A stretch of DNA of 64,000 nucleotides from Bacillus weihaiensis (GTDB taxonomy: Bacteria; Bacillota; Bacilli; Bacillales; Bacillaceae). The notes under the pieces were generated by a model. It made no database searches. It was not told the origin of the DNA and was given only the letters and a program-made list of their open reading frames with translations. The position numbers and the translations under genes are program-made. This document shows, in pieces, positions 1 to 64,000 of the stretch (within the stretch, counting starts at the first letter, position 1; each line of letters begins with the position of its first letter). The stretch spans positions 2,206,501 through 2,270,500 of the forward strand of contig NZ_CP016020.1 of assembly GCF_001889165.1 (NCBI RefSeq), in the 5' to 3' direction.

Positions 1-23
1 CAACCTTTTGAGCACCCTCTTAC

Positions 24-254
24 TTATTGTAAATCATATTTTCTTTCATCTTTTATTTTCTGTGGGGTTACATCGTTTCCATTTGGATCTACAACTGTTA
101 CGCCTTTTAAAGTATCCTTCATAGAAGATCGAAAGACATGTAAATATTCTTCACGAAGTAATTTTTGCTCTTTTTTCTCTTCTTCTGATAAACCAGTTTC
201 TTTCGACTTTTTTGATAATTCATTTATACGATTTATTTTTGACTGTGGTAACAT
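24..254 (-). CDS. ynzC: DUF896 / UPF0291 protein YnzC
   Basis: Small cytoplasmic protein of 76 residues in the DUF896 (UPF0291) family, whose molecular role is not established. The N-terminal part (LPQSKINRINELSKKSK) and the following charged segment fit the two-helix hairpin known for this family; the tail is polar. Length matches B. subtilis YnzC (about 77). The start follows the ribosome site GAGGAGA about 7 bases upstream. It lies downstream of yneB and yneA on the same strand, as in B. subtilis, but 227 bases separate it from yneB, so it may have its own promoter. Identity is sure; function is unknown. Confidence 0.88.
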   Translation of the reverse strand: MLPQSKINRINELSKKSKETGLSEEEKKEQKLLREEYLHVFRSSMKDTLKGVTVVDPNGNDVTPQKIKDERKYDLQ

Positions 255-481
255 ATTTATTATCTCCTCTCTTACGACTCCTGTTATATCCGGCTACCTT
301 AGGTATTCAGTTAAGAATAGATATGGCAAATGTTATTTCTCTATCGAAAAGTAACATAACATCACCTAACATTGTAAGAATTAAAAGGTCAAGCGTTTAA
401 GTAATTGGACATACAAGACATCATACTAAATAGAGACAAAAATAACAACTTATTTGCGATGAATAACGCCATTTAAACATA

Positions 482-1132
<651 letters not shown>

Positions 1133-1156
1133 CTACACCCTACCATATCTTTTTAC

Positions 1157-1468
1157 TTAATCACTTGCTAATTGATTTAGTTGTACATTATGTTTTTTTT
1201 CAATTGGAACAAAGACTATATCACCTGGTTTCACTAAAGTGGAATGTAAATTGTTGTTATCCTGAACCCATTTGACAAAATCTTGTCTAGAAATATTGGA
1301 TTTGTCTTGGAATCTTTCTGCAATCTCCCATAAACTATCTCCATTTTCGATTGTAACTTGTTGAAAGTTATCTAAGCTTTCAGCCTTATCAGTATATGAA
1401 ACCACAAAAGTAATTGCTAGTAATACAAGGAAAAAAGTAAAAATATATGCAATAGATTCTTTTTTCAT
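1157..1468 (-). CDS. yneA: SOS cell-division suppressor YneA (SosA-like)
   Basis: 103 residues: a short cytoplasmic start, one membrane helix (about 8-25, IFTFFLVLLAITFVVSY) and an extracellular LysM domain (about 36-91, VTIENGDSLWEIAERF ... VKPGDIVFVPI). In B. subtilis YneA delays cell division during the SOS response and is rapidly degraded. The gene is divergent from lexA and its start region contains a LexA box (1484-1497) between the ATG and the shared promoter region; two more boxes lie nearer lexA. Ribosome site GAGGTGATTAATC precedes the ATG. Strong call from synteny and domain order. Confidence 0.92.
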   Translation of the reverse strand: MKKESIAYIFTFFLVLLAITFVVSYTDKAESLDNFQQVTIENGDSLWEIAERFQDKSNISRQDFVKWVQDNNNLHSTLVKPGDIVFVPIEKKHNVQLNQLASD

Positions 1469-1483
1469 GATTAATCACCTCGT

Positions 1484-1497
1484 AGAATATTTGTTCG
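1484..1497 (-). promoter_or_regulatory. LexA box in front of yneA
   Basis: On the minus strand the 14-mer reads CGAACAAATATTCT, one main departure from the Bacillus LexA consensus CGAACRNRYGTTYC. It lies 15 bases upstream of the yneA start. B. subtilis also has several boxes in this intergenic region. Confidence 0.75.
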
Positions 1498-1520
1498 TAT
1501 AATATAAATATAGTATAATA

Positions 1521-1534
1521 AGAACAACTGTTCT
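1521..1534. promoter_or_regulatory. LexA box, central, lexA-yneA intergenic region
   Basis: AGAACAACTGTTCT is a near-perfect dyad fitting GAAC-N4-GTTC, placed midway between lexA and yneA. Together with boxes at 1484 and 1550 it gives three operators in 80 bases. Confidence 0.8.
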
Positions 1535-1549
1535 AGTCAACGGTTTTTT

Positions 1550-1563
1550 CGAACTTATGTTTG
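1550..1563 (+). promoter_or_regulatory. LexA box in front of lexA
   Basis: CGAACTTATGTTTG matches the Bacillus SOS box CGAACRNRYGTTYC closely and lies about 60 bases upstream of the lexA start, consistent with autoregulation of lexA. Confidence 0.82.
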
Positions 1564-1625
1564 TATTAATAGGTAAATGATGCTATAATAAACATATATT
1601 ATAGGAATCCGAGGTGTCTCATAGG

Positions 1626-2249
1626 ATGACGAAACTATCAAAAAGACAACAAGATATTTTAAGTTTTATAAAAGATGAAGTACAAAAGAAGGGCTATCCA
1701 CCTTCTGTTAGAGAAATTGGAGAAGCTGTTGGACTCGCGTCAAGCTCAACTGTTCATGGACATTTAGCTAGACTTGAATCAAAAGGATTAATTAGACGAG
1801 ATCCTACTAAACCACGTGCCATTGAAATACTTGAAGAGGAAGAAAATCTACACATTCCTAAAAGCAATGTTATAAATGTTCCTGTTATCGGTAAAGTAAC
1901 TGCTGGCTTACCAATAACTGCTATTGAGAATGTTGATGAATATTTCCCATTGCCTGATCGTTATGTTTCAGATGAGGAAAATGTCTTTATGCTTGAAATT
2001 ATGGGTGAAAGTATGATTGAAGCAGGTATTCTTGATGGTGATTTAGTCATTGTTAAGCAACAACAAACAGCGAATAACGGTGATATAGTAGTAGCTATGA
2101 CTGAGGAAGACGAAGCAACATGTAAACGATTCTTCAAAGAAAAGGATTTCATACGTTTACAGCCAGAAAACTCGACGATGGAACCTATTATTTTACGTCA
2201 TGTATCTATTCTCGGTAAAGTTATCGGTGTCTATAGAACGATTCATTAA
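1626..2249 (+). CDS. lexA: LexA, SOS repressor and self-cleaving protease
   Basis: Transcriptional repressor of the SOS regulon, inactivated by RecA-stimulated autocleavage. An N-terminal winged helix (about 1-65, with [20 protein letters not shown]) binds the operator. The C-terminal S24 peptidase domain has the cleavage site in VIGKVTAG (Ala-Gly bond), the catalytic Ser in [10 protein letters not shown] and the Lys in [16 protein letters not shown] chose the ATG at 1626 (207 residues, starting MTKLSKRQ as in B. subtilis, 205 residues). A GTG at 1614 would add four residues, but the likely ribosome site GAGGTG overlaps it. Divergent from yneA and preceded by LexA boxes. Confidence 0.97.
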
Positions 2250-2280
2250 AAAAAGCTTGCAAATTGCAAGCTTTTTCTTA
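2248..2280. terminator. Bidirectional terminator between lexA and the carbohydrate locus
   Basis: Stem AAAGCTTGC / GCAAGCTTT with a short AAATT loop (2252-2274). It has a T tract on the plus side and an A tract on the minus side, so it can stop both lexA and the convergent epimerase gene. Confidence 0.85.
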
Positions 2281-2325
2281 TATATATTGTAGATTCAAAG
2301 TTAATTTTCTATTAAACTTGTTTAG

Positions 2326-3186
2326 TTAAAACCAATCTGAATAACCAAGATCACACAAATAGTCTGCAGAAATTTTTAAAGACTCGAATGGATCACGACC
2401 ATACGTATCATCCTGCTCTATTAAAAAGTATTTCGATCCACTTTTTAAACCAGCTTCGATAATTTCCTTAAAATCCAAGCTACCTTGACCTACTTCTGCA
2501 AATTCAATCACATTTGTGAATTTAGTCCAAAATTCACCTCGATCTTTTAAATCCTCTTCCTTCACATCAAGGTGACCTATCCGGTAATCTTTTAAATGTA
2601 TTAAGGAAGTACGGTTTTTAAATCGATTGATCACATCTACGGGATTTTCTCCACCTCTATGTATCCAGTGAACATCTAATTCAAATCCTATTTTAGATGT
2701 ATGATTTTTCATGATATCTAAAAGTGTTTCTCCATCGTATTGTTCAAATTCGATATGGTGGTTATGGTAATATAATTCAATATTATGCTCAGCTAATTTC
2801 TCAGCCATTGCTTCTGCTTTTTGAATAAATTCCATTATTTTATCTTTGTTGCCCATTAAGTGTAATGGAAGCATTCCAATACGTAAGAAGTTACAATTTA
2901 ATGTTTTACAATCATTTACGATTTTTTCAAAATCAGTTGCTAACGTTTCTCCGGGCATACCTGGCATATTTGGCTCTAATGCTGCTGAACATGCCGCAAT
3001 TTCGATGTTGAAATCTTCACTAGCTCTTTTTAATTCAGCCACATTTTCCGGTGTCATTGGAATTTGTGATACCTCTACACATTGGTAGCCAAGATCTTTT
3101 ATTTTTTTCATTGTTTCATAGGCACCTAGCTCTTCAACCTTACCTTTTAGCATCATCATTTGTACACCAAATTTACCTTTTTGCAT
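2326..3186 (-). CDS. Sugar phosphate isomerase/epimerase family protein (TIM barrel)
   Basis: 286 residues of the AP-endonuclease-2 / xylose-isomerase-like TIM-barrel superfamily, related to IolE/IolI-type epimerases. Metal-binding positions fit the fold: Glu/His in the central strands (YYHNHHIEFE around residues 140-150), Asp/His in FELDVHWIHRGG, His in SLIHLKDYRI and Glu in YFLIEQDD near the end. It is the last gene of the carbohydrate locus and overlaps the upstream dehydrogenase gene by 14 bases, so the pair is translationally coupled. Substrate is unknown; a keto-polyol or keto-sugar made by the neighbouring dehydrogenase is a reasonable inference. No signal peptide, so it is cytoplasmic. 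Confidence 0.82.
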   Translation of the reverse strand: MQKGKFGVQMMMLKGKVEELGAYETMKKIKDLGYQCVEVSQIPMTPENVAELKRASEDFNIEIAACSAALEPNMPGMPGETLATDFEKIVNDCKTLNCNFLRIGMLPLHLMGNKDKIMEFIQKAEAMAEKLAEHNIELYYHNHHIEFEQYDGETLLDIMKNHTSKIGFELDVHWIHRGGENPVDVINRFKNRTSLIHLKDYRIGHLDVKEEDLKDRGEFWTKFTNVIEFAEVGQGSLDFKEIIEAGLKSGSKYFLIEQDDTYGRDPFESLKISADYLCDLGYSDWF

Positions 3187-4195
3187 ATTGGTTCCCCTCC
3201 ATCACAATTGATTTATTTAATTCGGATGATTGACGAATGGCATCAATGATTTCTATTGAGGTCAATGCATCTTCTACATGAACGTAATCTTGTGTGTTGT
3301 TTCGAATACAAGAATAGAAAGTATCAATGATCTTGAGATGACTAGCACCATAATAAAATTTGGTACCTGGTAATTTTGCATCTTCAATGATATCTTCTTT
3401 TTTACCATCTTCATCGACTTTTGTAAGAATACTATCTTTAATGATGAATTTACCTTTTTCAAAGGTGACTTGTAATTCAACACTAGAGTTTTCTGCATTA
3501 GAATTTGTCGCAAAAAACAACCCTGTTGCACCATTTTTAAATGTAATATTTGCTACTGCGGTATCCTCGACTTCAATACCATAATCTAATAGTTGGGTAA
3601 TGGAACCCTTAATTGATTCTATCTCTCCACCTAGCAGCTGTATTAAATCTAATGTATGAATGGATTGGTTAATCATAACCCCACCACCAGCGTACTTCAT
3701 TCTCCCACGCCAAGGCTTTACATCGTAATACGACTTAGGTCTAAACCAAGTAACTAGCCCTTTGATGCCAACAATCTTTCCATATGCTCCACTTTGGACG
3801 ATCTTTTTCAACATTTCGAACGTCTCGTTATAGCGATTTTGATGACAAATGCAAATTTTTACATTCGGATTCTGTTTTTCAAGCTTTACTAATTCTAAAC
3901 CTTCTTCTGTAGTTAATGCCAAAGGCTTTTCTTGTAAAACGTGAACACCCTTTTCAACACATGCTTTTGTGGCAGGAAGGTGGAGATTATGCGGCAAGCA
4001 GATATGAACACAATCCAAAGGTTCGTGGTCAAGCATGACATGGTAATCTGTATAAAACTGAACACCTGGTACAGTTTCAGCTAATGACTCATCTATATCA
4101 CAAACTGCAACCAATTCAACATAAGGGTTTTTTTGAATAGCAGGAATATGAATCTTTGAGATATCCCCAAGGCCTACAACTGCTACTTTTAGCAT
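3173..4195 (-). CDS. Gfo/Idh/MocA family NAD(P)-dependent oxidoreductase
   Basis: 340 residues. N-terminal Rossmann fold (VAVVGLGDISKIHIPAI, then VAVCDIDES) binds NAD(P). The family's catalytic Lys is in the motif LQEKPLAL (about residue 92), and the GGGVMINQSIHTLDLIQ segment holds the conserved His/Asp. The family oxidises or reduces sugars and inositols. It is followed with a 14-base overlap by the epimerase gene and preceded, 78 bases away, by the fusion gene that contains a second copy of the same two domains. Start: ATG after AAAAGGAGA. Substrate not determined. Confidence 0.85.
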   Translation of the reverse strand: MLKVAVVGLGDISKIHIPAIQKNPYVELVAVCDIDESLAETVPGVQFYTDYHVMLDHEPLDCVHICLPHNLHLPATKACVEKGVHVLQEKPLALTTEEGLELVKLEKQNPNVKICICHQNRYNETFEMLKKIVQSGAYGKIVGIKGLVTWFRPKSYYDVKPWRGRMKYAGGGVMINQSIHTLDLIQLLGGEIESIKGSITQLLDYGIEVEDTAVANITFKNGATGLFFATNSNAENSSVELQVTFEKGKFIIKDSILTKVDEDGKKEDIIEDAKLPGTKFYYGASHLKIIDTFYSCIRNNTQDYVHVEDALTSIEIIDAIRQSSELNKSIVMEGNQYAKR

Positions 4196-4273
4196 AAGTT
4201 AATCTCCTTTTAAAACTAACCTTTACTGCTCGACTTAAGGCTAGTTCTCTCGAATAGGTTCATGACACTATAA

Positions 4274-6325
4274 TTAATGTTTAATTAAGCTCGTTTTTTC
4301 TTCTGTTACTCTTTTATTCAATTCATCTAGGAATAAATCTTCATCAAACGGAACTTCAATTTCTTTCCCTAACCAACTTGATAGGTGAATGGCATTTGCT
4401 AATCTAACACCATTGATCCCATCACTACCAGGTGCTAATAGAGGTGTTCCTTCAAGAATGTTTTCAGCAAAATTCTCTAGTACTTCGATATGTTGAGCAC
4501 CCCATACACTTTCAAACTCTACTACTTCTTCAGAGTAGATTTTCGAAATTCCTTCACCTTTGAAGATTTTAGAAACGTCTCCCCATGGAATCGTTGCGCT
4601 CATTTCAGATTCAGGCTGAGTGAGTCTTTTAATCGTTACTTTTTTACTGTCATCAACAACAATTTTTCCTTTGTCTCCTAAAATTTCAAAACGGTCTGTC
4701 CCAACAACGTCATGTGTGCATGTGATGAATACACCAGTAGCTCCATTTCCATAATCAAGCATGGCTGTTACTTCATCTTCCACTGCAATCTTTCTTTGGT
4801 AGCCATATTTCACATTTGAGTAGACTTTTTTAGGCATACCACAAATCCATTGCAGTAAATCTAATTGGTGTGGGGCTTGGTTTACAAGGACACCACCGCC
4901 TTCTCCACCCCAAGTTGCTCTCCATTCACTTAAATCATAATAACCTTGAGGTCTCCACCACGTAGTAATCATCCAGTTTGTACGGCGGATTTCCCCAATT
5001 TCACCATTTTCAATTATCTCTTTTACTTTTTGATAAAGTGGATTTGTTCGTTGATTGAACATAATTCCGAACGTTAATTCTGGTTTGGTTGCAGCAAAAT
5101 CATTTAATTCTTTTACTTGCTGTGTATAAACACCAGCAGGCTTTTCAACTAATGCATGGATATTTCTTTTTAATGCCGCAATTCCGATTTCTGGATGTAA
5201 ATAGTGAGGAACAGTTGTAATAATAGCATCCACATTCCCGCTTTCAAGAAGCTCTATATAGTTTTCATAAAAGGGAACATCCGGATACTTTTCTGAAACA
5301 ATTTCTTTTTTCGTAGGATCGATATCACAAATAGCACCAATTTCCATTCCTTTTACTCTGCCTTCTTTAATAAAGTCAGCGTAACTTGTACCTTGAATGC
5401 CAATCCCAATAATACCTAATCTTACTTTTTTCATATTCTTCTCTCCTTCACTCTCAATTTTTTCTAATACCTCTAGTAGAGCCTCATATTGAAGCTTATA
5501 GCCACCAGCACCATCTAATCCTTGTGTTTCTTTAATCACATCGGTAGCTTCTTCAAGTTCTAAATCTTTTAATGAGTCAAAAAGAACTAAATGAGGTTCC
5601 AGTGTTAGAAACCCTTGATAACCACTATGAATAGCTTGTGATAAAATGGCAGCAATTTTCCCATCACCAGTACCGCAAAGAACATTTTGACTATCAGTTG
5701 TAACAGCATCCTTAATATGAATGTATACGATATCGTCTTTTAGTAAGTTATAGCATTCTTGTGTGTCCTCACCACACTGAACAAAGTTTGCAAAATCAAA
5801 AATTGCCTTAAAGTGTGTAGAGCCGACTTCATTTAGAATTTCTTTACAGCGACGACCAATATCACCGTAAATGTCCTTCTCATTCTCATGAAGAAGGATG
5901 ACATCATACTTTTCTGCAATGGCTGTATATTCCTTTAACTTGCTGATTACTTCATTTTTATATTGATCCGCATTTTCTTCCTTTGGAATATAAAAGCTGA
6001 AGATGCGAATATATCGACAATTTAGTAGATTACTAATCTGACAAAGTGTATCTAACATGATCTTTTGGTTTGCAAATCCTTCTTCATCATTAATAAACAC
6101 TTTACCAATTGGGGAACCAATTGAAGAAACGCTTATACCATACTTTTCTAAGCATGGTATAACATTTTTCTTTACTTCTTCTACTGTAAAGTCTCCAATG
6201 TTTTTCCCGTCAACTCCTCTTATTGAGATATACTTCATTCCTAGCTTTGAAACAACTTCAAGCTGAGTACCAAAATCAGAAGAAATCTCATCTGAGAATC
6301 CAGAAATGATCATTTTTTGATTCAT
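4274..6325 (-). CDS. Fusion protein: TIM-barrel epimerase + Gfo/Idh/MocA oxidoreductase
   Basis: 683 residues in one frame. Residues 1 to about 285 are a sugar phosphate isomerase/epimerase-like TIM barrel (FSDEISSDFGTQLEVV ... VILLHENEKDI ... KAIFDFANFVQCG ... VYIHIKDA ... LTLEPH). Residues 298-683 are a complete Gfo/Idh/MocA dehydrogenase (VRLGIIGIGIQGTSYADF, VEKPAGVY with the catalytic Lys, GGGVLVNQAPHQLDLLQW). The junction encodes ESEGEKNMKK; its DNA reads GAAGGAGAGAAGAATATG, a good ribosome site 6 bases before an ATG at 5434. So either two ancestral genes were fused by loss of a stop, or the second domain is also made alone from this internal start. Cytoplasmic; substrate unknown. Confidence 0.82.
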   Translation of the reverse strand: MNQKMIISGFSDEISSDFGTQLEVVSKLGMKYISIRGVDGKNIGDFTVEEVKKNVIPCLEKYGISVSSIGSPIGKVFINDEEGFANQKIMLDTLCQISNLLNCRYIRIFSFYIPKEENADQYKNEVISKLKEYTAIAEKYDVILLHENEKDIYGDIGRRCKEILNEVGSTHFKAIFDFANFVQCGEDTQECYNLLKDDIVYIHIKDAVTTDSQNVLCGTGDGKIAAILSQAIHSGYQGFLTLEPHLVLFDSLKDLELEEATDVIKETQGLDGAGGYKLQYEALLEVLEKIESEGEKNMKKVRLGIIGIGIQGTSYADFIKEGRVKGMEIGAICDIDPTKKEIVSEKYPDVPFYENYIELLESGNVDAIITTVPHYLHPEIGIAALKRNIHALVEKPAGVYTQQVKELNDFAATKPELTFGIMFNQRTNPLYQKVKEIIENGEIGEIRRTNWMITTWWRPQGYYDLSEWRATWGGEGGGVLVNQAPHQLDLLQWICGMPKKVYSNVKYGYQRKIAVEDEVTAMLDYGNGATGVFITCTHDVVGTDRFEILGDKGKIVVDDSKKVTIKRLTQPESEMSATIPWGDVSKIFKGEGISKIYSEEVVEFESVWGAQHIEVLENFAENILEGTPLLAPGSDGINGVRLANAIHLSSWLGKEIEVPFDEDLFLDELNKRVTEEKTSLIKH
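5434..5449 (-). promoter_or_regulatory. Internal ribosome site and ATG at the fusion junction
   Basis: GAAGGAGAGAAGAATATG on the minus strand has a GGAGAG Shine-Dalgarno element and correct spacing to an in-frame ATG (first base at 5434). It would start a 386-residue stand-alone Gfo/Idh/MocA protein. The same bases are coding sequence of the 683-residue fusion. Confidence 0.6.
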
Positions 6326-6345
6326 ATGTGTTATGCTCCTTCCAT

Positions 6346-7200
6346 TTAATTACTTTCCACCTTATTTTTCGTCCTATGAGAACGGTAATTTTTCGCAGTT
6401 ACACCCACTTTTTCACGGAAATAACGACTGAAATGTGAAATGCTTTCAAATCCTGTTTCATAAGCAATATCTTTTAGTTTTTTACCTGGCTCCATTTCAA
6501 GTAAATATTTCACCTGTGTTAACCTGCATCCCATTACATATTCCATTACTGTAAATCCTGTCATTTCTTTAAATACATGTGCTACATACGATTTACTCAA
6601 ATTAAGGTCGTTTGCAATTGACTGCAACGTTAACTTCTTCATATAATTTGATTGAACATATTCTGCAATATTCTCAGCATGTACTGCTTTATCTCCCTTT
6701 TTGTTCATCAATTTCATAGAGTTCACTTGACAAAGCCGATGAACAACAATTAATACATGCAGGAGCAACACTTTCAATTCCGTTATTTCATACTTATCAT
6801 ATGAGTCAACCGTTCTTTTCACTTCAGCAAGTTGGATAAGTAGATCCTCTAGTTTTTTTAATTGTTTTTGATCACTTGACCGAATTAAACAATAGTGAAG
6901 TTTTTGGAAAGGTTCTAACAGATACATACTATTCATTTCCATTAATACACTTTTTATCCAATGTGGGGAGAAGTGAACAACACTTCGAATATATTCACTT
7001 TTCGGGTCCACATTTGGTTTATGAAGTGTCATTCCATTCATGACAATAATATCTCCTGGTTCTAAATCGTAAATATTATTATGAATTAAATATCTGCAGG
7101 ATCCCTTATGGAAAATGTAAATTTCATATTCCTGATGTGAATGAAAGTCAACAGAGTAATGTCCTATCATTCGATAATCCACAACTAACGTTTCATTCAT
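6346..7200 (-). CDS. AraC family transcriptional regulator (cupin + HTH)
   Basis: 284 residues with an N-terminal cupin sensor (HSHQEYEIYIFHKGSCRYLI ... LEPGDIIVMNG) and a C-terminal double helix-turn-helix (LTLQSIANDLNLSKSYVAHVFKEMTG, then DIAYETGFESISHFSRYFREKVG). The family binds a sugar or related ligand and controls nearby operons. I use the ATG at 7200, which has GGAAGGA 9 bases upstream; a longer frame reaching 7284 begins with a hydrophobic stretch unlike the family and lacks a ribosome site. It sits 20 bases upstream of the fusion gene, so it probably controls the enzyme half of the locus. Confidence 0.88.
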   Translation of the reverse strand: MNETLVVDYRMIGHYSVDFHSHQEYEIYIFHKGSCRYLIHNNIYDLEPGDIIVMNGMTLHKPNVDPKSEYIRSVVHFSPHWIKSVLMEMNSMYLLEPFQKLHYCLIRSSDQKQLKKLEDLLIQLAEVKRTVDSYDKYEITELKVLLLHVLIVVHRLCQVNSMKLMNKKGDKAVHAENIAEYVQSNYMKKLTLQSIANDLNLSKSYVAHVFKEMTGFTVMEYVMGCRLTQVKYLLEMEPGKKLKDIAYETGFESISHFSRYFREKVGVTAKNYRSHRTKNKVESN

Positions 7201-7352
7201 TAAAACCATTCCTTCCAATGAAGCTACTATCATTTTATGTGATGAAAATAAAAAACACATTACCTCAAACTGTCTAATAATCATTTAAAATTATCTGGTA
7301 GTGCTTTTGTAAAACCATTCTTTAAGGAAAATAAAACAAAGACAAATCATCT

Positions 7353-8978
7353 TTACAATACATTTTTATTGTTCGTTAATGGATCAGCTAATTGATACTT
7401 ATATTCTCTTGGTGTGGTTCCATAGTATTTTTTAAATGTTTTAAAAAAGTAACTTTTGTTTTCAAAGCCTAACATTTCAGAGATTCTATCAATTGTTACA
7501 TTTGATTGTTCTATTAACTCGTGAGCTCTTTCCATTTTGGTTTTTATGACAAAATCTATAAAGTTTTCATTTGTATGTTGTTTATATAAGCGACTAAAAT
7601 AACTTGGATTTAAGTGAAGGTGTGCCGCGACCTCACCGAGGGTAATTTTTTTATCTAAGTTCATCATTACATATTTTTTTGCTTTCAGTATTTCATTTTT
7701 CTTAGGCATCTCATTGATAGTATTCATATTTTCCACTAGTTTTTTTACTATTATAATGAGAGCTTCCTCTAATTCGTAAACGCTTTCAATATTATGGATG
7801 ATTTTATCTGTCATAGACGCTGAATACGTAGTTTCAAAATTCTCTAACGTATTGAATTTTAATTTTATATCCAAGATAAGCTTCATTATCCATTCCCGTA
7901 CTATACTTGGCTGAAATTTATTTTTATGAATAAACGATATCCATTTTCTAATTGTTACCTCTAGTACTTCAACATCTTCTTTTATAATTCCAGCTTTAAA
8001 CTCTTGAACTGCTTCTGCATAAAATGTATAGAGATTATAAGTTGAATATTGAAATTGTTCATTTGGAGCTATGGAACCAGACTTATAGTAAAACCTTTGA
8101 TCTGATTTTTTCACTAATATTTTTAACGATTCTATAAGGTGTGTTGTATTTTGGGAAGGATCTCCAATAATAGATGTTATACTACAACTTAAATATTTTT
8201 GTATACCTTTTTTTATATTTAATAATGAATCGTAAATATCCTTTCTATCATTTTCCGATAGCGGATAGAAGATAAAAAAGATATAATCATTATAAAAAAC
8301 GCTAAAATTATTGCCCTTTTGAGAAATTATTTCACTTACTAGATTATCAATACTAAACTGTAGCAAATTAAGAGTACCGTATTCATGTATCGTATCTTCA
8401 ACTTGATCTATATAGCAAATGACTGGTACGTATTGTTGATAAGATAAATCTATTCCTAATTCTCTGCCTCTTTGTTCCCATTCCCACTTATCAGTAAGCT
8501 GTTGTTCCATGTATGTGTGAAGGAACTTGCTTTTAAGAGAAACGATATTGTTTTGTAATAAAGATTTTAATTGATACCTTTCAAGTCTGGTCTTTTTTTC
8601 CTTATCAAGCCTATTTTTTAACCGCTTTAATATGTTAACTATCGTTTCTATTTCCATCGATTCCTTTAAAACATACTCAAAAGTTCCCAATTTTAATGCT
8701 TGTTGTGCATATTTAAATTCGCCATGACAAGAAAGAATAATAGAGTGCGTCGACGAATTAAGATCCCTTATTTTCTTAATAAATGTTATTCCGTCTAAAA
8801 TAGGCATCCCTATATCCGTAATGATGACATCAGGCATTTTATTCTTACAATATTCTAGAGCAAACGATCCATCATGAAAGGAGTCATTTAATTTGAATCC
8901 AAGCTCTTCCCACGGAACCATTTTTCTTAAAAACTCAATAACAATTGAGTCATCATCTACTAATATGACTTCATACAT
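7353..8978 (-). CDS. YesN-type response regulator (REC + AraC HTH)
   Basis: 541 residues. Receiver domain 1-120 with acidic pocket VDDD, phospho-acceptor Asp55 in VIITDIGMP and the Lys in LKES. A long middle domain follows, then a C-terminal AraC-type helix-turn-helix (about 435-535, ITLGEVAAHLHLNPSYFSRLYK ... ISEMLGFENKSYFFKTFKKYYG). Partner of the histidine kinase just upstream: only four bases separate the genes, and the ribosome site AGGGGTG lies in the kinase's end. This YesM/YesN arrangement typically senses carbohydrate or its binding protein and activates the neighbouring ABC transporter. Confidence 0.9.
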   Translation of the reverse strand: MYEVILVDDDSIVIEFLRKMVPWEELGFKLNDSFHDGSFALEYCKNKMPDVIITDIGMPILDGITFIKKIRDLNSSTHSIILSCHGEFKYAQQALKLGTFEYVLKESMEIETIVNILKRLKNRLDKEKKTRLERYQLKSLLQNNIVSLKSKFLHTYMEQQLTDKWEWEQRGRELGIDLSYQQYVPVICYIDQVEDTIHEYGTLNLLQFSIDNLVSEIISQKGNNFSVFYNDYIFFIFYPLSENDRKDIYDSLLNIKKGIQKYLSCSITSIIGDPSQNTTHLIESLKILVKKSDQRFYYKSGSIAPNEQFQYSTYNLYTFYAEAVQEFKAGIIKEDVEVLEVTIRKWISFIHKNKFQPSIVREWIMKLILDIKLKFNTLENFETTYSASMTDKIIHNIESVYELEEALIIIVKKLVENMNTINEMPKKNEILKAKKYVMMNLDKKITLGEVAAHLHLNPSYFSRLYKQHTNENFIDFVIKTKMERAHELIEQSNVTIDRISEMLGFENKSYFFKTFKKYYGTTPREYKYQLADPLTNNKNVL

Positions 8979-8982
8979 GTAT

Positions 8983-10794
8983 CTACACCCCTTTATTTCT
9001 TGGAATATAAAATGATGTTTCTGAACCTACAGATTCTTCACTTGCGATATCCATATGAAATTCTTCACCGTAAATGAGCTTTAGACGTTGATAGACATTT
9101 GATATCCCAATACCTGTTAAAGAAGCAACCTTATCCGTATTTTCACCCTTTTTTGCAGTTATAAAATGATTACGTAATTGTTTCAGTCTTTCCTTCGACA
9201 TACCCTTCCCATTATCTATCACACGGATAACCAAGTAATCTCCCACAAAAGATGCAGAAATAGTAATTTCTCCACCCCTTTGGCTAAATCCATGGATAAT
9301 TGAATTTTCAATAATTGGTTGTAAGAAAAACCTTGGCACATCTACCATTAATACATTAGATGCTATTTTTTGGTTCACTTTAATATGCTGCTGTTGACGG
9401 AAAATCATTAGCTTTACGTAATGTTCAACCACACTTATTTCTTCATGCAATGACACAAACTCATTATTTCTTGTAATTGTCATGCGAAGTAGTGTTGACA
9501 ATGATTGAATGATTTTAGCACTTTCTTTATCTCCGTTCATCGTAATTCTCAAACGAATGGAGTTTAAAATATTAAAAAGAAAATGTGGATTTACTTGAGC
9601 CTGGAGCATCTCCAGTTCTGCTTTTCGCTTCCCATTTTCCTCTATTTTAATTTGTTTAATCATGAATTCAATCTTATCAAGCATTTGGTCGAAAGAAGCT
9701 CCTAGTAACTCTATATCACCATTTCCTCCGATGCCAGAACGAATGTGAATATTTCCTTTTTCTACTTCTTTGGTCACGTTACTTAAAGTGGCAATTGGTT
9801 TTGTCAATCTATTCATTAAATAAATAAGAATAAATAAAAATAATGAAAGCAAAATGGTTTGCAAAACAATCGTTGTTTGAGCAATTGTATTGATTTTTCC
9901 TACCGTTTTTTTATATGGGACTAAACTAACTAGTTTCCAATCTGCATAAGATAATGGTCGACTAACTAACAAATAGTCTTTGTTTAGTATCTCTATAATA
10001 GTATAGCTCTCTTGATTAGTTCCGATGAATTCTATATAATCGAATTTTTTCATAATTTCCTCTTCGTTTTGATTAGAAAGAATCATCCCATCAGAGTTAA
10101 TCAACATTAGTTTTTGTTCGTTATTAGAACCAAATTGCTTAAAAAGATTGCTAATTTCCTTTTCCGTTATACTAATAATGGTATAGGCATAGGTTTTACC
10201 AGATAGTTTTAATGCACTCGCAATGGAGATTAAATAAGGATTTTTTTGTTTTTGCGATTGAATATAGGTTGGATGTGTTCCAAGCCAGAACGTTTCATAA
10301 GAATCAAGGCTCTTTATTTTTCGAAACCATTCTTCATTGTAAAAGTTTATGGGGTCAAATTCATAAGTAGGATAATTTGTATATGAGAAGTCATTTTGCA
10401 TTAAAATTGTTATATAAGAAGGAGTAAACAAATTAGTAATCCCTTCTAGGTTTTTAGTAATATTAATATGCTGTATGGCATTAACTTTAGCAGGTGATAG
10501 ACCATTTTCTTTATTGTACAACCTGCTTTCTTTTAATATTCCATTCATTTTGTCATCAAATTGAATATAGTTTGAGACATACAGTAAGTCCTCGAAATAA
10601 TTAGAGATATTTAGTTCTAATAATCGTAAAATATCTTGTGATTGCTTGACAGCTCTTTGCTCTAGTGTATCCTTTGTTACATATGTTGAAACCATATAAG
10701 TGATTAATGATGGCATGATTACACATAAGAGCGCAGAGACGATTAAACGTTGTCTCAAAGAAAGAAGACCGAGCTTTTGTGTAATCCTTTTCAA
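8983..10794 (-). CDS. YesM-type sensor histidine kinase
   Basis: 603 residues. One N-terminal membrane helix (about 18-38), a large extracellular dCache-like sensor, a second helix (QTILLSLFLFILIYLM, near 310-328), a HAMP linker, then a His_kinase domain with the phospho-acceptor His in QAQVNPHFLFNILNSIR and an ATPase domain with N-box FLQPIIENSIIHGF and DNGKGMS. Starts with TTG (encoding MKRITQK) after AGGGGTAGAATAAA. Pairs with the adjacent response regulator. Downstream of the solute-binding protein gene, from which it is separated by a hairpin at 10823-10865. Confidence 0.9.
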   Translation of the reverse strand: MKRITQKLGLLSLRQRLIVSALLCVIMPSLITYMVSTYVTKDTLEQRAVKQSQDILRLLELNISNYFEDLLYVSNYIQFDDKMNGILKESRLYNKENGLSPAKVNAIQHINITKNLEGITNLFTPSYITILMQNDFSYTNYPTYEFDPINFYNEEWFRKIKSLDSYETFWLGTHPTYIQSQKQKNPYLISIASALKLSGKTYAYTIISITEKEISNLFKQFGSNNEQKLMLINSDGMILSNQNEEEIMKKFDYIEFIGTNQESYTIIEILNKDYLLVSRPLSYADWKLVSLVPYKKTVGKINTIAQTTIVLQTILLSLFLFILIYLMNRLTKPIATLSNVTKEVEKGNIHIRSGIGGNGDIELLGASFDQMLDKIEFMIKQIKIEENGKRKAELEMLQAQVNPHFLFNILNSIRLRITMNGDKESAKIIQSLSTLLRMTITRNNEFVSLHEEISVVEHYVKLMIFRQQQHIKVNQKIASNVLMVDVPRFFLQPIIENSIIHGFSQRGGEITISASFVGDYLVIRVIDNGKGMSKERLKQLRNHFITAKKGENTDKVASLTGIGISNVYQRLKLIYGEEFHMDIASEESVGSETSFYIPRNKGV

Positions 10795-10822
10795 TTTATT
10801 CTACCCCTTTAATATGATAATT

Positions 10823-10865
10823 GAAGAGAGAACATAAAGAATAGTTCCCTCTTAGTTCCCTCTTC
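10823..10865 (-). other. Intercistronic hairpin between binding protein and kinase genes
   Basis: On the minus strand GAAGAGGGAAC pairs with GTTCTCTCTTC (11 positions, one G-U) across a loop of 21 bases. No long T tract follows, so it looks more like an mRNA-stabilising or partial termination element that lets the transporter genes be expressed above the regulators. The loop repeats AGAGGGAAC. Confidence 0.6.
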
Positions 10866-10893
10866 ATTATACCATTACTCATGATTTCATTTA

Positions 10894-12225
10894 TTATTTA
10901 TTCGAATCTATTATAGCTTGGATTTTTTCTTTAGCATTCTTCATTGTCGTCTCTATATCTTGCTCACCTAATAAATAAAGCTCTGCCTCTGCATTATATT
11001 CATCATATGCTTCTGAAATATATGATTGAGGGATTCCACGTTCTGCAGAAACTGCGTTTTCAAGTGTGAAAATGAGAGATTCTTTGTCAACCGCTTCAGG
11101 TTTCGCCGTATTAGCAAGTAAATGGTCAATCACTTCATTTAAGTCAGCACCTATCCAAGATGGAAGTGATTTTTGTTGCAGCATAATACCTTCTGTTGTA
11201 AACCAGCGAATAAATTTATAAGCTTCTTCCTTATGCTCTGAGTTTTGCGCAACACTTACCACGTCTCCCTGAATAATTGTCCAAGGTTGGTCTTCTTTGT
11301 TATTTTTAGGAAGTGGAGCCCAAGCGATCTTAAATTCAGGAATAAATTCTCCCCATTCCGAAACCATCCAGCTACCAGACGGTATCATACTTGCTGCTTG
11401 TGTAAAGAATTGTTGACGATAGTTAAGTTTTTGAGAGAGGGTTTCTGCGTAAGGAACAGCCGTTTGTTCTACTTGTTCCATTCTGTAACGTAATTCCAAG
11501 GACTCTTTCACCATTGGGTCATCCATATTAGATGTATCGTCCTCGTTAATAATGTTTGTATTTTTTTCTTTGTTCATTAATTTTAAGATTAAGTAAGTAT
11601 CCGGCCAAGTGTGAAAATAAGTTCCATATCGTTTGTTATCGCCTTCAGTAATGGTTAATTTTTTTGCATACTCCTCATAATCGTCCCAAGTCCAATCGGT
11701 AGGAACTGGTAAACCTGCAGCATCAAGGTGATCTTTATTTAATAAAACTAATGATGTAACAGACTTTCCTGGTAGGGCATAATAAGAGCCATTAATCTTC
11801 CCTGGTAAACTCCTATATTCTTCATCTAGATTCAGACTCTCTTCTTCTACATAAGAGTCTATTGGTGCAATTAATCCAGCATCAACACGCTTAGCAAAAT
11901 CTGCTTGATTAGAGAACATTAATATATCTAATTGCTCACCAGAAGAAGCCAATAAATCTAACTTTTTAAGATACTCATCATGATTTAAATTTTCTACTAA
12001 AGGTTGAGAATTTATCTTTACACCTGGATTTTCTTTTTCATATGCTTCAATTACTTTAGTCCAGTTTCCTGCATCCTCATTGTACCAATGATGAAAGTTT
12101 AATGTGATTTTTCCTTCTTCTGTTCCTGAAACACTCCCATTCGACTTTTCATCGTTTGAACAACCAATAACTAAAACCATAACTATTAATGCACTAACGA
12201 AAATAGCTAACCACTTTAATTTCAT
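10894..12225 (-). CDS. Carbohydrate ABC transporter solute-binding lipoprotein
   Basis: 443 residues, bacterial extracellular solute-binding protein family 1. A lipoprotein signal ends at Cys22 (lipobox VIGC), so it is anchored outside the membrane. The mature part has the family's two-lobed pattern (LNFHHWYNEDAGNWTKVIEAYEKENPGV near the start; DILMFSNQADFAKRVDAGLI; ASMIPSGSWMVSEW). Ribosome site AAGGGGGAGAAAG before ATG. It follows the two permease genes by 50 bases. No ATPase is encoded in the locus. The sugar bound cannot be read from sequence. Confidence 0.92.
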   Translation of the reverse strand: MKLKWLAIFVSALIVMVLVIGCSNDEKSNGSVSGTEEGKITLNFHHWYNEDAGNWTKVIEAYEKENPGVKINSQPLVENLNHDEYLKKLDLLASSGEQLDILMFSNQADFAKRVDAGLIAPIDSYVEEESLNLDEEYRSLPGKINGSYYALPGKSVTSLVLLNKDHLDAAGLPVPTDWTWDDYEEYAKKLTITEGDNKRYGTYFHTWPDTYLILKLMNKEKNTNIINEDDTSNMDDPMVKESLELRYRMEQVEQTAVPYAETLSQKLNYRQQFFTQAASMIPSGSWMVSEWGEFIPEFKIAWAPLPKNNKEDQPWTIIQGDVVSVAQNSEHKEEAYKFIRWFTTEGIMLQQKSLPSWIGADLNEVIDHLLANTAKPEAVDKESLIFTLENAVSAERGIPQSYISEAYDEYNAEAELYLLGEQDIETTMKNAKEKIQAIIDSNK

Positions 12226-12275
12226 ACCTTTCTCCCCCTTATAACTTTTGTTTTACTAGAATGATAGAAGATCGC

Positions 12276-13118
12276 TTACCCTTTAACACCCCCTAACGAG
12301 ATCCCTTCGATTACATGTTTTTGGCCAATAATAAATACGATTAGTAATGGAACGATCGCTGATACAGCTCCTGTCATCATCAAGGAATAAATCATTCCAT
12401 GTGCATCAGCAAATTGAGCAATTCCCAGTTGTAGAGTAAACAGTTCCTCAGAACGTAAGAAGATCAATGGATACTGGTAGTCATTCCATGTCCAGATAAA
12501 TCGTAGAATAGCGTATGTTGCGATAGCTGGACGTACTAACGGAAGGGCTATATGGAAGAAAGTTTTGAAATGACCTGCTCCATCCATTTTTGCTGATTCA
12601 ATAATTTCATCATTAATGCCTAAGAAGAATTGTCTAAGCATAAAAGTACCAAATACACTAAAACTATTTAATAAAATTAATCCGAAATGTGAATCGAATA
12701 AACCAACCCATTTAAAAAGCAAGAATTGCGGCACTAATACAGATTGAGGTGGAACCATATATGTGGCAAGTACTAGTAAAAAAACTACTTCTCTACCTTT
12801 AAATTTAATTTTTGCAAAACCATAGGCTGCTAAGCTAGACACAAATACTGAAGTAATTGTCGTTAATAGTGTTACTTTTAACGTGTTTCCATAATAGGTA
12901 AGAAAAGAGTTATCCTCAAACCAAACCCTTGAATAATTCTCAATTGCATTCCATGTTGATGGGATCCACTCAATTGGAAAAGTCAGAACATCTTGTTCCA
13001 ATTTAAATGATGCGGAAACCATCCATATAAACGGTGATAGAAATACAATACCAAGTACTGCCATTAAAATTGTCACCAGTAGTTTAGTAACATCTATTCT
13101 TTTTACTATCTGTCCCAA
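12276..13118 (-). CDS. Carbohydrate ABC transporter permease (MalG/AraQ type)
   Basis: 280 residues with six predicted membrane helices and the cytoplasmic EAA loop ESAKMDGAGHFKTFFHIALP that docks the ATPase. It is the second permease of the importer. Start is TTG with a very strong ribosome site GAGGAGGGGG five bases upstream. It lies 19 bases after the first permease gene and 50 bases before the binding protein gene, so all three form one transcription unit. Confidence 0.92.
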   Translation of the reverse strand: MGQIVKRIDVTKLLVTILMAVLGIVFLSPFIWMVSASFKLEQDVLTFPIEWIPSTWNAIENYSRVWFEDNSFLTYYGNTLKVTLLTTITSVFVSSLAAYGFAKIKFKGREVVFLLVLATYMVPPQSVLVPQFLLFKWVGLFDSHFGLILLNSFSVFGTFMLRQFFLGINDEIIESAKMDGAGHFKTFFHIALPLVRPAIATYAILRFIWTWNDYQYPLIFLRSEELFTLQLGIAQFADAHGMIYSLMMTGAVSAIVPLLIVFIIGQKHVIEGISLGGVKG

Positions 13119-13137
13119 AAATACCCCCTCCTCTCAA

Positions 13138-14097
13138 TTAATAGTTCACCCATTTTTTCTGTCCTATCCATTGAAAAACAGTGATTAATAATATCAAAGC
13201 AAAGATGACTAATGCTATAGTTGAGGCATATCCTGTTCTTAACTCAACAAATGCTTGATCATATAAGTAAAAGACGGGTAAGGACGTTGAATTCGCCGGA
13301 CCACCATTCGTTAGAACCACAATTAAATCAAATACTTTAAAAGAACCAATTAACCCTGTTACTAATAATAAGAAGGTTGTAGGTGAGACTAATGGAATCG
13401 TAATTTTTCTAAACTTATACCAAGCACTAGCACCATCGATATCTGCAGCCTCATAAAGTTCTTTGGGGATATTCTGTAATCCAGCTAAGTAAATAATTAA
13501 TTGAAATCCAATGTTGGTCCAAATTAAAATAATCATGACTGATGGGAGGGCAAAATTCACATCTGCAATCCATTTTGGAGGATCCTCAATTCCTAGTGAC
13601 AATAAAAACTGATTGACTGGACCCTCTGTGGGATGAAATAAGACCTGGAAAACAATCGCAACAGCTACCACACTTGAAATATAGGGCATAAAGTATATTA
13701 CTTTAAAAAAATCCTTTAAATAAACATGTTTGTTAATAACAACAGCTAGTGATAACGAGATTAATAACCCTATTGGTACGACTAATAATATAAGAAGATT
13801 ATTTGTAAGCGATTTCAAAAATACCGAATCGCTAAATAACTTTTTGAAATTATCTAATCCAATAAAGTTGAATCCCTTAATCCCTGTTATGAAGTTCCAA
13901 TCTGTAAAACTCAAGAAGATAGAAGCCAAGATTGGAAACACCGTTAAACAAGTTACCCCGATTAACATAGGTGCTATAAAGATATACCCTGCAAATGTTT
14001 CTTTCCACCCTTTGAAACGGTACTTCTTCACTCTCCCCAGAGATGTATTGATCGTTGAATCAGTATTTAGCTCTATTTTATTCTTCAGGAAACTCAC
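13138..14097 (-). CDS. Carbohydrate ABC transporter permease (MalF/UgpA type)
   Basis: 319 residues, first gene of the transporter operon. About six membrane helices; the EAA loop reads EAADIDGASAWYKFRKITIPL. A polar N-terminal tail of about 30 residues precedes the first helix (TFAGYIFIAPMLIGVTCLTV). The proposed start is GTG at 14097, with only a weak ribosome site, so the true start may differ by a few codons. A sigma-A-like promoter lies at 14121-14150. Confidence 0.9.
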   Translation of the reverse strand: MSFLKNKIELNTDSTINTSLGRVKKYRFKGWKETFAGYIFIAPMLIGVTCLTVFPILASIFLSFTDWNFITGIKGFNFIGLDNFKKLFSDSVFLKSLTNNLLILLVVPIGLLISLSLAVVINKHVYLKDFFKVIYFMPYISSVVAVAIVFQVLFHPTEGPVNQFLLSLGIEDPPKWIADVNFALPSVMIILIWTNIGFQLIIYLAGLQNIPKELYEAADIDGASAWYKFRKITIPLVSPTTFLLLVTGLIGSFKVFDLIVVLTNGGPANSTSLPVFYLYDQAFVELRTGYASTIALVIFALILLITVFQWIGQKKWVNY

Positions 14098-14120
14098 CTC
14101 ATTTCATTTCTTATACACCT

Positions 14121-14175
14121 ATTATAATTTTCAGAACTGTTTTCAAACAATAAACTATTCTTACTAGTTTGAAAA
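14121..14175 (-). promoter_or_regulatory. Promoter and inverted repeat upstream of the transporter operon
   Basis: On the minus strand TTGTTT (14145-14150) and TATAAT (14121-14126) are 18 bases apart. A 9-base inverted repeat, TTTTCAAAC (14140-14148) and GTTTGAAAA (14167-14175), overlaps the -35 and could be an operator for the response regulator or AraC protein. No CcpA cre match was seen here. Confidence 0.5.
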
Positions 14176-14370
14176 TATCTTTACCTTTTCACCAATATTC
14201 TAATAAATGTTTACATTGTCACATTACTATTGACTTTATTCCTAAAGATACATGAGGTAAAAATTTTAGGATTGTGTATTTACGGAGGATTTAACGTTAA
14301 GAATAAGAGGTTTCGTAAAAAATTAAGTAATTAGCTTAAAAAATATCCTAATCTTCTATAAACAAGCTTA
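14176..14370. other. Intergenic stretch upstream of the carbohydrate locus
   Basis: AT-rich sequence between the transporter promoter region and the glnA terminator. I see no gene or clear further signal in it. Confidence 0.5.
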
Positions 14371-14410
14371 AATAAAAAACAACCCTCAAAAGAATGGAGG
14401 GTTGTTTCTA
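14371..14410 (-). terminator. glnA terminator
   Basis: Stem AACAACCCTC (14378-14387) / GAGGGTTGTT (14397-14406), with an A tract on the plus strand that is a U tract in the glnA-direction transcript, 13 bases past the stop codon. Confidence 0.9.
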
Positions 14411-14418
14411 TTAGTATA

Positions 14419-15753
14419 TTAATACATTGACATGTATTGTTCTCTTTCCCATGGGTGGACTTGTGTACGGAACATATCCCACTCAATTTCTTTCGCTTCA
14501 ATGAAGTGTTCAAATAAATGTTCACCTAAAGCATGCTTCATTGTGCTATCAGCTTTTAAAAGGTCTAAAGCTTGAGCAAGTGTTGCAGGTAAGTCTACAA
14601 TACCGTTTTCAATACGTTCTTCTTTTGACATTACATAAATGTTTCTGTCAATTGGGTTAGGTACAGGTAATTTATTCTTAATTCCATCAAGACCTGCTGC
14701 TAATAAAACACTCATAGCTAAATATGGGTTTGCAGCTGGATCTACACTTCGTACCTCTACACGTGTACTTAATCCACGTGACGCTGGAATACGAATAAGC
14801 GGACTTCTATTTTGAGCTGACCAAGCAACATAACATGGTGCTTCGTATCCTGGTACTAAGCGTTTGTATGAATTAACTGTTGGATTTGTAACAGCTGTAA
14901 AAGCAGGAGCATGCTTAATGATACCGGCAATAAATTGTCTTGCTGTATCACTTAATTGTAAATCTCCGTTCGTATCTAAAAATGCATTTTCACCATTACG
15001 GAATAATGAAAGATTCATGTGCATTCCAGATCCATTTACACCAAACAATGGTTTTGGCATGAATGTTGCATGCAATCCATGCTTACGTGCAATTGTTTTA
15101 ACAACTAATTTAAACGTTTGGATATCATCACACGCTTTGATTGCTCCAGCATATTTAAAATCAATTTCATGCTGACCAGGCGCAACTTCATGGTGAGAAG
15201 CTTCAATTTCAAAGCCCATCTCTTCAAGTTCTAAAACAATATCACGACGGCAGTTTTCTCCTAAATCAGTAGGAGCTAAATCGAAATAACCACCATTATC
15301 ATTTAATTCAAGGGTTGGTTCACCTTTTTCGTCAAGCTTAAATAAGAAAAATTCTGGCTCAGGTCCTAAATTAAAATCAGTAAAGCCTAACTCTTCCATT
15401 TCTGCTAAAAGACGACGTAGATTATTACGAGGATCACCAGCAAAAGGTGTACCATCTGGATTGTATATATCACAAATAAAACGTGCTACCTTCCCTTTTT
15501 CAGCTGTCCAAGGGAAAATCACAAAAGTATCAAGATCTGGATACAAGTACATATCTGATTCCTCAATACGAACAAATCCTTCAATTGAAGATCCATCAAA
15601 CATCATTTTGTTATCTAACGCTTTATCTAGCTGACTAACTGGGATCTCAACGTTTTTAATAGTACCTAAAATATCAGTAAATTGAAGGCGAATGTACTTT
15701 ACGTTATTCTCTTTTACTAAGGTTAAAACATCTTCTCTTGTATATTTTGCCAT
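14419..15753 (-). CDS. glnA: Glutamine synthetase, type I
   Basis: 444 residues, matching B. subtilis GlnA. Makes glutamine from glutamate, ammonia and ATP; in Bacillus its feedback-inhibited form also controls GlnR and TnrA. Signature segments are visible: FDGSSIEGF near the start, [31 protein letters not shown] (catalytic loop) and [13 protein letters not shown]. There is no adenylylation-type C terminus, as expected for the Gram-positive GSI-alpha form. It lies 57 bases downstream of glnR, in the conserved glnRA operon, controlled by the twin GlnR boxes in front of glnR. Confidence 0.98.
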
Positions 15754-15810
15754 TGTAAATCTCCTCTCCTAATCAGGTGATATTTATATTTAAATAACAT
15801 TACTCACAAA

Positions 15811-16212
15811 TTAATGGAAAAATCTAGACATATCTCCATGTCTTAAAGTTGGACGATTAAAACGTCCAGCCTGCATTAGCTCAGATTTCAATAGTTTTCT
15901 TAGTTCGGCATCACTTAAATCTGGCTTCTCAACAGTCTTTTCAGCTTCTTTTTCTTCTTTAGATGATTGTTCTTTTCTTGAAAAGATTTGCTTTATTCCT
16001 GCTAGATTAACACCTTGTTCAATTAAACTTCTAATTTCAAGCAATTTATCAACATCATTAAAAGAGAAAAGACGTCGATTGCTTTCTGTACGAGCAGGAA
16101 AAATCAATTCATTTTCTTCATAATAGCGAATTTGTCTTGCAGATAAATCTGTGAGCTGCATAACAATTCCGATTGGAAATAGGGGCATTGAGCGTCGAAT
16201 ATTATCACTCAT
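15811..16212 (-). CDS. glnR: GlnR, MerR-family nitrogen repressor
   Basis: 133 residues. MerR-type winged helix at the N terminus ([24 protein letters not shown] ... [23 protein letters not shown]); the C-terminal region ([22 protein letters not shown]) corresponds to the tail that contacts glutamine synthetase. Represses glnRA when glutamine is in excess. Preceded by a sigma-A promoter overlapped by two GlnR/TnrA boxes. Confidence 0.97.
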
Positions 16213-16242
16213 GTTATTCGCTCCTTCTTATTAACTAGTTAT

Positions 16243-16294
16243 ATTATATATCAATGTTACGAAATGTGTCAATATGATGTTAGGATTTTTAACA
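16243..16294 (-). promoter_or_regulatory. glnRA promoter with two GlnR/TnrA operators
   Basis: Minus strand: -35 TTGACA (16267-16272), 18-base spacer, -10 TATAAT (16243-16248). Two 17-base sites fit TGTNAN7TNACA: TGTTAAAAATCCTAACA (16278-16294) and TGACACATTTCGTAACA (16255-16271). The arrangement is nearly the same as in front of B. subtilis glnRA. Confidence 0.92.
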
Positions 16295-16306
16295 CCAGAA
16301 ACCTTT

Positions 16307-17581
16307 CTATTGTACTATCTTTACAAACCCCTTCTCAATCAAGGAATCTACTGCTGAGCAAACGGCAATTTTCACATGTGAATATGTTAATCCACCTTGA
16401 ACGTAGGCAACATATGGAGGCCTTATTGGTCCGTCTGCTGATAATTCTATACTTGCTCCTTGTATGAATGTACCTGCAGCCATGATGACATCATCCTCAT
16501 ATCCCGGCATATAGTTAGGATAAGGTGTTACATGTGAATTAATTGGAGACGCAAATTGTATAGCCTGACAAAATGCTACCATAGTATCTGCGTGATCAAA
16601 TTGAACAGATTGAATTAAGTCGGTTCTGATACTATTCCATTTTGGATATGTAGTCATGCCGATTTCTTCTAGAAAAGCACTTGTGAATACCGCTCCTTTT
16701 AATGCTTGTGAAACCACGTGCGGCGCCAAAAAGAAACCTTGGTACATTTCCTGTAAACTATATAAAGATGCACCTGCTTCAGCTCCAATTCCAGGTGATG
16801 TCATACGGTAAGAGCAAGCATCAACCAAGTCTTTTCTCCCTACAATATATCCACCGGTTTTAGCTAAACCCCCGCCAGGATTTTTTATTAAAGAGCCAGC
16901 CATAAGATCAGCACCAATATGACACGGTTCTAATTCTTCTACAAATTCACCATAACAATTATCAACAAATATAACAATATTTTCATCTATTGATTTTACA
17001 AATTCAATCATTTCTTGTATTTCAGTAATTGTAAATGAAGGTCTTGTTGCATATCCTTTTGAACGTTGAATCCCGACCATTTTTGTTTTTTTCGTAATGG
17101 ATGCCTTGACAGCTTTGTAATCTATCGTTCCCTCTGCTGTCAAATCTACCGTTTGATAATCAATATTAAATTCTTTTAACGAGCCAACGCCATTACCTCT
17201 AATTCCAACAATTTCGTCCAATGTATCATACGGCTTTCCAGTGATGTAAACAAGCTCATCGCCTGGTCTTAAGATACCAAACAATGCTATTGAAATCGCA
17301 TGCGTACCTGAAATAATCTGTGGTCGAACTAAACCTGCTTCCCCACCAAATACATCCGCATATATTTGTTCCAATGTATCTCTTCCATGATCATCATACC
17401 CATATCCTGTACTAGGAATAAAATGAGAATCACTCACTCTGTATTTACGATAGCTTTGCAACACTTTAAATTGGTTTTTTTCGCTTCTATCGTCAATTTC
17501 ACCATGTATGTCTTTAATTTTTTCTTCTACCTTAGAAATGATTGGAGCAAGGTTTGCTCCATTCTTTAAATATTCAACCAT
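16307..17581 (-). CDS. ynbB: YnbB, PLP-dependent methionine gamma-lyase family protein
   Basis: 424 residues of the fold-type I PLP enzymes often labelled aluminium resistance / methionine gamma-lyase family. The PLP lysine is in GSLIKNPGGGLAKTGG, with the usual preceding Asp in VIFVDNCYGEFVE. It follows hflX after one base and precedes glnR, the same order as B. subtilis ynbA(hflX)-ynbB-glnR. Reaction not settled for this family; a C-S lyase activity is suggested by the fold class only. Cytoplasmic. Confidence 0.9.
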   Translation of the reverse strand: MVEYLKNGANLAPIISKVEEKIKDIHGEIDDRSEKNQFKVLQSYRKYRVSDSHFIPSTGYGYDDHGRDTLEQIYADVFGGEAGLVRPQIISGTHAISIALFGILRPGDELVYITGKPYDTLDEIVGIRGNGVGSLKEFNIDYQTVDLTAEGTIDYKAVKASITKKTKMVGIQRSKGYATRPSFTITEIQEMIEFVKSIDENIVIFVDNCYGEFVEELEPCHIGADLMAGSLIKNPGGGLAKTGGYIVGRKDLVDACSYRMTSPGIGAEAGASLYSLQEMYQGFFLAPHVVSQALKGAVFTSAFLEEIGMTTYPKWNSIRTDLIQSVQFDHADTMVAFCQAIQFASPINSHVTPYPNYMPGYEDDVIMAAGTFIQGASIELSADGPIRPPYVAYVQGGLTYSHVKIAVCSAVDSLIEKGFVKIVQ

Positions 17582-17582
17582 G

Positions 17583-18857
17583 TTATTTTCCCTCTCCGTT
17601 ATGCTTATCTAGTTGACCATTAATTGAATGTGTAGGTAATACATATCCTTCAACCTTGTACACTTCCTGTTCTTCATTAAAGCTAAAGGATTGAATAAGA
17701 GTTTCTGTTTTCATTTGAGAAATTAATCTTCCTTCACTTACCGGAATATGTACCGTGTAATAATTCATTACTTCTTTAGCAAGCTGTTCGACTCGTACCA
17801 TTAATCTTTCCACATCTTCATCTGAAAAAGCAGAAATAGCTACATAATCTTCTGTTGGAGATGGCACAAAAGAAGAAGGAGTTAGATCTTTCTTATTATA
17901 GACCGTTAAAATCGGTATATCTGTTATTTCTAATTGCTCGAGGAGCTTATATACTGTTTTCTCATGGTTTGCATAATCTTCATTTGAACTATCAACAATA
18001 TGTAAAATTAAATCCGCTTCTTTTACTTCTTCTAATGTTGAACGGAAAGCAGCTACTAATGTTGTTGGTAAATCTTGAATAAATCCAACGGTATCTGTTA
18101 ACAGCGCTTGATAAGATGATGGCAAAACTACTTTGCGAGTCATAGGATCTAATGTGGCAAAAAGTAAATCCTCTTCAAAACTTCCTGCGGTTGTTAAACG
18201 GTTAAAAATGGTGGACTTACCTGCATTCGTATATCCTACTAACGCTATTTGAAAGGCTTGATTTTTTTTCCTTCTTTCACGATAGCGATGACGATGACGA
18301 ACGACCGATGAAAGTTGTTGTTTTATCTCATTAATTCTATTACGTATATGACGACGATCTGTTTCAAGCTGAGTTTCCCCAGGTCCCCTTGTACCAATTC
18401 CGCCACCTTGTCTTGATAACGATATCCCTTGCCCCATTAATCTTGGCAATAAATATTGGAGCTGCGCTAACTCAACTTGCAACTTACCTTCCTTGGATTT
18501 TGCGCGTTGAGCAAAAATATCTAAAATCAATTGTGTCCTGTCAATGATTCTAACATCTAAGATCGATGCCAAATTTCTTAATTGACTTGGAGATAATTCA
18601 TCATTAAAGATAATAAGCTCTGGTTCTACTTCTTCTACAAGAGTATGGAGCTCTTCAACCTTACCTTTTCCAATATAGGTTGCAGGATGTGGCCTCTCTC
18701 TTTTCTGTGTTAAGACAACTGCTACCTCACCGTTTGCCGTTTTTGTTAAGGATCTTAACTCTTCCATAGAATATTCAAAATGGTCGTCTTGCATCGTTTG
18801 TAGCTGACAACCAACTAATATAACTTTTTCTTTTAAAACGTCAAGTGTATTATTCAA
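17583..18857 (-). CDS. hflX: GTPase HflX, ribosome-associated
   Basis: About 424 residues. An N-terminal HflX domain with an R/G-rich stretch ([19 protein letters not shown]) precedes a TRAFAC GTPase domain: G1 [10 protein letters not shown]3 [11 protein letters not shown]4 YNKKD. HflX binds 50S subunits and splits or rescues stalled ribosomes. I place the start at a TTG (18857), which has AAAGGAAAGG eight bases upstream and gives the family length (B. subtilis 420); an in-frame ATG at 18899 lacks a ribosome site. Followed immediately by ynbB. Confidence 0.92.
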
Positions 18858-19785
18858 TGAGCAAACCTTTCCTTTCGCTATTTTTAGCACTCTAATCATA
18901 ACAAACTATTACATAATTCTCTAATTATTTTTGACTTAAGATGGCATAGTTTAGTTAATATATCTTATACCCTAACTAAACTTACTTCTCACGTGAAATC
19001 CTTTAACTATAATGCCATATTTACCTTCGATTTGGAAATTCATTGTGAATGAATCAATTTCATACATGCTTATTTTAAATTAAAACACAGAACCTATTTA
19101 TAATAAAACAATCTCTTAGTTAAGAGCTCGAGCTTTAAATCTAAAGCAGCTTGTAGATTTTTTAACCTGGTATGTATACGATCTGCCAAAAAGCCACCAT
19201 CAAGACGGAATACGATATTGTTCTTTAATAAATGGAATCCGTTCAATCCCCATAAAAATATAGTAATAATCATCTATGAGGTAGCCTAGAAGTAAACATC
19301 ACGCTTTACACATTTTAGGGGATGAATCTACATTAAGGCTTACTAAGATTATTCACTCCTTTTCATTAAATTAATCTCATATGCATGAATCCTTAGCTTA
19401 AAACACTATATTTATACTTTTTTATCTTTTTACAATAGCTCTTTCTAAAAGCTTTTGTTGCAGCTATAGCTGTTGACATGACGACTCCCATGCAGGCTTA
19501 TAAGTTTAACGAGATTACCTTCCTTCTAGTAAGATGGCTCTAAATTTTCTCCATGGAAAAAAATCGGTTCATTTCCCCCTACTTTTGCTGCCAACCTGTA
19601 GCGAATAGCAGCAATCCACTACACTCATAAAATAAGACTCGGTCTTATTCAATTTAAACTTGCAAAAAATTTCTAACCGTTAGAAAAAGTAGAATAAAAA
19701 CCTTCATTTCTTCTTGACCTTTTATAGGTAGAGCTATAAAATCAATTCGGTTACATCAATTGACGAAAACTTGGGGGATTTGTAC
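18858..19785. other. Long gene-free region upstream of hflX
   Basis: Over 900 bases without a supported gene. It contains a perfect hairpin AATAAGAC-TCG-GTCTTATT (19631-19649), a dyad TTCTAACCGTTAGAA (19671-19685), and a segment at about 19555-19615 that resembles one at 41535-41600. On the minus strand the part around 19120-19250 translates to protein-like pieces (for example GGFLADRIHTRLKNLQAALD) without a proper start, which could be a decayed gene. The region just upstream of 19786 should hold the promoter of the plus-strand gene. Confidence 0.5.
19555..19615 (+). repeat. Dispersed intergenic repeat, family 1, copy A
   Basis: TTCATTTCCCCCTACTTTTG and the following GCTGCCAACCTGTAG resemble 41535-41600 (CCATTTCCCCCTGAGTTTGG, GCTGCCAATCTGTAG) in the same orientation, about 75 percent identical over 50-60 bases by eye. 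Confidence 0.6.
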
Positions 19786-20427
19786 ATGACTTGGGAAGTT
19801 CTAAGTATCATTGGGACAATTGCATTTGCAATTAGTGGAGCAATTGTAGCTATGGAAGAAGAATATGATATTTTAGGAGTTTATATATTAGGAATTGTCA
19901 CGGCTTTTGGAGGTGGAGCAATTAGAAACCTTCTTATTGGAGTACCAGTTTCAGCTTTATGGGAACAAGGTTTACTTTTTCAGGTAGCTCTTTTTGCCAT
20001 GACAATTGTATTTCTTTTTCCATACAGATTATTAAGACATTGGCATAAATGGGGTAACTTTACAGACGCAATTGGCTTATCTGCCTTTGCCATTCAAGGA
20101 GCCTTGTATGCTGTAGAAATGAATCATCCGATAAGCGCAGTTGTTGTAGCAGCGGTGTTAACCGGAAGTGGTGGCGGAATTGTTCGTGATGTTTTGGCAG
20201 GGAGGAAACCACTCGTCTTACGTTCTGAAATATATGCATTTTGGGCTATATTAGCTGGATTATTAATTGGATTTCAGCTAATTACAAGTGCATTAGGGCT
20301 TTATATTCTCTTCGTCGGGATTGTCTTATTAAGAGTATTTTCTTACACCTTTAAGTGGAAACTACCCAATAGAAGTTTATTACATTCTGATTCTGTTAAA
20401 AGGGAAGAAAAAACACTTTCTAATTAA
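19786..20427 (+). CDS. UPF0126 / TRIC-type membrane protein (YvgT-like)
   Basis: 213 residues, integral membrane protein of the UPF0126 (TRIC-like) family: two repeats of three helices, each with a conserved glycine-rich motif (ILGIVTAFGGGAIRNLLIG near 40-60 and VLTGSGGGIVRDVLAG near 120-135). Prokaryotic relatives are cation channels by structure; B. subtilis YvgT is the nearest known protein I recognise. The ATG at 19786 follows GGGGG at eight bases; the frame itself extends to a TTG at 19771. It is a single gene between the hflX upstream region and a bidirectional terminator, not part of the syntenic block. Confidence 0.85.
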   Translation: MTWEVLSIIGTIAFAISGAIVAMEEEYDILGVYILGIVTAFGGGAIRNLLIGVPVSALWEQGLLFQVALFAMTIVFLFPYRLLRHWHKWGNFTDAIGLSAFAIQGALYAVEMNHPISAVVVAAVLTGSGGGIVRDVLAGRKPLVLRSEIYAFWAILAGLLIGFQLITSALGLYILFVGIVLLRVFSYTFKWKLPNRSLLHSDSVKREEKTLSN

Positions 20428-20446
20428 CACCTTACTTTGATTAACA

Positions 20447-20490
20447 GAAAAAAGACTTGAAAATGGAATAACTTTCAAGTCTTTTTATTC
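20447..20490. terminator. Bidirectional terminator, YvgT-like gene / convergent 112-residue gene
   Basis: Stem AAAAAGACTTGAAA (20449-20463) / TTTCAAGTCTTTTT (20473-20486) with T tracts both ways. Confidence 0.88.
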
Positions 20491-20516
20491 GTGAATAAAC
20501 CAACACTCCCTCTAAT

Positions 20517-20855
20517 TTATCCAGCTTTTTTATTTTCTTTATATAAATGATTTACTTTACATTTTATATAGGTTTGTGTTGTATCAAATAATTCTGCGAC
20601 GTGTAGGGTTGCACCGTAATACGTTTTATCATTGTTCATCTCTTCATGAATTAGACAATCGTACACTGCACTCTCTATATTTTGAAAAAACGGTAAGAAA
20701 AGTTTATTATTGGATATCAGCTGATAAAGATTTGATATGAATAGTGGACTTTTATTGAATCTTTCTTGTAATTGATTGAGATTAAATTCAGTAAGTGATA
20801 AATCATTTTCTACGAGATACTTTAACTCTTCAATAAATAGTTTGTTATCACTCAT
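20517..20855 (-). CDS. Hypothetical protein, 112 residues, possible CcpA target
   Basis: I do not recognise the family. The protein starts MSDNKLFIEELKYLVEND, is acidic and mostly helical, has no membrane segment or signal, and contains an HVAELFDTTQTYIKCKVNHL segment that could be a helix-turn-helix. The ATG at 20855 has GGGAGTG at a good distance; a GTG three codons earlier is part of that ribosome site. Upstream are a sigma-A-like promoter (TTGTGA-17-TATTGT) and a perfect cre site at 20905-20918. Convergent with the YvgT-like gene. The coding call is fairly safe; function is unknown. Confidence 0.65.
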   Translation of the reverse strand: MSDNKLFIEELKYLVENDLSLTEFNLNQLQERFNKSPLFISNLYQLISNNKLFLPFFQNIESAVYDCLIHEEMNNDKTYYGATLHVAELFDTTQTYIKCKVNHLYKENKKAG

Positions 20856-20874
20856 TTTGATCACTCCCTCTTAT

Positions 20875-20918
20875 ACAATAAGTGTAGCACCGATTAATCA
20901 CAAATGAAAGCGTTATCA
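20875..20918 (-). promoter_or_regulatory. Promoter with cre (CcpA) site
   Basis: Minus strand: -35 TTGTGA (20898-20903), 17-base spacer, -10 TATTGT (20875-20880). Just upstream, TGAAAGCGTTATCA (plus strand 20905-20918) fits the cre consensus TGWNANCGNTNWCA at every position. Confidence 0.6.
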
Positions 20919-21147
20919 CCAATGATTTATATAGATTTTTTCGATTAGAATAAAGGAATATCATGCCGAATATCGATTACTTTCATAAAAAAAGCTTATT
21001 CCAAAAATGATTGTAAAAGGGTTGTACTCCCCTATATAAAGTAAAAACGTCTATTTTGAGATATTCTTAGTTCATGAGCTTTCACCGATTATTCATTATA
21101 GAATAAACTATATATTAATATGAGAGTAGTAGTAAGAGGAGTGAGTA

Positions 21148-21501
21148 ATGGTGAGATGGAAAAATTATGGGTTATGGGTGGCAATTGCCTCTGTTCTATA
21201 CATGCTAATAAATGATTTGGGTTTACAAATTGATTTAACAAAATGGGAAACCTATGTTTCTTCCATATTAGGGATTTTAGTTACATTGGGGATTATTTCA
21301 AATCCCGAGGATGGAAGAGGTTTTTTCAAGCAGAAGACTATACAAAATTCAAGCTCAACTAACAACTCCATGCCAACACAGCAAATAGAATCTGGTTCTA
21401 CAGTAAATAATCAGATAATGAATTCAACTCAAGAAATGACCGCACAACCAGAACAAGAACAGGCTGGTCCCGATAGAAAATATGCACCATATGAAAAATA
21501 A
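21148..21501 (+). CDS. Phage holin-like small membrane protein
   Basis: 117 residues. Residues 1-52 resemble small phage holins of the phi-LC3 type: a start RWKNYGLWVAIASVLYMLIN, a middle with Trp, then the ILGILVTLGIISNPEDGRG signature. Two membrane helices. The rest (about 58-117) is a hydrophilic Ser/Asn/Gln-rich tail ending DRKYAPYEK, which is unusual for a holin. Ribosome site AAGAGGAG before ATG. No endolysin or other phage gene is near, so this may be a domesticated holin, perhaps linked to spore or cell lysis; that is inference. Confidence 0.65.
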   Translation: MVRWKNYGLWVAIASVLYMLINDLGLQIDLTKWETYVSSILGILVTLGIISNPEDGRGFFKQKTIQNSSSTNNSMPTQQIESGSTVNNQIMNSTQEMTAQPEQEQAGPDRKYAPYEK

Positions 21502-21574
21502 AGTATATCAAAATTTGATAGGAGACAAAGTTAAACATGTTTATAGGAAGAAATGATTACATGTATAACAAAGA

Positions 21575-21665
21575 ATTGTAAAATAAACTAAAGACCCGAA
21601 CTATTAAGGAAGATATTCATTAAAATATCTCCTAATAGTTCGGGTTTACTTTTACTAAAATAAAT
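21575..21665 (+). terminator. Long hairpin terminator (repeat family 4, copy A)
   Basis: ACCCGAACTATTA (from 21593) pairs with TAATAGTTCGGGT (ending near 21647) and the inner parts GGAAGATATT / AATATCTCC extend the stem, ending in T-rich sequence. It should end the holin-like transcript and probably also the convergent gene. It resembles hairpins at 35937-35992 and 56836-56885. Confidence 0.78.
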
Positions 21666-21705
21666 ATGTCCTACCTACTATTAATTGTTGAGAAATAGTC
21701 CCTGG

Positions 21706-22035
21706 TTACTCATTTATTTTTTTCACCTTCACAAAACCTTCCACGTGATTTTCAGACTGTACATAGGCAACGATTTTATCGTTCTCCCTTATTTTTTCTG
21801 TTAAAGGAAAACTCATTTCATTACTATTAAAATGAATCTTAGTTTTACCATCTAAAGAACTTCCATAATAATCTGAACCCTCAACCTTTGTAATAACATA
21901 TGTGAATGTTGTGAAATCCTGACCTTCTTCATCATCTATAACCTGTTTATCGCTTCCAAATGGTTTCGCAATCATATTAATAAGGAAAAGAAGGAGAATG
22001 CTTAAAATAAATAGAGCCCATACTTTCGCTTTCAT
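21706..22035 (-). CDS. Hypothetical single-pass membrane protein
   Basis: 109 residues: MKAKVWALFILSILLLFLIN gives one N-terminal membrane helix with a following Lys-poor boundary, then about 80 residues likely outside the cell with alternating polar and aliphatic residues (FTYVITKVEGSDYYGSSLDG, KIVAYVQSENHVEGFVKVKK) that suggest a small beta domain. Not a lipoprotein (no Cys). The ATG at 22035 follows GGAGG by five bases. Monocistronic, 240 bases downstream of spoVK. I do not recognise the family. Confidence 0.65.
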   Translation of the reverse strand: MKAKVWALFILSILLLFLINMIAKPFGSDKQVIDDEEGQDFTTFTYVITKVEGSDYYGSSLDGKTKIHFNSNEMSFPLTEKIRENDKIVAYVQSENHVEGFVKVKKINE

Positions 22036-22278
22036 CATAACCTCCAAAATTCAAATCTGATATATGAAGTATGATGGATGAATCAAAAAAAGAACGGCTA
22101 TTAGTAAAAATAAATCAAAAATGGAAGTATTAAACAAAATCAAAAGTATACACAATTTTATACATAAGCTAAAATGCCGTAGTACATCTATCTTATCATT
22201 CTCCAAAGTTGTACTTGACGTAGACAACTTGACAACAAAACAACGTCCAAAATTTACCCTTTGCTTACGGATCTAATG

Positions 22279-23271
22279 TCAGTCTTTAAAAGATGTTTTC
22301 ATTGATTTTTCAACGTTTTTCTCCTCTTCCAAAACTAAATCCTGACTTTTTATTGTTAATAGATCATCTCTGTGGAATGTATCACCAAGAAGTAATCTCA
22401 TGGCTTGTGCTCGTATTGTTTTCTCAATTATATTTCTTACATAACGACCATTACTAAATTTTGCTGGATGTATGTTTGACTTTACATCCATTAAATGTGA
22501 TTTCAGTTTATGCTTTGCATCTGGATCAAATTGATATTCCCTTTCAGCTATCATTCGATTAGAAATTTCCATCAAGTCATCAACTGAGTAATCTGGAAAA
22601 TCTACTACTAGTGGAAATCTGGAAAGTAAGCCTGGATTTAATGAAAGAAAGTTATCCATCTCCTTTGGATAACCAGCTAATATGAGAACAAAATCATGTT
22701 GCTTATCTTCCATGTGCTTTACTAATGTATCGATTGCTTCTTTTCCGAAATCCTTCTCTCCACCTCTCGCTAATGAGTACGCTTCATCAATAAATAAAAT
22801 TCCACCTAATGCTTTTTTTACAAGATCTCTTGTTTTTTGTGCTGTATGACCAATATATTCTCCAACTAGATCCGCACGCTCTGCTTCAATTAAGTGGCCC
22901 TTTGATAAAACATTCATTTGGTAGAACAACTTACCTATTAATCTTGCTACAGTCGTTTTACCAGTACCAGGGTTTCCCTTAAACATCATATGCAATGCTT
23001 GTTTTCCAGCTTTTAGCCCTTGTTCCTCTCGTTTTTTATTGATGAAGATCCAAGCATATATTTCTTTTATCATTTTTTTCATATCATTCATTCCTACAAG
23101 AGCACTCATTTCATCTTCTATTTCCCTTAAAATCGTATGCTTCATTTCTGCTCTTGGAATCTTCACATCAAATGTAGTAGAGCTAACAGGCTTTTTTTCT
23201 TTTTCTTGATTATTTAAAATAATATTGATTTGACCATTCGTTTTATATGTGACTGCTCGATCATGTTCCAA
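22279..23271 (-). CDS. spoVK: Stage V sporulation protein K, AAA ATPase
   Basis: 330 residues, CbxX/CfqX-type AAA+ ATPase needed in spore maturation in B. subtilis. Walker A GNPGTGKTT, Walker B GGILFIDEAYSL, sensor and arginine-finger regions (NPGLLSRFPLVVDFPDYS). N-terminal RAVTYKTNGQINIILN matches SpoVK. I choose the TTG at 23271 (encoding MEHDRAVTYK), preceded by GAGGTG seven bases upstream; a GTG at 23286 overlaps that ribosome site. Lies between hfq/miaA and hflX as in B. subtilis. Confidence 0.95.
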   Translation of the reverse strand: MEHDRAVTYKTNGQINIILNNQEKEKKPVSSTTFDVKIPRAEMKHTILREIEDEMSALVGMNDMKKMIKEIYAWIFINKKREEQGLKAGKQALHMMFKGNPGTGKTTVARLIGKLFYQMNVLSKGHLIEAERADLVGEYIGHTAQKTRDLVKKALGGILFIDEAYSLARGGEKDFGKEAIDTLVKHMEDKQHDFVLILAGYPKEMDNFLSLNPGLLSRFPLVVDFPDYSVDDLMEISNRMIAEREYQFDPDAKHKLKSHLMDVKSNIHPAKFSNGRYVRNIIEKTIRAQAMRLLLGDTFHRDDLLTIKSQDLVLEEEKNVEKSMKTSFKD

Positions 23272-23342
23272 AGATGTACACCTCACAATCGTACCTTATT
23301 ATGCATCTTACACCCGCTTGTGTTGAAGGTCATTTAATAAGG

Positions 23343-23450
23343 CTGTTTTCGCATAAAATGTTTATCCCCTAAAAAATCCCATATGTAGGATTTCCCCCTA
23401 GGTACAAGGTTCTTCTCTTTGTAAAGAGAAAGCAGCTCTTTTCTTTCTTA
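23343..23450 (+). repeat. Dispersed intergenic repeat, family 2, copy A
   Basis: TTTTCGCATAA, AGGATTT, TAGGTACAAGGT and CTCTTTGTAAAGAGAA occur in the same order in the reverse complement of 33541-33646. The 3' part is an imperfect palindrome (CTCTTTGTAAAGAG), so a transcript could fold. Confidence 0.72.
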
Positions 23451-23898
23451 CTAACCATATTAGCTATGATTGAAGACTATATTCTTTAAAATGAATACTA
23501 AATAGAAACAAAGTGTAAGAAAAGAGCCTTTAATAAAAAGAAGAATGTCAATAATGATCATCCATTTTACTATCTGTTAAAGTTGCGAAAACACAGGAAT
23601 GCTGTAAGATCTTGCGCTTTCCCAAGAAATATTCATTCCTTTATTTATATTCGATTAATTTTATTTTAAAACCAACCTGCACAATTAATCTAAGAATTTC
23701 ACATTCAATAAAGGCTCTCTTCTTATTATTTGTTTATATGAGGTACAAATGTCTTGGACGCACTTTCGGGTTATATTGCTGGTAAGCAAGGAAGAATTGT
23801 GTACTTCCTTTTTTTAGAGTAAATAACCTTCTAGCCGTGGGAAAGCAGGCAAACGGAATTTGTTTGAAAACAACAGCTTATAACGAGAAGATGATAAT

Positions 23899-23935
23899 AA
23901 AAAAGAGTTGATGAAAAGCTCATCAACTCTTTTAG
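23899..23935 (-). terminator. hfq terminator
   Basis: Perfect 14-base stem AAAAGAGTTGATGA (23901-23914) / TCATCAACTCTTTT (23920-23933) just past the hfq stop, with a U tract on the minus-strand transcript. Confidence 0.9.
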
Positions 23936-23940
23936 CGTCT

Positions 23941-24162
23941 TTATTCAAGTTCTAATTGAATGTTTTTTTGTGGTGAAAATGTTGAAATAGCATGCTTATA
24001 AATTAATTGCTGCTTTCCTTCAGTTTCTAAAAGAACGGTAAAATTGTCAAAGCCTTTTACAAGACCTCTTAATTGGAAGCCATTAAGTAAGAATACTGTA
24101 ACAAATGTGCCATCCTTACGCAGCTGATTTAGGAACTGATCTTGAATATTAATTGTTTTCAT
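23941..24162 (-). CDS. hfq: RNA chaperone Hfq
   Basis: 73 residues, Sm-like hexameric RNA chaperone. Sm1 motif [25 protein letters not shown], then [11 protein letters not shown] and the Sm2 motif [10 protein letters not shown]. Same length as B. subtilis Hfq. It lies 39 bases downstream of miaA and is likely co-transcribed; a terminator follows. Confidence 0.97.
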
Positions 24163-24201
24163 GTTTCGTCCTCCTCTTTTCTCTATACCTTTTTTATTCG
24201 C

Positions 24202-25140
24202 TTAAAGTTTCAGCTTTCCTGCTATGTAAGTGAAAATTTCATCTACCTTTTCTTCATATGATAAAGGTGGAGTCATATCATACCAGTTTACATCCATTTT
24301 GTTGCGAAACCATGTAAGTTGTCTTTTTGCATAGCGTCTAGAATTTTGTTTCAACTGCTCAATGGCTACTTCAAGGCTTGACTTTCCTGCGAAGTAATCA
24401 AATAATTCTTTATATCCTATAGCTTTTGCAGCTTGACTGTTTTGGAGTCCAGAATCGTAAAGCTTTTTCGCCTCAAGAAGCAATCCCTGTTCCATCATAA
24501 CATCCACACGATAATTTATTCGTTCGTATAAAACTTCGCGGTCCATAGTAAGACCTATTAGAACAACATCATATAGAAGGGTCTTTTCTTGGTTATTTAT
24601 GTATTCAGACATTGTTTTGTTGGTTGTATAGTATATTTCAAGAGCTCTAATTACTCTTCGTGAATTATTTGGGTGGATGTTAATAGCAGCCTCAGGATCT
24701 ACTTCTTTCAGCTTATTATGTAAATAGTGTTCACCGTTAACTTCAAGTTCCCTTTCAAGCTGATTACGAATGACGGGATTTGAAGGAGTATCTGTAAATT
24801 GATAATCATAAATAACGGATTGAATATAAAGACCTGTCCCGCCTACTATCAACGGCATCTTGTGGTGACTTGTAATCTTATCTATTAATGGGCGACAAGT
24901 TGTTTGGAATTCAGCGACAGAGTATTCCTCATCTGCTTCCTTTATATCAATAAGGTGATGGGGGATATCCTCCATTTCATCTTTTGTGATTTTTGCTGTA
25001 CCAATGTCCATTCCCTTGTAAATTTGCATGGAGTCACCACTAATAATTTCTCCATTCAAACGTTTTGCTAAATCAATGCTTAGCTTTGTTTTCCCAACAG
25101 CCGTTGGGCCAATGATGACGACTAGCTTCTTTCTCTCCAA
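24202..25140 (-). CDS. miaA: tRNA dimethylallyltransferase MiaA
   Basis: About 312 residues. Transfers the dimethylallyl group to A37 of tRNAs reading UNN codons, the first step before MiaB (also in this window) adds the methylthio group. P-loop VIIGPTAVGKTKLS, then GEIISGDSMQIYKGMDIGTAKI and PLIVGGTGLYIQS. I place the start at TTG 25140 after GAGAGAGTGG; another TTG at 25158 is possible and would add six residues. No ATG start is available. Confidence 0.95.
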   Translation of the reverse strand: MERKKLVVIIGPTAVGKTKLSIDLAKRLNGEIISGDSMQIYKGMDIGTAKITKDEMEDIPHHLIDIKEADEEYSVAEFQTTCRPLIDKITSHHKMPLIVGGTGLYIQSVIYDYQFTDTPSNPVIRNQLERELEVNGEHYLHNKLKEVDPEAAINIHPNNSRRVIRALEIYYTTNKTMSEYINNQEKTLLYDVVLIGLTMDREVLYERINYRVDVMMEQGLLLEAKKLYDSGLQNSQAAKAIGYKELFDYFAGKSSLEVAIEQLKQNSRRYAKRQLTWFRNKMDVNWYDMTPPLSYEEKVDEIFTYIAGKLKL

Positions 25141-25295
25141 TAAAAACCACTCTCTCAAAACAATTAAAATTCTTCGTTCATCATCTTACCCTATGAAAGA
25201 TGTGAACACCATTTTATTGTAACCTTTTTCATGAATTTGTAAACATTTGTTTTATACTTAATCTATTTAGTTTACATAATCTTATTATGATTTAT

Positions 25296-25661
25296 TTACA
25301 AAAAAATCTTTTCATAATTTGAACCTAATTTAAAAACCATCACACGTTCACCTGATTTAGTACTTATATCTGTATGAAAACTTATGACCTCTTGTCCCGT
25401 GATGGAATTAACGATATTTTTCAAATCGTCTACACCTGATTCTACAAGCTCTGTTCTCATCCTTTTAATTGAGTACATCCCTTCTTTTGACTCTGACACA
25501 ACATATTCTGCTGGGGTTAATACTCCTCGTAAATTCACAATAATCATATCTCGTAAAAGATCAGATTTAACCGATAATGATCCTCTACCTAAAAAATCCT
25601 TTTCCCATTGAGTAATTGCCTTGCTTAACTCAGCTTCAATGGAACCTTTTGATCTGTTCAT
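25296..25661 (-). CDS. DUF2294 family protein
   Basis: 121 residues, soluble, resembling the DUF2294 (YbcI-like, sodium-translocating-decarboxylase-labelled) family: MNRSKGSIEAELSKAITQWEKDF, then a domain with VSESKEGMYSIKRMRTELVE. The ATG at 25661 has a perfect TTTGGAGGA ribosome site; an upstream extension of the frame lacks one. It sits between mutL and miaA. B. subtilis has other small genes in this position. Function is unknown. Confidence 0.72.
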   Translation of the reverse strand: MNRSKGSIEAELSKAITQWEKDFLGRGSLSVKSDLLRDMIIVNLRGVLTPAEYVVSESKEGMYSIKRMRTELVESGVDDLKNIVNSITGQEVISFHTDISTKSGERVMVFKLGSNYEKIFL

Positions 25662-25791
25662 TTTTTTCCTCCAAATAAAAGTCGTGCTCATTACATTTAA
25701 AAACGGTATACTCCCCTTGTACATATACTTGGGAAATATACCGATTATACCATCTTACTCTACTCATAGTGTTGATACATGTCAATGCATG

Positions 25792-27717
25792 TTACATTAC
25801 CCTTTTAAACATCTTTTCCATCTCGTAAGTTGAATAATGGACGATAATTGGTCGACCGTGTGGACATGTGAAAGGATCTGAGCTTTTCCTTAAGGTTTCT
25901 AATAGAGTAAAGATTTCATCGTTCCGCAAATGATGATTTGCCTTAATAGAAGCTTTACAGCTCATCATAATAGCCGCTTCTTCTCTTAGTTTCTTAATAT
26001 TGATTCTTTTTTCATCCAATACTTGCTGAATAATTTCTTGAATCGTTGTTTCTTCTTCACCTTTAGGGAACCATTGAGGGTGAGATCTTACTATATAACT
26101 ATTACGCCCAAATGGTTCTAGAAAAATCCCTACCTGAGCTAACGTTTGGAGATGCTCTTGTATAATCATCACTTCATCATTAGAATAGTCAAAGGTTAAA
26201 GGAACTAAAAGCTCTTGCACCTCTGATTGAATTTCTCCTACCTTTTCACGATAAAATTCATATTTAATCCGCTCTTGTGCTGCATGCTGATCAATTATAA
26301 ATAGTCCTTGTTCGTTTTGAGCTAAAATATATGTTCCATGCATTTGACCAATAGGATACAAAGGTGGAACTCGATCGTTTATCGTCTCATTATTTTCTTC
26401 AATTTTGATCCCATCATCATCTATTGAAAACTCTTGAACTTCTTTTTCAAGTTGCAGATTTGAATTCTCTAGCTTAGCAAGCGGCTCTAGTTCTATCTCT
26501 TGTTCAATTGGTTGAGCCAAAAATTGAGGGTAAGAATGTTGCTCTTCATTAGCTTGAGACTGTTCGTGTAATGACTTCTCATCCTTCACCACATTCCCAC
26601 TAGGATAGATTATATCTTTTCGTTGCGTTGAGAATTCTTCAGTAGTAGATCCATGTGTAAAGGTAAATTGCTGCTGCTCATCTTGGTTTTTTATTTTTGT
26701 TTGTTTTGGTGTTTCTACAGACGGAATAAGCTGCTCTTGTTTAAAAACATTTCTAATCCCTTCTGTTATTAATTCATTTAGTTCCGCTTCCTTACTCAAT
26801 CTCACTTCAAGCTTCGAGGGGTGTACATTCACATCTACAAGTAAGGGATCCATCTTTATCTCAAGAAACACAATCGGAAAACGTCCTATCGGTAACAATG
26901 TGTGATAGCCTTGTTGAATAGCTTTCACAAGCGAATAATTTTTAATAAATCTTCCATTAATAATAGTAGATATATAGTTCCTAGATGCTCTCGTTATTTC
27001 TGGAAGAGCTACATATCCATTCACTTCAAAATCTAAAGATTCTAAAGTTAGCTTCTTCATTTTTTTTGCAATTCCTATACCATAAATGGCAGCTAGAACT
27101 TGTCTTACATCTCCATTACCAGTTGTGTGTAAAAGTTTCTTTCCGTTATGAATGAGACGAATGGAAACCTCCGGATGAGCTAAGGAAATCCTATTTACAA
27201 TATCCGTTATGTTTCCAAGCTCAGTATGAACTGTTTTCATATATTTCAAACGAGCTGGTGTATTAAAAAACAAATTACGGACAGTAATATCTGTCCCTTT
27301 GCGGCTATTAGTGGCTTCATGTTTCTCGATTTTCCCACCAGACAGGATAAGATTACAACCAGCACCCTCTCCAGTGCTTGTCTTCATATCTAACAGGGAT
27401 ACAGAGGCAATACTTGGTAATGCCTCTCCCCTAAAACCCAAGGTCCGGATTCTAAAAAGATCATTTTCATCCTTAATTTTACTTGTTGCATGACGATGGA
27501 AAGCGTTCAAGCAGTCATCTTGCTCAATACCATCTCCATTGTCTACAATCCTAATTTTCCCGAGGCCAGCTTCTTCAATATCTATTTCAACTACTGTACT
27601 ATTTGCATCTATTGCATTTTCAAGTAATTCCTTTACAACAGAAGCTGGTCTTTCCACTACCTCACCTGCAGCTATTTTATTGGAAAGTTGGTCATCGAGG
27701 CGAATAATTTTCCCCAC
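25792..27717 (-). CDS. mutL: DNA mismatch repair endonuclease MutL
   Basis: 641 residues. N-terminal GHKL ATPase ([31 protein letters not shown]) and a C-terminal dimerisation/endonuclease domain with the metal motif [12 protein letters not shown] (DQHA-x2-E-x4-E), [12 protein letters not shown] and [10 protein letters not shown]. The linker (about 340-440) is Gln/Glu rich and variable. Works with MutS, 27 bases upstream on the same strand. Because the host lacks MutH, MutL itself nicks the DNA. Confidence 0.97.
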
Positions 27718-27744
27718 ATGAACTCACCACCTTTATTCATACAT

Positions 27745-30342
27745 TTATGATTTTACTTTTCTCTGAAGCTGATACAATTCATTCATTGCATCTAATGGAG
27801 TCATCTCTAATAGATCGAGTGTTTTTAACCAATCTATCACAGTCTGTTCTTTCTTAGATACTTGTTTCGTAGTAGTAGATTTTTTTGTACGTTCAGCTGG
27901 AAACAATGATAACTGTGAATCACCTATCGTTTCCTCTCTCACAATTGGTTGCGAATGGGCTTCATCCGTTTGCTGTTTTTCCTTCTCAAGCTTTGTTAAG
28001 ATTTCCTTTGCACGTTGGATCAATGGACTAGGTAAGTCTGCTAGCTCCGCAACATGGATCCCATAACTTTTATCGGCTGCCCCTTCTTCAATTTTGTGTA
28101 GAAAGACAACTCGCCCATTTTCCTCTATAGCTTTTACATGTATATTTTGTAAAGAGGTTAATTCGTTTTCTAGAACCGTTAATTCATGGTAATGGGTTGA
28201 AAACAAAGTCTTTGCCCCAATATATTCATGTATATATTCAATAATGGCCTGAGCTAATGCCATTCCATCATAAGTGGACGTCCCCCTTCCAATCTCATCA
28301 AATAAGATTAGACTCTGTGACGTTGCATTCGCAATTGCATTTTTCGCTTCAAGCATTTCAACCATAAATGTACTCTGTCCAGAGATTAAATCATCTGCTG
28401 CACCAATTCGTGTGAAAATCTGATCAAAAATAGGAAGTACGGCTTTCGAGGCAGGTACATAACAACCAATTTGAGCTAGGATTGCTGTTAATGCAATTTG
28501 TCTCATATACGTACTTTTACCAGACATATTTGGCCCTGTAATGAGGAGCATCGATCGGTTTTCACCGAATGTGCAATGATTGGCTACATATTCCTGTGAA
28601 TCCATGACTTTTTCCACAACAGGATGTCTCCCATCCATTATGTGTAAAGCATTCTTAGTAGAGAATTCAGGTTTACAATAATGTCTAGTTTCACTTACTG
28701 TTGCAAAGCATTGCAGAACATCCAACTGGCTTAATTGCTTTGCTAGGTTTTGTAACCTAGGGATATATTCTTTTACCTTTTCACGGATTTCTACAAAAAG
28801 CTGGTATTCGAGCTCAACTATTTTTTCTTCTGCTTCTAAAATAAGTGTTTCTTTTTCTTTTAATTCAGGTGTAATAAAACGCTCGGCATTTGATAATGTT
28901 TGCTTTCGCTCATAGGTACCTTCTTGCAGAAGATGAAGATTTGCCCTTGTTACCTCAATAAAATAACCAAAAATTTTGTTGTATCCAATTTTCAAGGACT
29001 TAATTCCTGTTTTTTGGCGTTCTTGCTGCTCTAATTGTGCAATCCACGTTTTCCCATTTCTACTAGCATCACGATATTGATCTAACTGAGTATTATATCC
29101 GTCTTTAATGATGTTTCCATCTTTAATAGAAAGCGGTGGATGTTCTATAATTGATTCTTCTAATAAATTTGTAAGCTCTTCACAAGGATCTAGCTTTGTT
29201 AATAGCTCCGATTGTTTCTCCAATGACTTACATAAAGCATCAATTTGAGGAACTTGCATTAACGATTTTTTCAATTGCATTAAGTCTCTTGCATTAACAT
29301 TCCCGAAGGCAACCCTTCCAGAAAGGCGTTCTAAATCGTAAACTTCTTTAAGAAGCTCACGTAAATCCTCTCGTTCAAAGTAATTTGCTATAAAAGTTTC
29401 AACCATCGCAAGCCTTGCTTCAATCATTGAACGATCAACTAAGGGCTTATCTACCCATTGCTTTAATAATCGACCACCCATTGCTGTTTTTGTTTCATCC
29501 AGGAGCCATAATAACGATCCTTTCTTCCCCTTTGAACGTATCGTTTCAGTAAGCTCTAAATTGCGTTTTGAAAAGAGGTCGATTTTCATTGTATCGGATA
29601 AATAATAAACCTTTACGGGCTGTAAATGATCGAGACTTCTTTTCTGAGTCCTCTGAATATAAGTAATTAACCGAGTGAACGTTTTAGTAAGACGTTCATC
29701 ATGAAGATGCTTTAAAAGATGTGCATGACTCTCATCATTGGTCAATTCTGTCTGATAAGAAAGAGTAGCTCCACACCTATCCACGATTTGTTTCTTTAAG
29801 CCTTCTGGAAAGTCACTTGAAATGACCACTTCCTTAGCGCCAACTGAATATAATTCACTTAACAATTCGTCAAAACTACTACATAATGCTGTTAAGTTTT
29901 CACCAGTCGTCAAATCACATAAGGTAAGTCCATATTGTGCATCAAAATCTGTAATTGAAGCAATATAGTTATTTTCTTTATCTTGAAGACCCTTCCCTTC
30001 CATAACGGTACCAGGTGTAATTAGTTGCACTACTTCTCTTTTCACTACACCTTTAGCTTGCTTTGGATCCTCAGTCTGCTCACAGATTGCAACCTTATAG
30101 CCTTTCGTAACTAGCTGTTCAATATAGTTAGGAGCAGAATGATAAGGTACTCCGCACATTGGTATGCGTTCTTGCCCACCACCATCTCTACTAGTTAAAG
30201 TTATCTCAAGCTCTTGAGATGCATTTACTGCATCTTCAAAAAACATTTCATAAAAATCACCTAAACGAAAAAATAAAAAGGCATCTTGATAATTTGCCTT
30301 AATCTTTAAATATTGCTGTATCATGGGCGTATATGCTACCAT
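27745..30342 (-). CDS. mutS: DNA mismatch repair protein MutS
   Basis: 865 residues. Mismatch-contact motif [11 protein letters not shown] near residue 37, connector and lever domains, ATPase with Walker [15 protein letters not shown], Walker [13 protein letters not shown] and the STHYHELT region. A C-terminal tail with QLSLFPAE resembles the beta-clamp binding motif of Bacillus MutS. First gene of mutSL. Length is normal (B. subtilis 858). Confidence 0.98.
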
Positions 30343-30659
30343 ATTTATCCTCCAATATTACCTATCTACGTTCTATAAAATTCACAGTTTATTATAACAT
30401 ACATCGACAATTTCTTGTGTTATTTGCAAGAGGGAAACATAGGTATTCTTCGAAAATGAGGGAGGAAAAAATTCTAGGTAAAACACCTTTTCATAGCCTT
30501 TTTTGTATAGGTAAATATTTTCTACATTTGTTCATAGGGAGACTGTAAGCTCAATTAATATAACAACGAATTGCAATCACACCATTTAACAGTGGTAAGC
30601 TTTTTTTACTTAAATTCCATCATAGTAAAGAATTTAAGTAAAGATCCTTAAAAAAACAG
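30343..30659. other. Divergent intergenic region mutS / MerR-ABC locus
   Basis: About 320 bases. It includes the mutS promoter region and a perfect 13-base inverted repeat TTTACTTAAATTC (30605-30617) / GAATTTAAGTAAA (30630-30642) with a 12-base loop and no U tract on either side. Confidence 0.5.
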
Positions 30660-30690
30660 TTGCATCTAACGTTACGTTAGGAGCTAAGAT
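30660..30690 (+). promoter_or_regulatory. MerR-type promoter/operator
   Basis: -35 TTGCAT (30660-30665) and -10 TAAGAT (30685-30690) are 19 bases apart, the long spacer typical of MerR-activated promoters. The spacer holds a perfect dyad CTAACGTTACGTTAG (30666-30680), well placed as the operator for the MerR protein encoded just downstream. Confidence 0.8.
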
Positions 30691-30724
30691 AGAATTAAAT
30701 AAAAGAAGTTTGAAAGGAGTAAAT

Positions 30725-31501
30725 ATGGATCCTCATTTATATTCAATTGGTGAATTTTCTAAAATGACTATGACTACTATTCGAACTCTTCATTATTATG
30801 ATGAGGTAGGAATTCTCACACCGACATTTGTTAATGAAAAAGGGCGAAGATTTTACAGTGAGGAAGCTCTAATAACATTACAGAAAATTATATCCCTTAA
30901 ATTCTTAGGTTTTTCACTTGAAGATATAAAAAAATTGATACGTACACAGAATTGGGATTTAAAGCTTTCATTAGAGGAACAGCTGAAACAAATGAAAGAG
31001 AAAAAAGCACAAATTGAAAAGATGATCACAACACTTGATCATGCCATTTATCTTATGAAAGATAACAAAGAAATAAATTCTTCTATCTTTGTCACGTTAA
31101 TCCACACTTTACAAAATGAAGAGGCACAAAAAAACTGGTTTCAAACCATATTTAAAGAAGAACAAGTAACCAAAATGTTTAGTCACAGTGATAAAAAACA
31201 AAAAGACATTGAGAAGGCTTTTTTAGAATTGACAACAGAATTTAAAAGGTTTTATCGGGTAAATCCTCAAAGTGATGAGGTCCAGAATCTTATCACTAAA
31301 TATGTACAACTTACTGAGGAAGTGACCGGAATGGAGTTGTCAGAATTAGTCAAAGAAATACCCGATGAAGTGGAAGAAGACCCTTGGTTATTTCCATCGC
31401 CTTTTTCAAAAGAGGAGGAAACTTGGGTTTCGGAGGCGTTTGACATTTATTTAAAAAAGAAAGGAGTAAAACAGAATGGATCATTCACCGGTAAAAAATG
31501 A
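30725..31501 (+). CDS. MerR family transcriptional activator (effector-binding C terminus)
   Basis: 258 residues. MerR winged helix at the N terminus (YSIGEFSKMTMTTIRTLHYYDEVGIL ... RRFYSEEALITLQKIISLKFLG), a long dimerisation coiled coil (QLKQMKEKKAQIEKMITTLDHAI), then about 130 helical residues that resemble TipAS-type ligand domains, which often sense antibiotics. ATG at 30725 after AAAGGAG. Its stop overlaps the start of the ABC exporter gene by 26 bases, and a MerR-type operator lies upstream, so it very likely activates its own operon in response to the exporter's substrate. Confidence 0.9.
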   Translation: MDPHLYSIGEFSKMTMTTIRTLHYYDEVGILTPTFVNEKGRRFYSEEALITLQKIISLKFLGFSLEDIKKLIRTQNWDLKLSLEEQLKQMKEKKAQIEKMITTLDHAIYLMKDNKEINSSIFVTLIHTLQNEEAQKNWFQTIFKEEQVTKMFSHSDKKQKDIEKAFLELTTEFKRFYRVNPQSDEVQNLITKYVQLTEEVTGMELSELVKEIPDEVEEDPWLFPSPFSKEEETWVSEAFDIYLKKKGVKQNGSFTGKK

Positions 31502-33221
31502 AAATCTAAAATCCTTTTTAGATCTATTAAAAAGAGCAAAACCTAGTAAGCTTATTATCTTCCTGGCTGTTTTTTTAAGCATTATTGAAACAGCTTCGGG
31601 ATTAATCCTTCCCCTATTAACAAGATCGCTAGTCGATCAGCTCGCCCATTCAGAAATAGAGTACATGATAATTATTTTGCTAGCAATTTCATTTTTTATT
31701 CAAATGGTATCTGCTGGATTTTCTTATTATTTAATGAGTTTTATCGGAGAGAAAATTGTATCTTCAATTAGGGAAAGATTATGGACACACGTCCTCTGTC
31801 TACCTGTTCCTTACTTCGATAAGCATGAATCTGGAGTAATAATGAGTAGAATTACTCAGGACACTAACAATGTAAAGGTCTTAGTCACACAGCATATTAT
31901 TACATTTTTTAGTGGCTTGATATCAATCATTGTCGCTATTATCATTCTTACCATGATTGATTGGATGATGACGATCATTATGTTACTCGCTGTTTTAGTA
32001 TCTATTGCAATTTTCATTCCATTAGGAAAAATGATCTATACCATTTCTAAGTCTATGCAAGACGAAATGGCTAGCTTTTCAGGGAATTTAGGAAGAGTCC
32101 TGTCAGAAATCCGACTTGTAAAAGCCTACCATGCAGAAAGAATTGAAGATAAGAAGGGGAAAAACAATATCAAACTACTGTTTCAATTTGGTCTAAAAGA
32201 AGCAAAAGTTCAAGCTATCATTTCTCCTTTCATGACATTTATTATGATGTTAGTTCTCATACTATTAATTGGTTATGGAGGGGTACGAGTTGCTTCGGGT
32301 GAGCTTTCCGCAGGTTCACTGGTAGCTATTATCATATATATGTTTCAGATCATCATTCCCTTTAGTCAAATGGCCACCTCCTTTACAGCATTTCAAAAAG
32401 CAATGGGGTCAACAGAAAGAATACAAGAAATCTTATCTTTATCGACTGAAAAATCCATTAATAATGAAATGATTATTAATACAACAGAGGATATCTATTT
32501 TGATAACGTTTCTTTTGCCTACCATCAGGAGAAAGTGATAAGAAGTATTCGTTTCTCAATACCTTCTGGAAAAACCACAGCGTTTGTTGGCCCCAGTGGT
32601 AGCGGTAAAACCACTCTATTTTCATTAATTGAACAATTTTACTTATGTACTGAAGGAACTATTTATCTTGGCGATAAAAATATCCGTGAATTTAATTTAG
32701 GTTCTTGGAGAGAACAAATTGGCTACGTCTCTCAGGAAAGCCCCATTATGTCAGGCACAATTTTTGATAATATTACGTATGGGCTTAAAGATCAAGTTTC
32801 AATAGAGGAAGTGAACCAGGCTTGTATTCAAGCAAATGCAATGGATTTCATTTCTCAATTACCAGATGGACTTCTTACAGAGGTTGGTGAGAGAGGAATT
32901 AAGCTATCAGGAGGACAAAGACAAAGAATAGCCATCGCAAGAGCTTTAATTCGAGATCCTAAAATCCTTCTTCTTGATGAGGCAACTTCGAATTTAGATA
33001 GTCAGTCAGAGAAACTAGTTCAGAAAGCACTTGTACATTTAATGGTTGGTCGTACAACATTAGTCATCGCTCACCGTCTATCTACTGTAATTGGAGCTGA
33101 CCAAATTATTGTACTTGAAAACGGTACAATCACCGGACAAGGAACTCATGAACAACTAATTAAAAACCACTCTTTATATCACGAACTTGCAACTCAACAA
33201 TTGACAATTGACACTAATTAA
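31476..33221 (+). CDS. Multidrug ABC exporter, half-transporter (membrane + ATPase)
   Basis: 581 residues. Six-helix exporter domain (about 25-310; MDHSPV start, IIFLAVFLSIIETASGLILP is helix 1) and a nucleotide-binding domain with Walker A GPSGSGKTTLF, Q-loop, signature LSGGQRQRIAIARAL, Walker B ILLLDEATSNLD and H-loop IAHRLST. Length and order match homodimeric exporters such as BmrA/LmrA. Translated in a frame overlapping the MerR gene's end, with AAAGGAG in front of the ATG. Substrate unknown; drug or peptide export is inferred from the family. Confidence 0.9.
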   Translation: MDHSPVKNENLKSFLDLLKRAKPSKLIIFLAVFLSIIETASGLILPLLTRSLVDQLAHSEIEYMIIILLAISFFIQMVSAGFSYYLMSFIGEKIVSSIRERLWTHVLCLPVPYFDKHESGVIMSRITQDTNNVKVLVTQHIITFFSGLISIIVAIIILTMIDWMMTIIMLLAVLVSIAIFIPLGKMIYTISKSMQDEMASFSGNLGRVLSEIRLVKAYHAERIEDKKGKNNIKLLFQFGLKEAKVQAIISPFMTFIMMLVLILLIGYGGVRVASGELSAGSLVAIIIYMFQIIIPFSQMATSFTAFQKAMGSTERIQEILSLSTEKSINNEMIINTTEDIYFDNVSFAYHQEKVIRSIRFSIPSGKTTAFVGPSGSGKTTLFSLIEQFYLCTEGTIYLGDKNIREFNLGSWREQIGYVSQESPIMSGTIFDNITYGLKDQVSIEEVNQACIQANAMDFISQLPDGLLTEVGERGIKLSGGQRQRIAIARALIRDPKILLLDEATSNLDSQSEKLVQKALVHLMVGRTTLVIAHRLSTVIGADQIIVLENGTITGQGTHEQLIKNHSLYHELATQQLTIDTN

Positions 33222-33258
33222 AGCCAATACTCTCCATTCTTACACCTTTCTCAAAGTT

Positions 33259-33382
33259 AAGAGGCTGGGACAAAAGTGCCTGGCACCATATCGTAACGAC
33301 TATATGTACGCACTGATTTATCTAGTGCACACAATAGTTTGTATCGGAGGGTGCCTGGCTCTTTGTGTTGTCCCAGCCTCTT
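33259..33382 (+). repeat. MITE-like GAGGCTGGGACA element, copy A
   Basis: About 124 bases, bounded by AAGAGGCTGGGACA and its inverse TGTCCCAGCCTCTT. Inside are GTGCCTGGCACC and GGTGCCTGGC. The reverse complement of 48511-48634 matches it with only a few differences. Placed right after the exporter gene, it can also act as a terminator-like hairpin. Confidence 0.88.
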
Positions 33383-33540
33383 CCTTTAGGCCTGAAAGCC
33401 TTTGTTACTGACAAAACCTTAAACTTAAGGAGTTATTTATTACCCTACTCAAAGCTTTTTAGATCCCTAGACCTATCCTAGAGTTTTTCTTATTAAGAAT
33501 GGCTTTTTTCTTACATAAGTCAATATTCAAACGTAAACCC

Positions 33541-33646
33541 AAGGTAAGTAAAAAAAAGAACTATTCTCTTTCTAGAGAGAAAGACCTTGTACCTAAGCGA
33601 AAATCCGGCACTTGAGATTTTCAGGTAAGATCAATTATGCGAAAGC
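33541..33646 (-). repeat. Dispersed intergenic repeat, family 2, copy B
   Basis: Read on the minus strand: TTTCGCATAA, GGATTTTCGCTTAGGTACAA, then a CTCTCTAGAAAGAG palindrome, in the same order as 23343-23450. Confidence 0.72.
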
Positions 33647-33663
33647 TGACTTGATAATAAATT

Positions 33664-33692
33664 AAAAAAACTAGGAGAGTACTCTCCTAGTT
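33664..33692 (-). terminator. cotE terminator
   Basis: Perfect 12-base stem AACTAGGAGAGT / ACTCTCCTAGTT (33669-33692) touching the cotE stop codon, followed by a U tract on the minus transcript. Confidence 0.88.
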
Positions 33693-34233
33693 ATTCTTCA
33701 ACATCCCCGACTAAAAATTCAGGATTTAAATCTTCAAATTCATCATCTAATTCTTCTTCCCAATCCTCATCATCATCACAACCGTCTGGATGGACATGAA
33801 CACAAACTTTTGTTTCCCCAATTACTTCTGCAAGATGTTCACGCTCTGCTTGCACGATAATTTTATTACCGTTAGGTGAAATCGTAACTTCTAGACAATT
33901 AGGCTGTTGAAGCGCTTTACAGATTACTTCATGATCATCATCAATAATATGTTCATCCTTATATCTTAGCTTGATGACGTCTACATATGATACACGTTCA
34001 GTTACAACCTCTGTTTTCGTATTTTCATTGTAAGAATACCAAACGTTAATATCGTAAGTACCTTCTACTTCAACTGTTTTACCACTTTTGTGAGCATCAT
34101 AATTATGGTTAATAATCCAACCACCTAAAATGCTCGCAGGTTTTTGCGATGGTGAAATCGTATGTGTACATTGTGAAAACTTGCGTCCTTTCGCAACAAC
34201 TGCTTTTGTAATAATCTCTCTGTATTCAGACAT
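33691..34233 (-). CDS. cotE: Outer spore coat morphogenetic protein CotE
   Basis: 180 residues, matching B. subtilis CotE (181). It assembles the outer coat on the forespore after SpoIVA. Starts [20 protein letters not shown], has the conserved [13 protein letters not shown], and ends in a strongly acidic tail ([21 protein letters not shown]). In B. subtilis cotE is next to mutS and ymcA. Here a MerR/ABC pair has been inserted between mutS and cotE, and a decayed antiporter gene between cotE and ricA. Confidence 0.96.
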
Positions 34234-34569
34234 TCGAGCATACCCTCCTCAATGAATCTTCATTTAATCCTATGCTAGGCTAGTAACATATGTGCAAAAG
34301 AATGAGATAAATGAATGACATGTTTAGCCAATTCATGAAACTGTATAGTTCATTGTATGCTGCTGTTAGAAAATATGTGCCTAAAAAACAAAAAAGGTGC
34401 ATGTTCCTATGAAATGGTGAAAGCCTAACTTTATCGTGTTACTTTTCTAATTTCCCAATAATGAAGAGATAGTTCAATGAAGTTTTTTTTATTAATAAAA
34501 GGGAATGAAACATGTAAATGATGATTTTCACATCTGTACAAGAAAATCTATGAGATTACGAAGGCAGAT
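34234..34569. other. Intergenic region cotE / antiporter pseudogene
   Basis: Holds the cotE upstream region. A small inverted repeat ATGTGCCT / AGGTGCAT lies near 34374-34402. No gene is seen. Confidence 0.45.
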
Positions 34570-35625
34570 ATGCACGTATTTAATGAAAATTTCATTCAAA
34601 TACTTATCTTATTAGCGATTTCATATACCGTGATTCCATTATCGAATCTGTACAAACAACCGTATTCAATAGCGTTAGTACTAGTTGTAATAATTTTAGG
34701 ATTAACAGATGTTCATTTTATTGAAGAAGCGGAGATTTTTATTACGCAGTCTACTGTCTTTCAAGCAATCACCATTTCTCTTTTTCTTCCGATCCTCTTA
34801 GGAGACTCTACACTAAAGCTTCCGTTTGAACTTTTGAATCAACAAAGAAAACCTGTGTTAGCCTTAGCTTTCTTAGGTACTCTTTTATCATTTATGATAA
34901 TTGGGTTAAGTTCATATTTCTTCCTCGGTTTGCCACTTGTTGTAGCTTTTACATTTGCAGCATTGATGAGTGCAACTGATCCAATAAGGGTACTCTCAAT
35001 TTTTAAATTTTTATCTTTAGGGGTGTCAAAGAAACCAGCCATCACAATTGAAGGAAATCTTTAGTGGATGATGGAATACTGTCGTGTTATTTCAAATCTC
35101 TACAGTCTATTTGTTATCTTATTTAGATATGGGATTATGAGGATTATCTTTTAGAGGTAAACTTTTCGATTTTACTTTTCTTTGGTAGCTTCGGAACGAA
35201 GATAGGAATGTCAGAACAAAAAAAAACAAATATTAACACACACGTTTTGGAATAGTATTACTTAAATAGCAAATTCACTCATTTTTCTAATGATTGGTCT
35301 GGAAATAAGAAATTTTGACTTTAGTCAAAGATGGGGAATGATTGTCCTAGCCATTATTAGTGTCTTGATTGCTCGTACGATCGCCGTTTAAACAAGTACT
35401 TCATTTCTAAAAGAACTCTCAAATAATGAAAAAATCATCATTAATTGGGTAGGAGTTAAAGAAAGTCTTTCAATAGCTTTAGCCCTAAGTCTTTCCGCTG
35501 ACTTTGAGGGTATAGACACTGTTTTAATCCTTACTTTTAGTGTAGTCTTGTTTTCTTTACTTTTACAAGGATTATCCATTTAAACCCCTAGTACAAAAAA
35601 CTTGGGGTCTTACAAAAAAGCAAGT
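34570..35625 (+). pseudogene. Decayed CPA1-type cation/proton antiporter gene
   Basis: The first 164 codons are open and read as the start of a NhaP-like antiporter (several membrane helices; FAALMSATDPIRVLSIFKFL carries the family's ATDP motif). A stop follows at 35062 in EGNL, and the expected next piece (LVDDGILSCYFK) continues in another frame. Further recognisable antiporter pieces are scattered over later frames: MIGLEIRNFDFSQRWGMIVL near 35290-35350, and WVGVKESLSIALALSLSAD plus LTFSVVLFSLLLQGLSI near 35440-35585. So there are at least two frameshifts and internal stops. Full-length relatives have about 390-420 residues. Clearly non-functional as a whole. Confidence 0.85.
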
Positions 35626-36041
35626 GATGATATTAAGGGGCTACTGCATAACTAATAAATGATTCTGAAAGACAAAGCATCATCTTCGGACCCAGCGTTA
35701 CTTTTTTAATAAATGAAATAGAAAGTACAAAATCGTTCCATTGCGTTGCATCCATTTGCTTTTTGCGGGGAAATATGAAGTGCTTTTTTCCAAGGAGGAA
35801 GCTTGAGCCCCTAAGCATTGTCTTTGGAGTGTCAGCCTTCCTCACTTCCCGCAGAAGTCAAAGGGGTTCCGCTTCATTGCACTAGTTATTATTCATAGTA
35901 ATCACAAACAAAACACCTACTAAAATCAACTAAAGGCCAGAACAATTAGACATAGAATTCATTAAAAAATGACCTAATAGAGCGGGGATTATCATTGGTT
36001 GAAATGCTTAATTCCCAGCCCCCATTTCATCACTTATTTAT
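35626..36041. other. Repeat-filled region between the antiporter pseudogene and ricA
   Basis: No gene; nearly all of it is the composite repeat at 35690-36005. Confidence 0.65.
35690..36005 (+). repeat. Composite intergenic repeat, family 3, copy A
   Basis: CGTTCCATTGCGTTGCATCC, TGCTTTTTTCCAAGGAGGAAGC, GGAGTGTCAGCC and TCATTGCACTAG parallel 56590-56905 in the same order and direction. It ends in a degenerate version (35937-35992) of the long hairpin seen at 56836-56885. Similarity is roughly 65-75 percent by eye. Confidence 0.72.
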
Positions 36042-36476
36042 TCATTGAGAACAGCTTCCACCATATGAGTTGCGTACTTTTGAACCAGTTTCTCCTGCTA
36101 ATAGATCCCCACCAGTAGAAGAAATGATTTCATTTGTCACTTTATTAGAAATGGTATGTGAAACCAATTGTAATAAGTCATTTACTTCAATTTGAGATTC
36201 TTGGAATTCCTGTATAATCGGAATTTCATCCAATTCATTTTGAATTTTTTCAATTTTCTCTTCTGTTTGTTTCAAGGCTTCGTGTTTTCCGTAGTGTTGG
36301 AAATTCACAGCTTGTTTTTGAAGACTTTTAATACTAGCAATCATTTCACGTACCTTTTGGTTATCGTTAATTTGTGCTTCAGCTCGTTTGAAGAAATCAA
36401 CTTCATTTGACTCTGAAATCATTTGAGCTAATTCTTTTGCTTTTGATACAATTTCGTCTTTTGAATATAATGTCAT
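36042..36476 (-). CDS. ricA: RicA (YmcA), RNase Y regulator and sporulation/biofilm factor
   Basis: 144 residues, helical YlbF/YmcA-family protein. In B. subtilis RicA joins RicF and RicT, binds Fe-S clusters and guides RNase Y, affecting competence, biofilm and sporulation. The YlbF-like core is FFKRAEAQINDNQKVREMIASI; a C-terminal GGSCSQ carries a Cys that fits cluster ligation. It starts one base after miaB ends, so the two are co-transcribed as in B. subtilis. Confidence 0.93.
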   Translation of the reverse strand: MTLYSKDEIVSKAKELAQMISESNEVDFFKRAEAQINDNQKVREMIASIKSLQKQAVNFQHYGKHEALKQTEEKIEKIQNELDEIPIIQEFQESQIEVNDLLQLVSHTISNKVTNEIISSTGGDLLAGETGSKVRNSYGGSCSQ

Positions 36477-36477
36477 C

Positions 36478-38004
36478 TTAATTCACCTCAACCGTTTCTT
36501 CTATCATTTCTCCATCCAATGTCCATGTTTTTGCTTTTGTAATTTTCACTTTTACAATTTGACCAATTGCTGTTTTGGGTGCTCTGAAGTTTACTAATTT
36601 ACTCTTTTCTGTGTACCCTGCTAAAACTTCAGGATTATTTTTACTTTCCCCTTCAACAAGAACATCAACAACTTTGCCTTCATATTCTTTTAATTTTTTT
36701 GCAGAAGTTTCATTAACGAGAGCATTCAATCTCTGCAAGCGTTCTTTTTTCACTTCCATTGGTACATTATCCTCCATTTTAGCAGCAGGAGTACCCTCAC
36801 GAGGTGAGTAAATGAAAGTATATGCACTATCGAATTCAACCTCACGATACAATGACATAGTTTCTTCGAATTGCTCATCTGTCTCATTAGGGAAACCAAC
36901 AATAATATCGGTTGTTAAGGAAGCGTTCGGCATAGCTTCTTTAATTTTACGAACTAGTTCAAGATAGCTCTCACGTGAATATTTACGTGCCATGATTTTT
37001 AAAACATCTGTGCTACCAGATTGAACTGGTAGATGAATATGATCCAATAAGTTCCCACCCTTAGCTAATACTTCAATTAAATGATCATCAAAGTCACGTG
37101 GGTGGCTTGTAGTAAAGCGAATACGTGGAATATCAATTTTATGGATCTCCTCCATTAAATCTCCTAGACCATATTCCATGTCTTCAAAATCCTTACCATA
37201 TGCATTTACATTTTGGCCGAGCAGAGTAATCTCTTTATAGCCTTGTGCTGCAAGATGACGAACCTCTTGTACAATTTCTTCAGGTCGACGACTACGTTCT
37301 TTTCCTCTAGTATAAGGAACAATGCAATACGTGCAGAATTTATCACAGCCATACATAATGTTAACCCATGCTTTAATATTTCCTTTACGTTGTTTTGGGA
37401 GGTTTTCAATTACATCTCCCTCTTTAGACCATACCTCAACAACCATTTCTTTTGACATATATGCTTCATTTAAGATATGTGGCAATCGGTGAATATTATG
37501 GGTTCCAAAAATCATATCAACAAATGGATGGACCTTCAAAATTCGATTTACTACTGATTCTTCTTGAGACATACATCCACATACACCTAATAATAAGCCT
37601 GGCCTTTGTTTTTTTAATGTTTTTAAGTGGCCAAGTTCACCAAAAACTTTATTTTCTGCATTTTCTCGTATTGCACATGTATTCAGAAGAATGACATCAG
37701 CATCTTCGACTCCATTCGTTGGTTCGTATCCCAGTGCCATGAAGATACCTGCCATCACTTCTGTATCATGCTCATTCATTTGACAGCCGTACGTTCGGAT
37801 ATAGAACTTTTTGTCTTGTCCCATTCCTCTAAATTGTTCAGGGATTGCGAAGCCATCATATTTTACTTCTTCTTTCCCACGTTTTTTCGCATCTTTTAAC
37901 GAAGGTGGCATGTACACTGTTTGAAAGTACTGACTGTAGTCCTTTTCGGATTTTTTGTCCGATGGATTTACTTGTGTACTTTCCTTACGTTGCTGTTCAT
38001 TCAT
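36478..38004 (-). CDS. miaB: tRNA-2-methylthio-N6-dimethylallyladenosine synthase MiaB
   Basis: 508 residues. Radical-SAM methylthiotransferase acting on A37 after MiaA. UPF0004 domain ([20 protein letters not shown], with Cys in [12 protein letters not shown] and GVCGCMSQ), radical-SAM cluster motif CDKFCTYC, and a C-terminal TRAM domain. Start at ATG 38004 (MNEQQRKES), which matches B. subtilis (509 residues) and has AAGGAG upstream; an in-frame extension to 38028 is unlikely. Confidence 0.97.
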
Positions 38005-38181
38005 TAAGTTCTTTCTCCTTTCAAACAACCCTCTTTAAAAATAAAGCTTTCAAAATTTTTCTTAGATAGTCTGTATTTATAGAAACATACAACTTAAAAG
38101 TATAACTTTTCCTTACCTTTTAAACAATCGATAATTTCATCCCCATTAAAATTTTACACGTTTTTCACTTAAATTGCGAAT

Positions 38182-40344
38182 CTAGTTTTTGGTACCAGAA
38201 GTCTCAAAAAGAAATTGAATTTTCCCATTATCCCAACCTAATTTTGCATCAAATGTCTTTTCACCCTTTTTAAACCCTTTAATAAGATTAGAAGGCTCGC
38301 CATTTAATATCTTTTGAATATTTGCTTGTGAAATTTTTTTACCAAGGATTTTTTTAGAAAAAGTAAAGCGACAATTAGTTTTTTTGTAATTTGCACACCC
38401 GTAAAACTCGCCTTTATCTACTACATCACCATCACATAATTTGCATTTACCAACCTTCTTCCCTATTGTGTAGCGAGAAGAGGGTTTTCGTTGGATAGAC
38501 TCAATATCAAGTCCTTCAAAATTCCATGTACTTGAAATAGATATTGCGTCGCTTACTATTTTGGCAGAAAGCTTTTTCGTTTGCTCCATAAAAACACTCG
38601 GTGAAGCTTGGCCATCTCCAATTTCAGAAAGCCGTTGTTCCCATTTAGCCGTCATACTAGGTGATGCTAAAATTTGTTCACCAATTGCTTCAATTAAAAC
38701 TTTACCTTTATCAGTAGCATATACTTGGTTTTTCTTAATATCGATATATTTCCGGTCCTTTAGCATCGTGATAATACCTGCTCGTGTAGCCTCTGTCCCT
38801 AAACCTTCAACCTTACTTAAAATTTTCTCAAGCTCATCATTATCAAGATACTTCCCAGCAGTTTTCATTAAAGTGATTAATTGACCTTCTGTATACCGTT
38901 TAGGTGGTTGAGTTTTACTCTCTTTTGTCTCAACCTTTGCGACAACACCTTTGTCATTTTGTTGAACCGTAGGGAGTAATTCATCTTTTTCTTTATCATT
39001 ATCAAAAATAACCTTACGCCAACCTTCTTGAATTTGTTGTTTTCCTTTCGTTACAAACTCTGCACGAGCATCTACTAGCGTAATAAGAGTTGAATAATCG
39101 AAAATCGCTTTTTCATAATGAGCCGCAATTAATCTTCGTATAATCATGTCATAAATCTTATGCTCATCTCCAGATAGCCTCTTTGGATCTTTCACTTGAT
39201 CTGTCGGGATAATAGCATAGTGATCTGTCACTTTTTTTTCATTTACGTACCTAGAATTATGAAGTAATGAAGTATTTGGCAATGGATAGAAATCTTTATA
39301 CTCATCGAATTGACTTAGTTTATTTAAAATATCAGGAAACTGCTCTGCTTCTCCTTTTGTGACATAGGTAGAGTCACTACGAGGATAGGATACAATACCT
39401 TTTTGATAAAGTGATTGGACAATATCTAATGTTTTCTTTGGAGAGAACTTAAATGCTTTATTTGCTGTAGCTTGTAAAGAAGATAAATTAAACAACAAAG
39501 GTGGCTGATACTCTTTTCTTTCTGTTGTTAACTCTTTAATTTCAGCCGGTTTATTTTCACAAAAAGCAGCAATTTTATTTGCAAGCTGATGGTCCATAAC
39601 ACGTGTTTGTTGCTTATTTTGCCATTTCCCTTTGTACTTTTTCCCGTCGAAGTTAAACGTTGCAATTACTTCCCAGAACGGTTCTGGTTTAAATTGATCG
39701 ATTTCTTTTTCACGCTTTACTATTAAAGCAAGAGTAGGAGTTTGTACCCTTCCAGCAGAAAAAACATCATTCATTCCCTTCTCTTTTAATAAGAGAGAAT
39801 AAACTCTTGAAGCATTCATTCCGACTAACCAATCGGCACATGCCCGAGAATACGCCTCATAATAAAGGTTTTTTGTTTTCTCATCATCTAATAAGTTTTT
39901 AAATCCCTCTATGATTGAAGCAGGAGTTAATGAAGAGATCCACAGTCTTTTTAAAGGTTTTTTCACTCTCGCTAAAGTAATGATATTTCGTATAATCAAT
40001 TCTCCCTCACGCCCAGCATCTCCGGCGTGTATAATCTCATTAACGTTCGGATGTTGTAACAATTTACTCACAATATTAAATTGTTTTGCTTTAGTTTTCG
40101 TTACTTCATATTGAAACCTTTCAGGAATAATAGGAAGCGATTGAAGCGACCATTTTTTCCATTCAGGATGATATGTTTCAGGAGAGCTTAGTTCCGTTAA
40201 GTGACCGATGGCCCACGTACAAAAAGCCCCTTCTGGAAATAGCTCATTTGGTTTAATTTCAAAATAGCCGTCCTTCTTAACCCTTTGAAATTGAGCACAT
40301 AAGGTTGAAGCTTGATCCGGTTTTTCAGCTATTATTACTTTCAT
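38182..40344 (-). CDS. topB: DNA topoisomerase III
   Basis: 720 residues, type IA topoisomerase. Toprim domain at the start (MKVIIAEKPDQAS ... IIHAGDAGREGELIIRNI), active-site Tyr in the GIVSYPRSDSTYVT motif, and a C-terminal zinc-ribbon-like segment CKLCDGDVVDKGEFYGCANY. Relaxes negatively supercoiled DNA and decatenates intermediates. ATG at 40344 has AGGTGAT upstream; a GTG four codons earlier overlaps that site. Single gene, not part of the B. subtilis block. Confidence 0.95.
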   Translation of the reverse strand: MKVIIAEKPDQASTLCAQFQRVKKDGYFEIKPNELFPEGAFCTWAIGHLTELSSPETYHPEWKKWSLQSLPIIPERFQYEVTKTKAKQFNIVSKLLQHPNVNEIIHAGDAGREGELIIRNIITLARVKKPLKRLWISSLTPASIIEGFKNLLDDEKTKNLYYEAYSRACADWLVGMNASRVYSLLLKEKGMNDVFSAGRVQTPTLALIVKREKEIDQFKPEPFWEVIATFNFDGKKYKGKWQNKQQTRVMDHQLANKIAAFCENKPAEIKELTTERKEYQPPLLFNLSSLQATANKAFKFSPKKTLDIVQSLYQKGIVSYPRSDSTYVTKGEAEQFPDILNKLSQFDEYKDFYPLPNTSLLHNSRYVNEKKVTDHYAIIPTDQVKDPKRLSGDEHKIYDMIIRRLIAAHYEKAIFDYSTLITLVDARAEFVTKGKQQIQEGWRKVIFDNDKEKDELLPTVQQNDKGVVAKVETKESKTQPPKRYTEGQLITLMKTAGKYLDNDELEKILSKVEGLGTEATRAGIITMLKDRKYIDIKKNQVYATDKGKVLIEAIGEQILASPSMTAKWEQRLSEIGDGQASPSVFMEQTKKLSAKIVSDAISISSTWNFEGLDIESIQRKPSSRYTIGKKVGKCKLCDGDVVDKGEFYGCANYKKTNCRFTFSKKILGKKISQANIQKILNGEPSNLIKGFKKGEKTFDAKLGWDNGKIQFLFETSGTKN

Positions 40345-40464
40345 TTTTATAATCACCTAAATCTAGTAATCTTAGTAATCATCTACTAGTAGTTTACTTT
40401 ATTTTTCCTCATAAGAAAAATAGAGAAAATTTTATTTTACTCATAGTGTTTTGTCTATATTCTG

Positions 40465-41241
40465 CTAAACAGAAAAAACTCCCGGTATGATAAATATAAA
40501 AAACATAGCATTCCCTATTCCATGAATAACAACTGCTAACCAGGTACTTTTCTTTTTTTGAGCAAGGTAGGGAATAATAAAGCAAGTTGGCATTAGAACA
40601 ATATAATTCCATTTCAAGAATGCATGAAATAAAAAGAGCCATAAAAATCCGTTTACGATCCAAGCCTTATCCCCAAACACTAATTCTTGTCTAGGTAAAA
40701 TATATCCCCGCCACCAAAACTCTTCACCAAGTATATTACATAGTAAGCAAATAAACCATAGACATATAATCCACCAGTTTCCAAATAAAGGTGTACCCAT
40801 GAATTCTTTGAAAGGAAACGTTAACTCAATAAACGGGTCGATAAAGGTAGGTAAAATAGAAGGTGGTGAAAAGATAGAAATAGAGGCTAAAATGATGCTT
40901 GTGAATGATAAAAGACCCTCCAGTAAAGAGATAAGAATAAACGTGCCCAATGCCATTAGCCACATTTTCCAGTTCATTCTTTGAAGACGGAAGCGTTTCT
41001 TCAGTCCTTCTAATGTGTTTGGATTCCCTTCTAATTTATATCCGATTAAAGAGGCGAAAAACAACATTCCTAAAAAACCATAAAGGGCAAGTGGGAAACT
41101 AACAATTAAAGGGACATTGATTGAATTCATATATGGAACTCCGTAATAAATGAAACTGTATAAGATAAGACCAGGTATACCGAAAAATATAACTGATCTC
41201 CCTAACCCCATAGGCTTTATTTTAGCTTTTTGAGCATTCAT
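40465..41241 (-). CDS. CPBP family intramembrane metalloprotease
   Basis: 258 residues with about seven membrane helices. The CPBP (CAAX protease / bacteriocin-processing) motifs are visible: GEEFWWRGYILPRQE (EExxxR), FLWLFLFHAF and VVIHGIGNAMFF. In other Gram-positives such proteins process peptides or give bacteriocin self-immunity; no peptide gene is nearby here, so the role is open. Ribosome site GGAGGAG in front of ATG. Monocistronic. Confidence 0.85.
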   Translation of the reverse strand: MNAQKAKIKPMGLGRSVIFFGIPGLILYSFIYYGVPYMNSINVPLIVSFPLALYGFLGMLFFASLIGYKLEGNPNTLEGLKKRFRLQRMNWKMWLMALGTFILISLLEGLLSFTSIILASISIFSPPSILPTFIDPFIELTFPFKEFMGTPLFGNWWIICLWFICLLCNILGEEFWWRGYILPRQELVFGDKAWIVNGFLWLFLFHAFLKWNYIVLMPTCFIIPYLAQKKKSTWLAVVIHGIGNAMFFIFIIPGVFSV

Positions 41242-41629
41242 CCTTACTTCTCCTCCCCTAATAAAATAGCAATTTTACCCAGATTATACCATGCTCATAC
41301 AATAACGAGAAAGTTTACGTTTAAAAAGCGTGAGAAATCTAGAGCTTTACATTTTAACCACATAAAATAATTCCTATATTTTAAATGGGCTACTTTCTAA
41401 GAGATTGTTATATATAATTTAAGTTATTTGAGCGAAAGGTTCAAAACTCATGCAGGAGCTATGTAATGTTCAGAAACCGGAGGCTAAGGAGTATCACTGC
41501 CCACTTTTAGAAGAATGGGGGTGAGTTTCACTTAGTAAAAAGTCGTCCATTTCCCCCTGAGTTTGGCTGCCAATCTGTAGTGTAAATCAACAATTTACAT
41601 AGATTTTGCGAAATCAGCCTTTAGATTAA
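41242..41629. other. Gene-free region left of the IS element
   Basis: No gene. It contains the second copy of family 1 repeat (41535-41600). The last 8 bases (TAGATTAA, 41622-41629) form the left target duplication of the IS1595-type element. Confidence 0.6.
41535..41600 (+). repeat. Dispersed intergenic repeat, family 1, copy B
   Basis: CCATTTCCCCCTGAGTTTGG then GCTGCCAATCTGTAG, matching 19555-19615 in the same direction. Confidence 0.6.
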
Positions 41630-41718
41630 GGCTCTGTTAAATTTTAACGTTGATAATTAGTTAAAATTAAGGAAACCCTTTAAAACCAGGTTTCCTTGCC
41701 ACTTTTATTAGCCGACCT

Positions 41719-42183
41719 TTACAATCTAATACCTTGTTCTTTTGATTGAATAAAATAGATTTCTTCATACTCTGATTTATAATAAGCAACATCAAATTTA
41801 TGAAGGTCAATTAAATCCTTAAAAGTATTAGGTAGCTTACAATTCCACTCTAACTCTTCAATCTTATGTGGGAAGTAGTTATCGTTTGGATTTGGTGTAT
41901 GAACATATACTGCGTCTGAAATAGGGTCTTGTTCGTGAATACAAATCCATGTTTGGTATGGCTTTTCAAATCCTTCAAGTTGCTTTAGTAACCTATTGTA
42001 TAAAGCTACATGAGCTTTGATATGCTCTCTTCTTATTTTCAAGTTATTTTCCCCAACTCCAAAAAAATCAAGGTGGGTATGCCAAAAATCAAACCATGAA
42101 TCATTATCGAGTTTTAAGTTACAAGTATTAACTTCCTCCCACAGATTGCGGAAGTATCTTTTCTTTCCACGAAGTTTTTTCAA
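41719..42183 (-). CDS. Passenger gene of the IS1595 element, unknown function
   Basis: 154 residues (MKKLRGKKRYFRNLWEEV start). I do not recognise the family. Features: a basic N terminus, aromatic-rich centre (NDSWFDFWHTHLDFFGVG), helix HIKAHVALYNRLLKQLEGFE, then WICIHEQDPISDAVYVHTP and an acidic end. No membrane segment or signal. The start is a TTG with a perfect AGGAGG six bases upstream, 28 bases after the transposase stop, so it would be translated from the transposase transcript. A longer frame beginning at 42246 is less likely. It is intact although the transposase is broken. Confidence 0.75.
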   Translation of the reverse strand: MKKLRGKKRYFRNLWEEVNTCNLKLDNDSWFDFWHTHLDFFGVGENNLKIRREHIKAHVALYNRLLKQLEGFEKPYQTWICIHEQDPISDAVYVHTPNPNDNYFPHKIEELEWNCKLPNTFKDLIDLHKFDVAYYKSEYEEIYFIQSKEQGIRL

Positions 42184-42211
42184 AATATACCTCCTAACAG
42201 CTAAAGAACCA

Positions 42212-43247
42212 TCAAATACTGAATCTTGATAAACGTAAACTATCATAAGTATCGATCATCTCAAATACAAATGATGATAATAGAAATTCCTTAATATTTT
42301 GTTTCGTGCTTTCATTACTTCGACTAGCTACAAACAAGAACCATGCAAGATAGTTGTCAAGATACTTTGTAGCCACACCTTTAAAACGGTCTATCCACTG
42401 TTTCATTCGTGAGTGTAGACCACTTACGTTTTGAATGTGGTACAAGCCCTTTATAACGTGCTTCCCATCGTTTGATTTAATGCGATAATGCTCTATTCCT
42501 TTTTCTTTCGCATACGTTTTATACGCTCTCCACGCATCAGTAACGAGTACGTTATTAGATGAAAGTTTAGAACCAATCATATTATCAACTTTAGTTTTCA
42601 CAACACGACCCATACAAGCGAATTTGGATACAGTGCTTTTGTTCGGTCTCTGGCAACAAGAACACAAACCTGTTCGTGGCTTATACCTCTAAGTTTAGAC
42701 TTCCCTCCACGCTTTCGAGGTTTACGTTCAGAAATACCACGTTTACCTTTTTCAGAGTATAGGAAATAGGTCTCGTCAATTTCAACGATACCTTCAAATT
42801 GCTCAAAATCCATTGTTTCAATGCACTTAACAGTTTGTGTCTCCAATAAGAAAGAGTAACCCAAGTAACCCCTATAATTTCCGCAGATTTTCGTAGGGAA
42901 TAGCCTTTGAACATACAATCAACAAATGTAATCCATTCGTCTCCTTTGCGAGTACGATATAAGACAGTATTAGTTGTATCTGTAAACGTCTTATTACAGC
43001 ATTTACAACGATAGCGTTGGCGACCATTGTATTTTCCGAAACGAACAATATGTTCTGATGAACAGTGAGGACATTCAAAACCCTCTTTGAAACGAGTTTC
43101 TCGCATTTCATTGATTAGGCGACCACCGACAGAGGAAGAAGGCTGAACGTAGCGTTTAACCCATTGATACACTTGTTCTTTTTGTGTAAGTGGTAGTTTA
43201 TCTATGTATCTTAATAGATTGCTGAATGCTTTGCTCAACCTTGTCAC
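42212..43247 (-). pseudogene. IS1595-family (ISXO2-like) transposase, two frameshifts
   Basis: Recognisable pieces lie in three frames. N-terminal part from 43247: helix region, zinc ribbon CPHCSSEHIVRFGKYNGR ... CKCC and the GYSLRKSAEIIGVTWVTLSYWRHK helix-turn-helix. Near 42830 the frame shifts to FEQFEGIVEIDETYF (first DDE Asp, ISXO2 type). Near 42640, in an A-rich spot, it shifts to SKFACMGRVV ... LVTDAWRAY (second Asp) ... HIQNVSGLHSRMKQWI. A whole protein would have about 340 residues. Unless programmed frameshifting occurs twice, it is inactive. Confidence 0.88.
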
Positions 43248-43334
43248 CTCCCGAATGTTTGTTCTTACCTAATTATACTAAGTTTTAGGGGAGGTATCAA
43301 ATATCAACATTTACCTTTAACAGAGCCTAAATTA

Positions 43335-43380
43335 AAAAAGAGGCTAGGACAGAAGTTAAGTAGTTCAGATAACGTGGAGA
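43335..43380 (+). repeat. GAGGCTGGGACA-type repeat fragment, copy D
   Basis: AAAGAGGCTAGGACAGAAG then TTAAGTAGTTCAGATAACGTGG. The second part matches, inverted, the sequence at 47138-47163 (CCACAAAAACTGAACTACTT). A hairpin AGCTTGGGATATCCCAAGCT (43465-43488) follows further right and may end transcripts. Confidence 0.6.
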
Positions 43381-43464
43381 AAACTTAAAATCACTGCCCC
43401 AAAAACATACGTTTTCGCAACTTGAATAGCAAGTGAATTAACAATACAATTAACACACAATAAA

Positions 43465-43493
43465 TAGCTTGGGATATCCCAAGCTTTTTGTTG
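43465..43493. terminator. Hairpin terminator downstream of the isochorismatase-like gene
   Basis: Perfect palindrome AGCTTGGGATATCCCAAGCT with a T tract on the plus side and weaker AT-rich sequence on the minus side, 55 bases past the stop of the minus-strand hydrolase gene. Confidence 0.6.
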
Positions 43494-43545
43494 TTGAATG
43501 TGTTGTTCTTATACAATTAAAGAAGCCCCCGTTTGTTCAATAAGC

Positions 43546-44106
43546 TTATTTTATAAAATCATTTATTAATTGCTCTGTTGTCAGTATTGTGGCAAATTCA
43601 TCGTGCAATGTAGCTAACGATATATTATGTATAGTTGCTGCATCATAATAGTTATCATTGTGGTCCTTCATACCGAAGGCTGCTGTTGCATCTGAAATTA
43701 GGTATGTAGCAAATCCTAAATTACCACTCATTCTTGTTGTTGTTGATACACAGTGAGGTGTAGTTAAACCAGTTATTACAACTGTTGCTATTCCATTTAC
43801 TTTTAAGAACTCTAATAAATTTGTACCAATAAAACTGCTATTTACTTTCTTCGTTATAATTACTTCTTTATCAATGGGTTCAACTATTTCTTTTATAGCA
43901 AACCCCTCATTCTTTGGATAAAATACAGAACTAGGATTATCAGAAGTGTGTTGTATGTGTATTACTGACCATCCTTTTTCTCTCCATAGTTGAAGTATCT
44001 TACTAATATTCTCTTCTGCATTTAAGTTATTTCGCTCTCCCCATTTTTCATCATCAAAAGCTTTTTGTACATCAACTATAATTAAAGCCAATTTATTTTC
44101 CGACAT
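43546..44106 (-). CDS. Isochorismatase-family cysteine hydrolase
   Basis: 186 residues. The family triad is visible: Asp in ALIIVDVQKAF, Lys in IITKKVNSSF and the nucleophile Cys in GLTTPHCVSTTTRM. Such enzymes include nicotinamidases and other amidases; the exact substrate cannot be told. Monocistronic, with GGGGG upstream of ATG. It lies between an IS element and a group II intron, in a stretch foreign to the syntenic block, which suggests it was gained. Confidence 0.88.
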   Translation of the reverse strand: MSENKLALIIVDVQKAFDDEKWGERNNLNAEENISKILQLWREKGWSVIHIQHTSDNPSSVFYPKNEGFAIKEIVEPIDKEVIITKKVNSSFIGTNLLEFLKVNGIATVVITGLTTPHCVSTTTRMSGNLGFATYLISDATAAFGMKDHNDNYYDAATIHNISLATLHDEFATILTTEQLINDFIK

Positions 44107-44258
44107 ATGATTTCCCCCTAAGTTGTTGAATTTCCTATTTATTACTATAATTTAAACCTAGAAATTACTTTTTGTACAATTGCTATTGTTATAGCTGTTT
44201 AACCAACCGTTAGCAATAGGTAAGCGTTTGAGATTATCTCCGGCTTTTCCCCTGCTCC

Positions 44259-44292
44259 ACACGGAACGTGCCAGTTTCCTAGCATTCCGCGT
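44259..44292 (-). ncRNA. Group II intron domain V
   Basis: 34 bases on the minus strand. ACGCGGAATGCTAG pairs with CTGGCA-CG-TTCCGTGT: an 8-bp lower stem, 2-base CG bulge on the 3' arm, 6-bp upper stem and GAAA tetraloop. This is the standard domain V geometry with a CGC catalytic triad. Confidence 0.85.
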
Positions 44293-44346
44293 TCCATCTA
44301 ACGAAGTTATATTAATTATAAGTTTCAAGTTACTCTTGGTTCTGGA

Positions 44347-46140
44347 TTATATAATTTCTAACTCACATTTTTCCCGATATTTATTGATTTTCTTAAGCAT
44401 CGGTTCTGTGATGCCCAGAATTTTCTTGAGTAAATCTATCTTAGCTGAATCTTTCATATGGATAAGTTTATGTACATCTTTGTGAAGGATGCGTAAGTTA
44501 TGAAACTTGTCACTTCCTTCCAGATGTATAGGAATATAGTGATGACAGTGCACATCTTGTGCTTGGAGGAATAATCCCGTGATTTCACAGATTCCTTTTT
44601 TCATACTGTATCGACTAATTCGGTTGTCCATATATTCGACACTCCGTGTCGGGATTTTCGATTCCAGTAATAAAGCTATTTCATGCTTAATATTCTTTTG
44701 CAAATTTTTAATAATCTGCTCTCGTCCCTCCATCGTGAATGGTGTTCGACTTTGTGTGAAGCTAATAACGTTTTTTGTCTGAACATTGGCGAGTGGGAAA
44801 AGGTGAATACCAGCAATTTCAAATGTCTTGAACCCCAAACTATAAAATTTCTTATAAGTTGGTGGTGCATTCGTTGGATGTGAATATTTCCCGATAGGCT
44901 TAAGACGATTGTACATCATTGCACCTATTTCATAAGCAAGACGCGAGAACGCTAAATTAACGTGTGTAGCTCTGCAGAAGTAATTATGTAACCCTAAGAC
45001 AAAACTATTAAAACGCAAAGCATTTTCAGCTGTTGGTGAAGAGCGAAGTATTTCAATCCGTTTCTTTGTTTCAGCTTTTATCTTCTGTACTTTCTCGGCT
45101 CGAACAAAAGTGTGAGCCACTCTTTTTTTACCTTTACGATTTGCGAGTATGGTAAATCCAAGAAAAGCAGATGCATGCTTACGTAGATTAATAATCTTCG
45201 ATTTTTCTGGTGATATATCAAGTTTTAGACGTTCTTTTAGGAATAGCTTTACTGCATGATACCATTTTTCAGCTGTTTTCCAATCTCGACAAAGTATTTT
45301 GAAGTCATCTGCGTAACGTACCAGATAACCTTCTTTTAGATGAGTGCGCTTTTTCGCGAGAAGTTCACCTTCCCTAGACTTGAATGATTTATGAAGGGGG
45401 AATAGTTCCCATTGATTCGCCACCCATTGGTCTAGCTCATTTAAAACAATGTTCGATAGCAGCGGCGATAACAACCCACCTTGCGGAGAGCCTTTAGTAG
45501 GGATACCCTCGCCATCAATCTCGGCTTTTAACATTTTAGCAATACATGCGAGGACTTGTCTGTCTCGAATGCCTATACTCCATAGTTGTTTAATTAGTAG
45601 TGTGTGATTGATATTGTCAAAGAATCCCTTAATATCAATGTCTACAACGTAATGAAGTTTTGAATGATTAACTAAAAATTGTATTCTTGCCATTGCATGG
45701 TGGGTAGACCGTAGAGGTCTAAATCCGTAACTGTGGTTGTAAAAGTGAGCTTCCGCGATTGGCTCTAGCACTTGTTTAAAACACTGTTGAATAATTCTAT
45801 CGAGGATGCATGGAATGCCTAATGGTCGCATTTTGCCATTATCTTTTTCTATCAGTTTCCGTCTTACTTTCTTTGGACGATAATTCTTGAGCTGTCTCTG
45901 TACTTCTTCTATTAATTCATTCTCGGTTCGTTTCTCGATATCTAATATGGTTTTCCCATCTGTACCGGGAGTCTTCGACCCTTTATTTGACTTAATTGTT
46001 CGATAAGCTAATAAAATATTATTCCTCGACGTGATAATGTCGTATAGATAATGGAACGTTTCTTTATTTTTTGCCCGTTGATGTAAGTCTGTAAAGGTGT
46101 CAGTCATATCATAATAATCCCAGTATCGTAGAGCTTGCAC
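44347..46140 (-). CDS. ltrA: Group II intron reverse transcriptase/maturase (with HNH)
   Basis: 597 residues. RT domains with GTDGKTI, SYGFRPLRSTHHAM, VVDIDIKGFFDNINH, GSPQGGLLSPLLSN and the active site RYADDFKILC; a maturase X domain follows; the C terminus has an HNH endonuclease (CEITGLFLQAQDVHCHHYIP ... NLRILHKDVHKLIH). All key residues are present and there is no frameshift, so the intron may be mobile. It starts with GTG at 46140 (or ATG at 46107) inside the intron RNA. Length and HNH fit LtrA-like maturases rather than the shorter class C proteins. Confidence 0.95.
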   Translation of the reverse strand: MQALRYWDYYDMTDTFTDLHQRAKNKETFHYLYDIITSRNNILLAYRTIKSNKGSKTPGTDGKTILDIEKRTENELIEEVQRQLKNYRPKKVRRKLIEKDNGKMRPLGIPCILDRIIQQCFKQVLEPIAEAHFYNHSYGFRPLRSTHHAMARIQFLVNHSKLHYVVDIDIKGFFDNINHTLLIKQLWSIGIRDRQVLACIAKMLKAEIDGEGIPTKGSPQGGLLSPLLSNIVLNELDQWVANQWELFPLHKSFKSREGELLAKKRTHLKEGYLVRYADDFKILCRDWKTAEKWYHAVKLFLKERLKLDISPEKSKIINLRKHASAFLGFTILANRKGKKRVAHTFVRAEKVQKIKAETKKRIEILRSSPTAENALRFNSFVLGLHNYFCRATHVNLAFSRLAYEIGAMMYNRLKPIGKYSHPTNAPPTYKKFYSLGFKTFEIAGIHLFPLANVQTKNVISFTQSRTPFTMEGREQIIKNLQKNIKHEIALLLESKIPTRSVEYMDNRISRYSMKKGICEITGLFLQAQDVHCHHYIPIHLEGSDKFHNLRILHKDVHKLIHMKDSAKIDLLKKILGITEPMLKKINKYREKCELEII

Positions 46141-46850
46141 TGTGGCATCATTCCTTTATGAAGTGATGTTCCCACGTTCTTACCCGACCGGTGCAATGCA
46201 CATTTGAAAAATAATTAAAACTATCGCTAGACTTGGGGCTGTTCCTCCACCTTCATTACAAAGGCTTCACCAGTCGTACCCCTACCCTCATAAGGACAAA
46301 TGCATTTCGTCATAAACTTATAGCAACCGTTTTGGGTGACAGCCCTTGAATCAACGTCCCTTACTTTCCAAGTACCTTATAACCTAGCTATCCATTCTAA
46401 ACTTAGGTGCTTCCTGTAAGCCTGTGAGCTGGATATCGCCATAGTTCGATATAACGTGTTTCAGAGGAGCAATTTTTACTCTACGTCACTCACCCCATCG
46501 TACGATGGGACAATAGTTTCCTATTGCTCGTAACTCTAGACCCGTACATTCGGAAGTTCGTCTGTTCTTTTCCACAAGATAATTCTCACCATATTTAGTT
46601 TTTCAGCCATCCGGCATATCCATTGGCATACCCTTTCCACACGGAATGGCTTCAGCCTTTGTTCTGCCGACTTCACCTGAGCTCCAGACCCCATAATCTG
46701 TCAATTATGACGCATGCAGGAATATTAATGGGATAGTTTCAAAATACGTGGTTTTATCATTCCTATCCTCGGTTATGAAGTTAGGATTTCCGTAGAAATC
46801 CCTTGTCTTTTCACACATAAGCGCTTATGACAAAACTTGTCGCGCTGCAC

Positions 46851-47204
46851 CGTTAGTTGAAGAACTAAATTTTCATAATCTTTAAGTTTATTTTACCACA
46901 TAATGTAATAAATCCTTGATTTTTCTCGCAACAGAATGATATTCACATACCAATTCACAAGTAAAATAGCACCCTAATTCGCCCAAGGACAATAGTCATT
47001 GTCACGTTGTATTTACGGGTGCTATTTCTTATGTTATTTTGTTGTTTTTTCTTATTAAACGCCGATATATCAATACAAACGGTTCTGCTATTTACTGTAC
47101 TAAAAGGTATGCTAATTTATATGCCATTTACGATGTTTCTCCACAAAAACTGAACTACTTAGACAGAAGTGCCTGGCTCTTTGTTTTGTCCCAGCCTCCA
47201 TTAT
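46851..47204. other. Intergenic region with hairpins right of the intron
   Basis: No gene. A stem AAATAGCACCC / GGGTGCTATTT spans about 46964-47029 with a loop of over 40 bases and a T-rich tail on the plus side. At 47138-47199 lies a fragment of the GAGGCTGGGACA repeats. Confidence 0.55.
47138..47199 (-). repeat. GAGGCTGGGACA element, truncated copy C
   Basis: The part ACAGAAGTGCCTGGC then TTGTTTTGTCCCAGCCTCC equals the two ends of copies A/B with the middle deleted; the left part matches copy D inverted. Confidence 0.75.
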
Positions 47205-48344
47205 TTACGGTTTTAGTATTACTTTAATACATTCATCTTCATGCCCATTAAAAATTTTGTACATTTCTGATGCATCACTTAAAGGTGCTTTATGTGTAAT
47301 GATTTCCTGTGGGTCAATCTTCTTTTCGTTTATCATTTCAAATATTTTAGGCATTATTGGAATAACAGGAGCTTGTCCCATCTTCAATGAAACATTTCTT
47401 GAGAAGAATGCACCTAGTGGGAACATATTATAGTTTGCACCATATACACCTGTTAGTTGAACAGTTCCACATTTTCGGACAGCTTTCGTTGCAATTTGTA
47501 TAGGTCCTAGAGTTCCCCCCTGTAATTTCAGCTTTTGTTCGATGTATTCAAGAGGTGATTTTTTACCATCCATTCCCACACAATCAATCACAACATCCGC
47601 ACCACCAGATGTTATTTCTTTTAGGTGCTCTCCCATGTCAGGATACTCTGTAAAATCAAAGATTTCCACCTTATTATTCTTCTTAGCGTGTTGAAGCCTG
47701 TAAGTCTCGTGATCAACAGCTATGACACGCTTTGCTCCTTTCATCCATGCAAACTTTTGCGCCATCAATCCAACAGGTCCAGAACCTAAAACAATGACAG
47801 TATCATCCTTCTTTACTCCAGCGTTCTCCACACTCCAATAAGCAGTAGGCAGGACATCTGATAAAAATAATAAGGACTCATCTTCAAGTTCACAAGAATC
47901 AGGAATGATAAAAGGAGTAAAATTCCCAAAAGGTACTTTCAAATATTCAGCTTGTCCACCTGGATGATCGCCAAATTTCTCGCTATAACCAAAATATCCC
48001 CCTGAATCATAATGTGGATTAGAATTGGAATGATCACATTGACTTGTTAAGTCATGAGTACAATAAACACATTCTCCACATGAGACATTAAATGGAATTA
48101 CTACACGGTCTCCTTTTTTCACCTTAGTCACTTCAGGACCTACTTCTTCTACAATCCCCATTGGTTCATGGCCAATAATGTATCCATCTGGTAAAGGGAT
48201 ATTTCCTTGATATAAATGGAGGTCTGATCCACATATTGCCGTTGATGTAATTTTAACGATAATATCATCATTTTTTTCTAACTTAGCGTCAGGAACATCC
48301 ACTACCTTCACATTATTAACCCCTTGATAAGTAACAGCTTTCAT
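47205..48344 (-). CDS. adhB: Zinc-dependent alcohol dehydrogenase, AdhB-like
   Basis: 379 residues, MDR superfamily, close to B. subtilis AdhB and glutathione-independent formaldehyde dehydrogenase-like proteins. Catalytic zinc: Cys in STAICGSDLHLY, then His-Glu in IIGHEPMG. Structural zinc Cys cluster CGECVYCTHDLTSQC. NAD site VIVLGSGPVGLMAQ. The ATG at 48344 has GGGAGTG upstream; the frame continues 30 codons further without a ribosome site. Substrate is uncertain. Bordered on both sides by GAGGCTGGGACA repeats. Confidence 0.88.
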   Translation of the reverse strand: MKAVTYQGVNNVKVVDVPDAKLEKNDDIIVKITSTAICGSDLHLYQGNIPLPDGYIIGHEPMGIVEEVGPEVTKVKKGDRVVIPFNVSCGECVYCTHDLTSQCDHSNSNPHYDSGGYFGYSEKFGDHPGGQAEYLKVPFGNFTPFIIPDSCELEDESLLFLSDVLPTAYWSVENAGVKKDDTVIVLGSGPVGLMAQKFAWMKGAKRVIAVDHETYRLQHAKKNNKVEIFDFTEYPDMGEHLKEITSGGADVVIDCVGMDGKKSPLEYIEQKLKLQGGTLGPIQIATKAVRKCGTVQLTGVYGANYNMFPLGAFFSRNVSLKMGQAPVIPIMPKIFEMINEKKIDPQEIITHKAPLSDASEMYKIFNGHEDECIKVILKP

Positions 48345-48510
48345 TTTGACACTCCCATACGAATGAATTTCATCAAGTAAAGTATTCCCAAAAAGCTTTA
48401 CTTTCATAAAATCTTTAAATGGAAGGAGCAACAATATAGTTTACATAATAATATTATTTAAAACTTTAACAACCTGCCGAATTTAAGCTTTACTATAGAA
48501 ACTAGTCAAA

Positions 48511-48634
48511 AAAGAGGCTGGGACAAAACAAAGAGCCAGGCACCCTCCGATACAATCTATTGTGTGCACTAGATAAATTAGTGCGTACATATAGTCGTTA
48601 AGATAAGGTGCCAGGCACTTCTGTCCCAGCCTCT
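48511..48634 (-). repeat. MITE-like GAGGCTGGGACA element, copy B
   Basis: Full-length copy, inverted relative to 33259-33382 and nearly identical to it, bounded by AAGAGGCTGGGACA and TGTCCCAGCCTC. It fills the gap between kbl and adhB and may serve as a bidirectional terminator. Confidence 0.88.
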
Positions 48635-48642
48635 GACTTTAT

Positions 48643-49818
48643 TTAGATGATATTTAATTCTTTTCCTGCTTTTTCAAAGATGTCCAATGCTTTTTGAAGA
48701 TCATCCTTTGAATGCTCTGCGGTAACAATGGTACGAACTCTCGCTAGTCCTTTCGCAACAGTAGGAAAGGCAATTCCTTGAGCAAATACACCATATTCCA
48801 GTAATTTATCAGAAAATTGATGAGATAATGCTTCATCTCCAACAACTACAGGAGTAACAGGTGTCTCACTTTTTCCCGTATTAAAGCCTAGTTTTGTTAA
48901 ACCATCTTTGAAGAATTTCGTATTATCCCATAGTTTTTCTATCAACTGAGGCTCTTCAATGAGTACATCAATGGCCTCTATACAAGCAGCTGTAACTGCG
49001 GGAGGATGCGAAGTACTAAATAAAAAAGGACGTCCTTTATGAATAAGATAATCAATAAGTGTTTTTGAGCTTGCCACGTAACCGCCTAATACACCAACTG
49101 CTTTACTCAGTGTACCTACTTGGATATGTACTCTACCATCTAGCCCAAAATGATTAACTGTACCACGACCATTTTCACCTAACACACCTGATGCATGTGC
49201 GTCGTCTACCATAACTAGTGCATTGTATTTTTCAGCTAATTCAACAATCTCTGGTAGCGGTGCAATATTGCCATCCATTGAGAATACACCGTCCGTAACA
49301 ATCACCTTTACACGATAGGATGCTGAATCCTGTAGTACTCGTTCTAGGTCTGCTATATCTACATGTTTATATACTTTTCTAGCGGCTTTTGTTAAACGAA
49401 TTCCATCAATGATAGAAGCATGATTGAGTTCATCAGAAATAACAACGTCTTCCTTCGTTAAAATGGAGGAAAGGACTCCTTGATTTGTAGTAAAGCCAGA
49501 TTGAAAGACGAGTGCTGCTTCGGTATGTTTAAAAGTTGCCAGCTTTTTCTCTAATTCATCGTGCATGGAAAATGTTCCAGCAATCGTTCTAACTGAACCT
49601 GTTCCTGCTCCATATTTTTCTACCGCTTTAAGTGCAGCTTTACGTAAACGAGGATGGCCTGTTAATCCTAAATAATTGTTAGAAGAAAGCTGGATTACTT
49701 CCTTACCACCAATTATTACCTTAGCACCTTGTTCACTTTCAAGTGGAATTAACTGACGAAACGTACCATTACCTTTCATATCATCTAATTCTGCTTGTAA
49801 ATATTCAAATCCTTTCAT
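48643..49818 (-). CDS. kbl: Glycine C-acetyltransferase (2-amino-3-ketobutyrate CoA ligase)
   Basis: 391 residues, alpha-oxoamine synthase family of PLP enzymes. Splits 2-amino-3-ketobutyrate with CoA to glycine and acetyl-CoA. PLP contacts [16 protein letters not shown] and the Lys in [15 protein letters not shown]. The start follows AAGGAGGAG. It lies 26 bases downstream of tdh, which makes its substrate from threonine; the pair is conserved in Bacillus. Confidence 0.96.
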
Positions 49819-49844
49819 TATAGCTACTCCTCCTTATTTCTATT

Positions 49845-50891
49845 TTATGGATGTAAAACAACCTTACCACAATTTCCTTCAATCATTAGCTCAAAGCCTT
49901 TCTCAAACTCCTCTAATGGAAGATGATGGGTGATGATTGGCGATACATCAACCTGACCAGAATGAATTAAGGCAGAAACTTGTTGCCACGTTTCAAACAT
50001 CTTCCTTCCAGTTATACCTTGGACAGTAATTCCTTTGAAAACAATATCGTTTGTTATATCAATCTCAACAGGTCTCACAGGTAAGCTTAAAATAGACATT
50101 CGTCCACCATTCGTTACCATTTTAAACCCTTGGTTCAAGGCAATGGGATGGCCAGACATTTCACAAACGACATCCACACCATTTCCACCTGTTAATACTT
50201 CCACTACTTCTAAAGGATCTTCTTCCTTTGAGTTAATAATAGTGGTAGCCCCCATTTTCTTCGCTAAATCAAGTCTATATTCATTTAAGTCAAATGCTAG
50301 TACTCGAGCTGCGCCAGCAGCCTTAGCCACACCTACTGCCATAATACCAATTGGTCCACATCCAATAATGGCTACGGTTTTCCCAGCAACATCACCTGCT
50401 AAGACTGTGTGAACAGCATTTCCCATAGGCTCTTGAATAGATGCAACATCATATGGCATATCTTTTGGATTTTTCCATAGATTCCCTGCAGGTAATGCAA
50501 CATATTCGGCAAAACATCCGTGAGTATCTACACCGATAATTTTAGTATTTTGACAAATATGGGCTTTCCCTGTTAAACACTGGGGACAGCTTCCACAGAC
50601 TAAATGAGTTTCAGCTGAAACTGAATCACCGACCTCCACATTCGATACTTTAGCACCTATTTCTACTACTTCACCTGAAAATTCATGACCAAAAATATAT
50701 GGAGGCTTTACTCTACTTTCTGACCATTCATCCCATTTATAGATATGAACATCCGTACCACAAATTGAAGTCGCTTTCACTTTAATCAAAACTTCATTAT
50801 CACTGATTGTTGGTACATCGACTGACTGAAGCTCTGCACCGAAGCCTCTTCGGTGCTTTACAACCGCTTTCATTTTTCTATTTCCACTCAT
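49845..50891 (-). CDS. tdh: L-threonine 3-dehydrogenase
   Basis: 348 residues, zinc MDR enzyme oxidising threonine to 2-amino-3-ketobutyrate with NAD. ATSICGTDVHIYKWDEW and GHEFSGEVVEIG hold the catalytic zinc ligands; CGSCPQCLTGKAHIC is the structural zinc site; VAIIGCGPIGIMAVG binds NAD. The ATG at 50891 (MSGNRKMKAV) matches the B. subtilis length (347) and has GAGGGGTG upstream. Operon with kbl. Confidence 0.96.
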   Translation of the reverse strand: MSGNRKMKAVVKHRRGFGAELQSVDVPTISDNEVLIKVKATSICGTDVHIYKWDEWSESRVKPPYIFGHEFSGEVVEIGAKVSNVEVGDSVSAETHLVCGSCPQCLTGKAHICQNTKIIGVDTHGCFAEYVALPAGNLWKNPKDMPYDVASIQEPMGNAVHTVLAGDVAGKTVAIIGCGPIGIMAVGVAKAAGAARVLAFDLNEYRLDLAKKMGATTIINSKEEDPLEVVEVLTGGNGVDVVCEMSGHPIALNQGFKMVTNGGRMSILSLPVRPVEIDITNDIVFKGITVQGITGRKMFETWQQVSALIHSGQVDVSPIITHHLPLEEFEKGFELMIEGNCGKVVLHP

Positions 50892-51493
50892 AATGAACAC
50901 CCCTCAGAAGTAAAACCTTATTATATTTACATTTTAACATCATAATTTCTCTTGTAAATATATAAGTCCACTGGAAAAAGACAATTGATCGCATGTAAAA
51001 TAATATTTTTTTACATTAAATTTCGTCAGGTGGTTACCTGAGAAGGCACTAAGGACGGCTTGTAGAAAGCAAGTATCTGAATCTGAGTTTGAAACTACAA
51101 CTACGTTTAACAGGGATCAAGATTTAAAACTACGTCACTTTACTGAAAGATTGTTGCTAATCACCTAGAAATTAATTAGTAACGAAGTAATAATTATAAA
51201 TGAGGTGCGATTCTAAGAAGAAAAAATGCCACTAATCTTTTTACAGCGCTGATTCCTTCATATGACTAAAAAGCAACAACGTTTAAGAAAACAGCCTAAA
51301 ATAAAAGAAAGAGATGTTAAAAAAGTTATACGTAGAGTTAGATGAATTATTGCATTTTTCATAAGTCTAAGTACTGAACATGCTTTTCTTTCCTCATTAC
51401 GGAGCATCACCTAGTTCACATACTAATCTTTCAGTTACATTTTTATTGATGGATTTTCAGATATTATCACTATCTCCAAATTTAATTACAAAA
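50892..51493. other. Gene-free region between korB and tdh
   Basis: About 600 bases. It carries the tdh promoter region at its left. A 27-codon basic frame at 51262-51345 has no ribosome site. I see no conserved gene or RNA. Confidence 0.55.
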
Positions 51494-51524
51494 TAAAAGC
51501 TGTGAACTTTCGTCCACAGCTTCT
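51494..51524 (-). terminator. korAB terminator
   Basis: Stem AAGCTGTG / CACAGCTT (51497-51521) directly after the korB stop, followed by U-rich sequence on the minus transcript. Confidence 0.8.
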
Positions 51525-51527
51525 TTA

Positions 51528-52394
51528 TTACATAAATTCAGCAACCAATTTATTAAACTCTTCTTCTTCTATACTTAAATCTACTTGAGATAATGGAACT
51601 TCACTAAAACCTGATAATTGTTCCTGATATGATGGTTGTTCAAGATTTTGATAGATTAAGCCGGTGACCAAGCCATTATTTTTCATTAATGTTTGCATCG
51701 CAAGTTCTTTATTAGTTGGATCATATCCTTCTACATTTGCAAGCTTTGTTAAGTTTTCTTTAAACCAATCATATGTGTTCACTTTATTATATGTTACACA
51801 TGGACTAAACACGTTAATGAGGGAAAATCCTTTATGATTGATCCCTGCCTCAATTAACGCTGTTAAATCTTTTAGGTCTGTTGAAAAGCTCTGGGCTACA
51901 AAAGTTGCACCGGCTGTCAAAGCCATTTCCATTACAGACAAAGCAGACTCTATGGATCCTTGAGGTGTACTTTTTGTTACAAAACCAGCATCACTTCTTG
52001 GAGAAGTTTGCCCCTTTGTTAAGCCATAAATTTGGTTATCCATTACTATATATGTTATGTCTAGGTTTCGACGTATCGCATGAATGGTATGCCCCATTCC
52101 AATTGCAAACCCATCACCATCTCCACCTGATGCAATCACGGTAAGATCTTTGTTAGCCATCTTAACACCTTGTGCAATCGGCAATGAACGACCGTGGATC
52201 CCATGAAAGCCGTATGAATTAATGTATCCTGAAATACGACCTGAACAGCCTATTCCAGAGACTACAGCAAGTTCATCAGGAGTTAACCCTACATTAGCAG
52301 CCGCTCGTTGAATCGCTGCTTGAACAGAAAAGTCACCACAACCTGGACACCAATTCGGTTTTACATTATTACGAAAATCTTTAAATGTAGCCAA
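51528..52394 (-). CDS. korB: 2-oxoacid:ferredoxin oxidoreductase, beta subunit
   Basis: 288 residues. Thiamine-diphosphate subunit: NWCPGCGDFSV at the start, GIGCSGRISGY, and the TPP motif GDGDGFAIGMGHTIHAIRRN ... NQIYGLTKGQ. It starts with TTG directly after the korA stop, with GGAG inside korA, so the two are translationally coupled. Oxidatively decarboxylates a 2-oxoacid (2-oxoglutarate or pyruvate; the sequence does not decide) with ferredoxin as acceptor. No ferredoxin gene is adjacent. Confidence 0.93.
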   Translation of the reverse strand: MATFKDFRNNVKPNWCPGCGDFSVQAAIQRAAANVGLTPDELAVVSGIGCSGRISGYINSYGFHGIHGRSLPIAQGVKMANKDLTVIASGGDGDGFAIGMGHTIHAIRRNLDITYIVMDNQIYGLTKGQTSPRSDAGFVTKSTPQGSIESALSVMEMALTAGATFVAQSFSTDLKDLTALIEAGINHKGFSLINVFSPCVTYNKVNTYDWFKENLTKLANVEGYDPTNKELAMQTLMKNNGLVTGLIYQNLEQPSYQEQLSGFSEVPLSQVDLSIEEEEFNKLVAEFM

Positions 52395-54131
52395 TTAAAT
52401 CAACTCCTTACTTCTCGTATAAATTTCTTGAGGAAGGAATGGATTACCATCATATTTTAATAGTGAAGAAATCTTTTGTGCATTCCCTACATTCATTTTT
52501 AACAAGCTAGCCAATTGACCTGTAGCATTATTTTCCACGACAATAACCTTTTTAGCAGCCTCTACTAACGGAAGTAATTCTTCAGTTGGGAAAGGGTGGA
52601 TTAAACGAATTTGTGCATGATTTACTTTTACTCCATCTAATTCCAATCTTTCCATAGCCTCTTCAATCGTTCCTCTAGTTGATATAAACCCTACTAGTAA
52701 GACATCTGGGGACTCATGCTGAATATTTTTATGAATAGGATTCGGAAAATTTAAATGATTCAGCTTTCTCAAACGCTTATCCATCTGTGCCACACGGTTT
52801 ACTGCTGATTCGGAAGGCTTACCTGCTTCATCATGCTCTACACCTGTAACATGATGAATTCCATGCTTCATACCCGGAATTACACGAGGTGAGATTCCAT
52901 CCTCAGTAACTTCAAAACGCTTAAAATACTCTTTATTTTCACGTTCAGGTAATTCTTCTGATAGTAATTTACCACGTCGAATCTCAATTTTATTGTAATG
53001 AAGAGGATCAACCGTCTGCTTACCTAATGATAGCTGGAGATCTGTTAGTAAAATGACAGGGACTTGGTATTCTTCTGCAATGTTAAACGCTTCAATCGTA
53101 TCATAAAAAGCTTCTTCAACAGTACTTGGTGCCATAACTACTTTGGGAATCTCACCGTGTGTCCCATAGATCATCGCCATTAGATCAGATTGCTCTTGCT
53201 TTGTAGGTAAACCTGTACTTGGACCGCCACGTTGTGTATCTATAATTACAAGAGGTTGCTCGGTCATTCCTGATAGTCCTATTGCTTCCATCATTAAGGA
53301 TAACCCTGGCCCTGCAGAGGCTGTAAACGTACGGGCACCAGCGTAATTAGCGCCTATAGCCATTGTACATGCAGCAATTTCATCTTCCGTTTGGATAACA
53401 GCCCCACCAAATTTCGGTAGTTTTTTAATAAGATATTCCATAATTTCAGAAGCAGGTGTAATGGGATATGCTGCCATAAATCGTGACCCCCCAGCAAGTG
53501 CTCCCAATGCAATTGCATCATTTCCAATCATAAACATTCGTTTTTTTCCATCTGCTTTTTCAAGGAACATATCTTGGCGATTAAAGCCAAGCTCTTTCTT
53601 TAAGTATTCAGCACCTTTTTCAATTGCCTGCATATTTTTCTCAACAATTTTTTCGCCTTTTTTCCCATAGGTATCTTGAACGACATCATGAAACTGTTCC
53701 GTATTAATATTTAAGATAGCACTTGAAGCACCAATTGCCACCATATTTTTCATAAGAGAAGTTCCTAATTCGGTTGCAATCTCTGTAAACGGAACAGAAT
53801 AAAGTGTTACGTTTTCTCCCTCTGGAATGGTTGGATTGAATTTAGCGTCGGCTAACACAATCCCACTCTCTTTTAACTCATGAACATTGACATCAATTGT
53901 TTCTTGATCAAATGCTACTAATATATCTAAATCGTCAGAAATAGAGCGAACCTGCGTTGTACTAACACGTATTTTATTATTTGTATGTCCACCCTTAATA
54001 CGGGACGAGAAATGACGATACCCATATAAATAATAACCAAGTCGGTTCAATGCAATAGAGAAAACTTCACCAGTACTTTCAATACCTTCCCCTTGCTGTC
54101 CCCCAACTTTCCAAGAAAGTTGATTTACCAT
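52395..54131 (-). CDS. korA: 2-oxoacid:ferredoxin oxidoreductase, alpha (gamma-alpha fused) subunit
   Basis: 578 residues. Residues 1 to about 190 are the gamma-type domain (WKVGGQQGEGIESTGEVFS, RHFSSRIKGGHTNNKIRVS). The rest is the alpha domain (FMAAYPITPASEIMEYL, with IQTEDEIAACTMAIGANYAG and GPSTGLPTKQEQSDLM). This fused form with the small beta subunit is the aerobic Bacillus/actinobacterial type. First gene of korAB. ATG after AGGGGTGTTAAAAGG. Confidence 0.94.
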   Translation of the reverse strand: MVNQLSWKVGGQQGEGIESTGEVFSIALNRLGYYLYGYRHFSSRIKGGHTNNKIRVSTTQVRSISDDLDILVAFDQETIDVNVHELKESGIVLADAKFNPTIPEGENVTLYSVPFTEIATELGTSLMKNMVAIGASSAILNINTEQFHDVVQDTYGKKGEKIVEKNMQAIEKGAEYLKKELGFNRQDMFLEKADGKKRMFMIGNDAIALGALAGGSRFMAAYPITPASEIMEYLIKKLPKFGGAVIQTEDEIAACTMAIGANYAGARTFTASAGPGLSLMMEAIGLSGMTEQPLVIIDTQRGGPSTGLPTKQEQSDLMAMIYGTHGEIPKVVMAPSTVEEAFYDTIEAFNIAEEYQVPVILLTDLQLSLGKQTVDPLHYNKIEIRRGKLLSEELPERENKEYFKRFEVTEDGISPRVIPGMKHGIHHVTGVEHDEAGKPSESAVNRVAQMDKRLRKLNHLNFPNPIHKNIQHESPDVLLVGFISTRGTIEEAMERLELDGVKVNHAQIRLIHPFPTEELLPLVEAAKKVIVVENNATGQLASLLKMNVGNAQKISSLLKYDGNPFLPQEIYTRSKELI

Positions 54132-54379
54132 CCTTTTAACACCCCTCTAAAAGATATAATTCTCTATATCACTAACACTCTTTCATTAATGTCTTGTAAA
54201 CATTAAAAACGATTAGCTTATTGAGAAAGTAATAGATTTTTGATAAAAATTTAACTCTTTCTAGCATTCTATATATAAGGAAAAGATTATACTAAATTCG
54301 AGCTTTTTTTTCATAAATAGTAAACGTTTTAATTGTAGACTTTCATACATGAAATGACAAGACCTCTTCACCTAAAACC

Positions 54380-55303
54380 TTAAAAAGACACATGCCGTAT
54401 AAAATTAAGATATGTAAACCCCTCCACTTGAGATACAGTATAATGTTTAAGCAGTTCATTATGTAGATTCTCATAATATGTGAAATCGTCCAATCCTTCA
54501 ATCGTGATATCAATACCATCGAAATCTGAACCGAACCCTATTTGATGTTCTCCACCTAACGAACATAAATGATCAATATGGTTTAAAACATCTCCTACTT
54601 TAGGATGTTCATTTAGACTGGTAAAAAAGGGGACAAATGTTATTCCTATCATGCCTTGTTTTTTAAATAGAGCGACAATTTGTTCATCCTTTAAATTCCT
54701 TACATGAGGGCAAAGTGAATAGGCATTTGAATGGGATGCAATAGGATGATTTGCTATCTCAAGTGCTTCCCAAAAGCTTCTCTCACTTGCATGTGATACA
54801 TCAGTCCATAGTTTGTAATTATTTAAGCAGCCAATTACCTCTCTTCCAAAATTAGTTATCCCACCATTCCTTTTTTCTTGCGCACCATCTGCAACTAAAT
54901 TGGCATAATTCCACGTTAAACCTACTGAACGAACACCTAACCTGTAAAGTATGTGCAAATTCTCCAGTTGATCTCCTATAGCATCACAACCCTCTAGTGT
55001 TAAAATCGCTCCAATTTCATCATTTCCTAAAGCCTCAATGTCATCTTTCGTTTTTAGCAACCTGATATCTGAGCTTCTTTTTATTACTTTTTCATAGAAA
55101 ATGGACACTTGTTTAAGAGCAACATCCATTCTCTGATTAAAGGGAACATCTTCCGGTACAAAGATGGCAAAGCATTGAATGTTTCCGTTACCATTTTTTA
55201 ATTTTTTTAGTGATACGTGAAGACTAGTATGTTCATAAGGATCAATGGAAGGATCTCTCCATAGTTTATAAAGCATATCACAGTGCACATCAAAAATTTT
55301 CAA
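54380..55303 (-). CDS. Membrane dipeptidase (peptidase M19 family)
   Basis: 307 residues, renal-dipeptidase-like zinc enzyme. Metal ligands: His/Asp in KIFDVHCDML, Glu in ILTLEGCDAIGD, His in LWTDVSHASERSFW and in PIASHSNAYSLCPH; GFGSDFDGI near the end is the family's final motif. Starts at TTG 55303 with GGAGGG seven bases upstream. Probably cleaves dipeptides, perhaps D-amino-acid containing. Lies between korA and spoVS. No signal peptide. Confidence 0.9.
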   Translation of the reverse strand: MKIFDVHCDMLYKLWRDPSIDPYEHTSLHVSLKKLKNGNGNIQCFAIFVPEDVPFNQRMDVALKQVSIFYEKVIKRSSDIRLLKTKDDIEALGNDEIGAILTLEGCDAIGDQLENLHILYRLGVRSVGLTWNYANLVADGAQEKRNGGITNFGREVIGCLNNYKLWTDVSHASERSFWEALEIANHPIASHSNAYSLCPHVRNLKDEQIVALFKKQGMIGITFVPFFTSLNEHPKVGDVLNHIDHLCSLGGEHQIGFGSDFDGIDITIEGLDDFTYYENLHNELLKHYTVSQVEGFTYLNFIRHVSF

Positions 55304-55489
55304 AATAAAACCCTCCAATTTTTTTATACACGTTTAGGTTTATCTTGATTGAAAAGTGGGTAATAAAAAGCAGACTACCCATTACATGTAGTAATTACTT
55401 AGTCATTTTTCATATAGCTTTCTTGACTGTATTATTACTCTATCAAACTGTATGATTACAAAAATAAAGTATGGATCGTGGTAGGGAAA

Positions 55490-55530
55490 ATAAAACAGGG
55501 TTTGACTCAGAATCAAGAGCCAAACCCATA
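55490..55530 (-). terminator. spoVS terminator
   Basis: GGGTTTG (55498-55504) pairs with CAAACCC (55521-55527), and the inner CTC/GAG extends the stem. The minus transcript ends in TTTTATTTT. Confidence 0.8.
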
Positions 55531-55575
55531 TCTATCTTGTTAAAAAGTTTATAATAGCATCTTTCTTCTAAAAGA

Positions 55576-55836
55576 TTATCTAGGTTCTACGATTAATTTT
55601 ATTGCGGTTCTTTCTTCACCATCGATTAAGATATCTGTAAATGCTGGTATGCAAATCAGATCAACACCACTAGGTGCTACAAATCCTCTTGCTATCGCTA
55701 CTGCTTTTACTGCTTGATTTAAGGCCCCTGCTCCAATAGCTTGGATTTCAGCGGCTCCTCTTTCTCTTAAAACACCTGCTAATGCACCAGCAACGGAATT
55801 AGGATTTGATTTTGCTGAAACTTTTAAGATTTCCAT
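55576..55836 (-). CDS. spoVS: Stage V sporulation protein S
   Basis: 86 residues, the exact family length, nearly invariant Alba-like protein (MEILKVSAKSNPNSVAGALA ... AVAIARGFVAPSGVDLICIP). Affects coat assembly and septation in B. subtilis; normally under sigma-H. The ATG at 55836 follows GGGGGAACGAG. An upstream in-frame extension to 55860 is not supported. A terminator follows. Confidence 0.97.
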   Translation of the reverse strand: MEILKVSAKSNPNSVAGALAGVLRERGAAEIQAIGAGALNQAVKAVAIARGFVAPSGVDLICIPAFTDILIDGEERTAIKLIVEPR

Positions 55837-56589
55837 TTCTCGTTCCCCCTTATTTTTCAATGAATACTTGAGTGTTCATTAGAACAATCATTGGCAGATC
55901 TTGTCTAAATGGGCTCCCCTTTCTACCCTTTAAACAGTGTAAGTTCATCCATTGATACTATATTCACTAGGTTTGGAAAATATTCCTGCTTGCTTTTACA
56001 TAATTTCAAGAAAAATTAGAATTCAAGGTTTTTCTCAACTTAAATCTTACATCATAACCTTTGAAATTTGCACCTGTAACATCTCATTTTTGACTCTGTC
56101 CTATCCTTCTTCCTCAATAAGATAAGCATATGAAGTTTGTGACTATAACTAAATAAATTTTTTACTTATATCAATTTCATAAAAGCTTATTTTAAAGAAA
56201 CACAGATCTACAGAATTTAAATACCTTATATATTTGACTATTGTCTTAAACCTGTGGCACTTTATCAAGTGTCCGGTCAGGTTGTTTTTCATCACTTCAG
56301 AGTGTATGGGATCAATATCGATAGCTGAAAAATAGCTTCAAATCTTTGGGTAGGTTCTAACTCATATACCTCTTGTATATCAAACAGGCTTCCTTGTCGT
56401 ATAAAAGTCATAGGGAAGCTCGTTGAGTCTCATAAGTTTGCCTGGTGCTTACTTATGAGGCTTTTATGGGGAGAACTCTCTATTTACGTCTTGATAGCCT
56501 CTTAAAGGCTCTAAGGATTCAATTTTCTTTCAAGAAATAGCTTAGGTTAAAACTCAATCATTTTTTAAAGGACGTACGATTTTCGTTTG

Positions 56590-56905
56590 GCACGTTGATC
56601 CTTATTAATATGTTGTGGTGGAAGAACAAATCCGTTCCATTCCGCTGCATCCACTTGGTTTCCTGGGGAAAAATGAACTGCTTTTTCTAGGGAGAAAGCT
56701 TTAGCCTGCTCGGCTACGCCTGTGGGGTCTCACCCTTTTCTTTACTCCCGCTGGAGTCAAGTGTCTTTCGCTCCATTACACTAGCGATTAACAATCGTAT
56801 GCACAAATAATACATATAGTGACAAAGAATAAAACCCGAACGATATGGGAGATTTCTATTGAAATTCACCTGATCGTTCGGGTTTCTCATTAACTAAAAC
56901 ACTTA
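56590..56905 (+). repeat. Composite intergenic repeat, family 3, copy B
   Basis: CCGTTCCATTCCGCTGCATCC, AACTGCTTTTTCTAGG, GTGGGGTCTCACCC and CTCCATTACACTAG match 35690-36005 in order. The GGAGAAAGC / GCTTTTTCT and GTGGGG / CACCC parts can form nested stems. It is followed by the long hairpin. Similar structured repeats occur in other Bacillaceae genomes to my knowledge. Confidence 0.75.
56836..56887. terminator. Long hairpin terminator (repeat family 4, copy B)
   Basis: ACCCGAACGAT pairs with ATCGTTCGGGT, with an inner stem GGGAGATTTC / GAAATTCACC. A-rich on the left and T-rich on the right, so it can serve ymdB (minus) and any plus-strand transcript. Confidence 0.82.
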
Positions 56906-56936
56906 TGTTCCAGCCTCACTAGGTTTATTTATTTTC

Positions 56937-57731
56937 TTATTCGAAAAACATGTGATCATCATTTATAAGGATTCTCTCTATTTTCGTTGCTTTACCTGTT
57001 TTATCATCAAGGTCAATAACAACTCCACTTAATTGCATGCGCCCTTCAGCTACATCATGACGTACAGGTAATCCCGTTAAGAAACGTTTTAAGATCATCT
57101 CTTTATCAACACCTAATATCCCATCATATGGTCCGGTCATACCAACATCTGTAATATAGGCGGTTCCCTTATCTAATATCCTTTCATCTGCTGTTTGCAC
57201 ATGCGTGTGTGTCCCGACAACTGCTGAAACTCGACCATTCAAATACCACCCCATTGCCTGTTTTTCACTCGTTGCCTCTCCATGAAAATCAACAAAAATG
57301 AAGGGTGTTCTTTTCCTTGCTTGTTCAATTAATTCATCCGCTTTTTTAAATGGGCAATCAGAAGGAGGTAAGAAGGCCCTACCTTGTAAATTAATAACAG
57401 CTACCTCCTTACCACCTACTGTCGCATAAGTCATGCCCTTACCAGGGTTTGTTTCTGGGAAGTTGGCTGGTCTCACTATTTTATCTGCTTTGTCAATAAA
57501 GTCGAATATATCACGGTTATCCCAAGTATGGTTACCCATGGTAATAATATGAGCACCTGATTCAATTATTTGATGATATATTTTCTCTGTAATCCCTCTG
57601 CCGTTAGCTGCATTTTCACCATTTACTATTACAGTGTGTGGACGATATTTTGTTTTTAGCTTTGGTAGATATTCCTTCACCATATCTCGGCCGGGTGACC
57701 CAAATACATCTCCTATAAATAATATCTTCAT
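56937..57731 (-). CDS. ymdB: YmdB, metallophosphoesterase (2',3'-cyclic nucleotide phosphodiesterase)
   Basis: 264 residues, same as B. subtilis YmdB, a calcineurin-like phosphodiesterase needed for biofilm and nanotube formation. Metal motifs: MKILFIGDVFGSPGR, VNGENAANGRG, ITMGNHTWDN, FVDFHGEATSEK and VVGTHTHVQTAD. The ATG at 57731 gives the family start; upstream in-frame codons to 57782 look like non-coding sequence. Downstream of rny, as in B. subtilis rny-ymdB. Confidence 0.96.
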   Translation of the reverse strand: MKILFIGDVFGSPGRDMVKEYLPKLKTKYRPHTVIVNGENAANGRGITEKIYHQIIESGAHIITMGNHTWDNRDIFDFIDKADKIVRPANFPETNPGKGMTYATVGGKEVAVINLQGRAFLPPSDCPFKKADELIEQARKRTPFIFVDFHGEATSEKQAMGWYLNGRVSAVVGTHTHVQTADERILDKGTAYITDVGMTGPYDGILGVDKEMILKRFLTGLPVRHDVAEGRMQLSGVVIDLDDKTGKATKIERILINDDHMFFE

Positions 57732-57859
57732 TTTTTCAATTCCTCTCTTACTTCTTTTCGTATAAGTTGATTGAGAGACCAACTAGAAAATAAAAAACAA
57801 TTCATCCTGCTGTCATTATTTTTCTTCACTTATGTAGTTAGTCTTACATAAGCTGTCAT

Positions 57860-57896
57860 AAAAATAAAGTGGCGCATTTCTGCACCACTTTATTTT
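57860..57896 (-). terminator. rny terminator
   Basis: AAATAAAGTGG pairs with CCACTTTATTT around a short loop (57862-57895), overlapping the rny stop codon. It would separate rny from ymdB, so ymdB may depend on read-through or its own promoter. Confidence 0.7.
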
Positions 57897-59452
57897 GCAT
57901 ATTCAACAGCTCTCGTCTCACGTATCACAGTAACTTTAATGTGACCCGGATAATCAAGCTCTTCCTCTATTCTCTTACGTATATCTCTTGCTAAGCGATG
58001 TGCTTGTAAATCATCAATACTATCTGGTTTCACCATAATTCTAACTTCACGACCAGCTTGTATTGCAAATGACTTTTCTACACCCTCGTACGATTCGGAA
58101 ATTTCTTCAAGCTTTTCTAAACGACGAATGTAGTTTTCAAGAGTTTCACTACGCGCACCAGGTCTTGCTGCTGATAATGCATCAGCCGCAGCGACAATGA
58201 CAGCAATAATTGATGTTGCCTCTGTATCACCATGGTGTGAGGCAATACTGTTAATTACAACAGGATGCTCCTTGTACTTAGTTCCAAGTTCAACACCAAT
58301 CTCTACATGACTTCCTTCAACTTCATGGTCAATTGCTTTACCGATATCGTGTAATAAACCTGCCCGTTTCGCTAACAGGACGTCTTCTCCTAGCTCTGCA
58401 GCCATTAACCCAGATAAGAATGCTACTTCCATAGAGTGCTTTAGAACATTTTGACCATAGCTTGTACGGAATTTCAAACGACCTAGAATTTTTATTAAAT
58501 CAGGATGAAGACCATGTACACCAACTTCAAAGGTCGTTTGTTCCCCCACTTCACGTATATATTCATCTACCTCTCGACGAGACTTTTCAACCATCTCTTC
58601 AATTCGTGCAGGATGAATACGTCCATCTTGGACAAGCTTATCAAGTGCTATTCTTGCTGTCTCACGACGAATTGGATCGAATCCAGATAAAATAACTGCT
58701 TCCGGTGTATCATCAATGATAAGGTCTATACCTGTTAGGGTTTCTAAGGTACGAATATTACGTCCTTCACGTCCGATAATTCGACCCTTCATCTCATCAT
58801 TTGGAAGATTCACAACAGATACTGTAGTTTCAGCTACATGATCTGCGGCACATCGTTGAATAGCAAGCGACAGGATTTCCTTAGCCTTTTTATCAGCCTC
58901 TTCTTTCGCACGATTTTCAGTATCCTTCATCATAATTGCGATATCGTGTGAGAGTTCGTTTTCAACCTTTTCAAGAATGATTGACTTAGCTTCATCACGT
59001 GTTAGGCTTGAAATGCGTTCGAGCTCTGTTTGCTGCTTACGCACAATCTCGTCCACTTTGCTTTCCATCTCTTCAATATGCTGTTGTCTGTCATTTAGAG
59101 AACCTTCTTTTTTCTCTAGCATTACTTCTCGTTTATCTAAAGAATCGTCTTTACGATCAAGATTTTCTTCCTTTTGTAATAAACGATTTTCTTGTTTCTG
59201 AAGCTCGTTTCTTCTTTCTCGAACTTCTTGTTCTGCTTCTGTTCGCAACTTATGAATCTCGTCTTTCGCTTCAAGAAGCGCTTCCTTTTTCGTTGCTTCT
59301 GCATCACGTTTTGCTTCTTCTAAAATCTGCTCTGCAGCATGATTAGCTCCTGCAATTTTCGCTTCTGCAATCGATTTACGAACAAAATACCCAACAACTG
59401 CACCGACGATCAGGCCAAGCAAAATGGAGATGATTATTGAGACTATGTCCAT
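57890..59452 (-). CDS. rny: Ribonuclease Y
   Basis: 520 residues, equal to B. subtilis RNase Y. N-terminal membrane helix (about 3-25, [21 protein letters not shown]), a long coiled coil (about 30-190, rich in Glu/Lys/Arg), KH domain ([15 protein letters not shown]) and an HD domain ([12 protein letters not shown]). Membrane-bound endonuclease initiating mRNA decay, guided by the RicA/F/T complex. Start at ATG 59452 after AGGAGGTGTA; an adjacent ATG one codon upstream is too close to the ribosome site. Confidence 0.97.
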
Positions 59453-59962
59453 CATTACACCTCCTCTTGCTATGAACTTGTTTTTGTAGATCAAAGTGTC
59501 GGCATGTACATTGTTTCAAAATTAGTTATCAACATACAGCACAAAGCTTTCAGTTCATGTTGAACTTTGTCTCTTGATTCTTTAAAAGACTGATTCAAGT
59601 ACCAACATATGTTTGCTTTTTAATTTTCTTCAATCATTATTCTACATAAAAGTAAAATATACATCTTAATTGTAAATCTGTGAAAATTTATTGTCAAGCC
59701 TATGACCATAGTGATTTCAACGATTGTAGCTATTTCATCCAATGTTTAGCTTTTTTTATGTATGGTTTGTGTTGTTTTTTGTAAAAACATGTCGGATTAG
59801 GTAGAGTAATTATTTTACTAAAACAACTAAGTGATTGATGCTAAGTTGTTTTTTGGCTGAATGACCCATTAAAATATCAATTAGCGAAAAAAATATCAAT
59901 ATGTTCAATATTGAATAATGAAATTTTTCATATCATAGCACATACTTTTTTTAGTACAACAA
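59453..59962. other. Gene-free region between recA and rny
   Basis: About 500 bases holding the rny promoter region. At 59817-59855 AACAACT / AGTTGTT forms a hairpin followed by a T6 tract on the plus strand, a possible orphan terminator or end of a small RNA. B. subtilis has pbpX here; no trace of it is seen. Confidence 0.5.
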
Positions 59963-59988
59963 AAAAAGGGCCCTTAGCCCTTTTTAAG
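59961..59988 (-). terminator. recA terminator
   Basis: AAAAAGGGC / GCCCTTTTT stem (59963-59985) with CCTTA loop, 8 bases past the recA stop; U tract on the minus transcript. Confidence 0.88.
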
Positions 59989-59995
59989 AATTAGT

Positions 59996-61033
59996 TTATT
60001 CACCTAGTAAGTCTAATTCGTGACTTTCCTCTGGAGCAGTTACATCCTCATCAAGACCGTAATGTTTACGAATCTTCTCTTGAATTTCTAGACGAATAGC
60101 AGGATTTTCTTTAAGGAATTGTTTCGCATTTTCACGACCTTGACCTAAACGTTCTTCATTGTATGAATACCAAGATCCACTCTTTTGAACAATATCTAAG
60201 TCCGTACCTAAGTCTACGATTTCTCCCTCTTTTGAAATTCCTTCTCCGTACATAATATCGACTTCTGCAACTTTAAACGGAGGTGCTACTTTATTTTTCA
60301 CTACTTTTATTTTTGTTTTATTACCGACCATGTCATTACCTTGCTTAAGTGTTTCAGCACGACGAACTTCTAAACGAACAGAAGAATAGAACTTTAAAGC
60401 ACGTCCTCCTGGAGTAGTTTCTGGGTTACCAAACATAACACCGACTTTTTCACGAATTTGATTGATGAAAATAGCAATGGTCTTAGATTTATTAATCGCA
60501 CCAGAAAGTTTACGTAATGCTTGAGACATTAAACGAGCTTGAAGACCAACATGAGAGTCACCCATCTCACCTTCAATTTCAGCTTTAGGAACTAATGCTG
60601 CAACTGAATCGATGACTAAAATATCTACTGCACCACTGCGTACAAGTGCCTCAGCTATTTCAAGTGCTTGTTCTCCAGTATCTGGTTGAGATAATAATAA
60701 CTCATCAATATTAACGCCTAATTTTTGTGCATAAACTGGGTCTAAGGCATGCTCAGCATCAATAAATGCTGCTTGACCACCTTGCTGTTGAACCTCTGCA
60801 ATTGCATGTAAAGCTACAGTCGTTTTACCTGAGCTTTCTGGTCCATATATTTCTATAATTCTACCACGTGGATATCCACCTATTCCTAATGCTGTATCCA
60901 AAGCTAACGATCCACTAGGTACAGTTGATACCTTACGATCTGTTTGCTCTCCTAACTTCATAATAGAACCTTTACCGAATTGCTTCTCTATTTGTTTTAA
61001 AGCCATATCTAAGGCAGCTTGACGATCACTCAC
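59996..61033 (-). CDS. recA: Recombinase RecA
   Basis: 345 residues. ATPase core with Walker [10 protein letters not shown], Walker [13 protein letters not shown], loop L1 and L2 regions ([38 protein letters not shown]). Acts in homologous recombination and triggers LexA cleavage. I use the GTG at 61033 (MSDRQAALD), eight bases after AGGAGG and equal to the B. subtilis start; an ATG two codons earlier is only two bases from the ribosome site. A LexA box lies at 61103-61116. Confidence 0.98.
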
Positions 61034-61102
61034 AAACATTTCCTCCTTAAAATCAATCTATACTAAATATAACGCTTTTTCTATCGTTTGCCAAGTAATA
61101 AT

Positions 61103-61116
61103 CGAACATTTATTCG
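61103..61116 (-). promoter_or_regulatory. LexA box upstream of recA
   Basis: Minus strand CGAATAAATGTTCG, a close match to the Bacillus LexA box, about 70 bases upstream of the recA start. B. subtilis recA has CGAATATGCGTTCG. Confidence 0.82.
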
Positions 61117-61239
61117 ATTATTTTATTCTATAAATAGCAGTGAAAAGTAAGTTTTCCCCTTAGTGAGAATGCTTTTTTACTAGTTTGCTATTATACTAAA
61201 ACATCATTTTAGCTTAATAAATAGCTACACTTTACCTGA

Positions 61240-61275
61240 TAAAAAAAGATCCGAAATCATTCAGATCTTTTTTAA
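61240..61275 (-). terminator. cinA terminator
   Basis: AAAAAAGATC-C-GA / TC-A-GATCTTTTTT stem with a short loop, 17 bases past the cinA stop. recA therefore has its own SOS promoter downstream of it. Confidence 0.85.
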
Positions 61276-61291
61276 CAGTATCCCTATTATA

Positions 61292-62539
61292 TCATTCTAT
61301 CCCTTGTAATAGTTTGACCAAATAGTGACAACCGTACTTTACGGTTCTATTGCGAATTCCATGTCTAGAGCCAGCTAGATGGAGTGGATATACATTTGTA
61401 CTATTATTAGTTGAAATACCAATAAAGACAGTTCCAACAGGCTTTCCTTCTTGCTTACCAGGTCCTGCAACTCCTGTAAAGCTAATCCCTATGTCACTAT
61501 TTGTTTTTAAGCGAATTTGACTAGCCATTTCACTTGCACACTTCTCGCTAACTGCACCATCATCATCAAGAATTAAAGGGGAAACACCTAACAGGTTTTT
61601 TTTCACTTCATTTGTGTAACACACAATGCCGCCTTTCACGAATTGTGATGCAGCCTCTAAACTTGTTAAATGCTGAGAAAACAAACCTCCAGTCAAACTT
61701 TCAGCAGCTGAAATTGTTTTATTTTTAGCCAATAGAAGTTCTTTTACCTTTTGGAAGAGAGTAGTTTGTTCATAGCCATAAAAAAACTGTCCTACTCTCT
61801 CATTAATTTTGGTTTCAAGCTCGTCTATAAGGCGGATTGCAGCTTCTTCTGACTTATGCTTAGCTGTAAGTCTGAGAGTAACCTCACCATCAGCTGCAAG
61901 GGGTGCAATAGTTGGGTTCGTTTGAAGATCAATTAGGTCCTGAATATCTGTCTCAAGCTGAGACTCTCCAATCCCAAAGTAGCGCAAAACTCTTGAAGTA
62001 AGATGTTCTTGAAACCCCAATTTCTCATAAAAATAAGTTCTACCATATTGTGTAAACATAGGTTTCATTTCACTAGGAGGACCAGGCAACAACATATAGA
62101 TTGTTTCATCTACGTCAATCGCCATCCCAGGTGCCATCCCATAATCGTTCTTTAAGACGATGGATCCTTCAATAACTATAGCCTGCTTCTTATTATTTTC
62201 GGACATGGAACGTTTCGTTTGTAGATAGTATTGTTCAATATTAGTTAAAGCATCCTGATCAATAACAAGAGATTTCCCAAGATGATGTGCAATTGTTTCT
62301 TTCGTTAGGTCATCTTTAGTTGGACCTAATCCTCCAGTGAAAATAATGACATTAGATCGCTTCTGTGCAGTCTCAATTGCATGCTTTAAGCGATTTTGGT
62401 TGTCTCCTACCACTGTATGATAATAAACATTTAAACCTATCTCTGCTAACTGCTGAGACAAAAACTGCGCATTACTATTGACAATTTGTCCTAATAAAAG
62501 CTCAGATCCCACTGCAATAATTTCTGTACGAATATCCAT
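61292..62539 (-). CDS. cinA: CinA, competence/damage-inducible protein
   Basis: 415 residues. N-terminal MoCF/MoaB-like domain ([20 protein letters not shown] ... [32 protein letters not shown]), and a C-terminal CinA domain of the nicotinamide-mononucleotide deamidase type ([20 protein letters not shown] ... [19 protein letters not shown]). Between pgsA and recA, as in most Bacilli. ATG after AGGAGTAGT. Confidence 0.96.
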
Positions 62540-62560
62540 AACTACTCCTCCATTCGAAGG

Positions 62561-63139
62561 TTATTTTGAGTTAATAAAAGCTTCTTTGTTTTTATTAAAG
62601 TAATCCCAACCTGAGATGACAGTAAAGAAGGTTGCAACCCATAAGGAGATTGTTGCAAATGGAAAATTTATAAACTCAAACGGAATATTATGTAGTAATA
62701 ATGCTGAAATTGCGATGATTTGTGTCCAAGTTTTAATTTTCCCTAGCATATTGGCTGCTACAACTTCTCCTGAACCAGCTAAAACAAGTCTCAATCCAGT
62801 TACAGCAAATTCTCGACTTATAATTAATATAACCATCCAAGATGGAGCCAGACCTAATTCAACCAAGATAATAAGCGCAGCAGACACTAATAACTTATCA
62901 GCTAGTGGATCTAAAAACTTCCCAAGGTTCGTGACCATGTTCAGTTTACGTGCATAATACCCATCAATCCAATCAGTTGTCGATGCAATAATAAAGAGAA
63001 TGGCACCTACGAAATGAGTAACTAAAATCGTTTCGGATCCAAGGGTCAAAGTCCCCCAATCAAACGGTCCAAGCATAATAATCATAAATACTGGAATTAA
63101 AAAGATTCTTGATATCGTAATTTTATTAGGTAAATTCAT
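62561..63139 (-). CDS. pgsA: Phosphatidylglycerophosphate synthase
   Basis: 192 residues with five to six membrane helices. CDP-alcohol phosphotransferase motif DWIDGYYARKLNMVTNLGKFLDPLADKLL is split here as TTDWIDGYYARKLN and FLDPLADK, giving the DGxxAR...G...D...D pattern. Makes phosphatidylglycerol phosphate from CDP-diacylglycerol and glycerol-3-phosphate. Spacing to cinA is 21 bases, so they are likely co-transcribed. Essential. Confidence 0.96.
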   Translation of the reverse strand: MNLPNKITISRIFLIPVFMIIMLGPFDWGTLTLGSETILVTHFVGAILFIIASTTDWIDGYYARKLNMVTNLGKFLDPLADKLLVSAALIILVELGLAPSWMVILIISREFAVTGLRLVLAGSGEVVAANMLGKIKTWTQIIAISALLLHNIPFEFINFPFATISLWVATFFTVISGWDYFNKNKEAFINSK

Positions 63140-63204
63140 GTTCCTAGTCCTCCAAGTTGTTATGTATCTTACTTTATAATACTACCCTACTTTTTCAACA
63201 AAAT

Positions 63205-63240
63205 AAACAAGACGACTCTAAAACGTCGAGTCGTCGCGTA
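63205..63240 (-). terminator. Hairpin after rodZ
   Basis: GACGACTC (63211-63218) and GAGTCGTC (63228-63235) form a stem followed by a U-rich stretch on the minus transcript. It lies between rodZ and pgsA and may be a partial terminator. Confidence 0.6.
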
Positions 63241-63252
63241 AAACCTTTCCCA

Positions 63253-64000
63253 CTATTCCTTAGTAAAAAGAATTGTGATGTTTTGTGTGGTTTTTTTCTC
63301 ATTCTCATATTCCAAAAGCTCACCATTAATTTTCAAGTCAGTACCAGGAATATATCCTACTCTCACAATAATTTCGGACTCTTCACTAAAATCATTTTTC
63401 AATGTTTCCCCTTGTGGTATCTCACCTTCAAAGAACGTCTTACCTTTACCATTTTTCACTCTCACCCAGGCACGCTCATTAGCCAATATCTCTAATTGAA
63501 ATGTTTCAGCATTGAGTAGTTCATAGGTTGCATTAGAACCGTTAGCTTCCTTAAAGGAAATCTCTTGTTTAGGTTTTTCTGGTTCTGGCTCCGGTTCTGG
63601 ATCTGTTGTTTCTTCCTCATTCTCTTGAACATTTTCAGATTCATCGGAGGTTAGATTTTCAACTGATTCAAATTCACTATTATTTGTTTCATTGGCTGAA
63701 TTTTGTTCTTGTGGTTGATCGCTACCACTTTGTCTCCATATCCATAACCCTACCGCAACAACAAGAATGACGAGAAAAATTAAAATTTTTGGTAGTAACT
63801 CTAAGAATTTTGACGCAGTTTTTGGCATTTCCTTCTGTGTCTTCACTCTAGAAAGCTGTTCTGGAACATCATCCTTATGTGTAGCAGGTACTTCTGATTT
63901 ATATTCTTCAAATAATTCCTCTGGATCTAAATCTACTGCTTCAGCATATTGCTTAATAAAAGCACGCACATAAAATTTCCCAGGCATCATTGAATAATTG
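63253..64000 (-). CDS. rodZ: RodZ-like protein (YmfM), C-terminal part, cut by the window end
   Basis: About 249 residues are visible; the frame runs off the right edge, so the N-terminal helix-turn-helix is outside. Visible: NYSMMPGKFYVRAFIKQYAE, the end of the cytoplasmic HTH_25 domain; one membrane helix (LLPKILIFLVILVVAVGLWIW); a Glu/Pro-rich linker outside the cell; and a C-terminal DUF4115 domain (NAETFQLEILANERAWVRVK ... ILVRVGYIPG-like strands). RodZ links MreB to wall synthesis and cell shape. It precedes pgsA, as in B. subtilis ymfM-pgsA. Confidence 0.92.
   Translation of the reverse strand, partial: NYSMMPGKFYVRAFIKQYAEAVDLDPEELFEEYKSEVPATHKDDVPEQLSRVKTQKEMPKTASKFLELLPKILIFLVILVVAVGLWIWRQSGSDQPQEQNSANETNNSEFESVENLTSDESENVQENEEETTDPEPEPEPEKPKQEISFKEANGSNATYELLNAETFQLEILANERAWVRVKNGKGKTFFEGEIPQGETLKNDFSEESEIIVRVGYIPGTDLKINGELLEYENEKKTTQNITILFTKE

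Follow-up and report, generated by a model that had tools for sequence, protein, structure and literature searches.

An immobile IS1595-family transporter element of Bacillus weihaiensis and its passenger gene of an undescribed family

Positions 41630 to 43327 of the window (the whole stretch of 64,000 nucleotides of Bacillus weihaiensis contig NZ_CP016020.1 that was analyzed) raise the question of what an open gene of 154 codons is doing inside an insertion sequence (IS) with a broken transposase. The IS1595 family and its passenger genes were reportedly treated by Siguier, Gagnevin and Chandler in 2009 (cited in PMC7986276); the family, the ends and the idea of passenger genes are common to that work and to the element considered here. 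An earlier note, made from the DNA letters alone, had held that passenger genes are known in this family, and the literature agrees; the name transporter IS, or tIS, is in use for IS1595 elements that carry one passenger (PMC7986276, PMC9330008, PMC5704250). The reading that we prefer, with a probability of roughly 0.75, is that the locus is an immobile copy of a tIS with one transposase and one variable slot, the passenger of which belongs to an undescribed, maintained family that enters elements repeatedly and outlives the transposase. The variability of the slot, both among copies in the same genome and among relatives, and the existence of cassette-like relatives go beyond the earlier note. 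No description was found in the open literature of the near one-to-one diversity of passengers across the Bacillaceae, of the passenger family, of its retention following transposase loss, or of the link to bracketed cassettes, and these are regarded as new.

The element, its ends and its transposase

The segment is an IS1595-family element that is complete yet dead, and as a tIS it is of a known kind (Table 1). The earlier note had placed a member of this family at the same position, in agreement with the ends and the transposase profile matches. The element is oriented on the minus strand, with the left tip (GGCTCTGTTAAAGG...) at 43327 and the right tip at 41630; both tips begin GGCTCTGTTAAA, the short inverted repeats thus starting with GGC as is typical of the family. 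The target duplication of 8 bases claimed previously was recovered as repeats at both flanks, their identity being 7/8 rather than full; 8-bp duplications are identical at 8/8 positions in two further copies of the same genome and in many relatives. The right end of approximately 26 bp is conserved across elements of the subgroup, and the hairpin preceding it is variable; a terminator scan made no call at this hairpin.

Profile searches matched separate pieces of the transposase to PF12762, PF12760, Zn_ribbon_IS1595 and NF033547, consistent with the DDE transposase with zinc ribbon and ISXO2-like domain that typifies the family. Comparison with an intact relative of 342 codons (L038) located frame changes at element positions 476-515 and 688-694, and the two frameshifts reported earlier were thereby confirmed. 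The passenger was likewise found as first described, open over 154 codons, preceded by AGGAGG and beginning 28 bases past the transposase stop. It lies within the inverted repeats and is unrelated to transposition, homologues existing without any transposase; when the slot was shuffled 300 times, no open reading frame (ORF) of this length arose. The transposase would act on the ends and so move everything between them. A transcript started at the TTGATA-17-TATAAT promoter inside the left end would have the passenger as its second gene, and the passenger is probably expressed from this promoter. The promoter-like sequence matches at 11 of 12 positions, promoter matches overall being not above shuffles; the same arrangement recurs in other element copies and stays in place in those with deleted transposases.

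The closest known systems are tISCpe8 of Clostridium perfringens, which carries lnuP, and MTnSag1 (tISSag10) of Streptococcus agalactiae, which carries lnu(C), both tISs of the IS1595 family (PMC5704250). The window element resembles them in combining an IS1595 DDE transposase with one passenger, inverted repeats, 8-bp duplications and AT-rich targets in the Bacillota (PMC5704250). The two differ from it in providing lincosamide resistance and an oriT mobilized by Tn916, whereas the window element has a dead transposase and an undescribed passenger. Elsewhere in the window, a group II intron was noted on the minus strand at 44210-46140, with an RF00029 match at 44210-44294 and a reverse-transcriptase/maturase ORF of 597 codons with an HNH-like end.

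Table 1. Features of the window element (window positions), related copies in the B. weihaiensis genome, and trimethoprim-resistance genes bracketed by both forms of the repeat
Feature	Location	Strand	Remarks
Target repeat, right-end side, TAGATTAA	41622..41629		7/8 identical to TAAATTAA
Right terminal inverted repeat, TATCAACGTTAAAATTTAACAGAGCC on minus strand, right tip GGCTCTGTTAAATTTTAACGTTGATA	41630..41655	-	Kept in 19 other right ends of the subgroup
Hairpin GGAAACC...GGTTTCC between passenger and right end	41671..41695	-	Terminator-like, weak T tract
Passenger gene, 154 codons	41719..42183	-	TTG start 42183, stop 41719-41721; no described family
Ribosome binding site AGGAGG	42190..42195	-	6 nt upstream of passenger TTG
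IS1595 transposase gene, two frameshifts	42212..43247	-	Profile matches and comparison with L038
Second transposase frame change	42634..42640	-	Versus L038
First transposase frame change	42813..42852	-	Versus L038
Promoter-like TTGATA-17-TATAAT	43272..43300	-	Just inside left end, pointing into transposase and passenger
Left terminal inverted repeat, GGCTCTGTTAAAGGTAAATGTTGATA	43302..43327	-	
Target repeat, left-end side, TAAATTAA	43328..43335		7/8 identical to TAGATTAA
Own-genome copy	155 kb (155545-156262)		Passenger 93 codons; most of transposase deleted, perfect 8-bp duplications
Own-genome copy	202 kb (202882-203543)		Passenger 105 codons, membrane protein; most of transposase deleted, perfect 8-bp duplications
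Own-genome copy	2852 kb		Passenger 112 codons, membrane protein
Own-genome copy	3851 kb		Passenger 162 codons, membrane protein
Own-genome copy	3875 kb		Passenger 101 codons
dfrG, bracketed by both forms	L188:1914-2526 (NZ_CP014378 plasmid)		
dfrD, bracketed by both forms	L145:994-1660 (LR961983 plasmid)		

The passenger slot in sister elements

A search of the B. weihaiensis genome with the DNA of the element identified five further related copies (Table 1), all of them with broken transposases; the slot of each holds an open passenger of its own. Transposase searches covered 21 genomes from the genus and 80 from the family, and 23 different passengers were found among related Bacillaceae within one transposase subgroup. 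Their Pfam assignments included AadA_C, RibD_C, Acetyltransf_3 (GNAT), Methyltransf_11, DUF4275, DUF4304, DUF6557, GyrI-like and DUF3784, and several more belong to no family; the AadA-like nucleotidyltransferase was present in several element copies with target duplications of 8/8, and one passenger matched Cass2, an integron-associated effector-binding family. Only one pair among the 23 is weakly alike (25% over 72 residues, E 0.004). Each of 20 slots had an ORF at or above the 99th percentile of shuffles. Another subgroup, more distantly related and with GGCTGTTTTCG as its ends, has lipoprotein and DinB genes on the opposite strand between these ends, and also carries a CAAX protease gene for which the boundaries are less certain. 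Across the Bacillaceae, almost every lineage has its own small accessory gene in the slot, and some of these genes are of resistance type.

The passenger family and its maintenance

The earlier note had failed to recognize the passenger, and no described family was matched in profile and structure databases either: sequence searches of Pfam, NCBIfam, PHROGs and the PDB returned nothing significant for the window protein, and its AlphaFold model (pLDDT 83, built from 19 sequences) gave no clear fold match, with best Foldseek E-values of 0.07 (PDB) and 0.038 (viral) and a best VIA Z of 3.5. Approximately 20 relatives were located on genome contigs of Bacillaceae, Paenibacillaceae, Caryophanaceae, Sporolactobacillus and Flavobacteriia, those of the Flavobacteriia being without the N-terminal KKFRGKRRYFRN stretch; no other carrier was found among the 21 genomes of the genus. 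Fifteen alignment positions are invariant, including W30, F31, H37, D39, R51, Q77, W79, D90, N98 and P99. As part of the best explanation, the family is viewed as one of undescribed, mobile, selectively maintained and soluble proteins of about 154 residues. A protein of 242 residues encoded on the minus strand at L144:910-1638 shares the N-terminal MKKFRGKRRYF with the passenger, the rest being different, and this stretch may be a movable module.

With regard to function, a conserved polar core (H35, H37, D39, R51, D90, H95 and N98) and the resistance-like company in the slot suggest, tentatively, that the protein could provide conditional self-protection through detoxification or immunity, a proposal more apt to be wrong than right and backed by no known fold or family match. 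Still less likely would be a role as a defence or orphan immunity gene directed against phage or polymorphic toxins. The protein is small and single-domain with a patchy distribution, a homologue of 62% identity lies directly 3' of an ADP-ribosylglycohydrolase gene in a viral or mobile contig (L068:3999-5465), and the best signal within the family was a sub-threshold SMI1_KNR4 match in two members (best E 0.021). Against this, a PADLOC search of 19 members gave no meaningful match (best E 0.051, in one of the 19), no toxin gene was recognized beside the listed homologues, and the fold was not matched.

Whatever its function, the passenger might be a neutral hitchhiker, namely an ordinary neighbouring gene that was caught on a single occasion when transposition was imprecise and has yet to decay. 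The decay of the window transposase is recent, and with two disabling changes in approximately 1,030 bp of transposase, an absence of any in the 462 bp of passenger would be expected by chance about 40% of the time; moreover, several copies of the gene elsewhere have decayed (L023, L029, L134, L111 and L116). By itself, therefore, the broken transposase beside an open passenger, which the earlier note had read as a hint of selection, is weak evidence, and the case rests on the homologues. These are not decaying frames alone, the majority being open. Pairwise dN/dS values against the window passenger ranged from 0.12, with the closest relative (L010), to 0.30 across many pairs, and purifying selection on the family is therefore concluded; the signal is that of the relatives, the branch of the window copy itself being too short by three-point arithmetic to show selection there.

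Further evidence against hitchhiking was provided by the Bacillus pumilus group, where a homologue is situated between yqgN and yqgO (names assigned from sequences). This locus was matched in 17 genomes of the genus to which the group belongs (L110-L126), 15 of them readable; the gene was full-length and open in 8/17, internally deleted in 2/17 and absent, leaving an empty site, in 5/17. In L013, of the same group, the left end of the element is still visible before the gene (score 50, with shuffles reaching no more than 38), and the 3' end of the transposase is retained with its junction to the passenger as in the window. This scar indicates that the element arrived and its transposase was lost while the passenger stayed, and eight species of the group have kept the gene intact long after that loss. 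With sites that are intact, deleted or empty, this locus offers a natural series by which loss of the passenger could be dated.

A second complete element, the DNA of which matches that of the window element over its whole length (74%), was found in another family of the order (L134). Its transposase is 79% identical to that of the window with the reading frame shifted, and its passenger is 54-56% identical with one in-frame stop; both known complete IS-borne copies of the passenger are hence in dead elements. The recurrence of the junction in L013 and of a homologue in a second complete element also speaks against an IS that happened to insert next to a housekeeping gene. Phylogenetically, the two IS-borne passengers fall in different subclades among solo copies, a 98/93 clade excluding that of L134; separate capture rests on this tree position and not on rates because dS between the two is near saturation. 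Most homologues have no transposase nearby, and among the solo copies, remnants of IS ends scored above shuffles in L013 (left end) and in Sporolactobacillus L023 and L143, which keep a decayed right end, and in none of the others. Together, the tree position and these decayed right ends indicate that the passenger gene moves in and out of IS1595 elements. Two separate IS-borne lineages, along with long ORFs in all of the sister slots, make the hitchhiker explanation improbable. That the passenger instead serves the element as an accessory or regulatory protein of transposition, as its position adjoining the transposase and the junction conserved between the window and L013 might suggest, is very improbable indeed, since closely related transposases accompany unrelated passengers in sister elements and the transposase is absent near most homologues.

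A repeat bracketing passengers and other single genes

If the preferred reading of a maintained gene in a variable slot is followed, the source of the passengers has to be considered. In an Enterococcus faecalis plasmid, an IS1595 transposase of 57% identity is followed by dfrD, which thus occupies the passenger slot and has a short repeat on both sides. The repeat is approximately 36 bp and exists in two forms, CAG (GGGCAG) before genes and TGC (GGGTGC) after them; where units abut, the two forms are about 40-63 bp apart. It also brackets the cargo of an element in Pontibacillus (target duplication ATTCGAAA, 8/8) and, in L087, the GNAT passenger. It occurs 3' of the passenger in the own-genome copy at 202 kb, and was found next to five of the solo homologues of the window passenger (L018, with copies on both sides, L131, L132, L136 and L138). 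Within the genus, the pattern was matched 66 times versus 11 for the reversed pattern. The window element had no cassette-type site above chance, nor did most of the IS slots scored. A weak, sub-threshold copy was noted on the minus strand at 43514-43545 of the window, just past the stop of an isochorismatase-like gene (43546-44106) right outside the element.

The repeat forms an array on contig C23 of one relative, genome G001 (30000-109300, L179-L182), where 44 good sites, nearly all on one strand, were counted in approximately 80 kb; a position matrix gave 46 matches versus none in shuffles, and 0/44 sites fell inside an ORF of at least 90 codons compared to 62% of random positions. The array brackets mostly single accessory genes, judged by eye to be of the nucleotidyltransferase, DinB, NUDIX and GrpB types. 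Among plasmids, the TGC form was present in 146 records, 89 of them from Enterococcus, and dfrG is bracketed by both forms in a Staphylococcus aureus plasmid; the site is also carried by dfrG or a dihydrofolate reductase gene in three phage records, and the exact consensus was not found in viral contigs. Rfam gave no match to the sites, and nothing relevant was retrieved from the open literature for the repeat sequence (titles and abstracts) or for dfrD together with IS1595.

These observations can be accommodated by a cassette system of the Bacillota itself, as yet undescribed, with site CTTATTGAACTAAAGGGCAGNTTAGTTGAA on the 5' side of single genes and site CTTCTTCAACTAACGGGTGCGTTAGTTGAA on their 3' side, one-strand arrays, and export on IS1595 tISs and plasmids, in which the passenger family would be cargo and dfrD and dfrG would be bracketed alike; we give this proposal somewhat less than an even chance. 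Integron cassettes are similar in being single small accessory genes in one orientation, with short repeated sites, arranged in arrays, and one passenger matches Cass2. They differ in that the array contig of G001 has no tyrosine recombinase (PF00589), and hence no linked integrase as expected of an integron, and in that the sites are of about 36 bp and two types, with arms for which covariation was not above shuffles and a conserved hairpin is thus not supported. As no linked integrase, arm covariation or recognizable site in the window element was found, the cassette system is put forward as a possible reading and not as shown for the window.

The passengers may be drawn from a pool of cassette-like genes, as suggested by the sites around some homologues and some passengers, the window copy not among them. 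Entry into the slot could proceed by homologous exchange between copies through their shared transposase and ends, by use of a different right end that lies downstream of an adjacent gene, or by insertion of a bracketed cassette. Such elements resemble small carriers that collect genes from a shared pool and disseminate them. If tISs do sample a pool of single genes, they would allow accessory and resistance genes to travel between Bacillaceae of the soil and onward to Gram-positive pathogens. The repeat common to the passenger homologues and to dfrG and dfrD makes the origin and capture of these resistance genes directly testable, and it serves as a search handle for further cargo genes, most of them undescribed. 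Among the homologues in Flavobacteriia (L024-L028), the gene was observed between short repeats, GTTGGCAACAAG...GTTGCCAACA, that resemble cassette boundaries, and in Faecalibacter (L025) it is flanked on both sides by long direct repeats.
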